Assembly: GCA_009192285.1 (NCBI GenBank)
Contig: WBVU01000003.1
Location: 1,891,973 to 1,955,972, forward strand
From: Morchella semilibera
Taxonomy: Eukaryota; Ascomycota; Pezizomycetes; Pezizales; Morchellaceae
Direction: 5' to 3'
DNA: 64,000 nucleotides
Of the stretch, positions 1 to 64,000 are shown piece by piece (position 1 is the first letter of the stretch; each line of letters starts with the position of its first letter). A model generated the notes under the pieces. That model had not been told where the DNA came from, made no database searches, and saw only the letters and a list, made by a program, of their open reading frames with translations. The position numbers were made by a program, and so were the translations under genes.

Positions 1-1639
1 GACGAGTACAAACGAAAAAAATGCTACTGCCGTAAGCCTATTGCCTCTGTCGGTATTATAATAACCACCCATCCTTAGTTATTCTCCTCTCTCCCCTTTC
101 TCCTGTTGTCCTTCCTTCCCTTCCTTCCTCCCTCCCTTCCGTTTAAGCTGGAAATCTCCACACCCGCTACTATTGAACTATGTGGTTTTTCCTGCAACTG
201 TATCCTGTAATGAACGTCCGGTAGACCCACTCATGCACTCCCAGAGAAGGTTAAAGCAAATCCGACCGATGATGCGGGCCCCATGGCTTGCCCTTTTTAT
301 ATATCCATGAGAGAGACGCCGGGCCCTGAGGAGTCCGTTGATTGGGGATCTCCCCCCCCCCCCCCCACTGAAATGGAATTTGCTAGGTTGGAAGCTCAAA
401 TCCCATATCCCGGGTATGTATCAGATGGTACTTTAAACCACCCTACTCTCTTAGTAGGGGAGCCAATGAGATGATGGGAAAAATCCAGAGTTGGTCCAAG
501 CCGCAATATACCCCAGAGAAAGATGGCCAAGTAGGATCGGTGCCCGAGCGCTCTAGGACAAAAGTAAGCTTTTGATGAGGGATTGTTTAGCGAATGGCCT
601 TGCTGTGGGTGTATGGGTGTAACAGGCTGAGGAAATCGCAAAGCATTTACACATAAAGACCTCGATCTTGAGCTCGCATAGAACTCACATTTAGGCAGTA
701 TATGTACAAGCTACTGTATATTGAAATATCTTCCTCCCCCCCCTCCCCTTCGACCCTCCCTAGCCATCCTAATAACATATACTCCAGACGGTCGACTAGC
801 GCTCCTCGTTGCTAGAGTACATGGTTTAATACTAAGTCAAATAATTATAACCCTCCTTCCTACATATCATCGCCGCGTCGGAATGTGTTGCCCCTTCGGG
901 AGCTAACGAACCAGTCCGCCGGGTTGATGGCCCGAGATGAACCCTCAGCTGTGTACGGCCAGAAGTTTATATGCCGTGGCAGCCAGTGCCGGAGATTTTC
1001 CCCCCCCCCCTCCCCCCCCCCCACGTCTTCCGCTACTAACTTTGCTGTTGGGGCGTCCGTGCAATAGTGGTGGTGGTGCAGGTATACGTATCAGGGTATG
1101 TAAATACATAACCTATAATCTAAGGCGGGAGTGAAGCTAGCTAATACAATGTGCTATTGACTTATGCCAGGGCGCAGAGAGTACAGTGCAGCCCTATTTA
1201 GACACTCTTCGAGACACTTTCTGGGGATTAGGCTTACATCCTACACCCCCAGATCTCTCAATCGAGATCTCTACTGTACAAAAGAAGATACATCCAGAAG
1301 CGTAGGGTAAAGCTTAAGTCTATTAAGTCTATATCTGCCTCTATACTACCATACATGTACGGCATCATGATCAGGTCAGGAGTTGGTTGGCTAAAACCCC
1401 CTTATGGCTACGACACGAAATTCATTAATCACATAGTAGAGGGAGCTCGTGATCGATCGATCACATAGTAATAAAATTAACGTATGTAGATAATTTAGGA
1501 TGACAATTATCTCTCCATAGATAAGATTGGCCCGCCGTTCCCTTTTCTAAAAAAAAAAACATCATATCATTTATCAATTCTAAATACAAAATATTGCAAT
1601 ATACAGTCATAGACTATCTCTTAATTAGTCTGTCAATAA

Positions 1640-1781
1640 AATGCTGACCCCCACCCCCCCAGCTGCCAGAAGAAGCAAATTTTGTGTGGCTTTACTAACA
1701 GATCCCGCTATCTGCCTTATCAGGTGGTAGATCCCCCATACAAACTTAGAGTAATTCCTCTATTATAGGGGGGTCAGCATT
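1640..1781. mobile_element. Possible MITE with 13-14 bp terminal inverted repeats
   Basis: The ends are inverted repeats: AATGCTGACCCCC at 1640-1652 and its complement GGGGGTCAGCATT at 1769-1781. About 115 bp lies between them and has no coding capacity. Size and structure fit a miniature inverted-repeat element. No clear target-site duplication is visible, so it could also be a chance or older foldback. Confidence 0.4.
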
Positions 1782-2076
1782 GACACTAAGGAATAGAGTA
1801 GCTACATGTAGATCCGCCGCTCATTCGTGCTGGCCATATTATATGTATCTATCCCATTGTAGGATCCTTAAAATGGTCAAATTCGCAACCTACCCAAAAT
1901 GTTATATCATATCCGTTCTGAGCAATAATTCACAACATTTGATCAGCTTCTCAGCTATTGATAATAGGAAAGTTGCTAGTTTCAGCAGAAGCACGGGCCG
2001 GGCCGCGAATTTGAACATTTTATCCTCCTAAGAGGTAATAGTATAATATATATCATGTAGCTAGCCCATCCATATA

Positions 2077-2201
2077 CCGTAGTATTTGAGAAAATTCGTT
2101 GCGCTGCAGCAGGGGTCTTCTCTACCAAATCTGTCTAAATACTGCCTCTGGTTGGCTCATACCCCTGCTGCAGCGCAACGAATTTTTCTCAAATACTACG
2201 G
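2077..2201. mobile_element. TA-flanked foldback (MITE-like), 125 bp
   Basis: Two arms of about 40 bp (about 2077-2116 and 2161-2201) are inverted copies of each other, differing by one extra A/T in the right arm. They enclose a 44-bp loop. The element starts CCGTAGTATTTGAG, ends with the complement, and is bordered by TA on both sides (2075-2076, 2202-2203), as expected for Tc1/mariner-type target duplication. It has no coding capacity. Near-perfect arm identity suggests recent origin or maintenance. Confidence 0.7.
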
Positions 2202-2877
2202 TATCTCCCAACTCTGGTACATAGAGGCCTTGGTGGTAGCAGCGCCTAATTCCCTGCGCTCGGGCCGCGTGCGTAGATCTGCGGAGGCTGGGGACGGTGT
2301 GCTGTAGGATACATATACCTTATACTCACCAAGTCACTGAATCGTCCCAATGGCCTGGTACGGGGCCGCTCAAAAGCTTCCGATGTTAGGGTTCGCTTTG
2401 TGGTTAATTCCGGAGGGGCAATAAGGGTTTTTGGTTCACCAATGGGTGTGTGCGTGCTAGGCGGAAATTGCTGCGGGGAAAAGCCCAGAGACAAAACTTG
2501 CATTGTCCGGTACGTATACTATTTACCTGCCTCGAGTGCTGCCGGCAGATAGATCACGGTGATCGTGTCTCGCAGCTAGAAGGCTGGCTAGAGCTACATG
2601 GAGGTATTATAACAAGTGGACTTTTTACCGCTTGTTTGATTTTTTATCTACATGTATATATTTATCGTTTGTTCGTTTTTTCAGCCAGTTAGCCAGGTGG
2701 GAATACGTAAATACACATGTAGCTCGTGATGGAGTAGAGAAAACATTACACCTAAAAGAGAAAGATTGAGAGGGGATAAAAAAAGGAAAAAAAAACTAAT
2801 AGTAAAGGAAATCCTTCATTATACAGACTGTCCCGTCCCCCATTTATCGGACTAATATCCGCATAGATATATATCGC

Positions 2878-4182
2878 TTATTCGTAAGTATAGCACAAGG
2901 ATCCGCGAATGTCCATAACATCATGAATTGGCACCTGGTCCGCGAGCGCGCCTACATCAAGCATGTAATCTAGGGTGACGTTTGGGCTTGCAACTGTATA
3001 GTTCTTTGTCGGGCCCGCAATTTCATATAGGCGCTCATCAATGCTCATGTTCTGCCATTGCCACCAAAGCCGGTCGAGCTGTCCATGATGAAGGTAGAAC
3101 AATGGGTCTAGACATATATATATATCACAGTTGTTAGCACCCAACCACCGAATCGAGGGTATTGTGGAAGGAGTAAACACTGACCTCCAGGGCTGGAAAA
3201 GAAGTCAAACATTGAACCGCCTGTTCCAATATGGCCAGCGCCGTGCTGTCCTGCATGGTTGACATCGTTCAGGAGGCCTTCCAAACTCTGACGGAACTCG
3301 TCGAACGTGGGTTGGTTCATAGTCCCGGCCATGGCTGAGGGAGTGAAGTATTGCTCGGGGTACTGGGAGTGGAAGTCTCTGCTTAGGCAGTGGTCATTAC
3401 GTTCAACGCTTTCGGCGGGTCCAATATGCAAGCTAATGTTGGCGAAGGGGCCGTTGGTGATGCACCCACCACCAGTGCCGGCAGGAAAGCAGGTCACAGT
3501 TACCTCAGGGCAATCAACGTAGACACCATTCCCGCCGAAGCCGGTAGTGGGGTCCCAGATTTCCGAGCCGGGCCAATCCTGGTAGTCCAGTGTCCAGTCC
3601 CAGTATCTGTTTCCCTTTTTTAGTCGTCCGAGACTGTATAGTAACATATGTCCATGTGAAAAGATACTCACGGTTGACCGAGTGTCCAGCCGCACTCTTC
3701 ACGGATCGCCTTCTCATAGACTGCCACAAAGTATCTGTGCCATGGAAGGAACTGCCCCACATAGTGAATGTAATTCGTCGCTAAAATATGGCCACCCTGG
3801 AAATCATCGAACCTACTCACAGCCCCGGGGATGTTTGCAGTGTCGATAGCAGGCAGAGTCATCATGCACTTGACAGCATCTATGTAATTAGACTTTTGCT
3901 CGGTGGTAAGAGCACGCCTACCAATAACAAGTAATTAATTAGTCAAAGCTCTCGGGCCAAACATGAGCATGAGGGGAGCAAATGCTCTTAATATCCAAGA
4001 AAAATAACACACCATTCCTTCCTCACAATGGGGCTTGAGCATGTAGTCCCATCGGGGTAGTCCTCGCTGCCATTACCATCACGAGCAGTAAGATGCCTCG
4101 AAGGCGCAGCAGGGGCGCCGAGACTAGTTGACGCAAATCCTGCAATGAGGAGAAATGTAGTACTGAAGCTAATCATCTTCAT
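2878..4182 (-). CDS. Secreted tyrosinase (polyphenol oxidase), 4 exons
   Basis: Exons on the minus strand are 4182-4013, 3917-3672, 3633-3185 and 3107-2878, giving 364 residues; introns are 95, 38 and 77 bp and all junctions keep frame. Residues 1-22 form a signal peptide (hydrophobic core, then SLG-APA). The copper-A site is visible as H100, H108 and H117 in the FLPWHR context. Copper-B is formed by the H265/H269/H273 cluster and by the DPLFYLHH motif (289-296) followed by DRLW. These are the ligands of type-3 copper enzymes that oxidise monophenols and o-diphenols to quinones, the first step to melanin-like pigment. The length matches short secreted fungal tyrosinases without the large C-terminal lid domain. 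Several N-glycosylation sequons (e.g. NIS, NMS, NYT) fit secretion. The 38-bp second intron is unusually short. Confidence 0.88.
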
Positions 4183-7100
4183 ATTTGGGTCTGGGGGAGG
4201 GGAATGTTTTACTGATATGAAGATATATGCTGTACAATTCGATCGACTGAGGCCGGAGTACTCTTATGTGTTTGAGATCTTTCTTTTGTAGTGAATTCGG
4301 TCTCCTTATAACCATTATATAGGCAATTTTTCCTGGATAGATGGCCGAGGTATTGTACTCTTTGCATGGGGCGCAGTGATGTGCTGGCATCTCTCTGTAT
4401 ATTTTTTCTCTTTCTAATCGTAATATTTTTACTTTAGTTTAGTTTAGTTTAGTGAAGTCGAGTTTAGTATCGCAATTACTTAGCTTACGTGGGTGCCGGA
4501 TAATTTCCTTGTGCTACCCTACTCTACTCCCCAGAGAGTAGTGGGATAGTTTTCCCGAGATGTAGGTACGCGCACAAGCGAGGGAAGGGACCGATCTGGC
4601 CTAGTTACCGTCTAGTACGGGTACTGTTCCGAGACTACATGTATTTTATATATATATAGCCCCCAGCTATTACTGTTTTAGATTTTTGCTTTTTCAGAGA
4701 TTACAATTCTAATTTTCTCTTTTGCGCGCAATTGACCACCAGTCTTCCTTCTCGAGGTGTTAGAAGGTAGAGTGAGGCGTAGTACATAGATAGCAGATGA
4801 CCACAAATTCTCATTGTGGAGATCTAGAGATTAATTATTATAATTATATAACTACATGTAGAAACATATATATATACCAGTTGAGAGCAGTATATTACCA
4901 ACACTATTAGGTACTTCCTTCTACCACATGTATGTACATACCCCAATGGAGCAAACAAATTGTAGATGCTCTAAAGCACTCGGTCTACTCTACAGGCGCT
5001 CAAAATGCGTGTCAGCAATCCCGCCCCTAGATCAGGCACTATATAGTATAGTACAAGGTTGATCTAGTGAACGGATCTTCACGTCCTGCCAACAATACCA
5101 GAGCCTTGTATCCCTACTAGCTACTAGCTACTAGCTAGCGCGGTTATTGTTGATCCTATAGGCCTAACTTACCAGGCCTTCCCAGTAAGTCGGCAAAAAT
5201 TAACTAAATAATATTTATTAAGCCTATATATATGGAGGTAGATGCGTACTGCACATCACTATGTAGAGCATACACATAGATACATAGATCATATAGAATC
5301 CATTATAGGATAATGGGCCATCATACCCTGCTATAGCTACATGTAGTGTAGCATCCATAGCCAATCAGTAGCAATTGTAGCGTTGTACATGCAAAATGCT
5401 TTCTGGCTGGGATATATCTCTTAGAGGAAAAACACAGATAGCTGCATACTGTGCCTCTTTAGTACCTCTATTCACCACGAGCTACCTGGAATATGCTCGA
5501 AGCCCTGCTCTGATCACCCTACATGTAGTTAGCTTATACCCCGCGTAAATGCCCTGCATTACCTAGAGGAAAGGGAGCAGTAAACCCCTATAGAGTATAC
5601 TCGCCAAATTTTTAAGTCTGTTGATTTTTTAGGCGGTTGCCACGCAAAATATCAACAGACTTTAAAAATTGGCGAGTAGTATACAGTATACATTTGGTGT
5701 AACTGCAGCGCCACGGGTCGACTCGTCCCAACTCTCCCATGTAGTTATCTATTTTGCGGTTATACGAACTCGAGTTTGGGGTTCTAGTTAGTAAAGTTTT
5801 GGCGGCGATGCCGCGTTTTTTTTTTTGCTGATTCTAGCGTATACGTGTAACAAGCACGTACCTCTCTACCTAATAGCTGAGCTTTGAATTGTTGCGAGTG
5901 ACTCTCTGTGATTGCGTCCGCATACAAGATCATAGCAAAAACTTACCGCTTCGGTTAATATCTAAATTATTCTAGACCTTTCCAGTATACGTAATGCATA
6001 CTTCCTACAAAGTAGAAGATATTAAATTCAAATTGTGTAGTACGTACGACCGCGTAGAAGCTCCGTTCCGAGGCACCCCACGAGCAAAATTCTCAAAATA
6101 ATTCCTTGTTGTCCTTGTGATGGGGATAAACTTCATCTGAAGGAACCATGGTACTGGGCGCCTTAACCGAAATGGGACAAAATCTAATCATGGTATGCAT
6201 CTCAGATCGGGTGCCATCAGCAACGGATTTCACGCCGTTGAACGTCTCTCGGCCGGCCGCCAGCCAATATAAATTTAATTCCGCTTAATTTTCTGAAAAG
6301 AAAGATTTCCGAGGGGCATTATCAACGCCAAGTTATTAAATAAACCCAACAGTAGCCCAGCAAAGTTTTGTTGCGCTGGCGGACGGTACCACTAGTTTCC
6401 GGGCGCTAATATATATAACTTGGTTAGTACAAAAGTTCGCTTCCTTAATGTCTCCGGTATTCTTTCTAATGAGACTTATAATTATTAGTAAATTTTAAAG
6501 AACTTTATTACTGATGATAAAGCATGAATAATGTGCGAAGCAGCTTCCCTCAATTGATCCCTTCAAAGCTAGTCACAGCTCTCGACTATGGTATATATAT
6601 ATATACCAAAAATAGGCCATGAGACATACAATTAACTTTGTAGAGCGTCTAGATATAGGCATTGATAAAGTCATAACGATACGTAGTTTGAGAATATCAA
6701 GCTTTGAACCTAGGTTCAGGTCTCTCGTAGCACAGTACTGATAACCCTTACGTAGTAATCATGGGCTAAAATTCCTCAACGTCTTCGTTTAATTGGTTGA
6801 GAGACAAAGCCAAGCCTAGAAATATGAACCCCAGTGTACTTATACATAACCCTTGGCTTGAGAGGTACAAAACCAGCCACGGTTCATCAACCAGACGGCT
6901 CAGTACCGAAAGCGAAGAGCTTGACGTATTGTCTATTTCAATCATAAACCCCAAGAACCGAAAAAGAGTTGGCACATGTATCCCAAAAATCTCATGAACC
7001 AGGGAGAATGTTATCAACTCACCATTCACAGATCACGCATGGAAAACCTCACAAGCTATCGTAATTTCTTTGATTAGTAGGAGGGTCTTACTCGGGTTGT

Positions 7101-10052
7101 AGTTATAAGGCGCGGAATACAATTTCTCCAAAAATTGTACCTTTGGTATCAAATCTTCAGCATGCGCAAAGCCACGTGCGCGACAATCCTAGTATGGTCA
7201 AGTTTGGAAAGGCCAGCACCGGGAAGTGTAGTCCCGGGAGTTTTAACAGCCTGGCGCCATACTCAAAAGCCTTGTTGACCTTCCAGACAGCCAAATGGGC
7301 TATGGAAAGTTCATCCGATCATAATTGCAATTAACCTTTTGTGTTCTGATCTCAACTGCTCAAGAATAGCATGACCAGGATTATCGGCTCTCGGATCCTT
7401 CTTAAATAGCTGAAATAGCGTGTGTGATGTTACATACATGTATGTAGATCGATTACTCCAGCGACTACACTAGTCCAGATGAAGTTTATCCGACTAGTGT
7501 GGCCGCTACAGTATACCTGCCCGTAAATTAGATTGCAGAATAAGGTCCAGATACTTAGTAGAGCCCCAAGAATGCGTTTATGCAGACATATATACAGTCC
7601 ATTCTAAAACTACCACCAATACAAATGGTCAAACACTTATGCCAATGCCGAATAGGCGTACAATTGTCATGAGGGCAAGCAAGCGGCTACCTCTCCGGAT
7701 TAACCCTTTGATTATGGTCGATATATCTCTCGGCCGAATCACATCGTACGGTATCATTCGTCCGAGAGAACTGGTAAGGAATATGTTCTTAGCAAAAGTT
7801 ATACCCTAATGCCAATGGATCGAAGAGGAGGCCGGATTAGATGATTCTCTAGAGTCGAAGTTTGGATGGGTATTCAAGTATTACAGCATTGCCATACCCA
7901 CATCTACGATGGCATCATTTAAACGAGACTACCGTGACAGTCGAGTAAAGCCTAAAGCTACATGTAGTCGAGTCGTGACAGAGGCCCTGCCAAGCATTTA
8001 CCAGTACCAATTATCTATCTAGAGTACAGGGGTCTTTTGCCGCCAGCAACGCGCCTACCGGCTGTCTTAAGACGGTAATTTAAGCGAACATTCGCGTTGC
8101 AGCCAAAGTTTGTATGCCAAACAATTATTACTCCACGCCACGAGTCACAATGGAGGAAAGCTTAACATATAGACCCGCCGGTAGCGGCATCGGTTAGCTG
8201 CTTTGAAAGTCTTTGCTCTCTCAATGTCTGTCGCTTACTACTTGTCAGACAGCGAATATTTCATACCAGGCTAATTAACCTGTCCCAAAACTCACCACCA
8301 AATTAACCAAAAAGACCAACACACAAATGGACCACAATGGCCGCACGCGTACGACCAATGGGGAAATATCACCTAACTAGTCAATCCGCAGATATTTGAC
8401 ATTCCACACGAGAAACATAAGAGATGATCGATAGCGCAATAGCCAGATTCAATTGCAATGGCTGGGATAATATGAGCCGGCTGCGGCTGCCCAGTATTTG
8501 CCCCAAAGTGCGCCGAGAGCAGGCCTCCAGTTAGTATTTCAGGGAAGGGGTCCGCTTCTGCCAGAAGACTATAAAATCTTGATGCTCTACCTTTTGGTAT
8601 CAAGGTCCTTTTACAATCGTTATGTATATCCAGCGCGCGTATCTTGCTAGCCATAGGCATAGCCATAGGCGGATACCTTCAGGCTAATATATTGATTCAT
8701 CTAAATAAGAAGCTAACTAATTCCAATAGCTCGGCTCCATAGAGGAGACTCCAGAAAATCAATTTGTGCTCAAACAAAGGATAGGTGCTACACCCGAAAA
8801 TCTTCGCCAAGATATCCGAGTGATTTCTTATGACTAACGATAGAGGGCCTCGAGCTCGGGAGTCCTATCGTACGCCGTATCCTATACGGAACTGGTGGGA
8901 ATAATAAACCCGTAGATACTCTCAATCCCTTATATACGACATAACAGCCCCATAGTCTATAATATTTGCCTTGAAGATTTGACCTAACCAAGCCGCCGAA
9001 TCCTCTTTTTTTCAGGACCAAGCTAGACTAGCCTCAATTAACCAGGCCTAAAAAAATCCCTGCCATAGCTGGCCCAACGCGGTCAAAAAAGTCCCAGCTA
9101 CCCACCCCAACCGGACCCTCGCGTACTTCCCTTCTTTTATATGCCCGGGCTTCTTAAGCCTTATTACGTCTGACAGAGAGCAACTTTAAATTCAAAAGAT
9201 AATTAGAGTCTATGCCTTGAATTTAATTCAGATACTGAAAGCAAGGTTGATTAATGTTTTTGGCCTTCAATATCAATCTTTGGCCTGGCGGGTGATTCAA
9301 ACCAACCAGATGAGCTTGTTCTCAATTATTCAAATTTCTCTAGCAGATAGGGCGCTCTATTTAGTATGAATCAAGATAAACTCAACAACACAACCAGCGG
9401 GTCCATCTAGTCGCAAGACTGCCCCATAATAGAGCAAAACGTTACATGTTCTACAGCGATGACCACTAAATTAGAGAACTGCCTTCCTCGTTAAACAGAA
9501 CCACCACACTTCTACTTAACATGGTTTAATGAAGTACAGTTCAATGTCTCATGACCTCCCGCTAGTCATGATCCGCTTAGATTATTTAGAGTCTTTAATT
9601 CCGAACGGTAGAGTGACTTTTATATACCAAAACGAAGATCAGGTGACAAAAGTTGGATATTATATTGGTATTATGTAGTTGATAGCTTTTGCCGCACATA
9701 ACTACATTATATCTATAGGATATTAATATTGTTAGGTATACATAAAACTCGCATATTGTATTTTAACTAAAGCAAGCTTCGAAACGGCTTAGCCTGTCTA
9801 AATCGTAGTCATTACTATTTCAGTTTACAGGAAGTGATGGAGATGCGCCTAATACTACATGCGTGGCTGTATGTAGTACCCGTGAGGACTACACGCAGAT
9901 CAGCCATCCGCATTTTACAAAAAAACTGAAAATCAATCCATCAACTAGCTAGTACTTTTAAAGATAATACTGTAAACCAGAACAAGGGTCAGCCCTCTGT
10001 TATAAGCCTCCCCTACTTCTGACAGGCAAAACCCTCCACAGCTCCTCCAATC
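4183..10052. other. Long gene-poor spacer (5.9 kb)
   Basis: No gene can be supported. Small frames at 6766-7029, 8373-8666 and 8788-9021 (minus) lack recognisable domains and codon structure. The stretch holds short tandem repeats (four TTTAG units near 4433-4452; three CTACTAG units near 5114-5135), a TA-flanked foldback (5600-5676), a small hairpin at about 7466-7503, and at least seven copies of TACATGTA. It looks like decayed repeat-derived DNA, but I could not assign it to an element family. Confidence 0.5.
5600..5676. mobile_element. TA-flanked foldback, 77 bp
   Basis: The arms at about 5600-5624 and 5651-5676 are inverted copies with a few mismatches, ending CTCGCCAA / TTGGCGAG, with TA immediately outside both ends (5598-5599, 5677-5678). 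The loop is about 26 bp. There is no coding capacity. Same architecture as the elements at 2077-2201 and 51975-52053, although the arm sequence differs. Confidence 0.6.
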
Positions 10053-11594
10053 CTACATATCATCAGGGTGCCATAATATGTCATTCTCAGTGTAACTAGC
10101 CAATGGAGTAGCAGAGACAGAGAGTTCCCCGGCTGGCCTCAGTCCTCTGGCAATCCTCAAACCATCTAGAATTTCCAACCCCTCTCCCGATATTCTCCAC
10201 AAGTCAAGCCATTGCTCCCTAACTCCTTCATCTATAATTTCCTCGCCAAAGCTAGAATGATGTCGATCAGGAGGAAGTCCAATCATTTTATGCATCCATA
10301 CTCCAGACTCTTCATCTGGAGCATGCGCGTATTTAAAATGGCGCTTCAAATCATATAGGTTCCATTTTTTAGTACCATGGTGGCTACTATGATTGCCGCA
10401 GAGATTGCACTGAATTGTCCTAAATATGGGGTGCTCGGTATCTTCTTGTATGAATAGAGCGCATCGAAAGAATGAATCGCAGACTGGCTCCCTGAATCCG
10501 CAGAACTTGATATACCAGTCGAGGCTAAGACGAAACCATAATGCTAGGCGGGTGTTGTTGTGTATCGCCCGAAAATCGTTTGTCTTCCAAAGAATTTCTC
10601 TCATATTGTCTGTAACAATTATAAACCCCTCGTCTATGGGCGGGAATGTTACCACGCACCGGAACGGCAAGATTTTAGGCCAGGGTGATGAACGCCAGTT
10701 TTCATGAAACTGCCCCTCATCAATTGTCATCAATTTCCTCCAAAATGCGTTATGGTGATGTTGCGCCTCCACGTGTTCAAATAAATCTTCAAAACTAAGG
10801 CCGTTGTAAAGATCACAGAATACACAACAGTAGATCGCCCTTTGGGTAATAGGTATACATATACAGTTGCATATCTCCTCAGCTGTACCTTTTGCCAAAG
10901 CGAGCGTCAAAGATTCATCGGTGCTTGATTCCGGCATTTCGAACAATGTTTCCATAATATACTTCAAAGCTAGAATGACGACGGAAGGTTTATCTACCTC
11001 CGTGGTGATGTTATAATACCACTTTGAAAGAAATGTTTTGATCAAGTCGTGTATAATGACTGGTAGCTTCTTTTCTCGATATTCCTGTTTCCATTCAACT
11101 TTTGTTAGCTGTGTTGACTGTATCTCGGCGGCAGACCTTACCACTAGAGCTTCTAGTCTTGACACTTCTTCTTTAGCATCAAAATTTTCTAGCATTGCTT
11201 GCTTGATTTCGAGCTGATTTGGGATCTCCTGGTTGATATCGAAGTGCTCGGGGGGTTCTAGGCCGGCGCTAAAATGCCCCGCCGTTTCTGGTTCGACTTC
11301 AAGCTTTAACAAGAGGGTTTCAGCAGCACCCAGTGCTTCGAACTTCACTTCAACAAGTCCATCTGTATTCCCCTTCTCCCTCGTCATAATGTTCGTCTCT
11401 TTCGGCTGCATTGAGGATTCACGCCTTGGGATCCTGAACGAAAAAGGGTTTGTGGTAGACGGTGTGGACTGTGAGACCACCCCAAGGGAGTCGGTGGAGG
11501 GACCTGAGGAGCCAGAGGGGCTCTTTGGATCAATTTTTTTTCCAACCATTGTTGTATTGAGTGCGAGGGGGATTCGAGAGTTTGGCGGTAGCAT
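10053..11594 (-). CDS. Unknown protein with two Cys/His finger-like motifs, 513 aa
   Basis: Single uninterrupted frame of 513 residues; M16 (11549) is an alternative start. I do not recognise the family. The N-terminal 90 residues are Ser/Thr/Pro-rich and low complexity, followed by an acidic, Glu-rich stretch (about 95-160). Two Cys/His clusters resemble degenerate C2H2 fingers: one at about 262-285 (CCVFC followed by an HVEAQHHH stretch) and one at about 395-425 (CNLCG followed by HFKYAH, with an extra HSSHH). The spacing between the Cys and His pairs is longer than in classical C2H2 fingers. Fungal proteins of this kind are often annotated as C2H2-domain proteins. A DNA- or RNA-binding role is only an inference. 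It is isolated, with gene-poor DNA downstream. Confidence 0.65.
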   Translation of the reverse strand: MLPPNSRIPLALNTTMVGKKIDPKSPSGSSGPSTDSLGVVSQSTPSTTNPFSFRIPRRESSMQPKETNIMTREKGNTDGLVEVKFEALGAAETLLLKLEVEPETAGHFSAGLEPPEHFDINQEIPNQLEIKQAMLENFDAKEEVSRLEALVVRSAAEIQSTQLTKVEWKQEYREKKLPVIIHDLIKTFLSKWYYNITTEVDKPSVVILALKYIMETLFEMPESSTDESLTLALAKGTAEEICNCICIPITQRAIYCCVFCDLYNGLSFEDLFEHVEAQHHHNAFWRKLMTIDEGQFHENWRSSPWPKILPFRCVVTFPPIDEGFIIVTDNMREILWKTNDFRAIHNNTRLALWFRLSLDWYIKFCGFREPVCDSFFRCALFIQEDTEHPIFRTIQCNLCGNHSSHHGTKKWNLYDLKRHFKYAHAPDEESGVWMHKMIGLPPDRHHSSFGEEIIDEGVREQWLDLWRISGEGLEILDGLRIARGLRPAGELSVSATPLASYTENDILWHPDDM

Positions 11595-13045
11595 TCAACG
11601 ATGCCTTTGTGAGTGATTCGAGAAGCTGCCGGATTCTTCTGCCACTCGTCTGGCCTAAAACTATGAGAAGGAAAAGGTGTAGGGACCCTCGTTCCTACCG
11701 TACAGCTATGATAGGTTGAGGGCTTATGATAGGTAGGTAGTACAGCTGCAGATGGGTGGGTGATGGTTTAATACGTAGTGATGGTGAGTGAGTAAAGGAG
11801 GGTAAATGGGGGACGGCAGTACTAGCTGGGTATCGTAAGCACAGGCCAATAGCTAACACCAACGTCATCAAAACTGTTAGTCTGTGCACTAGCTGGAGAA
11901 TATTTCCTGCCCTAGATCTTGATCTGAGCGGATGAAACCTGTCACAAACTACCTGCACAAGTAAATGATACAGGTAAAGACCAAAGTGGGATGATACATT
12001 TAGTTAGAATAATGAAGACCCGGAAAAACAAAGCAGACTTGAAGTGACAATGTGTGTGGAGAGGTCACAGGACTGTATGGTTAGGCCGTGGGTTTGGTGG
12101 TAAAGAGTCCAGTCGGCATATGCATGAATCAAGGGTCTGGAGACGGGATCAATACATGTAATGTATCTAATATTTTGTCCAGCAAAACTAATTAAAGAGA
12201 CCCCCGCAATAAAAACGAGTGATATCTCCTGACCCACACGACACAGGCCCGCTTGTAGGTGCTCAAGCCTAGCGACGTTGGGTTGTCCACGCTACCTAGC
12301 CCCAGATACATGTACCTAACTCGACCCACCATACACTCGAGTACCGATATATGAATACCTCCCCTCCCTTGTGTCTCCCCTCCGTCCCCTCATCCACTAC
12401 TTCTAGGTCTTTCTTCTACGGGTGGCCACCTTATAGCTCCGTCACTAAAAATCACTCGCATAACCGTCCACCAATCACATGCAACCTGATTAATGCCAAC
12501 AACGCTAGAATTTCAACATTAAATCGTTCGTAATCCTGACCTCGATCCAACCTAACCCAACCCAATCCCCAAATTTTCCTGACCACACTCCGTTTTACTG
12601 GAAAAATACACATCTGTCAAAAGGGTAAAAAACGAAAGAAATAATAACCACATGCATAAATGAAACTAGAATAATGAGGATCGCGCACGAGTACAAGGAA
12701 AAGAGACACCTAAACAGTACGAAAAAACCCTGCTCCAAACATGGCAAAAAAGCAGTCGCGATAGAGCAAAAGGTAAAATAGCAGCAATAGATGTCTATAC
12801 AGGCAATATCACCCCAAATCCTTTCCACTCCCAAAGAGAGAGAAGAAAGTTTGTATTAACTCCTACCTCTAGCCTGATGTCCCCTAAACCGTCCAGTATA
12901 TCCGTATTCGCATATCCACTACACCGAGTCTCCTAGCTCTTCTCCGATCCACGCCTTCCCAACCCTTTTCAGTGAGTCCTAGATGTCCGAAACCTTTTTT
13001 TTTTGGTACTTGAGCGATTCAAATAAGAAAAGGCCCGTGAGGTTC
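11595..13045. other. Spacer between the finger protein and erv14
   Basis: Includes the likely 5' region of the finger-protein gene (rich in short GT/GA repeats) and the 3' region of erv14. Small frames at 11695-11958, 12004-12237 and 12595-12834 (minus) have no recognisable features. Two copies of TACATGTA lie at 12153 and 12307. Confidence 0.5.
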
Positions 13046-13734
13046 TTAGTTGGTCTCGTCGCGAATGAGGGCGACAATCATGCTGTAAAGGTAGAAGAAG
13101 AACATTACGAGATGGAAACCAAGCTTGATAAAGGATTCCTATTGTCGCGAGAAAAAAAACATCCAGTTAATCACATGCTAAAATAGCGCATCCGCGGGGA
13201 TGATCCAAAATGAGTGTGGCAAACCTTCTTATGCTTGTTCAGGGTCCTGAAGATTTCTGTTGCATCGAGGAGGTGCGCGTTATCGAGAATTCTACTTTCG
13301 GTTAGTTCTTATCTTTCTCTCCTCGCAAGGAAAAAATTCAAACGTGGCCGCTTATCTCCGGAAGAGCCACCACATGGTAGGATGGAAAGAGAACACATAC
13401 TTCTTGATATTGAATGCCAATAACGGCAGATTCAGGATCAGTGCAAGCCAGTATCCGTTAATGAGGAATAGCAGAGTCAAGAACCCGTGTACGACAGCTT
13501 CAGGGATGATGTATGTGTTGAGGCGGTTGCATAGATCGATGGGGTTGATGTAATCGCATTCCAGGTCCGAGTACCTTATTCGCTCGTTAGTACGGTAACC
13601 AGGAAAAGGCCAGATAAGATGGGGAGAGCAATAGAAGGAAAGGCTTCTCACATGATAGTAAAAAAGACCTGAAGAAATAGGTTGACGGCATTGAGTAACA
13701 CCGAGAGGAGATACAGCCATGCTTCGCCGGACAT
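13046..13734 (-). CDS. erv14: ER cargo receptor Erv14 / cornichon, 4 exons
   Basis: Exons are 13734-13652, 13574-13401, 13291-13225 and 13138-13046, coding 138 residues, the same length as yeast Erv14. The start is the second of two adjacent ATGs, giving the conserved N-terminus MSGEAW; the upstream ATG (13737) would add one Met. Cornichon signatures are visible: [13 protein letters not shown] after the first transmembrane segment, [14 protein letters not shown], the cytosolic DATEIFRTL motif, and a last hydrophobic segment ending in [11 protein letters not shown]. Erv14 sits in COPII vesicles and selects membrane cargo for export from the ER to the Golgi. Three hydrophobic segments are evident. 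Its start lies 632 bp from the divergent EF-hand/ZZ gene, so the promoter region is shared. Confidence 0.95.
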
Positions 13735-14369
13735 CATTGAAACTGTTGTGGTTGTAGGGGAAGGGCGTTAACAGGTGTTTATCGTGATCGCGTATAGAAC
13801 GTAAGAGGTCGTCAGGTATATGGTATGAGGAGTGAGTTGGGTGAAGGTCGAGAGGTAAAACGGGGCGCTGGAAGGATGAAGAGTACTGAGGAAGAGGAAA
13901 AGAACAGATCTGCGGGCGGTGAAAGAGCGCACGGGTTAGACAGGGGGAGGCCCGAGCGGGAGGGGAAGTTCTAGCCCAAGTGAAAGAGGAAAAGCTGCAA
14001 GAGGGAGGCACTGGAGCTCGAAACTTCAGAGGCGGGAAAAAAAGCAAGAGATCAGGAAACAAAAAAGATGCTAATCAACGGGCTGGTGTAGGTGATATTA
14101 TTCCTAAATTTCGAGGTTGGTGTACGTTCACAAGATTCGGACTGGAAACTGAGCAGAGACTTGAGAGACGAGGCTTGGCTAACAACGTCAAGACGTCAAG
14201 AGGCAAAGCAGGGAAGGGCGGCGTAAATAAAGCCACACAAAAGCATCCAGTGATCACTGCCACAAGCCTACACCGCCTCTAAAGCTTCACCCCCGGAGGT
14301 TGCCTCAGTCGAACCACACCCAAACTTCATGAACCCTCACTGCGAAATCATCTAATATTTATCAGTAAG
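13735..14369. promoter_or_regulatory. Divergent promoter region erv14 / EF-hand-ZZ gene
   Basis: The 635-bp interval between two divergently transcribed genes must hold both promoters. No specific element is claimed. Short frames in it (13352-14062 minus, 13980-14282 plus) are upstream or shadow reading frames. The minus-strand one runs through the erv14 first intron and 5' region. Confidence 0.45.
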
Positions 14370-16438
14370 ATGTCACTTTCAACTTTACGCCAGTCGTCTA
14401 TCTCCCGCTTCTATCCTGTCATCATTCCTGTCGTTGCTGTCGCTGCTTCACTTGTCGCATACCAGATCATTTACAACTCCTCCCGCCCCGCAGCCAAACG
14501 ACTAAAGCGCTCCAATGCTCGCAGAGTCTCGCGTCGCTCCGGAAGGAGGTCCAATAGTGGCTCAAATCAGAATTCTGCGGCCTCATCAAGTACAGCTGAT
14601 CCGGATCCTGGTGGAATCATAACGGACGAGAGGTTGGCAGATTTGCTTGGGGCAGAAGGTGGGATGGATATCCCAGAGTCTGTGCAGGAGGCACTTGTAG
14701 AGGCTGCTACTGCCGCTCAGGAAGCTCGAGGTGCTGGAAGAGGTGCAGACAATGATAGCGACTTTTCATATACACCAGACACAAAGGAAAATCAGAACCT
14801 TCTAAATTTGTTATATTTAATTGCCGAAGTATACCCTCCACCTTTGGCTCACTTCAGACCAGTTGTTAACACTAAATAGGATCAATCCAAACGTGATTCG
14901 TATGTTCACCGCGGAGTAACATGTAATAGTTGTAATATAATGCCAATTCGCGGTATCCGGTACCGCTGTGCAAACTGTGTCGATTTTGACCTTTGCGAAC
15001 ACTGCGAAGCGCTCGATTCCCACCCAAAAACCCATCTTTTCTACAAAGTCCGCATCCCTGCCCCATTCTTGGGGAATCCAAGACAAGCGCAGACACCATG
15101 GTATCCCGGAAAACCTGGACTCATGCCGCAAATATTACCACAGAACGTTATAAAGATATTTGGTGGCGAAACCGGATGTATGAAGCCCTCTCCTTTGTGG
15201 TATCGTAGATGCTTACAAGTGCAGTTGAATCACCTGAGATTGAGGCTCTTTACGAACAGTTCAAGTGCCTTGCTGCGACTGAATACGTTAGCGATCCTCT
15301 CCATCTCCACGGCGCTATTTCCCGTCAAACATTTGACAAATGTTTCGTCCCCAACACTCACGTGCGCCCACCACCCCCCAACCTTATATACGATCGCATG
15401 TTTGCTTTTTATGACACCGATAACAATGGGCTCATTGGCTTCGAGGAGTTTGTTCGTGGCCTTTCTGCCCTGAACCACAATAAAAGCCGTAACCCTGAGA
15501 AATTGAAAAGGATCTTCAAGGGCTATGACCACGATGGCGACGGTTATGTCGACCGTGATGACTTTCTCCGCATGTTCCGTGCCTTCTACGCACTTAGTAA
15601 AGATTTGGTAAAGGACATGGTAGCATCTATGGAAGACGACATGCTTGAATCAAACCAAGCCGCCAATGTACTAGTAGGATCTCAACCAATCTCTGCTGCG
15701 TTCTCTGGCAATATCCCAACTGGTTCGCGCCGCACAGGAAAGGGCGACGAGGAGGCATCAGAAGCAGACTCTGATGCTGACATGAACCCCGTTGTCCTTC
15801 CCTCTGGCGACGATCGGCTTCCTCGTAGCGAACAAGAGCGCAGTCCCCATAGGCCAATGAGGTTGCCTGAGGTAACAAGTAGTACAGAGGACGACCAGAC
15901 ATATGAGGATTGGCTCAACTCCGGCGAAGATAGTAACTCGGCGGCTGCAGTGGCCGCCACAATGCCAGGCCTAGATATCGGGTCATCTGGATCAGAATCA
16001 TCCCCGGCAGAGAGGGAGGCAAGACGTAGAGAATTCCTGGAGGAAGATGACGATAGTGGTGTTGGGGGCGAGGAACAGGACGTAGGTGGTGAGGTTTTAT
16101 ACCATATCACACAAAAGGGCCTCAACGACCTCCTTGATCATCTTTTTAAGGCAAAAGAAAAAGATGCACAAGATGCGTATACTATAACCAAGCCATACCC
16201 TATTGAAACGCCTATCCCGCATACGCCCGAAGAACCCGTCGAAGGGGAAGAACAGAAAAAGAAAGAACCCACGCCACAGGAAAAGGAGGCTGCCGAGCGC
16301 CAGAGGTTGGCCGCAGAAATTAAGGAACGAGGTGGCCCTGGAAGAATCAATTTCGAGGAGTTTGAGCGCATTATGAGGGGCCCAGGTGGGAATGAGCTTG
16401 GTTTTTTAGGAGCCTGGATCGATATGGCGAGTTTCTAG
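14370..16438 (+). CDS. EF-hand and ZZ zinc-finger protein with N-terminal membrane anchor
   Basis: Exons are 14370-14828, 14880-15177 and 15225-16438, coding 656 residues; the introns of 51 and 47 bp are phase-consistent. An N-terminal hydrophobic segment (about 17-35) followed by a strongly basic Arg/Lys/Ser stretch suggests a single-pass anchor with a cytosolic or nuclear C-terminus. A complete ZZ-type zinc finger is present: C168, C171, C183, C186, C192, C195, H201, H205. Two canonical EF-hand loops follow: D316-x-D318-x-N320 ending E327, and D354-x-D356-x-D358 ending D365. The C-terminal 250 residues are acidic and Ser/Glu-rich, with a short conserved-looking end. Proteins with this ZZ plus EF-hand order occur widely in ascomycetes with no settled function. 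A calcium-responsive scaffold at a membrane is a reasonable inference. Confidence 0.85.
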
Positions 16439-17271
16439 CGAAAATGGCTGTATTTATTTTTTGTCGCCTCGATGTAAGGTTCTCTAGCGATTAATGGGTT
16501 TGTGCTTTGGGTACTGGAGTTTGTTGGAAAAGTATCGGTATTTTTTTTTCTTCCTCCCGTGCCCCATCTGAGTGTTAGATGGAGCGTTTAGGGAGGTATT
16601 TTTTTATTCCTGCATGTAATCTTATCTACCTCATCAGTGTGAATTGGCCAAGTGTCCTCCTTCTTACTATCTGTGGATTTTGAAATCGATAGGTACATAC
16701 AATGATGCGCACGCGAACCCACCCGAGTTTTGGGTGAAGAATCCTGATCAGTTTTTGTAGGTGTTAGACCTGCTAGCTCTGTAAACTTTCAAGGTTTTGA
16801 AGTTCAAACATCTAATACATCAGACCTTGAGGTCATCAAATGACTGTCCGAGTTATAATTTGGTGTATGCCCTCTTCAACCTAGATGTTTAAATACTATC
16901 CTTCCTCATCGTCATCGAATGTATTTCATATTAATCAAGGCACCAGTTTTGGATTTGTGCTTAGTATTGTTTCTGTCCCTTCGATTTTTGTATTGATTAT
17001 ACTTATTTTCTTTGGGCTGTGAAAATGGGATGTGAGTACACAGCCGAAAGTCTGCATATACTTAATGGATCAATCAATCAATTAAAAGATACATCAACAA
17101 TTAAAAACAAAGATTCGAGTGAATACCGAGTGATGATCTGTGATGATGCTGATTACTCACCACTGTCACACAAGACCAATTGTAGCAATACAGCCTACGC
17201 GCTTATTTATGTGAGGCCGATTTCTATGCTGCCTAGAGTAACAGCAACTATTTGGATGAAAGCTCTAGACC
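16439..17271. other. Intergenic region upstream of the kinase-ankyrin gene
   Basis: T-rich 3' region of the EF-hand/ZZ gene and the presumed promoter and leader of the kinase gene. No gene is visible. The frame that starts at 17019 is out of frame with the kinase and has no recognisable features. Confidence 0.5.
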
Positions 17272-20200
17272 ATGAGTGTTCTTACTTTTACAGAGTTCGA
17301 TTCTTACAAGCTCGCCACCGAATTCACCGACAATGGTCAGTGTGTAGTACACACGTATCCAGATCCCTCCGGAGCACGGACTGAGCAATGGAGTCGAGTC
17401 AGGCGTATAGGTGACGGTGGATTCGGGACCGTGTGGAAAGAGGAGTGCGCCCAGACTGGCCAGATTAGGGCCGTGAAACAGATAAAAAGATGGCATATCA
17501 AGAACACGGGAGAGATGTTGGCCTTGATACGGATGAGCCCGGTTAGTCGAAGTTACGTTTGTGCTGGGTTTAGGGATAATGTGCTGATCATCAAAATAGT
17601 ACTCGCAATACTTTGTACAATTCTTTGGGTGGTTCTTAGACGAGGAGCACCTGTATCTGGCAATGGAATATTTACATTGTGGTGATCTCGAGGGGCTTAT
17701 TGGGGAAGAGAGAGACATGCCAGAGGGCGAGGTGAAATCAGTCTCTACACAATTGGTTGAAGGGTTAGCAATTATGCACGAGCACAATTTTTGTCATCGT
17801 GATCTTAAGCCACAGGTCAGTTATATAGCACCGACTACCGCCGTTATTTTGTCACATAATTTTCTAACTATACACTCATTAGAATATTTTGATAGTCAAA
17901 TGGGTCCCCATTCTTGTGAAAATCGCCGATTTTGGCATCTCGAAACAAACCAGTGATAAAACCGAACTCAAGACCGTCGCTGGCACCACCGACTATCTTG
18001 CGCCCGAGATCCTTAATCTCCTTGAACATGAGACTTCTTCTAAGTATACTAACGCTGTGGATATTTGGTCACTAGGGTGCCTAGTATACAAGATGATTAC
18101 CAGGGTAACACCATTCCCAGGTGGCAAAGGGCGGCTTCAATATGTTCAAAGGAAAACCCCATTTCCGGAATCAAAACTCATCGAAAAGCGTAGCACGGCT
18201 ATAGGGTTCATCAAAAGCTTAATGATGCCAGACCCACAGGAGAGGCTGACAGCTGAGGGTGCAAAAATACATCCTTGGTTGCGGCAAGATCTTTCTCCTA
18301 CCTGGCAAGAGTTTCCAGATATTCCAATGCCATCAAATATAGGGGCTCCACTTTCACAGAAAGATATCGATAAAAGGGGTAGGTTATCCCTTAATAGGAG
18401 AGAAGAATTTAAGAAACTAATAGGTTGTCGGCGTAGTACAAAACGAACAGGTGCTTATCATGGCAGCTGCAAACGGGCACCTAGACATTGTGGAGCTCTC
18501 GTTAGAGAAGGGTGTATATGTCAATGCAGCAACATCCTCGGGGACTACTGGGCTCCATAAAGCAGCCCAGAATGGGCACCTAGAAGTAGCTAAATTGCTC
18601 ATTGAAGAGGGTGCGGATGTGTTGGCCGTAGAAAATGCCGGGGGTTACACGCCATTACATTGGGCCGCCCAGGAATCCCATCTCGAGATTATCAAATTAC
18701 TTCTACAGAACGGCGCAGACGTTGAAGCACTAAACCTGAACGGATGCACGCCATTCCAGTGTTCCGTCGAAAGTGGACAACTTGAGATTATGGAATTTCT
18801 CCTGGAGGTGGGTTCGAGTATCTCACAGTTAACCACGAGCGGGGAGTCAGCCTTGATCACAACTGTCAAGAAGGATCAGTTGGAGATTGCTCGGTTTCTG
18901 CTGGAGAAGGGCGCAGACGTCTTCTGGAGGGATAATACGACTTCGGAAACAGCCCTGCATTTGGCAGCCAAAAAGCAGTCTTGGGAAATGGTTAAATTAC
19001 TATCGGAGTATCGCGCAGATATCACGGTGAAAGATGTCGAGGGACTTACAGCACTACATTGGGCAGTCAAGGGCGGTGCCCTAGAGGTAGTGGAAGTGCT
19101 TCTGGATAACGGGGCGGATATCTTGGAAAGCACCGCTGATGAAAATACACCGTTGATTTTAGCATCGCGGGCAGGCCATAAGGAGATAGTGGAGGTTTTA
19201 TTAAAGCGCGGCGCAGACATCATGGCTAAGGATAGTGGAGGATTATTGCCCCTGCACTGGGCAGCCCACAATAAGAAGGTGGAGGTGTTGAAGCTTCTAG
19301 TTGATAACGGCCCCCAAGCCCTTAAGAAAGCCGATAACAATCAAGCCACGGTTCTGCACCATGCAGCCCGTAGCGGAGACTTTTATACTGTGCAATTCAT
19401 ATTGAAGCAGAGAGGCACAGACTTAACAGCCAGGGACTCCATGGGTAAAACGGCTCTACATATTGCAGTCGAGGCAGATTCGGACCCCATCGAGGTAGTA
19501 AATCTCCTGATGGCTCGAGGCCTGAAAATAACGACAAAAGACATCGATGGATGTACAGTGCTACATCGAGCAGTTCAGGGCGGGTATTCGGAGGTAGTAC
19601 GATTGTTACTAAATAGAAGAGCAAGCGTCAGGGAAACAGCGATCAATGGGGCCACACCACTGATCATGGCAGCTGACACACCGAAATCTCGCGTTGGGAT
19701 ATTACAGCTTCTGCTAGATAATGGTGCGGATATCATGGAGAAGGATAACCTTGGACATACTGCCTTGCACGTGGCTGCTACGTATGACAAACTAGAAGTC
19801 GCGAAGTTTCTTCTAAAGAACGGAGCAGACATCAGAGCAAAGGCCGACGGCATCGGGGAAACACCACTTGCCAAGGCGGGATATAAAAACAACTCAAAAA
19901 TGGTGCAATTTTTGCTGGACAACGGCGGGGAAGACCTGGCGAATGACGACGGAGTTGAAACAGCACTGCATGCGGCAGCTCGCTCCGGGAGTAAGGAAAC
20001 GCTCTTACTGTTACTTAGGAAAGGCGCAAAAACCAATGTGAGAAATTCCGAGGGGCAAACGCCACTTGAGCTAGCTACGAGTCAAGGACACAAGGAAATA
20101 GTGTCACTAATATCCGATTGGGATCCCGACGAAATATCCAATTGGGAAAGTGAAAATGAAAATGCTGGTTCACCACAAGGTAAGGGATTTCCCCCAACAA

Positions 20201-21254
20201 CCGGGAACCGGGGGCTAATGAACTTTTGATAGTGGAGACGAAAACCCTAATAGCGGCAGCTGCGGATGGAGATCTGGGCGCTTTAAAGCTCTTGATGGAC
20301 CAAGGCGCCGACATCTCTGCAACGGATAACGAAGGATTCACTGCCCTCCATAGGGCAGCTGGTTACGGATTTCAGGATGCCACTCGCCTGCTCCTCGAGA
20401 ACAGCGCCAGTCCCGGAGTACGAAGCGCTCAAGGATTCGCTCCCTTGCATCTTGCAGTTACGTTCGGTCATATAGAGACTGCAAGGCTCCTCCTCGACGG
20501 GTACGCAAACCCCAACGCTAGAAGCGTCACAAACATAACACCATTCCTCATGGCCGTCCACTGTGGAAACGTTTCGATTGCCGAGTACCTAATATCAAGA
20601 GATTCAGATATCCGTGGACGAAGTTTAAGCGATATGATATCATTAAACCTTGCTGCTCAAAACGGGAACCTGGAGATGCTCGAGCTGATATTACGCAATG
20701 GGGCAAGCCCCACATGGAAAGGCACCCACGGGTATACTGCGCTACACGAGGCAGCGAAATATGGCCATCCGGAGATTGTACAGCGGTTGCTAGAGATTGA
20801 AGAAATAGATGTTGAGGCGAAGAATGATGACCAAATCACACCCCTTGTCCTGGCGGCAGAGTATGGACATGAGCAGGTGCTGCGGCTGCTGGTAAATGAG
20901 GCAAAGAGGAGAAAACTTGATCCCATTAAGCTTAATGTTTCGGCCGTAGAGGGGATTGTAAGAGCATTATCGAATGAGCACCAGGAGGCGGTGAAGGTCT
21001 TGGACTCTCTTATCAGTGAGTGCCATAGTAATAGCCAGTTCCCCGGAGATCTCAACCCTCCGCCGCCGGTAAATGATAGTACTGTGGGGGATATAACGCT
21101 TGCAGAGGAGGATATAGAGCCCCCACCTGTAGACCCCAACGAAGAGGTGAAGGACGAGCCGGCGTCAGAAAATCCTACATCCAAGGGGGGGTTAGTACAA
21201 GGAAACCAACCAGGGATACCGACTGGAGGGGATAGCAGGTGCCTGATTTCGTAG
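17272..21254 (+). CDS. Ser/Thr protein kinase fused to about 24 ankyrin repeats
   Basis: Exons are 17272-17541, 17600-17815, 17883-18378, 18437-20179 and 20233-21254, coding 1,248 residues; introns of 53-67 bp all keep frame. The kinase domain (about 41-310) has every catalytic motif: glycine loop IGDGGFG (46-52), K69, HRDLKPQN (156-163), DFG (178-180) and APE (202-204), so it should be active. The order then changes to a long ankyrin array: about 17 repeats in exon 4 and about 7 in exon 5, mostly clean 33-residue units. An acidic, Pro-rich tail of about 80 residues ends the protein. No death, NACHT or membrane segment is seen. Such kinase-ankyrin fusions are lineage-variable in fungi. A role in signalling by recognising protein partners is inferred, not shown. 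Retention of the last intron would stop translation at 20229 and remove the last seven repeats. Confidence 0.85.
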
Positions 21255-22555
21255 ATTGGTGTTGTATTTCCTTGGATATATTTGTTTTTGGCAATGGGTT
21301 TGTGTGGGATCTACTTTTTAGTTACAAGTGGAATGCGGCCGGAGGCCGCATATATATAGTACTAGGACATAAATTTTGGTAGATTACACCTTTTACAGCC
21401 AAAGTAGCCGTGGTTAGCGATCTAAACCAACCACTCAGTGTTGGACAAAAAATTCTATCACTTAAGACATTAAAAATTATCTCAAGATGGAGCTCGGAGA
21501 ATTCTAGAATTTTGAGCCCACTTTCCAGGTGTGTGTGATGTGTTTTTCAAGATGGTCTTTCAAGGATTTCTGATTTAATTTTGTATGGTGTTCCCATACA
21601 AATTTTGCGTTGCAACGGCCACCAAAACTTCTGTACCCCGACTGTATATAATTGTGTGTATTCCAGGCCGTAATGATTCGCCTCTGCCCATGACCGGCCT
21701 TTAATAGCACTGTTTTGTCCATCCAGTTGAGCCTGTTTGTGAAAGCTTGAGGGATCCAGGAATCTAGAGATGATATATAAAGGATTATAGTGTACAATCC
21801 CTCTTAATGTAGCTCCCCTTCCAATCACGGGAGCGATCTTTTGTCAGTGCATGTATATCACTAATATGCAAACCACCTTGACCAATAGAAATGCCTCCTG
21901 GACAAGCTTATACTGTCTAGATGGCGCCGCTACCGGCATCGTAGCTGGAGTTGTAACTAAATGCTGAGCTGAGTGACGCTTTATGATCCGGCCGGGGAAG
22001 CTCCTAGTTTGGGTCGCTGTAGCTAGGCAAAGTCTCCTTTTCCACCCATGGTCCTAGACTAGACGTAAGATGGCTTTTAGTGATAACTACCTTTAAACAT
22101 GGCACCAGAGATAACTCCGGCAACGAGCCCTCTTCTATCCTCGTCATCATCAATAGTACTGCGAATGTTATTCATCTTATTGTACCATGCCATCGGACAT
22201 TGAATCTCTACACCCCTCCCTAAACTCCCTTGATACCCTAAATCTGACAAGATGGGGTGCTGGACAAGCGCAGACTCTTGGATACACAGAATTATGCACG
22301 GCACTACAAATAAGGACGTTTGTCTCTAGAGTCTGAATTATATTGCGCCAAGGAATGCACCAAGACCCCCGGCCTGGAATGTCTCACTTATCGATAAGCC
22401 GGGCCAATGACATCACAGACAACATTACGTCTCAGACATCAACACCAAGAGCTAAACCCCCTCAGCGGCACAGAGGGGGTTACCAATACCCCAGACAGTG
22501 GGATATATAACCCCCTCACCCCACCCCTCACCTCCTCACCATACAACCCCCCACA
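21255..22555. other. Intergenic region with a 3' hairpin
   Basis: A perfect 8-bp-stem hairpin (21333-21351, stem ATGCGGCC) lies about 80 bp after the kinase-ankyrin stop and would sit in its 3' UTR. Small minus-strand frames at 21504-21828 and 22077-22304 overlap each other in different frames and match nothing I recognise. They could be decayed remnants. Confidence 0.45.
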
Positions 22556-23445
22556 ATGTCCGCCCCAAACTTCCGACTCCGCGTCACCGCAGGCCCCAGC
22601 TACGACCGCAGCACGCACACCCCCGTCCCCGTCAACACCTCCACCCCCCTACAAATCAGCACCCCCGCCAGCACCACCACGCTGCACATCCGCCTCTCCT
22701 CCTTCAAGTGCACGCCCAGCCACCCCCTGCCCCAACGCACCCCTACTTCTCCCACCCCACCCACGCAAAGGACAAGGACCTGTACTCCTTCCAGCTCGTG
22801 TTCGCGCCCCGCGCCGACATCAACGGCGCAGACCTAGTGTGGGGCAACGACTTTGACCGCCCGATCCGCGACCTGCTCCCCTACGGCTTCAGCGTCTTCT
22901 GGAACCTGGGCAAGTGGGTTGACCCGGGCCTCGAGGGCGACCTCTACGCCGACAGGCCATGGGTCTGGGGATGCGTCCTCAGCAGCATGAATGTCATTTC
23001 CGTTGCGGCGCCGCCGGGCGGCGACACAACCCCGCCGGAGACGGAGATCAGCGACGTGGTGCAGACGGAGATCGAGGTGCCGGGTTCGGGTGCCGCCGGC
23101 GGCTGGGGCGGCGATACGGTGCTGGAGGAGGACATGACGGCTGTGGCGGGGGTTCCTGCGGCGGCGGCGGCGAGGAAGAGGTTCTTCCTGGAGAGGGGTA
23201 ATAGGGAGCGGTTTGTGTGGCGTAGGGGGTGGGTGTATGGGTTGGACTTTTTTGGGCCGTGGCTGGACTTTGCGAATTTTGAGATTCGGTTGCCGGGGTA
23301 TGGGCTTAACTTGCTCAAGTATTGGGATGGGCAGCCCGTCAGGTACACGCTGAGGAATACCAGGACGGAGGAGGTGTATGCGTGTGTGTTGTTGGACTTT
23401 GTGGAGGTGGGCGAGGATGGCGTGGAGAAGGAGATTGTAAAGTAA
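22556..23445 (+). pseudogene. DUF1769 (UPF0590-type) protein gene with an apparent frameshift
   Basis: The frame opening at 22556 encodes a typical DUF1769 N-terminus (MSAPNFRLRVTAGPSYD, then a PVPVNT motif). From about 22735 the conserved family features (HPYFSHP, DLVWGNDFDRPIRD, ADRPWVWG, RFVWRRGWVYGLDFF) are in a different frame that runs to the stop at 23445. The change of frame falls between about 22700 and 22740 in a C-rich tract. It corresponds to one missing (or two extra) bases. No plausible GT-AG intron resolves it. The rest of the gene is GC-rich, intact and conserved, so either the allele is broken or the assembly has an indel error in the C-tract. The family is small, fungal and of unknown biochemical function. 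Confidence 0.75.
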
Positions 23446-24192
23446 AGTAAGTTTTTTTTTCTTCTTATATGTATATATATATATATATACATAGGTATAG
23501 ATCATGTCGTACTACATGTAGTTACATAGATACCACAATACTAATCTTGGCAACTACTTTCACATTGACTATGACCGCTTGCTTTACTTTAGAGAGACTG
23601 TCCTATCATTACATGTACCTGTTATCAGAGCGGCGCCCTATTGAACTGATGGCGACGGTAGAGGTATTCAAATCACAATCGACTAATACATGCAGTTATA
23701 CGGTCTAGACTAGCCATAACCCCTCTGTAAATATGTATATGTGTATGTATGTAATACCACACCATAGCCAAAACCATCCCAACATCTACACATCTACAAA
23801 AACAGTATTAGGCTACCTATATCCACGGGTTTGTGAGTGGGGTGATGGAATGGGCGAAACATAATAGTAATGGGCGAAACATATACACAGAATTGGCAAT
23901 CATCACATGTGATGGGGAGGGGGAAGCATGTCATGTCAAGTCAATTTCTACGCGATGGGCTAGCCCTCCGATACATGGCTACACTGTGCGTACTAATTGT
24001 AGTGAGAGGGCGGGACTTACAGCTCTCTCCCTTTCTCTCAATGGGTCCTCCCCCCCCAATCGCCCATGCCTATCACACAACACACACACGCCTGCCTCCT
24101 CCATCACCACACCATCACTCGCTGCCCGAGTGACATTCCATGACGCCCACCTTTTTCCCCCACCCTCCCTCCTGCCCCCTATCTCCCGCTTC
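23446..24192. other. Convergent 3' intergenic region
   Basis: Lies between the 3' ends of the DUF1769 gene and map1. It contains an (AT)n tract at about 23470-23490 and two TACATGTA copies (23513, 23610). No gene is seen. Confidence 0.5.
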
Positions 24193-25675
24193 CTACACAA
24201 CCTTTCCGTCTACAACCACTATCTTCCCGCCCTCGACCTCCACCGGCCCGCCGGGACTGTCGGTGCGCCGCGCCGTCAGCACCTCCACCCCGTCCGCGGT
24301 GACCAGGAGCGTGTGCTCAAACTGAGCGCTCTTCCTGCCATCCGTGGTGACGGCGGTCCAGTCATCGGGCCAGGTCGTGTCCCGGTAGGTGCCTTGGGAG
24401 ATCATCGGCTCGATCGTGAAGCACATGCCGGCCTTGGCGGTGCCGACAGCCTTGTTCTTGGCGTAGTGGGGGACGTTGGGTGCGCAGTGAAAGAGTTGGT
24501 TGACGCCCTGCAGGGGTGTGGCGGTTAGTAGAGTGTATTATTATTATATATATGCTAGGGTACTCTGGGGGGGGGGGGGGTGATATACATGGCCGCAATA
24601 TGTCTTGACCACACTGCACCCGCGCTTCTTTGCGATCTTCTCGATGAGGTCGCCGGGGGTCTTGAACGGCATTCCGGGTTTGACGAGCTTGATGGACTCA
24701 TCGAGACACTCACGGGACGTCTCGACGACGCGCACGGTTTCGGGGTCTGCGAGCGCTGCTGGGCCAACGTAGTATGTCTCGTTGAGGTCGCCGTGGAAGC
24801 CGTTGTGGTAGAGCGTTACATCGATATTGATAATGTCGCCGTCGGCGAGAGGGCGAGAGTCGGGGATGCCGTGGCAGATGACTTCGTTGATGGATGTGCA
24901 GACGGACTTGGGGAATTTGTTGTAGTTGAGGGGTGAGGGGTAGGACTGTTGTTGTTGCGTGGGTGTGTTAGTAGGTAGTTAAATAGTAGTAACCTGGGGC
25001 CCGGGGGGGGGTGGTACATCGCGGTCTATACAAGCCTGATGCACAATAGCATCGATCTCATCTGTAGTTATGCCCGGCCTCACTGCCGCCGCAGCGATAT
25101 CGAGGACTTCTCGGGCGAGCCTACAAACCTTGCGCATGCCCTCGCACTCCTCGGCAGTGAGGATGGAGATGTTGCGCGTGCTACGGCCATGGACGTATTC
25201 ACTACGCGGGACACCGTCGCCCGCATAGTCTGGCCGCTGTATCGACTTTGGCAGGGGACGCGAGGGCTTCAGTGGGAAGCTGGCTGTAATCGGATATGTG
25301 GCGCGGAGGCCGCCGGTGTAGGGATATGTTGGGAAGGGGTCGTAGGTGCCGCTTGCTGTGGGTGGGTGAGCATGGGTCCTAGAGGATGAGGAGGGGGGGA
25401 GTGAGGGTGGGGGTACCTGTGGGGGCCTTCTTGTGGGCGGATCTATGCGTGGGCTGGTGGGTGGTGAAGAGGCGGGTTAGCCTTGTATGGGGAGGGAGGA
25501 CGAGGGGAGGGCGGGGGCGGGGGAGGAGACGGGGAAGAAGTACCCAGCTATTTTTGAAGCAGTCTTGAGAGCAGAAGAAGGATTCTTTTCCGAGCTTGAG
25601 GCAGTTGGGGCACTGAAGGGTACCGGCAATGTTGGAGCAGGCGGCACCGATGCACGTTCTGGTGGTGGTGGCCAT
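24193..25675 (-). CDS. map1: Methionine aminopeptidase 1 (zinc-finger type I MetAP), 5 exons
   Basis: Exons are 25675-25544, 25453-25417, 25355-25018, 24945-24589 and 24507-24193, coding 392 residues, as usual for eukaryotic MetAP1. The protein removes initiator methionine from nascent chains at the ribosome. The N-terminal MYND-like/RING-like zinc finger is seen at C8, C13, C22, C25, C35 and C39, ending CFKNSW. The pita-bread catalytic fold follows, with recognisable metal-ligand contexts: INIDVTLY (Asp), HGDLNET (Asp), YCGHG (His, split by the last intron), FTIEPM (Glu) and QFEHTLL (Glu). The second exon is only 37 nt. Its 3' junction was chosen because it restores the frame into a conserved YPYTGGLRA stretch; an upstream AG would not. 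The 81-bp last intron contains a G14 homopolymer. Confidence 0.92.
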
Positions 25676-28448
25676 GATGGGTAGTGGGATTTCGAGTATT
25701 GGATATTAGATATGGATATCTGATATTTGGGATATATAATATATCTATCAGTGATGGTTTCTCTCCCTCAGTGGTTGTGGTCGTGATGTTGGTTTTTTCA
25801 CAAGTGTAGTCAAACAGAGGTTGTGTGTGTGGAGGAGGCTCGATGACACCAACTATGAAGTAGGGGAGGGAAGAGGAGAGAGATCGGGAGGCCTGGGCGG
25901 GAGGGATGAATTAATAGATGCGCATTTCTTGGCAAAGGGTCCCGGGTCGATTAAAGTTCCGGCAACAAAAAGAGAAAAAGCGAAAATCTAAAAAAGCAAT
26001 TATTAAATAATTAATTCTCCATTTGGATTTATTATTATAATACTAGTGTTTAATGCATGTATATATGTATTCTCATGTATCAAGGCATTGATACCTACTA
26101 CATGTACCTGTGAATGCTTTCTAGATCTCGAATAGAAAAGTCTTGATACATACATGTACACTATAATACAATACATGTACCTGTAGCTATAGATGTAGGG
26201 AACTGAGCATTGACTAACAATGTAATACTACCCGGTTCCAGTGCGCCGAGACAAAAGAAGCACATCAAGTTACAGCCCCCTTCAAGTTACAGCCCCAGAA
26301 AGATATTAGTGAAATTGAAACGGTATGTTGGGCCACTCGAACCCGACATCACTCCCACAAACATGCAATTTACCTACATGTAGTTACCATACAATGTCCC
26401 CCCGGTGTATCACGGAAAACATGATCCCTTTACCTTCGATTAGCGAACATGAAAAGGCACTTCATGCCCTGCCCAAGAATCTCCACCAGTTCCTGTCAGA
26501 ACTCAATCGCATACCCTACCCAGAACCCCAGACATCAATGGCATGCATCCCGGCCCCTGTAGGCTCTGGTATTCCCACCGAGTGCTTGAGACCATCTACT
26601 CTATTACATGTAGTGTATTCCCACCCACCCCGCCTGTGTATCGGGGAGGCAGTGGAGACGGCCATGCCATTTCCACGTCCCAAGTCCGAGGGCAGATGAG
26701 TTGGGCATCTTTGTCCCGTCCCGTACCGTTAGGGGTCTTGATCTTTCTCGAAGCCATCCTGATGACGATGACGTTGGCAGCGTGTAGCAAACCCGCTCTA
26801 CTGCAGGGCTACTCTACCACACAGCTGATGATAACCGGCTATCTCGGGGGCCATGGCCAACCTCACCTCACCACACCCCGTGTGCATCGGCCCCAAAAAA
26901 TGATCCCCGAATACCTACCTACCGTTTCAAGTTCCGCACCCCTGCCCCCCGCCAATCGTTACATCACTAGACAAAACGATGTTCCCAAATTACAACCTAA
27001 TCTCCCTCGGATCGTCCGCCACATGCCTGTTAGCAGTCACTGTTGACAATGGCACCGCCCTATCAGCCTCCGTCTTACATACTCTGGGGATTAGAGTTGG
27101 GCGCAGGGCTGAAGAAGCCTTTGTTTCCGCAATACGGCCGTGGGCTATGTGGGATGTCCTAGAGTAGACGGGCGCTTTTACATGCTTTAGTGATTACTGT
27201 GGTTGCGTGTATCATGTAGTCCTGTGGCTTAGGGTAAGGAAGGTGTGTGCGGGATGCATACGCGTCAAAGACACTTACTCAATCACTCGCTCGCTCAATC
27301 ACTCACTCAAACACTCAAACAAGAACCGCAAGAAGTATCATCACCATCATGGGACATTTGGCCCTGAGTAGATTAGACAACGGGGCGGACAGCCCTTCAT
27401 CAGCATCTAGATGTATGTAGATACCACCACCATAAGCCATAACGGGCCAAGCCCAATATTTAAGCTTCGCAGCACCGCTAGCTATCGTTGGCTCCAGCCG
27501 CGGATTCCGTCTCACTGGCTGAACCCCTCGATCGCCTGCTTGCCGTAGGGCTGAGGGTTTTTTTTTTACTGCTTACATTTTTTTGACAACTCATGAAGAG
27601 GGGTTTTTCTTCTCTATCACTTTTTTTTTGGGGTGGGGGGGGGCTTGGCTTGGCTGTTTCTGGGCGAGTACCGTAGTGCTTACTCTGCGTGAGTGGATGG
27701 AGGATTAGGTGTTTGTCTTTACGCTTTCACTCGCCCCACGTGTAGGGGAGAGAGAGAGAGAGAGAGAGAGGAAGGATTATACATACATACATACATGTGT
27801 ATATTAACAGTAATTATGATAGACCCTCGAGCTTGGTGGAAGTAGAAGGGATATCCGTAGATCAACCCAGGGCAGGACAGGGCAGTAGCAGTAACAGTAA
27901 CGGCATACCCACCGGCCGGGGGGGGGGGGTTTACTCTAGGTACTCTAACGTTGAGAGACAGACATGGCCTGCACTGCACAATCTATTATTAGAATCCCTT
28001 TTTCGCAACACAGAGAGAGAGAGAGAGGGCGGTGTGTGTGGGTGGTTGAAAGGGAACACTGCCTATGGAATGAACCAGGGCACACCCGCCCGCTAACCTA
28101 ACCTCATATGGCACTGCATGCCAAGAATAACAATCATGGATGGATTGTTTGGTTGCTGATCCATCCAACGGGGAGTGAGAGTGAGGCTGAGCTGCTGCTG
28201 CCCTACAACTGACTGACTGACTACTACCGCTCTGAGTACCCCCCCCCCCACCCCCGCTTCTTTTATATATATAAGTATTTACGACCACCCTCTTTTCTCT
28301 CAAACTCACTCACATCGTTTTTCTGATTTTGATTTTTTTTCAGATCTCGTGTTAAAACGGTTCATAGAAGAATCATCATCCCCCACCCCTCTCTACAAAT
28401 AGTTAATTGGGTATCTTCACTACTTTCGAACCATCATCACATTTCACA
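25676..28448. other. Intergenic region with microsatellites
   Basis: No gene can be supported. Frames at 26325-26699 and 26543-27046 overlap in different frames and lack family features. It holds six TACATGTA copies between 26099 and 26612, an (AG)n microsatellite (about 27747-27771) followed by four ACAT units, a second (GA)n run near 28012-28027, a G10 tract near 27919, and T-rich sequence upstream of the SUR7-like gene. Confidence 0.5.
27747..27771. repeat. (AG)n microsatellite
   Basis: About a dozen uninterrupted AG/GA dinucleotides, followed within 15 bp by tandem ACAT units. A simple sequence repeat. Confidence 0.85.
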
Positions 28449-29476
28449 ATGGGTAAAGCTGGTCGTTTTGCGTGTATTCTCACGCCTATGCTCTGTACAC
28501 TGGCATCACTGATCTGTACTGTCCTCGTAATAATCGGTGGAACAAACAAATCATCCTCCATCGCTTCAAACCTCTACTTCTTCTCTGTAAGTCACTCTCA
28601 CTCTCTCTCTAATTTTTTATCCTTATCCTCCTCCTCTTCCCACGAGTGCTAACACCCCCCACCCCCTAGATCGATACACGCAACCTCACACTGAGTGGGA
28701 ACCTCGACCTGCCCACAGACTACTTCGACGACTCAGCCGCCACGGGCTTCGGGAACCTCACGGCCGCCGACCTAGACCTGAGCGACTTCTACACCTCCTC
28801 TCTCTGGAACTACTGCGAGGGCAGCATCGACGCCAACGACAAATGGACGCTCACGGCCTGCGGCAAGCCCTCAGCCACCTACAGCTTCGACCTGATCCAG
28901 ATCCTCAACGCCTCCATGACGGCCGACGAGCTCGACTTCCCCGACTCGGTGCGCAAGGTCAACAAGGCCGTGGGCGCGGCCTCGCGCGTCATGGCCGCAA
29001 TGTACGTGCTGGGCCTCATCACGGGCGTCGTCACCTTCTGCGTGGGCTGGTTCGGGCTGCTGTCGCGCTGGGGCAGCTGCGTCACCACAATCCTCGCAGA
29101 CGTAACCTTCTTCTTCCTCCTCGTCGGAAGCGTAATCTCCACGGCGCTCTACTACACCATGCGCACCGTCTACGACAAGGCCTTTAGCCAGTTCAACCTC
29201 GTCGCCGCCACGGGGAACAACATGTTTACCGTCACGTGGCTCGCCGTGGGCTTTGCCCTTGCTGCGAGCATCTTCTGGATGTTCTCGACGTGCTGCTGCT
29301 CCGGGAAGAGGGACCGTGTCATGAGGACCGAGCATGGAGGCGCAAAGAAGAGCAAGGGCGGTCACAAGTATGAGCGGGTTGCGGCGCCCTACGAGGGTGG
29401 CAGTGGCGCGGGACTACCGATGAGCACGGTGGGGAAGCAGCAACAGGCCGGCTTCGAGCCGTATAGGCATGCTTAG
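28449..29476 (+). CDS. SUR7/PalI-family plasma-membrane protein
   Basis: Exons are 28449-28586 and 28670-29476, coding 314 residues, with an 83-bp intron (GTAAGT, ending CCCTAG). Topology is that of the SUR7 family: a first transmembrane segment (about 9-29), a large extracellular loop containing the family-typical WNYC motif (LWNYCEG) and a later Cys, then three transmembrane segments between about 160 and 275 and a basic cytosolic tail. NLT and NAS sequons lie in the loop. Members mark eisosome-associated plasma-membrane domains or act in cortical and cell-wall organisation, and some (PalI) act in pH sensing. Which branch this belongs to cannot be decided by eye. It lies 18 kb from the eisosome gene pil1, which is suggestive but not a cluster. 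Confidence 0.85.
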
Positions 29477-32400
29477 AGAGAGAGACGGGCTGGGCGTAAT
29501 GATTTGAAATGATTGGGTTTCTTATTTTTAGTGCTGTGGGTGGTTGGGTGGTTGGTTGGTTGGCGGGGGAGGGGGAGGTGGAGGTGGAGAAGGGGGGGGG
29601 GCTTCAAAAAAAGCTGTGGGTTGGGTTGGGTTAGGTTGGTTTGGGTTGGTTTTCATCTTATTCTATAACTTGCATGGTGTTTATTTTCTTCTTACTTTCT
29701 TGTTCTGTTAAATTTTTATATGAATTTTTTTTTTTTAACCTTCGGTGTGAATGATCGGGTTCTAGCCTTTATTTCGGGATATTCGGTCGGCCGCGGGGGG
29801 TTTGGGGGGGGAAATATTTGGGTCTTTCGCTAAAGTTGATAACAATACCTACTACAACTAACTGATACGACTATTTCTTGTATCGATCTTCTAAATAGTA
29901 AAAAAAAAATAAAGAACCCCATTTAGAAGTCATTACAACTCTCGTCGCTTAGCTAGCGTAGGTCTCAGTTAACTAGAGTAAAAGCACCCCTGGTTTCAGC
30001 TATTTTACCTCCATTTTTTTTTTTTTTTTTACTTTTTACACTTTTGCTTTTGCTCTTACCGCTCAGTCTCATAGTGAGTGAGTGAGTACGTCCCGATCAT
30101 GGAGATCCGAATCTTTCATTCAGCATGCTATCGACGCGACGCAACACAACACAACGGTATCCGTGCGGTGCGGTGCGGTGCGGTGCGGCTGAGAGGCTGA
30201 GACGGTGAAGGGGCGTCCAGAATAAAGTGGATATATGTATGTCTGCTAGAGTAGAGTAGGGTAGGGTACATACATGCGGGCTTGAAGCACAGTAAGAAAA
30301 TGATTGTGCGTGCCGCAGACAGAGCCACCCCCCCCCCTTCCCCCCCGCTAGGCCGCTTTAGCGAGACATGAGATGTTTTGCCGTAGGCAGACATATACAC
30401 ACACATGTAGTTTAATTTATCGACATGACGGTTGGAATTCTACTTACCGAACCTGGTTTTCGGATAGAAAGGAAGGTGGAAGGTGGGGGTAGAATTAATG
30501 TAAAGTAAAGTACTTACATGTATCCAGAGCATGCTACCTAAGTACCTACACATATGTAGGTACTCTAAATTATCCAAAGTTCTGGTTAATTCAATTGGGC
30601 TATTTGACGCTGAGAATGCGTGTGGTAATCAGTCAGCTTTACTGTGTTTTGTGCAGGGGTGTACTTTAGGGGTTACAGGGACGTTCGATCATGATGCGTC
30701 ACTCGGTTCGCTCGTTGGTAGGCTTTCCGTTAGTGAGCGTTCGGACTGACGTGAGGTGAGGTTCTGTTTGTGATTTACGGCTTTGTCAGCGGATATAGGG
30801 CACACTCGTAATGGCTCTGCAGATAGATGTTCAGCTGCCTCGTTGCAAGGAATGGGCGACTTAGCTTCCTGCTGGACGGAAAGATCGTGGGGGGAATTAG
30901 TCACGATGATAGGATTACAATGCCGCCGATCAGGACTGATCAGGTTTCTTTAGTGTGGAATGACTTTAAAGGTGCATGGAGATGCTAATAGAGTGTTGGG
31001 GTTTAATCCTGTCAGCAAGTATATGTATGTATGTGGCGTAATGGGTGTTTATCTCGGTATCTGTCTCGGTTAGTCTTAAGGAGGGGCTATCTTGGAGCCT
31101 AGAGATGAGAAAAGATAGAGTGCTTACTACAGCCAGTCTTTGGGGGTTGCTCAGCCACGTTTGGTAATGTATGTATGAACCATGGTATTGAGAGTTACAG
31201 ACTTGGGCGTTGTGTGCCTGGCGGTTAGGGGACGGCACATGCTCTTTCTAAGAGACCCAATATCGACTACATGCCGCCGTGTTTTCACAAAAAAAAAAAA
31301 AAAATAGGGGGGGTTGCGGGGTTGAGGGGTTGGAGGTTGAGACTGAAATTATCTCTAGTTGGTAGCTGGCTAAGCCAACGAATTCACGAGCTGGTGAGAC
31401 GGAGCCCTAACCCAATATCACAGTGTGGTAAAGGTGCTGTCCGCAGATTCATCGGCTCCACAGCCGGCGGGACGATAGATAATAACTGCCGATATATCGT
31501 CAACTGAACAAGCCAATCCTAAGGACTAATGAAAGCCAACTCATCTAAAGGCATATGAGTAGAATTGAACCTCAATGCAATGGTCACCACTCACGCATCG
31601 AACAACCACCGATCCCAGCAGCGGGTAGTCAGTCATCAAACGCGCAGTCTCTCCGTTAACGATATCCTGGGCAGAGGCAGGATCCTAAACGGCGGGTCGT
31701 TCCCTAGAATATGGTGCGCTGTTGATTGTAATAGGTACATGTAGGTAGGGTAGAAGAATGGTCCCGAGAGTTCTTCTGCCATATTAAGCTACGTGTCTTG
31801 ACATGTGTTATATTCCTGGGGACGTCATCAACGTTGCATTCTTCCGCGTCCAACTGCAGTTCTCCATTCTACGCACACACACGCACACACATGGAACTTC
31901 AAAGATCGCGGCCAGTATGTGCTGCATGGTGCCAGAATCGTTTGTAGGACGACCCTGCATACATGAATTATAATTGAGCTGCCTACATGTACTCTAGCTG
32001 TGACCGTTATCTCTGAGGCCAGGTTGACAATATGCTCACTCACTAGGTACATGCAGGTACGCACATACATATATGTAACGTATGTGGAATCTGTCATGAA
32101 GACTACATGTATGCTATCCGGTTAGGGTAATTCCATCATATCAACCTCTAACTTGCTAAGTTAAGATATATATCTCACAAAGTAAGTCTGCCGGCCGTTT
32201 GTCACATTTTGAAACAACCAATCCTTGTCACAGCGTCAACTTCGAATCAGTATGCGTTTCAAAGCGAATGTAGGATTCGCTCCTTGATTTCAATCTCAAA
32301 GGCGGATTATTTTGGCATAGCTGCAAGGCGGACTCTATTTAATCCAACCATTCTGGGCCTGACCGGCCCGACCGTCTCGCTCAGAAATGTGAAAATTTTT

Positions 32401-33015
32401 ATGTGATGTTCAACCACCTTTACCGGATCCCATTCAAACACTCGATTTTTAACTCTGCAAACGCTCTCCCCTTCAAAACCAAACCTCAGACCAATTCAAA
32501 ACTCGCCTCACCCCCTCGATTCATCGCGAGTGATAATCGATGACGATAAGGAAGATCTACCAAGCGCCAAGAGTCGATGACGTGAACCGACACTTCGCTG
32601 TGCTTGTATGGGGCCGGACGCGATCACAAAGAACTAATTCGCAAGAAAAAAGTTGTTATTAATAGGGTTGAATTGGGTCAAATTGATTTGATTACATTCT
32701 TCTCTCACTCACTTTTTTTTTTTTTTCCCCTCTGACCACCCCTTGCTCACGCTCTTTGTGTTTTGCTCGTAAAACCCCGTATCCCCCCAATATTATTAGG
32801 TTTTTGAGTCAGTACCAGCCCACGCCGTCTGTGTCAGTGGTCTGTGCAACGTAACACACAGACCTAGGACGCGACTTCCCCAGAGCTAACTGTGACCTTA
32901 CCTTACCTCCAGCCTTGTAAGCTCCTTATCCACCCCCCTCTCCCTCCATCCCCCCCCCCTCCAACCATGCTCTCCAACTAACAACCATAGTCTCTACCTA
33001 ACCGCCTCACTCGCA
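29477..33015. other. Intergenic region (3.5 kb)
   Basis: No gene seen. It contains G/T-rich degenerate repeats (about 29520-29655), a tandem GTGCG array of five units (about 30163-30187), homopolymer A and C tracts, four TACATGTA copies (30515, 31736, 31984, 32104), and a pyrimidine-rich stretch from about 32700 to 33000 that is probably the promoter and leader of the Rad2-type nuclease gene. Confidence 0.5.
30163..30187. repeat. Tandem GTGCG pentanucleotide repeat
   Basis: Five consecutive GTGCG units, immediately preceded by degenerate CGACG and ACAAC repeats. Confidence 0.8.
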
Positions 33016-36000
33016 ATGGGTGTCACTGGCCTTTGGACCATAATCCAACCGTGTGCCCGTCCTATCAAGCTCGAAACGCTCGCTAGAAAGCGACTCGCCG
33101 TTGACGCCTCCATCTGGATCTATCAGTTCCTCAAAGCCGTCCGTGACCGCGAGGGGAACGCGCTACGAAACTCTCATATCATCGGGTTCTTTAGAAGGAT
33201 ATGCAAGTTACTGTTTCATGGAGTGAGACCGGTGTTTGTGTTTGATGGAGGTGCACCAGCCTTGAAGAGGCAGACTATCGCTGGTAGAAAGTCTAGAAGA
33301 GAAGGAAGGAAAGAGGATGCTAGAAGAACCGCAGGAAGAATCTTGGCTCTGCAGGTGCAGAGAGAGGCGGAGAGGGAGAATGAGAGGAGAAAGAAGAGAG
33401 CTGTGGATGTGAAGGAGGGATGGGTAGATGTCACACACCAAGAGGAAGAGGAAGAGGTTATTCCAAAGGATGTAGTCTATGTGGACGAGTTGATGCAAAC
33501 ACCAGAACAAATCAAAAGGAATCGGCAGGGCGAGTTCAGAAAGACTGATCCCTACCATTTGCCAGATCTAGACACATCAATAGAAAATATGGGTCAGCCA
33601 AACGACCCTCGAATTATGTCGACGGAAGAGCTCGAAGAATACGCACGTCAGTTTCGAGGCGAGGAGGAGATGAGCGTTTACGACTTCTCAAAGATTGATT
33701 TTGACTCGCCTTTCTTCTGCTCTCTCCCTCCAGCTGATCGTTACAATATCCTTAATGCTGCTAGACTCAGATCACGTCTACGAATGGGTTTATCAAAAGA
33801 ACAACTAGATGCAATGTTCCCTAACCGCTTGGACTTTTCAAAATTTCAAATTGAGAGAGTTAAAGAAAGAAATGAGCTGACACAGCGTCTCATGAACCTC
33901 AACGGTGCCAATGAAGTGAATACGCTCGATATCGGCCGAGTCGCTAGCGAGCGAGGGAGAGAATATGTCCTTGTACGCAACGACGGAGTAGAAGGTGGTT
34001 GGGCTCTGGGGGTAGTTGGGCAGAAGGGAGATAGAGAAGGGGAACAGTCTAAACCAATTGTAGTAGACACCACAGAGAAACTGGAGGAAGATGCCATGGA
34101 TGATGATGAGGATGACTTTGAGGATGTACCAATTGAGGGTCTCAATAGACTTCCTAAGATTCATGTGGGATGGGGCAAAGAAGAGGAAGGGTCTGAAGAT
34201 GAAGAAGACGAGGCTTTCAATCCATTCGAAGATCCCGAGGCACAGATGCTTAGACGGGCTATATATGAGAGCCGAAAAGAGGCCTTTGGTAGCGGAAATT
34301 CCCGCTCAAAAGTGCTTGGAAAGGGCAAAGCTCCAGCTACTACATCATATACCCCAAATCCATTATTTCTGGGCGCAGATGAGGAAGATGATGACGATGA
34401 GTACTACAGCAACCCACTGTTCTCTCAGAAACATACCTCAAATACCCTCAGTGACGAAGAGGAAGAGTATGAGGGACAGTATCCACACGACGACGAGGTT
34501 CTCCAAGAAGCAATACGGATGTCTCTCGCAGTGCCGGGTTCAAGCTCAAGCTCACATCATCAAGTTAATGATGACTTCTCAACCAAAGATATATTCATAG
34601 GTCGAGACCTCAGCGATATTGCTGAGGAGGAGGAGGAGGACGAAGAGGAGGAAGAGGAGGAGATGGATGACGATGACGACGACGACGACGAAATTATTGG
34701 CAAAGGCAAAGGCATAGCGGTGGAAAGAAGATACATCCGAAGAGAACCAGTCCCAATCCTGCCGAAACCTGTCGATAATGGCGATGACGATCTCCAGAGA
34801 GCATTGGAAGAGTCAAGGCGCATGCATAATATGAAGCCAAGTGACCCGGGGTACAATAAGCCGGGACAGGGCAGCGGAGCTTCTACTACCACTGCTACCA
34901 GCTCGATGGCACCAGCCCCGAGCCTTTCGAATCCTTTTGGAGGATTACTCCCGTTTGAGTCATTAGATTTGAGTAAAAGCAAAAGTTTCTTGACCAAGAA
35001 GAAGGAGCTAGAGAAGAAAGAGCCGGAGAAGAGTGAAGGACCTAGCCCGAATGAGCCGAAACTAAAACATAAAGAGAAAGAATGGGGGCGGGAGAACCCG
35101 GATGAACCATCACTTCCACTCCCGCCATGGTTTGTCAATGAGACGAAAGACCTAAAAGAAGAAATGCAGAAAGCAAGCCGCGAGAAAGAAGGATACATCC
35201 TTGCGAAAAGGTTAGAGGACGAGAGAATCAAGATGGAAAGGGAGGAAAGGAATAGACGGGAAAGAGAAGACCTTGAAAAACAAAAGGAGGATGCAGTCTT
35301 GGTTGATAGCTCAGACGAAGATGATGTAATGGTTTTGGACTTTCCTACAAACGGTAAGATTACGATGGGCGATATAGCTGATAAAACTCGGGCTGTACCG
35401 CCTAAGACGATCTCTGACAAAGCTAGTTCAAGGAAAGGTGGTGAACCTCATGCTGGTGGTATTGGCGCTCTAGGAAGTGGTAAAGAGCTAGAGCGGGAAG
35501 ATAGTGGCCACGGAGGGGCTGCACTTTTAGCTAATGATGTGGCACGTCGAAATGCTGCTGCGATGGCACCAGGGGACTCGCCCCCGCCTCCGGATTTTGA
35601 GGAGCCAGATTTCCGTGATGCCACACCTCCCTTCGATGATGAAGAAGAAAGTGTCTACTCAGACCCCGAAGAAGACGCAACGCTTTTTCAATCCCTAGCC
35701 GCCGAGGCTGAAGAGCACGCTAGGTTTGCCGCTGAGCTAAACAATAAGTCTCAAGAACAGACACGCGAGGATTACGAGCGTGAGCTTAAATCATTGCGTG
35801 CACAGCAAGCCAAAGATCGCCGTGATGCCGACGAAGTTACCCAGGTCATGGTCCAGGAATGTCAACAGCTTCTTAAACTCTTTGGAATACCCTACATTAC
35901 CGCCCCCATGGAGGCCGAAGCACAGTGCGCGGAGCTCTTGAATCTTGGGCTTGTGGATGGAATTGTGACAGATGATTCGGATACATTCTTGTTTGGCGGA

Positions 36001-36924
36001 ACGAGAGTGTACAAGAATATGTTCAATCAGGCCAAGTTTGTCGAGTGCTATCTAGCAAGCGATCTAGAGAAGGAGTTTAGCCTAGATAGAAAAAACTTGG
36101 TCCGGATCGCACACCTACTAGGGAGCGATTACACGGAAGGACTGCCTAACGTTGGCCCAGTTACGGCAATGGAGTTGTTGGTTGAGTTTTCTGGTGACGA
36201 TGGCCTGGCGAAATTTCGGGATTGGTGGACTACAGTCCAGCAAGGGACTTCCAAGCCTACAGATGACGGGAATAACAAGTTTAAGAAGAAATTTGTAAGT
36301 TCGTTTCATAATTAATCAAGGAAGGGTCCTAACGATTTTCAGCGCAAAAACGCCACCAAAATCTTCCTCCCACCTTCATTCCCTGCGCCCGAGGTAGATG
36401 AAGCTTATCTGAACCCCGAAGTCGATAAAGACCCCTCCCCATTCGAATGGGGTGTTCCCGATCTCGAAGGGCTCCGCGACTTCCTCATGGCCACTATAGG
36501 CTGGTCGCAAGAGCGCACAGACGAAGTTCTTGTCCCCGTTATCCGTGATATGAACCGGAAGCAGGAGGAGGGTACACAGAGTAACATTACACAGTTCTTC
36601 GAGGGCAGCACTGGAGCCGGTGCGTTCGCGCCTAGAAAGCGTGCGGAAAACAAGAGTAAGAGGCTAGAGAGTGCTATGTCAAGTCTGCATGAGCAGGCCG
36701 TACGAAAACGAAAAGGCCAAGCTGAAGAAGCTGGTGAAGATGCTGATGAGGAAGAGGAGGTAGAGCCAAGGTCGAAACGGCAGAAGAGAGCCAAACCTAA
36801 AGCAAAGCTTAGGGGAAAAAGAAAGAACACACCTGACGAGGACGGGAACGGGTATCGGGAGGAGGGTGAGGAGGAGGTGGTAGAAAATGCGCCGAAAAGG
36901 CGACGGAGAGCAGCGAAAATTTAG
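33016..36924 (+). CDS. rad13: XPG/Rad2-family DNA repair endonuclease (Rad13/Rad2)
   Basis: Exons are 33016-36294 and 36343-36924, coding 1,286 residues; the 48-bp intron (GTAAGT, branch CCTAAC, TTTCAG) is phase 0. The enzyme makes the 3' incision in nucleotide excision repair. The N-terminal nuclease half begins MGVTGLWTII and includes DASIWIYQF and FVFDGGAPALKR (to about 100). The catalytic I-region begins near 962 with MEAEAQCAELL and TDDSD, followed by the helix-hairpin-helix GSDYTEGLPNVGP (about 1036). The very long acidic spacer between them (about 105-930) is the feature that separates XPG/Rad2 from FEN1 and Exo1. It carries three ubiquitin-interacting-motif-like segments near 404, 492 and 590. 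A PCNA-binding box, QSNITQFF, sits near 1172, followed by a basic nuclear-localisation-like tail. Confidence 0.93.
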
Positions 36925-38358
36925 CGAGTTGTTATCTGTTGCAGAATGTTATCATAGAGGTAAATTATAATTATTGTATTCTCGAATTTCTATTTTCGTG
37001 GATCCCGGAGGTATATTTTTCCTTATATGTATGTAGAAGCTATACCTTGTAGCCCACCCGGGGGCTTAGGGCTTTTCGGAGCGGCTAGTATATTCAGAGC
37101 TGGGGAAATAATTATGAGATAGTATTCATTGAGAAATGAATGTTGGAAGCTATGTAGTTGTTTGACGAGTGATAGTCTATGAACATGCAAGTCGGTTTCA
37201 TGCCCCTCACCTGTATATATAGAACCTTAAGAAACCTAACTCACAGCCGGCGCCCCAACATTGAGGGATCTATAAATTAAATATTGGTATGGGAATTAAT
37301 ATCGATTTCGTGCCTACAATGCAAGACAAATTCAGGCCCGGAGGACGTCGAAATCCTTCGGCCCTCTATAGTAGCAGGGCAAGGTGGGAGGCTCCGGGGC
37401 ACCCTTAACACTAACAAAGAAGGGATATATATGCCAAGCCCGAGTGATGCCCCGTGACTCATTAGATCCACGAACCTTTCCCACCCCGCTACCACCCCGC
37501 TACCATCCGCATCAACACAGGGGACGCTTAGCTTGTGGCTTGGTGAGGTCTCAATCTGTCTGACGGGGCGACGGCAGTATATGGTTCAATCCCCCACCGT
37601 TGCAAATTTCTCACTACTCGCAAACCATATACCGAAAGACAACACCGATTTTGACTGGTTGGAGCATATTAGGATATACACCCGTAATCCAAGATACCCC
37701 GAACAGCTCCAGGCAGCTAGAATGGCCAGTTCTATGGGTGCTTGGGATTGGTGAGCCGAAAACGCAGAGGGAAGGGGTGATTTGTGTAGCTATGCGCCCG
37801 CTATAGTTGATCAGCTGGTGTGGTGGTGGGGGAAAAACCCATGACGGACTTCTCCACAAGTGATCACTCGCGCCATTGGCTGTCGGGGTCTTTTTCGATA
37901 GTTGGTAGACTAAGTCAACGGACTAGAGCGGGCTTTGGAACAGTTCAGGCGATCTGTGGCCACGGCTTCTTTCACAGTCGGTGAGGAGTGCATGGTATGT
38001 CTTTGTTCTTTCTCTGGATAGGCAAAAACCCTATTAAGCGAGTAGTTCCCTCTAGCAAACAATCGAATTACCCAGTAAACCGATTGTTAAATACAATAAA
38101 ATAATCAGTCAAAAGAAAAAAAGCAAATAACCACCATCTACATACCCTCAAGATGAGAAGAAAGTAAAAAAAAACCCGGATATTCATAATCCACTCATTA
38201 CAGCTGAGAAATAGTACAGTTTAAAAGGTTTAAAAGGGATGAGAAAAAAAAAAGTAGAAGTTATCCTACAGCTACAACTAACTACTCAGGAGACAAAGAA
38301 AGAGATAAAAATAACCGCAAAACTCCTACGTCGTATCATCACACAAAACAAAAACCCA
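36925..38358. other. Convergent intergenic region
   Basis: Between the 3' ends of the Rad2-type gene and spc7. No gene seen. Small frames (37277-37495, 37533-37806, 37614-37859) overlap without family features. Confidence 0.5.
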
Positions 38359-41300
38359 CTACGCTTTAGTGGGTACCCCAACCCCACCTCTTCTCTTCCC
38401 TTCAACACACCTACCCACTACATTATCCACCACACTTCTCCACGCGCCTTCAACTCCTAAAGTCTTGCCCACAAAATCACCAACCGCCTCTTCGTTGACA
38501 CCACCGTAAATGACCCTTGCACCACTCTTTACAACTAGATTTGAGTCCACGAGTACTTCAATCACGACCTTACTCCTGACCTCCATCACTAGGACCTTAA
38601 TTGCCACTTGCAGCTGTCCTTCCACCTCCTTCAGAGAGACTGGGTACCATTTCCGTACCTTCTCGATCTCTTCGGCTGTGGACAAACAACGACGCCAGAA
38701 CGAATCAATCTCTGCAACCATGCTCTTTAATGTTCTCTTTTGATCAGTTGCCAGGCGGGTGTTGAGAGCGCCAGTGAAGAAATCACGCTCAGTCCCTTCA
38801 AGTGGGAGTGGGTCAGAAGGTTTTCGGATGGCCAGTGCCATGTACTCTACAGTAGTTGGCTGGGCACCAGTAGCATCCCAAAATACCCGTAGCTGCTTCA
38901 AAAATGAAAGCTCGACCGTGGGCCCGCTAACCGAGATAATAGACCAGCCGTATTGTTGTTCGAGGGCAGCAGCCTTGGCGGCCCAGGTTGCGATCTCATC
39001 TTCGCTCCATCCTCGATTCTGCTCTTTGACGCGCTCGGCCTCGTCAATCGCTTCTTGCAGCGCAGCTTTGCGCGCAGTCTTGATCTCGATTTGAGAGTTG
39101 ACCTCCGCTAGTTCTTGGCTGCGTTGAGCAAGTTTCTGTTTGAGCTCCTCAATACGCTGTGTTGTGCTCTTGAGGCTTTCTTGGGCCTGGCTAAGTTGCT
39201 CTTTATCGTCGTTTTCGATGCGTCTTTTCGCCGCTTCCATCTTATCGACTGTCTTTTTTGCCGTCTCAAACCTTGCTTTCAGCGCGGGCAACGTGCTTTC
39301 GGAAGCTTCTCGTGCCTCCTCCAGTACAGCCTCGTCAGCTTTCATATCCTGTAGGCTACTGTCTAGTGCGGCCTTGACACCATTCATCAGCTGGTATCGC
39401 CATTTATACCAAATACCCTTGGCAAGAAACCGGGCGTGCGTCTTGGCGTTTTTGAACTGCGTATCCATGATGACCTTAATATCTGGAGGGGCGTCCATAT
39501 ACTCTCTGAACAACGGCGGATTCTCCTCGGCAGTTTCTTGTTCGATATCTTTGATGATATCACGGCCCTCTTTAATGTATCGCTTGAGCTCTCGGCACGA
39601 ATGTTGGAACATCTCAAGCATAGGGACTGTGCATGCGCCAGCAATTACACAATCGGCCATTGATGCCTCTTCCTCCTCCTCACCTGCCTCACTACGACGC
39701 CCCGCACGACGAAGAACAAGACCCGGAAAGCCAGTTTGACGGCGTTTTGTAGTTGTAAGCCCGTCAAGGAAGCTAATACTGGTCATTGACAAGAACTGCT
39801 GGAGCGTGATCTTTGGCTCCTCTTCTTCTTCGATTTCCTCATCAGATGACTCCTGCATCCCGTCTTCCTCTAGTACAAGTATTGGTTTAGGCGGGGGTGC
39901 CATAGGGCTACTAGCCACTGTGGGTTCTGGTGCAATTTGGACTGTCTTCTTTTTGGGTGTCCTGCCCTGCCCTGGTGTTGGTAGACTAGGCGCATTATCA
40001 AAGTCGAATGTTTTCCTTCCTGGTGTCATTGAGGCTGCCTCAAAACTCTTCCGCCTCTTCCCACCACCAAGATAGCTAGTTATATCCTCATCCCTTTCCC
40101 GCTTGCCTTGCCCTTGCAGCAGGGCGCCATATGCTAAACTCTTTCGGGACGCTTTGCGCGGTGTTAGAAGTTCAATACGACTCTTGAGGTCTAGCCCCTT
40201 GCGCCGTTCTAGTTCTTGCTCTCTTTCCCTCCTCTCTTCTTCCCGGTCTGCGGCTTCATCGGCCTTGCTAGCCTTCAAGAGGTCCTTGGGTATAGCGGTA
40301 GGTGAGAAGGGAAGCGTAGTCTCGGTAAGACTCTTCCTGCTGGATAATTTCGCAGAGAGGCGGGGTGATCCCAGACCTAGCTTATTGATACCAACACCCT
40401 TAGTTGTGCTTGGGGAGCCAGGAGCATCGTTTCGGGGAGTGATGATGCGGTTTGCTGGGGAAGGCGAAGTCGGGAAGCCAACGGCTTTCTTGGCGCTGAG
40501 TGAGAACCCATGAGTGGCAACTTGCCGCAGCGGTGTTTGAATCATGGGCGTATGCTTACTTGGCGTCTTTGGGCGCGGGGGAATGGCGGGGGTGGCCTGC
40601 CCTGGTGGAGTTTGGGGCTGCGAGATGGTAGGTGCCTTTTTCTGGGGAGTCGCAAATACAAATGATGGCTTCGCAGGTTCAACGGGAGGGGTTTCAGGTT
40701 TGGCTGTTTCAACATCTTTCTTACCTTGACTCTTTGGTGTTACAGTCTTCGATTTAGGTGTTTCTACCTTCCTGGTTGGTGTCTGCCTCTTTTGTACTGG
40801 AGTCTCCGCCTTTTGTTCTGGAGTAGTCTCCTTGACTCTCTTTTCCTCTCTTTGGGGTGGCAGATCCGGAGTCTTTCTAGCACTCCTTGTCACTCTTGGC
40901 GAAGCGGTACTTGCAACACTACTCCTCCTGCTTCTCCCACCTCTCTTAGCCGGGGTGGGGGAAGAAGTCACCTCCTTGGCCTCCTCTTCTGCCGTCGCAG
41001 GGATTGACGCAGACGTCTGCTCATCCTGTTTATTAGCCCCAGGAGGTAGAATTGATCCAGTGGTCGTAACACCATCCATGTCCACATCGCCATCGCTACC
41101 GTTATCCTCACTATCCTTATTTACCCACTGGTCCTTGCCCGGGAATGTCGACTCCGGTGCTTCCTCGGTCTGCTTGGATAGGATTCCACCCACAGCTACC
41201 GTGAAGTCCATATCCCCACCATCCCCCTCATCCTCTTCGGTCTCGCTGTCTTCCCCTTTGTTCTCTTTGTTCTCCTTTCCTCCGTTTTTCTGTGCTTCTT

Positions 41301-43443
41301 GTTGTTTTGCCCACTCCTCGCCACTTATCAGCTTGCCTGCCCCTCCGCCTCTAGCAAGTGAGCTTCTCCTGCCTCCAGACCTAGCTCCATCCCCACCTAT
41401 GATTCCACCAATTACAGATGTGAATTCCATAGTCATCTCTTCATTTCCAGCATCAGAGCTGACAGGAGATGATGAGGCGAAGCGTGTAGCAGGTTTGGGT
41501 GTGGAGGAGATGATGCCGCCAACAGGCCTGGTCATATCCATATCCATTGTCATGTCTCCTCCAGGCGGTGAGGACGGCTGCTCTGGTTCGGATTCTGGGG
41601 CCTTGGATAGGATACCACCTATGGCAACAGTCATATCCATAGTCATACCATCATCACCCGCCGCTTCCTCTGTCGGTTCAGTAGCAGGGGCAGGGAGGGG
41701 TGCAGAAGGGGCTGATGTGAAGAACCCAAGCGATTTTCTTGTAGCCCGTTGTAGAGCGTTGGCAGCGCTAGAAAGAATCCCGCCAACGGGGCGTGTCATG
41801 TCCATAGTCATATCCATACCCGCATCTTCCTCCTCTTCCTCCTCGGCATAAGGGTTAGTAAAGGATGGTAGGAGGGCGCCATAAGCGTGTGTCATGTCCA
41901 TAGTCATTTCACCGCCATCGTCCTCGCGGTCAGAGTCCTCCTTCGGGAGAGGCAGGGCTGGATACTCAACTACTGCAGGAAGAAGCCCACCCACAGCACG
42001 TGTCATTTCCATTGTCATTTCCCCACCTTGGTCTTCTTTCGGCGGTGTTGTTGCCTTCTTTTCCCCTTCCCCTTCCCCTTCCCCTTCACCGTCCGAATTT
42101 ACAGGGTCCTCAACAGTCTCGGTACTGCCCTCTAATTTCCATGCTTTCCGCTTGCCAAAGGCCCCAAATCCAGCACCCGTAACATCGTCGTCTACCATAT
42201 CCATAGTCATCTCACCCATAGTTTCATCCCCGCCCATGGTCATGAATGTTCGATCCTCAGCACTGGGTTCCTCATCATCGTCCGAGCCTGAATCCGAGTC
42301 AAGGTCACTATCCGAGTCTGCCGGTGGCATCCCAGCAAATGCACTCTCCGGGCTCGACGAGAATGGTGACGAGAACACTGGTGACTCAAAATTTCTCTTC
42401 TGTTGGGCTGCACCCATAGGTGTTTCTGGATCTTGCCCGCCTAGCGACCCCGGAAGACGGACCGGCGAGTCACCGGTTGCAATTGAGGTCTCTGTAGGCG
42501 TTGCTTCGATCGTGCTGAGATCACCGGGGCCTTTGTTGGCGGGGGTACTAGCCGTGCTGCCACTGCTCGAGGAACCGGGGGTGCCGGTGGTACCTGGGTA
42601 GTACTCGGGTACATCCCAAGTGTGAAGTGTAGCTTCTGGGGCGAATGAGACTCGCCGATTTCCCATGGACTGCCGCCGAGCTGCGCGAGCGGCGAGGATC
42701 TCGGCGCGACGTTGTTGTTCCTCTTCTGTGCGAACGGGGATTGTAGTAGCTGGTGGGGGGTTGAAGTTGAGGGCGCTAGCGGATGATAATGCTGACGAAG
42801 AAGAAGAGGCAGTTGGTTTTGACGGTTTACTACTAGGTATGGGGTTTGCAGGCGCCATGGTGAAGGGAGGAATTGAAGGTCTCCCTGATCGTGTGCGGTG
42901 TGCAGGGATTTGTTTGATGGGTGAAATGGGAAGTGTTGGTTTGAGAATTGATTTTACTGCAGCTGCTGGGGCAAGCTGTGATATGGTAAGTGATATTAGC
43001 TTTCTAGATCAGGCAGAAGATACAATCTACTGTAGGTGAAACTGCTCTGGTGTAGTGTGGGGTAGGAGTGGGGGTAGGTTTCGACGGGGAAGAGAAGGTA
43101 TATATAGATAGATGGAGAACCAAGAAGTCGTGCGAGGATGCAAACAACCTGAGACAATCTCCAATTCTAAACATAACCACATCTGCGAGAAAAAAAGAAA
43201 ACAAAAACGTACGGATTCCCGCCTCCCATTCCCACTCCCGCTCTTTAACCCATTCTCTGCATTCATCGCGTCTAGTCCTCCCGGTCCCAAACTTTTCGAC
43301 CTTGACTTCTTCTTCGGCTTCAGCGACAGCGTATTCTCCTTGCTCACTTCAGGTGCGTTTGTTGCGACTGCATTAGTTGGCATCACAGCGATCGACTTTC
43401 GGGAACGCCGCTTCCCCGGCGCTGAGTTATCGTTGGATGACAT
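38359..43443 (-). CDS. spc7: Kinetochore scaffold Spc7 / KNL1 / Spc105
   Basis: Exons are 43443-43213 and 42975-38359, coding 1,615 residues. The first exon supplies the conserved N-terminus (basic KRRSRKS stretch, KKSRSKSLGPGGLD), and splicing into LAPAAAVKSILKPT keeps frame; the intron is 237 bp. Spc7 is the outer-kinetochore platform for Mis12/Ndc80 and spindle-checkpoint signalling. The PP1-docking motif RVSF is near residue 185. About eight to nine MELT-type repeats (consensus MTMDMT, usually followed by GGIL) lie between about 330 and 710; phosphorylated MELTs recruit Bub3-Bub1. A long basic Pro/Thr-rich middle follows. The Spc7 domain has coiled coil near 1300-1400, and the C-terminus fits the RWD Mis12-binding module. 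The large antisense frames here (e.g. 40832-41851, 41894-42601) are shadows. Confidence 0.93.
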
Positions 43444-44120
43444 TTGCTATCTTGTGGTGGTGGTGGTAATCTATGTATGCTTATTGTCGCTACTTTCGCT
43501 ATAGCGGGCTTCACATACGAGTGCGCTTGGGGTTTATCACGACTCAGGACGGGGGGGGAGCTAGAGGTCGCGATTTTTTGGTGTTTGTTGTTGTTGTTGC
43601 TAGAAAGCGTCTTGGATTGGGTGGATTACCCGTTGTTGCAACTCGTGGCAACCTTTGTGGCGGCTTCTGTGGCGGTGCACAAGAAACGCCTACTCACGAA
43701 CAACCAAATATCAAAGGGGAGAATTGAGGATGGGTTGAGACTAAAAATCTCTTGATATCCGATTGTCTATGTCAAATTAAAACCTTCTTGAGGATAGTAA
43801 GTAGTACATAACCTCTCCAAGATATTCGATCTTAAGATGTATCTACTTTACAATACTCTTCACGTCCTGCATGCGCGTTAAGTGGTTGATAATCTAATCT
43901 GATCGGATCTAGAGTAGATAGTAGAATACATGTATATAGTCTAGTTCCAATATAGGGTACTAGCCCTGCTGACAACCATCACAGTCCCACCACACAACGG
44001 CCCGCCCACACATGTTCGTTGTACCCTAGCCAAACCGACAACCGCAAAAAACACTATCACGAACAAATCGACCTACGACCGACCGACAATCGCCTGCCCA
44101 AAAAAATCACATCAGTAAAA
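43444..44120. promoter_or_regulatory. Divergent promoter spc7 / ribosomal protein S11
   Basis: The 677-bp interval separates the start codons of two divergent genes with very different expected expression (cell-cycle kinetochore gene and highly expressed ribosomal protein gene). It includes one TACATGTA copy (43927). No specific factor site is claimed. Confidence 0.5.
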
Positions 44121-44960
44121 ATGGCCACCGAATTGACCGTACAGTCCGAGCGCGCTTTCCAAAAGCAGCCCCACATCTTCCTCGCCAGCAAGACCCGCCC
44201 TGCGAAACGCAGAGTCGGAAAGGGTGGAAGGAGATGGTACAAGGACATTGGGTTGGGTTTCAAGACTCCCAAGACCGCCATTGAGGGAACCTACATCGGT
44301 CAGTGTTTTTGTGCTTTTTTTGCGTTGGGGGATAGGAGGTGGGGACGGAAGTTTTTGGCGATGGATCCCATTTCAAGAATTGGCGAAATTCAAGATTACG
44401 GGAAATGAGGAGCTTGGAGATTGTTTTGAGTACGAGTATATTGACGAAGGACATGTAGACAAGAAGTGCCCCTTCACCGGTCTGATCTCCATCCGTGGTC
44501 GTATCCTCACCGGTACCGTTGTCTCCACCAAGATGCACCGTACCCTCGTTATCCGTAGGGAGTACCTCCACTACATCCCCAAGTACAACCGTTACGAGAA
44601 GCGTCACAAGAACCTTGCCGCCCACGTTTCCCCTGCTTTCCGTGTTGAGGATGGTGACCAGGTTATCGTCGGTCAGTGCAGACCTTTGTCTAAGACTGTT
44701 CGTATACCACTTCCCTTGCGTTTAACATGATACTTGAGAAGAGCTACGGGCAAGATGTCGAGCGCGTGTTACCAAAAGTTAGGCTATATGAGTTCTTTAA
44801 GAACCGGCCGCAAAATAACTTAACCGCGCAAGCTTCGAGACCCCCTCAAGTACTTGTACCCACCATGCAGTGTGCTGATTCGTCGTGTTAGGTGCGTTTC
44901 AACGTCCTCCGTGTCCTCCCTCGCACTGGAAAGAACACCAAGTCTTTCCAGAAGTTCTAG
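44121..44960 (+). CDS. rps11: 40S ribosomal protein S11 (uS17)
   Basis: Exons are 44121-44298, 44459-44697 and 44892-44960, coding 161 residues; introns are 160 and 194 bp, long for this window, as is common in ribosomal protein genes. The protein belongs to the small ribosomal subunit and binds 18S rRNA. Conserved stretches are obvious: QKQPHIF near the N-terminus, [20 protein letters not shown] across the first junction, [21 protein letters not shown] and SKTVRFNVL across the second junction. The second 5' splice site must be GTTCGT, which is weak; the nearby GTATAC would break the frame. The protein ends FQKF. Confidence 0.95.
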
Positions 44961-45617
44961 ATGTTGGGATTTTCTTGGGGTTCGGGTCTTTTGTTTTTTT
45001 AGTCTTCTCTTACAACAATTAAAAAAACATGGGGAAATATCTCTTCGGTTCGGGCCACACGTGGATACTAGAATGGTGACGATCTGACCAAAATCGGGTT
45101 TGGTGCGCAGCAGCAGCAGCAACAGGAATCTGTATTTTTTGCGAAAAAATACTAGAAAACAAAAGAAGTATATCTTGGGATTGATCTTTGTGTTCGAAGG
45201 CGTTTTTTTTTTACTTTGTTTTGTCTTTTTCTTTGGGCATCTACGGGCTGGAAAAAAGTTGGAATGTGAATATGGATTTAGGACATGTTCTACCCTATTG
45301 GTTCGAAGTCATTTGGTGTAGATAAAACCCGTGACAACGATAGCGTCCATGCAATTTGAGCTCCAAGCTCTACCAAGTAATAATAATTCTCCCAGCCCAT
45401 GCTTAAGCATTCTTAGGATCGAAATCAGCTCGCTTAATATTCACTGTGAATCACTCGCAAATCTTGGGCCGCATGCGGGCCTATTCTATCCTGTAAACCC
45501 TGAGTATCAATCCACCTGTTTCTATTATGAGCCCCCCATAGGTTCACCCTCCACCGAATCCTCCACCGCAACCTCTACCTCAACCATTACATCAACCTGC
45601 CCCTCAAACCCCCCGAG
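44961..45617. other. Convergent intergenic region rps11 / naa38
   Basis: T-rich 3' region of rps11 and 3' flank of naa38. The short frames here (44820-45122 minus, 45100-45321 plus, 45331-45627 plus) show no family features. Confidence 0.5.
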
Positions 45618-45991
45618 TCACCTTTGACCCTTCTCCTCAACTTCAATCTTGACGATATGTTCCCCAGGAACCACGACAAGGCCAATATACCTGCTCTTTA
45701 AATCCATCTTTACCGTCTCTTTCCCCTCCTTCTCCTCCTCTGCCGCCGTGTTCAGATCCTTCGCAGTTGGATATCGATACTCATGCGTCGACGACAGGAT
45801 CAAATTTTTATCCTACCCCGCCCCTCCCGCATTAGCCCGTCTAACAATCAACAACTGGCCAAGGGAACTACTTTATCGGTGCACTTAAGTTCGCCCAGGA
45901 ACACGCGGGTATCAGTGGTGGTTACGCGAAGGGTCCTGGAAATGAACGATTGCAGGAAGGGCGAGGGGGTAGGCGTAGTATCAGGGTTCAT
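45618..45991 (-). CDS. naa38: Naa38 / LSMD1-type LSM-domain subunit of the NatC acetyltransferase
   Basis: Exons are 45991-45872 and 45812-45618, coding 104 residues; the 59-bp intron has a GGGCTAATG-like branch and is phase 0. The LSM fold signature is visible: LRVTTTDTRVFLGELKCTDK across the junction, then NLILSSTHEYR, and a second part with SRYIGLVVVPGEHIVKIEVEE. This matches Naa38 (Mak31), the auxiliary LSM-like subunit of NatC that, with Naa30 and Naa35, acetylates N-terminal Met-hydrophobic residues cotranslationally. An in-frame upstream ATG at 46072 would add 27 residues of low complexity; 45991 gives the usual short N-terminus. It could be confused with other LSM proteins, but the VVVPG..I.KIEVEE ending is typical of this family. 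Confidence 0.85.
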
Positions 45992-46332
45992 TTTTTGCGG
46001 CGCTATGCTTTGGTGGGGTCGTGAGGTTGAGTCGTTATCGACGTGGAGGTGGGTTGGGTATGGATATAACATGATGGGTTAGGGTTTGTCATGGATTTCA
46101 AGATGATGTTTATGTTCGAACAAGTGTTTACTGACCTCCTTTAGGTTCCCTAACTTTCTTTTTCTCATCCAATTTTATGCTCTTTTATTCCAGCAGCACC
46201 CGAACTAAGCGAAGAATAAAAAGCGAATTCACCACAACAAAAGGGACCCGCGAAGGCACCTAGGGAGGAAAAAAGTAGCACCTGATCCTTGGACATCTGT
46301 TAACAGGATTACAAGTTCCAGGGTTGGTTCTG

Positions 46333-46409
46333 TGCTCTGACTCGGAGTTGAACCGAGGATCTCAGCATTTCATACTAGTGCTGCGCCTTACCAACTTGGC
46401 CACCAGAGC
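46333..46409 (-). tRNA. tRNA-Thr (AGU) with an apparent 4-nt intron
   Basis: The minus strand folds as a tRNA: 7-bp acceptor stem (GCTCTGG / TCAGAGC with one G-U), discriminator A, GGCC D-arm start, anticodon stem CAGCA/TGCTG, 5-nt variable loop, and T-arm CTCGG-TTCAACT-CCGAG. It is identical to the copy at 60034-60106 except for an insertion TGAA between positions 37 and 38, the canonical nuclear tRNA intron site. Without these bases the loop is CTAGTAA, giving anticodon AGU (threonine). Confidence 0.85.
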
Positions 46410-47511
46410 ATGTATTCCTGTTATAGGATTTACCCTAGTGGTTTTTTTAGTATCTCGGAGACCTTCAAGTGCAACCAAAACTCAGGAACTTGTCCTAGAA
46501 GCTTAACACTGGATTGAGCAATAGCCGGACTTTCTCACCTTGCGATAATTTTATTTGCAGGGGTTCAACGATCAAGTTTTGACTTTATCAGTATCATAGG
46601 AAATCACTCGGATGGGCACAATCTTAGTGGGAAATAGATAAAACGGGTTTCGAATCAAGAAAAAATCACTGCTACCAACAAACGGGATCCTGATGCCATA
46701 TAAGGAAGATAGGGCGAGAAACAAGTTAAACAAAGGGTTTGAAACCTAAAATGAATGATGGCATGGAGTCACGGTTAAAGTCAACCGATACCGGCATGAA
46801 GTTCCGGGCTCTCGGAACTGGTTTCTAGTGCTTGTCCAGCACGCATCGCTTTCGTCTGAACTCCTCAGAGTGACGTTAATCTTTAGAAATTCTCCACTTT
46901 TTTCTACACGTGGTCACATTCCGGGTGGGACCTTGCGACTTCTAGTTGGGCATTTGCTGTGCAACTTCCTGAGTTTTCCCAGAGATAAGTTTCTTTCTTT
47001 GAGAATGTATGGTATGTATTTCAGTTTTGTCAAATATTTAGGGGAGATGGGGGTTGTGGTTATCATATATACCCACAAGTGAGATATATCAGACTTCAGG
47101 GTACCCTAACATTGTTCTAGTCCTTGGGTATGACGGGGTCGGCCGGTCAGCGTTCCTGTGATGTACTAGTTACATGACGCATTGAGATATGATGTCATAC
47201 CTCAATCCACTTTCAAAGTCGAGAAAAGGGCCTCTTACTCGTCCCATTCCTTCTACATCTACCTCTCTCCCTTCCTCCTCCCTCCTATATTATAATTGTA
47301 CACCTTTTGCCCCGTTCGAAATTTGTTGGTTGCTGCAAGCTTCACTTGGGACAACCCTAGAAATCCTAGCTTGCTCCCTGCATATAAACTTACCCTAGCT
47401 TTCTTGCCTACACACCGTCATCGCTTAAACTTCCTCATTAAACATAATCCTACCATTAGAACGCAGAACCAATTTTCCCTCTGATTCTTGGCGTAATTAT
47501 AATCACCAAAA
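46410..47511. other. Region upstream of pil1
   Basis: No gene seen. Pyrimidine-rich sequence from about 47240 onward is the likely promoter and leader of pil1. Short frames (46828-47082, 47189-47398) lack family features. Confidence 0.5.
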
Positions 47512-49004
47512 ATGCATCGAACCTACTCTATGCGGCAGTCGAGGGCGCCTACCCAGTCGCAGATCGAGAAGCCGCCTCCTCCGCAAAGTTCCACCAAAGT
47601 TGGAAGATTGTTTGGAACCTCGAACTTAGGTTGGTAACAATTAAACGCCTTGTGTCAACAACTGCTTTGGTCTCTTGCGTTCATTTCGGCGTTCTTATAT
47701 CACTCATCACTTGGTTAATTCCTAATAAGTTATTGAAGCGAGCTTTCGAGGTAAAGGAGCATGCTGACGTTTTCATACCCCTTTGGAGCCTCTACAGGAC
47801 ATAATATTCGTAAATCTATGGCGGGTGCTTAGTAGGATTCTCGTTCCTATAGGGTTCCGTGAATGCATATCATACTGACAATGTAATTCTCGTCATAGCG
47901 GCCCGGATTTGTCTAAAAAGCTTGCCCAGCTTGTAAAGATGGAGAAGAATTTGATGCGATCAATGGAGCTTGTTGGACGCGAACGGCGTGAGGTCGCTCG
48001 ACAGCTCTCAATATGGGGCGAGGAGTGCGACGAGGATGTTTCTGATATTACAGACAAATTGGGCGTACTCATCTTTGAGGTGGGTGAATTGGAGGACCAA
48101 TTTATCGATCGTTACGACCAATACAGAGTCACTATCAAAAGTGTGCGAAACATTGAATCTAGTGTTCAACCTAGCCGTGATCGTATGTATATTCGTTGTC
48201 CAATACTTATGTTGTCCCACTAAACTTTTTAAAAACAGGCAAGCAAAAGATTACCGACCAAATCGCGCAACTCAAGTACAAAGACCCTACATCTCCAAAG
48301 ATTGTAGTGCTTGAACAAGAGCTTGTTCGTGCCGAAGCCGAATCACTTGTAGCTGAGGCGCAATTATCCAATATTACACGTGAGAAAATCAAAGCTGCAT
48401 TTACGTACCAATTCGATGCTCTCAGGGAGCACTCTGAGAAACTTGCTTTGATTGCCGGATACGGAAAACATCTATTGGATCTTGTGGACGACACACCAGT
48501 TACACCAGGTGAGACCAGGCCAGCCTATGACGGGTACGAAGCGAGTAAAAGGTATGTCATTATATTTTATCAATAATACTTGTATTTTTGTCTGATAGAC
48601 TTGCTATACATAGCATCATTCAAGATTGCGAGGATGCTCTCACGAACTGGGTCGAGGCTAAAGCCGCCGTCCGCTCCCGTCTTTCCCAGCGTGGGTCACG
48701 CCAACGCCGCACTCATGGCCGTGGTACCCGTGCTGGCGCCGGAGAAGGAGTATCTCTCGCCGGACAAGACCGCCCCATGCAGCGTAGTTCCGGCGAGTGG
48801 GTACCGGCAGACGAGCATCGTCGCACCCACCGTGAGAGCGATGATGGTTACGAAGATATTGCAGACGAAAATGGCCATAGTAGACGGTTAGACGGTCACG
48901 GAGCTCGTGGTATGCGTGGTGCCCACCATGGGGCCATCTTGAATAACGGCGGCACCGAACCCCATGCTCGAGATGGTGTACACGAGGAGGCACTCTCAGA
49001 TTGA
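47512..49004 (+). CDS. pil1: Eisosome core protein Pil1 (BAR domain)
   Basis: A consistent model has exons 47512-47633, 47899-48182, 48239-48551 and 48599-49004, coding 374 residues. Pil1 polymerises on the plasma membrane and forms the eisosome furrows. Conserved stretches are MHRTYSMRQSRAPT and GRLFG at the N-terminus, the helical BAR region with GPDLSKKLAQLVKMEKN, EDQFIDRYDQYRVT, SVQPSRDRKQKITDQIAQLK, VLEQELVRAEAESL and LSNITREKIKAAF, then PGETRPAYDGYEASK and a GEWVPA tail motif. The first intron (47634-47898) is long and might hide a small exon, because family members carry about 12 further residues (AFR-type) before GPDL. The reading frame ends at one TGA and then continues open for another 2 kb (see next entry), which is unusual for this gene. 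Confidence 0.88.
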
Positions 49005-49007
49005 CAG

Positions 49008-51520
49008 ATGTCGAACGCCGGCAGAAGTGGCGTGCCGACAAACGGTAAAGAGGGAAATGTAAGTTCTCGCAAGCGCGATAGTGGTATTGGCGGGATAGAC
49101 AGTGGCATGGGATATGGCCATAGCACTTCTGCTAGGACTGGTGGTGGTGGTATGAACCCTAGAGGGGTTACAAATGATGGAAGGTATACCTCTGGTACCA
49201 ACGGTACTATGGGTATAAGCAGGGGTTACGATAATGCACGTTCTAATAATTCTACTATACCCGTTCCTGTTTCTGGTGTTGGTCACGATTCTGTATTACA
49301 TGTTTCTCCCGGTGTCAAGGAATCTAATTCAAATTTGGCCCCTTATATGATTGATCGTGGTGGTGTCGGTCCGTATGGTCCTGGAACCGGCTACAGTATT
49401 GGATCCGGAACTCGGACGTACGCAGCGCCTCGTGAAAATTATGGCCTTAGTCCATATACTCAAAACGTAAACGAGGATCCATCCCGCTCTGGACATTCTG
49501 AACATCGAGCTGGTGAGATTCATACCGCCTCGAACCCCAAGGGCGGGCTATCTTACAGCCGTGATACCGCATCTGAGCTTGGCCTTGGCCCTAGTTCCTG
49601 TGGCGATAATCGGCCATACTACGCAGGCAATCAAGATCCCGGTAATAGGGATTACTCTGCCAGGGAAGCTTCTCCATCGACTAGCCAGGGTGTGGCTGGT
49701 ACTGCGGCAAGCGCGGCATCATATGTTGGGGATACAGCTGCGAGTGCGGCCACTTATGCTGGAGACGCAGCCATGGGCGCAGGATCCTATATGGCCGATA
49801 CTGCAAAGAGCGCGGTGTCTGCTATAAAGCCGATGGAAACCACAGCAAATGCAGCATCGTATGTTGGGGATACGGCGGCAAGTGCAGGTTCTTTTATAGC
49901 GGATACCGTCTCAGCTATGAAACCAATGGAGAAAGCAGCTAATGCAGCATCTTATGTCGGTGATACAACCGTGAATGCCGGGTCATATATGGTAGACACG
50001 GCCAAAGAGATGAGACCAATGGATACAGCGGCGAATGCGGCATCATACATCGCTGATACAGCGAGGAGTTTTGCTCCACCAGCTGGCCCTTCTTCGAACC
50101 TCCCGGCGGAAACCACCCCTGGGATCTACGATAGAAACTACTCCCTGGGTGATACTTCTGGTAATGACAGTCGCACGTACGATTCTAGTGACAGGGCTTC
50201 CATCACGCAGAAGGCAGAAGACACGGCGGTAAATGCAGCATCCTACGTGGCAGATACTGCTAAAGATCTTGCCCCCGGCATTGGCCTTACTTCGAGTACT
50301 GTCCCTAGTGCTAAAAGTACTTCGGGTGCTGTACCTCGTGGTTATGACATTGGCGCTGGGATTGGATTTGGGTCTGGAAATAGCTATAACACCCATCAAG
50401 CCCGCTCCCGCGGTATGCCTGGTAGTTTTGATGATAGCCATAGCAACTCTTATAACATCACGGGAATGGATGGGGGCGGTCCTAAGAGAGCAAATTCTGT
50501 TTCATATAGGGGAGGAGCGTATCTTTCAGGTCATGATGATGCAACTGTGAGGCGAGAATCTCCTTGGGATGTCGGTAGAGATGGGGGAAACAAAGCACGA
50601 ACGGGTCACCAACTTCGTCGAGAAAGCCTAGATCATGATAGAATAGAAAACGATCAGAGAGAGCGCGAGAGGGCGATGCCCGAGCGCACGGAGCGTGACA
50701 TGGGACGTGGGCGTATGGATAGGGAGCGCATAGATCGGGAACGAAATGATCCCAATCAGATGGGAGCATGGCCTGAACGACGTAGGTCCCTTGGTGAAAG
50801 ACATGTCATTACTAGAGACAAGGATGTGGCTACGTTGGACCCAAGTTCACAAAGGGGGCCCGCAATGCCGAGGACTTACGGAGCAGGTGGCCCCGGAGGA
50901 GGTACCCCCCGCGATGATGCCAGCCTCAAAGCTGAACGTCTCCGCGAGGAGTTAGAAAAAGAAATGCAGGAAACGCAGACCGAAGCTCTTAGGCTAGCAA
51001 GGGAAAGAGACAATAGAGGGGCTATAGGGGGGATCACTCGCAGAAAGTCGTCAGTCCCGGCCAGAAATATTCTTCCCTCGTTAGTCAGGACCCAGGTCCG
51101 CTCGATAGCAAGCTTGAAGAAGTGGGTTACATTCCTGGCGCTTTCGAGAATCCTAGACGTTCCGAAGCCACCAATGCTCAAGAAGCTCGCCCCAATAACC
51201 CTCTAGGCGCTAATATTGAGGCTGAGCGTGAAAGAGACTCTGAGAGATCTGTTCGCAGGTCATCTATGGATAGACATCCTGCCACTGATACAGGACATGG
51301 CTCTGGGCCTGGTGGGATGATGACTACCATGAGAGACGACCCGGAGTACCGCGATCAGAAACGGGATGATGGTGGATATGCGGTAACGAGTGAGAGGCAA
51401 AGGGAGGATGTCCAAGAAAATATCCAGAGCCAATTCGAGGGAGACGATGATGATGAAATACGGAGGAAAAGCTTGTTAGGAAGGGCAGCAAGCAAAGTGG
51501 GGAACTTGTTGAAGACCTGA
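49008..51520 (+). CDS. Long ORF in frame with Pil1 after one stop codon; LEA/amphipathic-repeat-like
   Basis: The Pil1 frame stops at TGA (49002-49004) and reopens immediately (CAG ATG) as a frame to 51206. Near 51050-51085 the sensible frame changes to one ending at 51520; a 38-bp intron (51047-51084) would join them in phase, giving about 824 residues, but the splice signals are weak. I do not recognise the family. Residues 1-225 are Gly/Ser/Tyr-rich. About 227-424 contain at least six repeats built on the units AASYVGDTA and GSYMADTAK, resembling LEA or synuclein-like amphipathic helices that bind membranes. After that comes a very charged Arg/Glu/Asp region with predicted coiled coil near the DDASLKAERLREELEKEMQE-type segment. 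The end (RRKSLLGRAASKVGNLLK) looks like a genuine C-terminus. There is no room for its own promoter, so it is probably part of the pil1 transcript. Confidence 0.6.
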
Positions 51521-51974
51521 AATAATATTTCTCCCCCCCCTCTTTCCAACCTGTCGCGTATATTTCTGATTTCTTGTTTAATGTCTTTCGACCCTCCAAT
51601 GGTCACAATGGCATCCTCTACATGTATCTATCGATCAATGGATAAAGTTGCGTTTCTATACATCCCTTTTTCTTCGCGCATTTCTTAACTATGATATGAT
51701 GGCCTCTAGTATCTTCGGCTAATTCATAATGCTTGTACCCCATTACTGTATCCTGTATCTGAATTTCCATCCTATTACGACGTTAAAATTAGATATATTT
51801 GGGTTCACTCATAGGCTGTCACTCGCAACAATCTTATCTTATCACTCGATCCTTGCCGCCCAACCAAGCGCCGTTTGTGCAGGGGTGCATACATGCAGTT
51901 GACTTCCATTGGGTCCTACTACATGTAATTGGGATTCCTGCAAGGGTTTGAGTCCTTTATATATAGCGCATATA

Positions 51975-52053
51975 CTCACGCGTGGATTAAGTCCTGAGAA
52001 ATTTTGTGAGCCCGTTGCTACCAAGAATTCTCAGGGCTTAACTAATACGTGGG
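51975..52053. mobile_element. TA-flanked foldback, 79 bp, degenerate
   Basis: The arms at about 51975-52000 and 52025-52053 are inverted copies with roughly three-quarters identity; the inner 14 bp (TTAAGTCCTGAGAA and complement) match at 13 of 14. TA lies outside both ends. Same layout as the elements at 2077-2201 and 5600-5676. Confidence 0.5.
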
Positions 52054-52535
52054 TATCCCCATCATATATACATAATACATACTTTACATGGCCGCTAATA
52101 ACATTTTTGGTTGAGCTAGGAATGACTCAAATGAAGGAAGGTGAACGGATCAAATCACAAATACTTTAAATGCTCACATCTGTTTGAAATTTGGTTTCAT
52201 ATTACTCGCGTCTTGACTTAGCTCGATCTCGACTAGGAGATATGTATCTTTTTTTAAAAAAAAAAAAATATTACATGGACATTAAGACGTCCTCGGTAAA
52301 AAATGGTTAGGATTGATAAGATTAGAAGAACACGCCGAGAAAATAAACCCTATCCAAATTATGCATAATGCCCACCAAAAACAGCTACGTACATGTACGT
52401 CTTACAGATGTTTTAACAGTTGCGGAACCTCCCGGGATCAGCTGCGTAATGAAGAGCCCAATTACTTACCTATTGTGTCTCTTTTATCTACTAAATTACA
52501 GGGGTGTTTCGGGGGCACTACCGGTCTTTAGCGGA

Positions 52536-52540
52536 TTTCG
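52536..52540. repeat. Target-site duplication, left copy (TTTCG)
   Basis: Matches 58094-58098 exactly, immediately outside the opposite LTR. Confidence 0.9.
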
Positions 52541-52741
52541 TGTTGAGATTATCATTGCGAGCCGGGGAAAATATATCCTCCTATGTAATAATTGTGGCAA
52601 GGTCTAGACCACTCTTATATTATGTCATTACTGCTGTTTGCCAAGGCTATTATTATTATAAAAGGGCTATTAAATTCCCTCCTGTATTACAAGTAGACAG
52701 GACAAGAATTATATTCGCTGCCAGAGTCAATATTTCAAACA
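52541..52741 (+). repeat. Left LTR, 201 bp
   Basis: Identical to 57893-58093, starts TG and ends CA. Likely contains the Pol II promoter of the element. Confidence 0.97.
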
Positions 52742-52759
52742 GGTTATGAGCCCGGCTAG
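52742..52759 (+). promoter_or_regulatory. Primer-binding site, half-tRNA-iMet type
   Basis: The sequence GGTTATGAGCCCGGC directly after the LTR is complementary to the anticodon arm of fungal initiator tRNA-Met (GGGCTCATAACC), not to a tRNA 3' end. This is the half-tRNA priming mode described for Drosophila copia and yeast Ty5. Confidence 0.7.
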
Positions 52760-52869
52760 CTCTTATCTCTAAAAATATATTCAATCTATTTCTATCCTCA
52801 TTACCCTATCGAACGAAGCGTCCTCGAACGAAGCGATTACATAACGATCGAACCGAACGAACTACAACT

Positions 52870-55800
52870 ATGTCAACCAACAATACCACCCACTATGAAG
52901 ACTCTATTTATAGAGGGAAATATAGTTCAACCCCCAAGCTTACAGCAAGCAACTACCACCAATGGTGTCCTAAAATTAAAGTCATGCTTCAAGCTGAGGA
53001 CTGTTTGGATATTACCATGGGAGTAGAGCCTGCTCCCTCGCCTAATCGAAGCGCAGCGATGTCCGACTACCGTCGACGTGCGGGAATCGCAGCGGCTATG
53101 ATCAGTAGCTCTTGTAGCAATGAAGTTGGGCATTATATTAGTCAATTGACTAGTCCAAATGAAATGTGGGAGGAGCTAATGGCTAAAACAAATAATGCAA
53201 ACACACGAACCGGACACAACGCTCTTAAACGTCAATTCAATGCTCTCAAACCAGATGGAAACGATATTCATACCTGCTATATACCAAATCTTCTCAACAT
53301 AAAAGAACAACTTGCAAATACCGATCGACCGATTTCCGACGACGATCTGATCGACAAGATCTTAACCAGTCTTCCTCCTCACTACAATAGTATCATTGAT
53401 ATTATCAATCATAAATCACAAGATAAACTCACCATTGATTATGTCATTGATACACTGAAAAACTGGTCAATGGAATACAACAATCGTATTGCACAAGTTG
53501 GAGCATCTTCCAATTCCAGCACTACTATGACTGACATGAATGCGCTTATTGCGAACGGTAATACGAATGCCAACGAGCGGTACGGTCGACAAACCTATCG
53601 ACGATACGGTCGAGGCGGCCATCAACGATCGAGCAACGGTCGAAGACCTAACTATACCAACTATGTATGCTTTCATTGTACTGAGAAAGGACACATCATT
53701 TCAGACTGTCCCTTGAAGAAAAAGGCAGAAGAAATGAAGGCCAAATTCAGAAAGTCTAGGGATACCCCATATCATCAGCGCAACGCACGAAACGATCACG
53801 TACGAAGCGATAATGCGACAAACGATAACGAACTACAATCGTTCGATAACGTACGACAACGATTGAACAGTGGAGAGGCATCTATTGCTTTAGGTGCTCA
53901 GGCATTAATGGTATCTTTTGGCAGAAACACAGAAACAATAAGTACAGAGTGGATTCTGGATTCTGGTGCCACACATCACTTTACAAGAGATATAGATATA
54001 TTTGTACCAGGTACATTAAAGAGGTTGGAAAAGAACTTTGATGTTGGGCTTGGAGATGGTTCTAAGATTCCAGCTGTAGGAGTTGGAAAGGTTGACTTTA
54101 TGATACCTGGCTTTACCTTCAGATTGGAGGTTCTATTTGTCCCTCAAATTCACACCTCTCTCTTATCAGTCAATAAGCTGTCTGAAGATTATATTATAAC
54201 CTTCCAGAAAGGTACCTGCACGATCGCGTCCCGATCGACAAACACGTCCCGATCGACGAACGATAATCGATTTTCTTTCCAACAGATTGCTGGAGTCTAT
54301 AAATTAAAACACAATAGCTATAGAGCAAATATACATCATACTCCCATGACTGCTGCTTCTGCTGTTGTCGATGTCGATATGTTACGGTCGGAACGATCGC
54401 TATCGCTACAATCTCAATCGTCCGAATCGTCTCGACTACCCGAACCGTCCAAGCCGTACGAAGTGTCAACTACATTACCAACACTATTGTCAGCTGCCGC
54501 TATACCTCCTATTAACAGTATCAAAACTCTTGAATTATGGCACAAAAGACTTGCTCATCTCAACCTCCATGATGTCAAGAATATCATTCCTATACCCTCC
54601 ATTGAAGAACCAAACAATCATCCTTGTACAGTTTGCATTAAAGCCAAACAACAAAGGAAATTCGTTCGCATTCCCGTTCGACGAGCGACACGTCCGTTCG
54701 AGTTAATTCATTCTGATCTATGTGGTCCTATCAGTCCTCTCTCATTCTCTGGAAAGAAATATTTTATCATCTATATTGATGATTATTCCAGAGCTGTGTT
54801 TGTCTATTTCCTACATACAAAAACATCCAATGAAATTGTTTCTACCTTTCAGGAATTTCTGTCCAGAGTTGAGGCATTATTTCCGAACGCAACGTTCGCT
54901 CGATTCCGTTGTGATAATGGAAGAGGAGAATATGACAACAGCCTTATGAGAGGGATTCTCAGAGTTTATGGAATTTCCTTTGAACCTTCACCACCATATA
55001 CTCAGCATAAAAATGGAGTCAGTGAAAGGATGATTAGGACACTGGTAACCAAGGCAAGATCAATGATGATTGATAGTAAGGTGGAAATGGAGTTTTGGGC
55101 TGAAGCAATTAATACTGCAACCTATCTTCACGAACGAACGCCAACGAGCTCGAACGATGGCGCGACTCCGTACGAACGCTTATGGGGAAAGAAGCCAGTC
55201 TATCATCATCTTAGAAGATTTGGTTGCTCAGCTCATAAGTTGATTCCCAAAGAACAAAGAGCAAATAAGTTCTCATCAAGATCCAGAGAATGCATGATGC
55301 TGGGGTATGTGCATGATACAACCAAAATTTGGAAGCTTTGGGATCCAGTTAGGAAATGCACAATCCATGCCTCAGATGTTGTGTTTGATGAAAATTCAGT
55401 TGTCGGAACGCACGACAGCGAACGTAACGAAATCGAAGATACCCCTGCATTAAAGGAATGTTTCCCAGAAATGGATGGATATGAGTTTCCAGATGAGGAC
55501 TCTCAAATAGACTATGAACTTGTTCCTATCAGTTCTAATAGCTCTATTAATTCCGTCGTCGATACGAAGTCAGCCGTTAAGTCTGGTGCGCTGGATGTGC
55601 TTCCATCAGTTACCCCTGCACTGGCTGAGGTGCAAGTTATTGGGGCTGAAAAAGGTGTTTCCGTATCTCATGATATGAAGAGTACTAGTTTCCAGCAAGT
55701 AGCTGATGCCATCCAGACAGTGGGCCCAACTGTGGATGAAGGCTCTAGTGAGCAACCTGAGTTGAGACGTTCGGGCGGTGACGACCGTGAATCACGAACG

Positions 55801-57660
55801 CGTGTACTTCGACGTTCGCTTCGTCAACGAATCGCTTTACCGGTTCGTGCGAACGCAGCGACTGTAGATGAAGCAGGTGAACCAATTAGCTACTGGGAAG
55901 CCCTTTATCATAGTCAGTGCAATGAGTGGAAGGTTGCCATGAGAGAAGAATTCTCATCCCTTATTGATAATCAGACTTGGTCTTATGTGCCAGTGGAAAA
56001 TGTCCCTTTTGATAAGACAATTATTGACTGCAAATGGGTATATAAACTCAAGATTAATCCTAATGGAAGTAGGAGATACAAAGCTCGTCTTGTTATTAAA
56101 GGCTTTCAACAAGTTGAAGGTTTGGACTTCGATGAAACGTTCGCTCCAGTCGCAAAGCTTGTGAGCTTTAGGTCTTTGATAGCGATCGCGGCCGAACGTG
56201 GCTGGCGAGTTGAACAAATGGATGTGGTAACTGCTTTTTTAAATCCCCCTGTTATGGAAGATATATATATGCACTTACCTCAAGGTTATGGTTGGCTTGC
56301 TTATACGAACGAGACGATCGATGCGAACAACGGTCCAATCGATGACGATCGAAGCGATAGAAAACCAAAACAGGTCTGTAAACTACAGAAAGCACTGTAT
56401 GGTTTGAAACAGGCACCCAGACTATGGTATCAGGATATAGATACCTATTTTATATCAATTGGTCTAATACAATCGAACTTCGATCCGAACGTTTATCGAT
56501 CCGACGCGCGCGACATGATCGTTCTTCTATATGTTGATGATATCCTCATTACAGGATCAGATAACACCAAGATTCTTGCTCTTAAACAGAAATTGAAGGA
56601 ACGATATCGAATGACCGACCTCGGTAGCGCACGACAATATATCGGTATCGATATCGAACGTAATGAAGGGGTTATTGAAATAAGTCAAACCAGGTTTATC
56701 AACAATCTGCTGAAAAAATATGGAATGGAGGATTGCAAATCTGTTTCAACTCCTATGGAACAGGGCCTATCGCTCCGCCGCGAACGATCGATTGAGAGCG
56801 AATCGAACGATACGATCGAGTTCAAAAAGGATTATCAATCATTGATAGGATCTTTAATGTGGTTGATGATAGCTACAAGACCTGATTTGGCATATACTGT
56901 CTCTACTTTAAGCCAATTCAACTGCAATCCTACATCAGAAGCATGTTCAGCTGCCAAAAGAGTCTTGAGATATCTACAAAACACCAAGTACTTAGCTTTA
57001 ATATATGGTACTAAAACGAACGATCGATCCGTTACCGCTCGCACCGTTATTTCTGACTCTACCTCGTTCGACCACGATACGTTCGATACTCCATCAACCT
57101 TATCTAACGATCGAGAAACGAACGATACTACTTTTAACGTTAACGATCGAGCGATATTAGCAACTGGATATTCAGATTCAGATTGGGCTGGTGATAAAGA
57201 AGATAGAAAGTCTACATATGGTTATGTATTTACTTTCTGTGGTGCAGCCATTTCATGGAAATCTCGGAAATCATCTGTAGTAGCATTATCTACGACCGAA
57301 GCAGAATATGTTGGGTATTCTGAGGCTGCTAAGGAAGCTATATGGTTGTCACGACTCCTTCAAGAAATACAAGCAACAGGAGCATGGCTACAGACTCCTC
57401 AATTGCTATATGGTGATAATCAAGGAGCTATAGCACTTGTTGAGAATCCGAAATTTCACGAACGAACGAAGCATATCGATATACGCTACCACTTTGTCAG
57501 ACAAGCACACCAAGAAGGGACTATAAAGCTACAGTATATACCAACAGCTGAAATGATTGCCGATATTATGACCAAACCACTGCCTAAATACACTCACTGG
57601 AAACATGTTTCTGGATTGGGCCTGTTCATGCAGAACGAACGCAACGAACGAAGCGACTGA
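52870..57660 (+). CDS. Copia Gag-Pol polyprotein, 1,596 aa
   Basis: One frame encodes, in copia order, Gag (UBN2-type, 1 to about 260) with a CCHC zinc knuckle (CFHCTEKGHIISDC, about 267-280); an aspartic protease with active site DSGATHH (about 364); the GAG-preintegrase HHCC zinc finger (LWHKRLAHLN and CTVCIKAKQ); the integrase DDE core (from about 611, with DDYSRAVFVYF and DNGRGEY); reverse transcriptase with YVDDILITG (about 1221); and RNase H (SDSDWAGDKEDRKS, TEAEYVG, about 1433). Integrase precedes reverse transcriptase, which separates copia from gypsy. No frameshift separates gag and pol. The frame is interspersed with about eighteen patches very rich in CG dinucleotides, often coding Asn/Glu/Arg/Ser/Asp runs, unlike the AT-rich rest of the gene. 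Confidence 0.97.
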   Translation: MSTNNTTHYEDSIYRGKYSSTPKLTASNYHQWCPKIKVMLQAEDCLDITMGVEPAPSPNRSAAMSDYRRRAGIAAAMISSSCSNEVGHYISQLTSPNEMWEELMAKTNNANTRTGHNALKRQFNALKPDGNDIHTCYIPNLLNIKEQLANTDRPISDDDLIDKILTSLPPHYNSIIDIINHKSQDKLTIDYVIDTLKNWSMEYNNRIAQVGASSNSSTTMTDMNALIANGNTNANERYGRQTYRRYGRGGHQRSSNGRRPNYTNYVCFHCTEKGHIISDCPLKKKAEEMKAKFRKSRDTPYHQRNARNDHVRSDNATNDNELQSFDNVRQRLNSGEASIALGAQALMVSFGRNTETISTEWILDSGATHHFTRDIDIFVPGTLKRLEKNFDVGLGDGSKIPAVGVGKVDFMIPGFTFRLEVLFVPQIHTSLLSVNKLSEDYIITFQKGTCTIASRSTNTSRSTNDNRFSFQQIAGVYKLKHNSYRANIHHTPMTAASAVVDVDMLRSERSLSLQSQSSESSRLPEPSKPYEVSTTLPTLLSAAAIPPINSIKTLELWHKRLAHLNLHDVKNIIPIPSIEEPNNHPCTVCIKAKQQRKFVRIPVRRATRPFELIHSDLCGPISPLSFSGKKYFIIYIDDYSRAVFVYFLHTKTSNEIVSTFQEFLSRVEALFPNATFARFRCDNGRGEYDNSLMRGILRVYGISFEPSPPYTQHKNGVSERMIRTLVTKARSMMIDSKVEMEFWAEAINTATYLHERTPTSSNDGATPYERLWGKKPVYHHLRRFGCSAHKLIPKEQRANKFSSRSRECMMLGYVHDTTKIWKLWDPVRKCTIHASDVVFDENSVVGTHDSERNEIEDTPALKECFPEMDGYEFPDEDSQIDYELVPISSNSSINSVVDTKSAVKSGALDVLPSVTPALAEVQVIGAEKGVSVSHDMKSTSFQQVADAIQTVGPTVDEGSSEQPELRRSGGDDRESRTRVLRRSLRQRIALPVRANAATVDEAGEPISYWEALYHSQCNEWKVAMREEFSSLIDNQTWSYVPVENVPFDKTIIDCKWVYKLKINPNGSRRYKARLVIKGFQQVEGLDFDETFAPVAKLVSFRSLIAIAAERGWRVEQMDVVTAFLNPPVMEDIYMHLPQGYGWLAYTNETIDANNGPIDDDRSDRKPKQVCKLQKALYGLKQAPRLWYQDIDTYFISIGLIQSNFDPNVYRSDARDMIVLLYVDDILITGSDNTKILALKQKLKERYRMTDLGSARQYIGIDIERNEGVIEISQTRFINNLLKKYGMEDCKSVSTPMEQGLSLRRERSIESESNDTIEFKKDYQSLIGSLMWLMIATRPDLAYTVSTLSQFNCNPTSEACSAAKRVLRYLQNTKYLALIYGTKTNDRSVTARTVISDSTSFDHDTFDTPSTLSNDRETNDTTFNVNDRAILATGYSDSDWAGDKEDRKSTYGYVFTFCGAAISWKSRKSSVVALSTTEAEYVGYSEAAKEAIWLSRLLQEIQATGAWLQTPQLLYGDNQGAIALVENPKFHERTKHIDIRYHFVRQAHQEGTIKLQYIPTAEMIADIMTKPLPKYTHWKHVSGLGLFMQNERNERSD

Positions 57661-57892
57661 TACCTAATATGGTTAAACGAATCGAACGACCGAAGCGCAC
57701 GAAGCGAACGAGAATATATTGAGCTAGTGGGAGTCTTTATTTTTCATGTATATGGAGTACTCTTTTTCCTTAATATTTTTTCCCTTGATCAAGGGTTTTT
57801 ATGGGTTTTAAGGAGGCTGCCATGAGTTTTGTACCTTGAGTTTACTATGATTTTGTCTGTTAGGATATTTGTTTCCTGGGCTCGAGTGGGAG

Positions 57893-58093
57893 TGTTGAGA
57901 TTATCATTGCGAGCCGGGGAAAATATATCCTCCTATGTAATAATTGTGGCAAGGTCTAGACCACTCTTATATTATGTCATTACTGCTGTTTGCCAAGGCT
58001 ATTATTATTATAAAAGGGCTATTAAATTCCCTCCTGTATTACAAGTAGACAGGACAAGAATTATATTCGCTGCCAGAGTCAATATTTCAAACA
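57893..58093 (+). repeat. Right LTR, 201 bp
   Basis: Identical to the left LTR at 52541-52741; provides the polyadenylation region. Preceded by a purine-rich tract that would prime plus-strand synthesis. Confidence 0.97.
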
Positions 58094-58098
58094 TTTCG
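58094..58098. repeat. Target-site duplication, right copy (TTTCG)
   Basis: Pairs with 52536-52540. Confidence 0.9.
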
Positions 58099-60033
58099 GT
58101 GATTAGGTGAGCTGAGTGATTCTTCATGACGCAGAAGTTGAGCTAATACTTTCGTACCCTGATCTACTCGCAGGGCATAGAGATAGGATTACTCCGTCCC
58201 CTCATATCTCCTGGTCTGTTCTCAGAACCCCTCGACCCAAGCCACATAACAAACAAGATTAGCTGGTACCAGCACCTATTATACCACCAATAGGAGAAGA
58301 GGGTAAGTGACTTGATCCAATTGCAATTACATGTAGTGGCAATGCCAATTAGCACTAAGGGACTACGAGTCTTTTAAAATAGTCAACTAACTTTTCTACA
58401 CACCCACGCACTCCTCTGTCCTCACTTTTATATCTTACCTACTACGGTACTATGGATATGTTATCACCGTTCGGGGCTGTAGAGACTACCCGAATTGATA
58501 ATTTGATGACAAGATCACACTAATCCGATGAAAATGAAAAGGTTACTCATGATTCCGTTGCCACTGCCGTTGCTCCCCATTGCTGCCACCTCTGCTGGCA
58601 CTGCTGACGCTGCTTCTGTTCGCTGACGCGACTGTTAATTGGTAATGATCATGATAATTAGGACAGAATTATAAAGATGGAGATAACTATGGCGAATGAT
58701 GGTGACGAGGACTTGGGGGAGGAGGAAGGGGGAGGAGATGAACTAGAGAACTAGAAATGTGTTTCACTAGGGTAAAGTTTAGAAATTTACACCAACAGCC
58801 ATTCTCCTGGGGGAGCACAGAGCCAACATATTCCCCGCGCGGCCGCTCTAGCTGGGACATATGCAGCAGCATCTTTTACCTTAATATTCTTCCCCACCCC
58901 ATGTTATTATAGCAGTAGCCCATATGTTAAAAAAATATAATAATATTTCCGGTTAATCACATGACTGGCCCATTGCACGCTGATCTACAGACCGGCGGCC
59001 CCCGCAAAGGGCCTCCATACGTACTGGATAAATTAGGTATAGATAAACTCTGTATTTATCAAAGCCAAGTCATGCAATGTATATAGAAACAAACTAGAGT
59101 AGTGATACTGCATGATATAATGCAATGTGCTATCAAGGCTCAGTAAGCTCGCAACCATTGCCGGGCTCATGAGCTGGTTGGAGGTCCCAGACCCAATATC
59201 TGACAGTTCCAAGATCACTTACCCCACCACATCAAGAATCTTTACTTATTATCCCGTAGCCAACACAGTACATAACCAGTACCGATTGAAACCTGCAATA
59301 CCCTGAGCCCAACAAGTAAAACCAATACCCCCCCAAACCATCTCCGATCTTGATGTGTGTAAAAAGCCGTTGTACTCTATACCGATAGGTACGTAAACTA
59401 CATGTATACGGGTATTGTTCCCATGTAAGCATGCAGCTACAGGGGTTCCCGCTCAAATGATTGCGCTGGACCCCTGCTCTCTCACTGCAAGATGGTCTAT
59501 CAGTCAACCCTAAAAGAGTGATCTACTGTCCTTACGAAAATAGGATCACGGGCAGATCTTTTTGATATCGCTTACACATTAGTTTTTTGGTCTGTGCTCG
59601 ATCGGATCCGTGAACCGAGGTTTGATTCCTGGCCTGTACTCTTAATATTTAACTGCTCTTCATTTAGAATAGCTCGCAACGGTCCGAAGGCCATGTTTAC
59701 TGGATCTGATCCTGGCTATATATTTCTACATCTTAGAGATAAGTCCATGTAGGCCTTAGTTACATATCTATAATTTCCCTACAACATCCATATTAATCAA
59801 TCATACGAGAATCGTATCGAGTCCAATCAATGCCCCCGATAGGATAATTGTGAATAGAATGACGCCGGGTAGTATATATCTTGGCAACGGTCGCAAGCAC
59901 ACGATAAGTACCTGTAGCCGAATATATCCCCCAACGCTCCACAAGTCTCCTCATCGTGTTATTTCTATGGTGCCTGTTACCACGAGCTGCGTTGAATATG
60001 TTGAAATATAGCTAAATTATCACATGACTAACT
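58099..60033. other. Intergenic region
   Basis: No gene seen. Small frames (58164-58355, 58687-58872, 59232-59507, all minus) have no recognisable features. Two TACATGTA copies (58328, 59399). Confidence 0.5.
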
Positions 60034-60106
60034 GCTCTGGTGGCCAAGTTGGTAAGGCGCAGCACTAGTAATGCTGAGATCCTCGGTTCAACTCCGAGTC
60101 AGAGCA
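60034..60106 (+). tRNA. tRNA-Thr (AGU)
   Basis: 73-nt cloverleaf: acceptor stem GCTCTGG/TCAGAGC, discriminator A, anticodon stem CAGCA/TGCTG with loop CTAGTAA (anticodon AGT, read A34 to inosine, decoding ACU/ACC), 5-nt variable loop AGATC, and T-arm CTCGG-TTCAACT-CCGAG. No intron. A T6 run about 12 nt downstream is a Pol III terminator. Same gene body as the minus-strand copy at 46333-46409. Confidence 0.95.
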
Positions 60107-60117
60107 CTCTCAGAACT

Positions 60118-60126
60118 CTCTTTTTT
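60118..60126 (+). terminator. Pol III terminator of tRNA-Thr
   Basis: A run of six T residues in the context CTCTTTTTTCT just after the tRNA 3' end, the standard Pol III stop signal. Confidence 0.75.
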
Positions 60127-61431
60127 CTACACATGCAAGTGCAGGGGTTTCATATCACTTCGGCAAATAATCATCTGGAGCCGCATGTTCGCTGGTCGCC
60201 GCCCGTAGTAGGAGGCACGGATATGTGTTCCTAAATCCTGGATTGTGGCGGCTCCGACGTCGCATCTAGGACGTTTTCAAAATTTTCATCTAGTTAATCA
60301 TCGTTGTGCCTTCATTTGTTTGTCCTGAGTGATCTACGGATGTTTTGGTATCCATGCGTGCTGGGGCACAAAGATGCTGTCTTCGGTACCACCAAGCGAC
60401 AGCCACCGAGTGATATTTCATGAGTTTGACGGCAAAAAAACCGGGCGTGCCCAGACCAAGAACCAGCTTCTATATCCCCGGCATGAACATCCCCATATCT
60501 CTGCCGCGCCCTAAACTGCCTATATCCCCGATCAATTACCCTAAAAAAAAACAGGCTTCTTCCCAAAGAGAAATCTCCAAGGGAAAAAAAAAAAAAAACC
60601 CCACTTCCCGTAACTCTCACGCGGCGAAGTTCTTGGTATTCGGGTGGGGCGGGGGAAACCCCGAGGCTGGCACGGTTGAAGTTGAGATATGTGTATCTAG
60701 CTAACCCGGTAGGAGCCAACCCAAACACTGCGAGCGCTTCAAGCTGGTGGTGGTGGTGGTGGTTATCCCTGTTTCCGGGATCCTGGGTCAAGACATACAT
60801 ATATCCATACATGTACATACATATTTTACATACCAAGCAAAAGGTGCTGAGTCGGCTGAAAAGAGAGGAGTTTCAGCTGTTGCACCATGATAAGTAGCTT
60901 ATCAGAAGTCGTTGCTATATGTTCGTTGTTAATAATTAATCTTGATGACTTTCTCTGCATGTGAAGGATTACGTGGGATTCTTGAGCAATTTAAAATTAT
61001 TTCTGTCTGTGTTTCGCCCCAATCCTTGATTGGTGTTGGTAATTGCCACGAGTGATAGTAAGTGATTTGATGTTGTATTTCCCACCCTAACCCTATCCAT
61101 GAAAGTTGGTTCGTACCATATGGCGCTAGCCTTTTCTAAGAGTCTTCTAAACAAACTTTTTACTGGAGGCCTGAGACTTTGGTTTCTTGCGAGTTGCGAG
61201 CCCGCAAGGCTGTGCTACGCATTTCTGGGATTTTGCCCTTATCTGCGAGGAATAGCATGTTTCGGATTTGTTGGCCAGCGCTAGTAATAATGTTAAAGTG
61301 ACTCTTGATCTGATAAGAAGCTCGTGGATGGCACTTAAAGATTCCTGGGGTTAGAAGTAACATCATGTTTCCATTTACTTGCTAGGACAATTATATGCGG
61401 CTCTTTTCACATGAGTCACCCCTTGCAGAAA

Positions 61432-61468
<37 letters not shown>

Positions 61469-64000
61469 TCGATGGTGTTCTATGCTCCTCTTCGAAAAGA
61501 ATTTCACTTACCAATTGATGTAAAAAAAAGTTCTATCATAAATGTCGTACCAGATTAACTGCGAAAGTAGAATAACTGTCTAGCCCACTGGCGAATGTGT
61601 CCTTTTGTATTCATATGACCACTTTACCCGCAGGCACTTAGGTACGTAGATAATTACATATTCTTCTAGACGTTGTCACGAATAACACGAACAGCGCATG
61701 TCGCCCGTATCTTCTGTTCTAGCTTTGGGGCCACCTACAGGGTAGGTAACGTATACACGTACTCTAAACAGACGTGCTAACAGATGTGCGCAGACCCGTG
61801 ACCAAGGTGATAATCGCCCCCCCCCCCCTCCCTTGATCTGCAAGAGGAGGAAGTGAAGATGCTCGAGCGAAAGCGTAAAAGAGATTGCCAGCACAGTTAC
61901 CTTATGCAGCTTCCGCGCGGTGTAGAGAGTAGTAGGCTAGTAGCTGTAAGAATTTTTCTTTTGGTGGCTTGGCCGGTGGGCATGCCAATATAATATTGCA
62001 TAAATATATGGGGGTTAGATATCCCCAGTTCATTGAGGTCCTGTAACCCCGTGGTCTCTTTGAATGGGTAACTGCTTTCACGATGTGGTATCTGCCGCAG
62101 GAGGGGTCAGATTGGGTCGGCGGTTGCTGGTGATTCGTTCGTTGTGCATCCTCGTCTACTCATAAGTTGAGTACACCTAACAGATAATCGATCTGTAACG
62201 CCGTTTTTAAGAAGTACAGCAGAAGAGTAGACCAGACAGTAATCAAGATTTTTTTTGTGTCCTCCAATGATTCTTCCCGCAGCCTCGGCGGTTCAATTCA
62301 GCGGGTGTGACAGAATCCCACGAAGGTGCATTTCTTGTACGATGGAGGAGATTCGAGCATCTGTGATGTCTGCCGGATGGGAGAAAAAATGTTTTTATTT
62401 CAGCCGGGCGGCAGTATTATATGGCACTATACCCGCTCTCAACGTTGACGATATCGTCACCGAAGATTGTTCTAATCGATATTCCTTCGTACGTACGTTG
62501 ACTCTCGACCAACGGCATTGATTGATAGATTGATTGTCAATATCAGGTGCTGCTGCTGCTGCTTCTGCTTTTGTTGCTCATATCCATGAATTGTGTGCCA
62601 TTCTATCCCGGAGATTCGGAACCTTCGCTGACCGAGCGGACGGGTTTATGGCTTGTTGGATGTTTCTCCGAGGCGCGGTGCAAGGCTATTTATCAGACTT
62701 ATCACTCTAGTAAGGCGGATAGATAGGTTGTATGTATGTGCTATGTAGGTAGGTTTGGTTGTAGGTTAGCTAGTAGTAGGCATGCGAGTATCATGTAGGT
62801 ATGGTTGGCCAGACCAGGTCAGACCAGACGGAAAAAAAAAAGTTCATTACTTCAACCTCCTCCCCATCTCAAGTTCGGGTTCCCGATAATGGGGGCATTC
62901 TCGTTCCCGTTTCTCGGTCTAGATATATGCCCCCATTGTTCGCAGATGAAGGAATTGCGGTTGCCGCTCGAGGCAGAAGAAGACAAACCTCATGTCATAA
63001 CAAAACACTAAGCGCCACTTGAGGCATACGTAACATAGATACTTAACATGCATGCTGCACTCCTACACATGATATGTAACTGAAGTGAACTCAACTGAAA
63101 CTCCAAGACCACCACCCCCTCCCCCATATTATTTCTCTCGCGTGCATTCATCCCTCCTCCACCTTCACTAACACATCCACCATCTCCACAACCCTTCACA
63201 ATTATCACGGACAACCACTGCCTCTCCGTTCTTGCGCCCCCCCCTCACTTCTCCTCTCTTATAGCTCTTCTAAAGAGAAAATACATGTACAAGCTCTATT
63301 CACAGGTCTTCATAAAATCAAACCGGACTGCTAGTGGGCAGCGCTAGCTCGAGCGACAGAGCTTAAAACAGATTTCGAGAAAGTGAGTTACCGATTTGTT
63401 TTCTTTCAACAACTTTCTTTATCCAAAGTTTTCTTAAATTGGTGAGAATCACATAGTTCTCGCTTGCTTGCTTGTTGAGATATGAATGGATAGAGACAAA
63501 AGAACGAAGCTTATCTCCCAGTCCCGAATCCATCATCCGTCTTCCCCCGTCTTCCCATTGCTCACTATAACCTGCCATTACTGCTGCACGCACGGCTTTC
63601 TTCCTTAGCACCCCCACACTCCTCAGCACTTGCCTCGCTCAAAACAACCCCCCCCCCCTCACTCTTCATCCTCTTTCCCCCATACCACTCGTGCAGCCTG
63701 TACCTGCCGAGATAGACTCCTAGATACTAACAAAGCTCAGCGCTCACCAATATAACAGAAACAACATAGCAGTAAGCAGTATTAGCTGCGACTAGACCTC
63801 TTAACACCACATCATCGTTGAATTGTTGCCGGAGGAACAGCACACATTATCCTTCAATCGTCCTTGCTAATTGCGGGCCCATCAACACGGACTCCTTCAC
63901 GATCCTCACGGACCACCACCACCGTCTCTTCCTCAACAAACTCCTCATCCTCCTCCTATCTTTCTTCCACCTCCTCTCTGTAAACTATTACCTGGGAATC
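60127..64000. other. Gene-free right end of the window
   Basis: No gene can be supported in 3.9 kb. Frames at 60312-60836 (minus), 60420-60704, 62255-62521 and 63363-63629 (minus) lack domains and overlap others. It holds an A32 run (61434-61465), C-tracts near 61820 and 63640, two TACATGTA copies (60808, 63292), and strongly pyrimidine-rich sequence from about 63100 to the end, which could be the 5' region of a gene lying beyond the window. Confidence 0.45.
61434..61465. repeat. A32 homopolymer
   Basis: Thirty-two consecutive A residues. Could be a simple repeat or the tail of a retroposed sequence, but no target duplication or upstream coding remnant was found. Confidence 0.8.

Follow-up and report, generated by a model that had tools for sequence, protein, structure and literature searches.

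A complete Pil1 gene and a second long coding sequence, ORF2, lie one after the other on the plus strand of the window (the whole 64,000-nucleotide stretch analyzed, to which all coordinates refer). Only the Pil1 stop and one further codon separate the two (TGA CAG ATG, 49002-49010). This gene arrangement is real and unusual. Our preferred explanation, to which we assign a probability of about 0.42, is that the sequence specifies one bicistronic mRNA, from which ORF2 would be made by termination-reinitiation. The genome sampled comprises 56.8 Mb in 23 contigs and is recognizable as fungal from Pil1, Spc7 and intron-bearing genes.

Architecture of the Pil1 gene

The Pil1 exon model (47512-49004, +) was built by hand and by script. 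It has five exons and a product of 379 aa. Exon 1 (47512-47629) begins with the ATG at 47512, in the context CCAAAAATG, and is followed by a 34-nt microexon (exon 2, 47798-47831) that brings back a segment conserved with yeast Pil1. Exons 3 (47899-48182) and 4 (48239-48551) lead to exon 5 (48614-49004), which contains the end of the Pil1 domain, a 116-aa tail and the TGA at 49002-49004. The product matches the Pfam Pil1 profile (PF13805) as a full-length domain (E 2.2e-128, profile positions 1-263 of 265), and it matches the yeast Pil1 and Lsp1 structures with E values of 5.2e-128 and 5.9e-123. Yeast Pil1 (339 aa) and Lsp1 (341 aa) are of similar length, which makes the TGA at 49002 a plausible end of the protein. 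Pil1 is intact and ends at a normal size. No Pil1 match came from the prokaryote genome contigs or the viral contigs scanned, as expected of collections without fungi.

A second coding sequence beyond the stop codon

As the initial annotation had noted, Pil1 ends in GAT TGA CAG ATG (48999-49010) and the same frame is then open for 732 codons from the ATG at 49008 (ORF2, 49008-51206), or 733 with the CAG (49005-51206). The frame closes at 51206, after 2.2 kb, rather than continuing for 2.5 kb to 51520 as first proposed. In 20 simulated sequences of 64 kb each (first-order Markov, trained on the window), the longest stop-to-stop frames reached 153-254 codons. Finding a frame open on either side of a stop is in itself no rarity, since 264 kb of examined sequence holds 11 same-frame ORF pairs (at least 100 and then at least 150 codons) split by a single stop. 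ORF2 is the longest second ORF among these 11, and Pil1-ORF2 is the only pair with ATG as the second codon after the stop; in the others the ATG stands at index 9 to 77 or is missing.

The repeats predicted downstream of Pil1 are present as seven DNA copies of a 46-nt unit (49700-50267, +) that encode NAASYVGDT-type motifs at 11- and 31-residue spacings. Among the copies, pN/pS is 0.27 in the ORF2 frame (frame 0; pN 0.202, pS 0.742, from pairwise comparison of the 7 copies, each of 14 codons) compared with 1.53 and 0.98 when the frame is shifted; the 21 pairs are non-independent and the copies were picked by DNA likeness, neither of which accounts for the contrast across frames. Identity between copies by codon position is 0.83 at the first, 0.74 at the second and 0.38 at the third.

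Outside the repeats, frame 0 of 49005-49690 runs for 228 codons with zero stops, whereas the other plus frames contain 6 and 22. Codon scores, which were derived from 33 long ORFs and are of modest power, place frame 0 first of the three frames in 49005-49097, 49005-50102 and 50103-51010. At the junction, and against our preferred explanation, frame 0 is narrowly outscored by another frame (windows from 48960 and 48990). In the windows at 49080-49230 the frame 0 score is negative, yet still the highest of the three. ORF2 is a real protein-coding sequence under protein-level selection in its own frame.

A probable single transcript for Pil1 and ORF2

The composition of the junction favors a single transcription unit. 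The 100-nt stretch upstream of ORF2 contains 31% G, compared with 9% in the Pil1 leader. Leaders of 14 other long ORFs, where some first ATGs may not be true starts, range from 7 to 30% G with three at 28-30%, so that the ORF2 leader zone lies barely above the top of this sample; 42 windows within ORFs have a mean of 28%. The maximum C+T content over 25 nt is 100% upstream of Pil1 and 80% in its last exon. A search for seven polyadenylation-like hexamers found none in 48614-49244 and one at 49245. Downstream of 51520, the sequence becomes T+C-rich and G-poor (11% G). Because nothing between them resembles a leader or a terminator, Pil1 and ORF2 are probably carried by one transcript, in line with the earlier remark that there is no room for a second promoter.

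An ordinary separate gene is an unlikely reading of ORF2. Its promoter and leader would have to lie inside the last Pil1 exon or inside ORF2 itself, in which case translation could begin at one of the later in-frame ATGs (49107, 49152 and 49209). The negative frame 0 scores at 49080-49230 lend this some support, and mushroom cistrons found in polycistronic transcripts are reported to be transcribed singly as well (PMC4503453). It is opposed by the high G content ahead of ORF2, the lack of a pyrimidine tract like that of Pil1, the lack of polyadenylation-like hexamers in the last Pil1 exon and beyond it to 49244, and the 228 codons without a stop from 49005. A point against a bicistron comes from the same report, whose ascomycete set, Neurospora crassa long reads, is reported to have shown no polycistronic transcripts (PMC4503453).

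Proposed translation of ORF2

We propose that the locus is a single transcription unit with two cistrons on a shared mRNA. Pil1 would be translated normally, with termination at the UGA at 49002. Some ribosomes would escape release, advance three nucleotides and restart at the AUG at 49008. The restart would yield a separate protein of about 730-840 aa, whose level would follow that of Pil1. The initial annotation had envisaged two Pil1 isoforms and did not name reinitiation, under which two proteins would arise instead.

Both ORFs are coding, lie on the same strand and are separated by a minimal spacer, as befits a bicistron. With Met accounting for 22 of 733 residues, ATG would be the second codon by chance in about 6% of cases. 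Stop-coupled reinitiation predicts an ATG in such a place, 3 nt past the stop; under readthrough it would be a coincidence of about 6%. The spliced Pil1 CDS contains 20 ATGs, its own start counted, and a cap-scanning ribosome is therefore unlikely to reach 49008. The base at -3 of the ORF2 ATG is C, as in one of 14 sampled ATGs, which counts against reinitiation.

Published work on fungal reinitiation points in both directions. A second ORF placed behind a 9-bp linker is reported to be expressed in Aspergillus nidulans and in yeasts, and S. cerevisiae served for a test of reinitiation; a bare stop codon without the linker is described there as giving no second protein, which counts against our proposal (PMC10352335). 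No activity like that of the 9-bp linker is known for TGACAG. In an activated S. cerevisiae strain, 80S reinitiation is reported to fall as the spacer lengthens through 10, 30 and 50 bp; as described, it required a strain poor at stop recognition, which again counts against (PMC11952965).

Readthrough, in which some ribosomes decode the UGA at 49002 and produce Pil1 with a tail of more than 700 residues, is doubtful. The single frame on both sides of the stop is what it predicts, whereas reinitiation would place ORF2 in that frame one time in three. Weighing the frame and the position of the ATG together, we judge that reinitiation is favored over readthrough by perhaps three to one. A UGA followed by C, as here, is called leaky in the context of Sindbis virus, but the fungal readthrough motif shown there is UGA CU(A), and efficiency is reported to be set mainly by the two bases that follow the stop (PMC4207609). 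At the Pil1 stop, the bases after UGA are CA (TGA CAG) and not CU(A). Stable RNA structure beyond the stop assists readthrough in some cases. The 100 nt after the stop (49005-49104) fold only slightly better than shuffled sequences (z -1.52, with 17 of 200 shuffles at least as good); for the three regions folded around the junction, z is -1.52, 0.02 and 0.17. Leakage at UGA C, suggested in the initial annotation, is thus possible as a mechanism but not the best fit, given the CAG context, a downstream fold little better than that of shuffled sequence and the adjacent ATG.

Introns or errors that would remove the stop

It is less likely still that the locus encodes one long Pil1 protein, with a TGA that reflects an error in the consensus or a mutation of the strain, or that an unusual intron removes. 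An erroneous TGA would require a substitution, because one indel cannot leave both sides in one frame. That the assembly may carry another fault in the same gene (51017-51206, see below) speaks for an error, and 81 frame-keeping GT-AG pairs are able to skip the stop. However, all four Pil1 introns, our only yardstick, have a GTNNG donor, CTRA 15-30 nt from the end and a YAG acceptor, whereas none of 30 stop-skipping GTNNG...YAG pairs (40-320 nt, any frame) has CTRA 8-60 nt before its end. The only CTRA sites in 48890-49330 are at 49243 and 49324. Pil1 introns have a G+C content of 24-42%, compared with 53-58% in the named stop-skipping candidates.

Two of these candidates, 48978-49007 and 48910-49050, had been put forward in the initial annotation. 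Their coordinates and frame-keeping are correct, and as real introns they are poorly supported. The first, of 30 nt, is very short, and its sole branch-like motif, TTGAC, begins 6 nt from its end. The second, of 141 nt, ends in AAAG and lacks CTRA, with only the same TTGAC at 49 nt. The nearest miss is 48797-49024 (GTGGGT...GGCAG, 228 nt), in which the weaker motif TTGAC lies 23 nt from the end. Two further observations oppose one long protein: the 379-aa Pil1 is already of normal size, and a second gene of the Pil1 family, on another contig (C1), consists of one 359-codon frame, and the following 1.26 kb contains no ORF of at least 80 codons. Readings other than a bicistron, readthrough, an internal promoter, or a wrong or strain-specific stop or an intron are very improbable.

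Frame change near the 3' end

The real protein probably leaves the frame of ORF2 between 51017 and 51206, where two frames are free of stops and coding passes from one to the other by a shift of -1. The continuation in the other frame (51017-51520, +) ends in RRKSLLGRAASKVGNLLKT-stop. From 51207 to 51520 only this second frame is open, and the codon scores follow the change. The best position for the shift is flat over 51017-51077, with a score of 34.4 near 51025 compared with 28.9 at 51122. Six consecutive G (51027-51032) fall within this flat optimum, so our first guess is a one-base indel in the assembly, which is more likely than an intron.

Among 111 candidate GT-AG introns evaluated in the region, 51122-51258 is the only one with all features counted (GTGGGT, CGCAG and, 48 nt from the end, CTRAY). 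We ranked it below the indel. Its interior is coding-like, with scores over 45 codons of +6.5 in the second frame and -2.6 in the first. Directly upstream of it, at 51033-51121, the second frame is likewise ahead (4.0 compared with -0.1), and the candidate has a G+C content of 52%, compared with 24-42% in the Pil1 introns. A programmed frameshift at 51017-51206 may be a further possibility.

Nature of the ORF2 protein

The protein restarted at 49008 would bear the repeats and would probably be largely disordered. The likeness to LEA or synuclein helices first suggested for the repeats is weak: at E 1 the only Pfam match of ORF2 is Grg1, below threshold (E 0.002, 18.7 bits, cut-off 25), with no LEA or synuclein family. 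Searches of NCBIfam, a prokaryote library, and of PDB chains gave no match at E 1, and no family is assigned to ORF2. The search for ORF2 paralogs yielded none beyond a chance-level match (E 1.21). Grg1 had no match in the whole genome at E 10, and the terms Grg1 and CCG-1 occur 0 times in the available portion of a study of Neurospora eisosome composition (PMC7533531). Eisosome1 (PF12757) is absent from the Pfam matches of ORF2 and has one match in the genome, on contig C4.

The repeats are self-similar at lags of 11 (34/113 identities) and 31 residues (35/93). Over 124 residues, their hydrophobic moment is best at 104 degrees, with a value of 0.196 that none of 2000 shuffles equaled (maximum over 90-107 degrees); at 98.2 degrees, the angle of an 11/3 helix, it is only 0.02. 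In 18-residue windows, the moment is 0.06-0.38 and the net charge -2 to +1. Membrane binding by these alanine-rich, slightly acidic repeats of low hydrophobic moment, as suggested in the initial annotation, is thus a weak proposal. The N-terminal region of Pil1 reaches a moment of 0.55 with a charge of +3. Within the predicted ORF2 product, RRKSLLGRAASKVGNLLK, encoded in the second frame near the end (moment 0.41, charge +6), and LPSLVRTQVRSIASLKKW, present if the first frame is used to 51122 (moment 0.48, charge +4), would be better candidates for membrane contact than the repeats.

Since coupled translation would tie its supply to that of Pil1, the ORF2 protein, linked to eisosomes by the position of its gene, may act with or near them. 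We see an even chance that one mRNA and one stop codon supply Pil1 together with either a coupled second eisosome protein or, by readthrough, a rare Pil1 with a giant tail that would enter the lattice at a fixed ratio. This estimate is lower than the summed probabilities of reinitiation and readthrough because it includes an eisosome role.

Comparison with known systems

If reinitiation is correct, the locus would be a native cellular example of stop-coupled translation of two long fungal proteins, of which few are known; the other known cases are mostly viral, engineered or uORF-based. The amount of a new protein would be tied to that of the eisosome scaffold, and the junction would offer a natural fungal site for measuring reinitiation against readthrough. 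If readthrough is correct, some subunits of the eisosome lattice would bear a long cytosolic arm. ORF2 is a candidate eisosome partner without a name in the profile libraries searched. Among the matches listed in the open-licence literature, none describes pil1 as a bicistronic or readthrough gene.

Compared with the Pil1/Lsp1 eisosome proteins (PF13805; PDB 8qb7, 8qb8), the first cistron matches over the whole domain, whereas ORF2 has no counterpart among the families searched. Mushroom polycistronic readthrough transcripts (PMC4503453; Ganoderma, PMC11590231) resemble the arrangement proposed here in that neighbors on the same strand share one RNA. In contrast, the Ganoderma pairs are reported to lie on average 434 bp apart (PMC11590231), while Pil1 and ORF2 have no intergenic space, and the mushroom cistrons are also reported to be transcribed alone (PMC4503453). 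Genes in which UGA CU(A) yields peroxisomal isoforms likewise have UGA followed by C and a frame open beyond it. As described, their extension adds a C-terminal peroxisomal signal, whereas that of Pil1 would exceed 700 codons and follows CA rather than CU (PMC4207609).

A further parallel is with short-linker fungal bicistrons of the Glarea type, of which IGG1 is cited as one known fungal case and IGG6 is an optimized linker (PMC10352335). Both systems have two ORFs with a minimal spacer, and in the Glarea type the second ORF is reported to depend on translation of the first (PMC10352335). Unlike the Glarea linker, the putative Pil1-ORF2 linker is 3 nt long and in frame.

Gene models of Pil1 and ORF2

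The conserved N-terminal segment of the eisosome scaffold protein Pil1 is restored only when the gene model includes a microexon of 34 nt at 47798-47831 (+), an exon that could escape automatic annotation. Within ORF2, the second long ORF, which starts at the ATG at 49008 in the frame of the last Pil1 exon, the coding frame shifts by -1 in the zone 51017-51258. A run of six G at 51027-51032 suggests that an assembly indel lies behind this change of frame; alternatively, an intron at 51122-51258 would account for it. ORF2 and its Pil1 were each found once in the 23-contig genome that holds the window. Actin-family matches on two contigs of this genome, C9 and C10, have identical scores and nearly equal coordinates, as if two haplotypes had been assembled.

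Other long reading frames

At 52750-57660, 1.2 kb downstream of ORF2, a frame that encodes a Ty1/copia polyprotein stays open for 1636 codons. At 32896-36921, an XPG-type nuclease ORF of 1139 codons is followed, after its TAA at 36313, by 202 open codons in the same frame; its XPG_I match sits upstream of this TAA.

On L018, another sequence of the genome, two long unassigned ORFs of 563 and 729 codons (843-4717, minus strand) overlap by ATGA, and a Pfam search with both gave no match at E 0.1. The pair is a candidate for a second stop-start junction in the genome, besides that of Pil1 and ORF2 (TGA CAG ATG), or else for another one-base indel or an intron.
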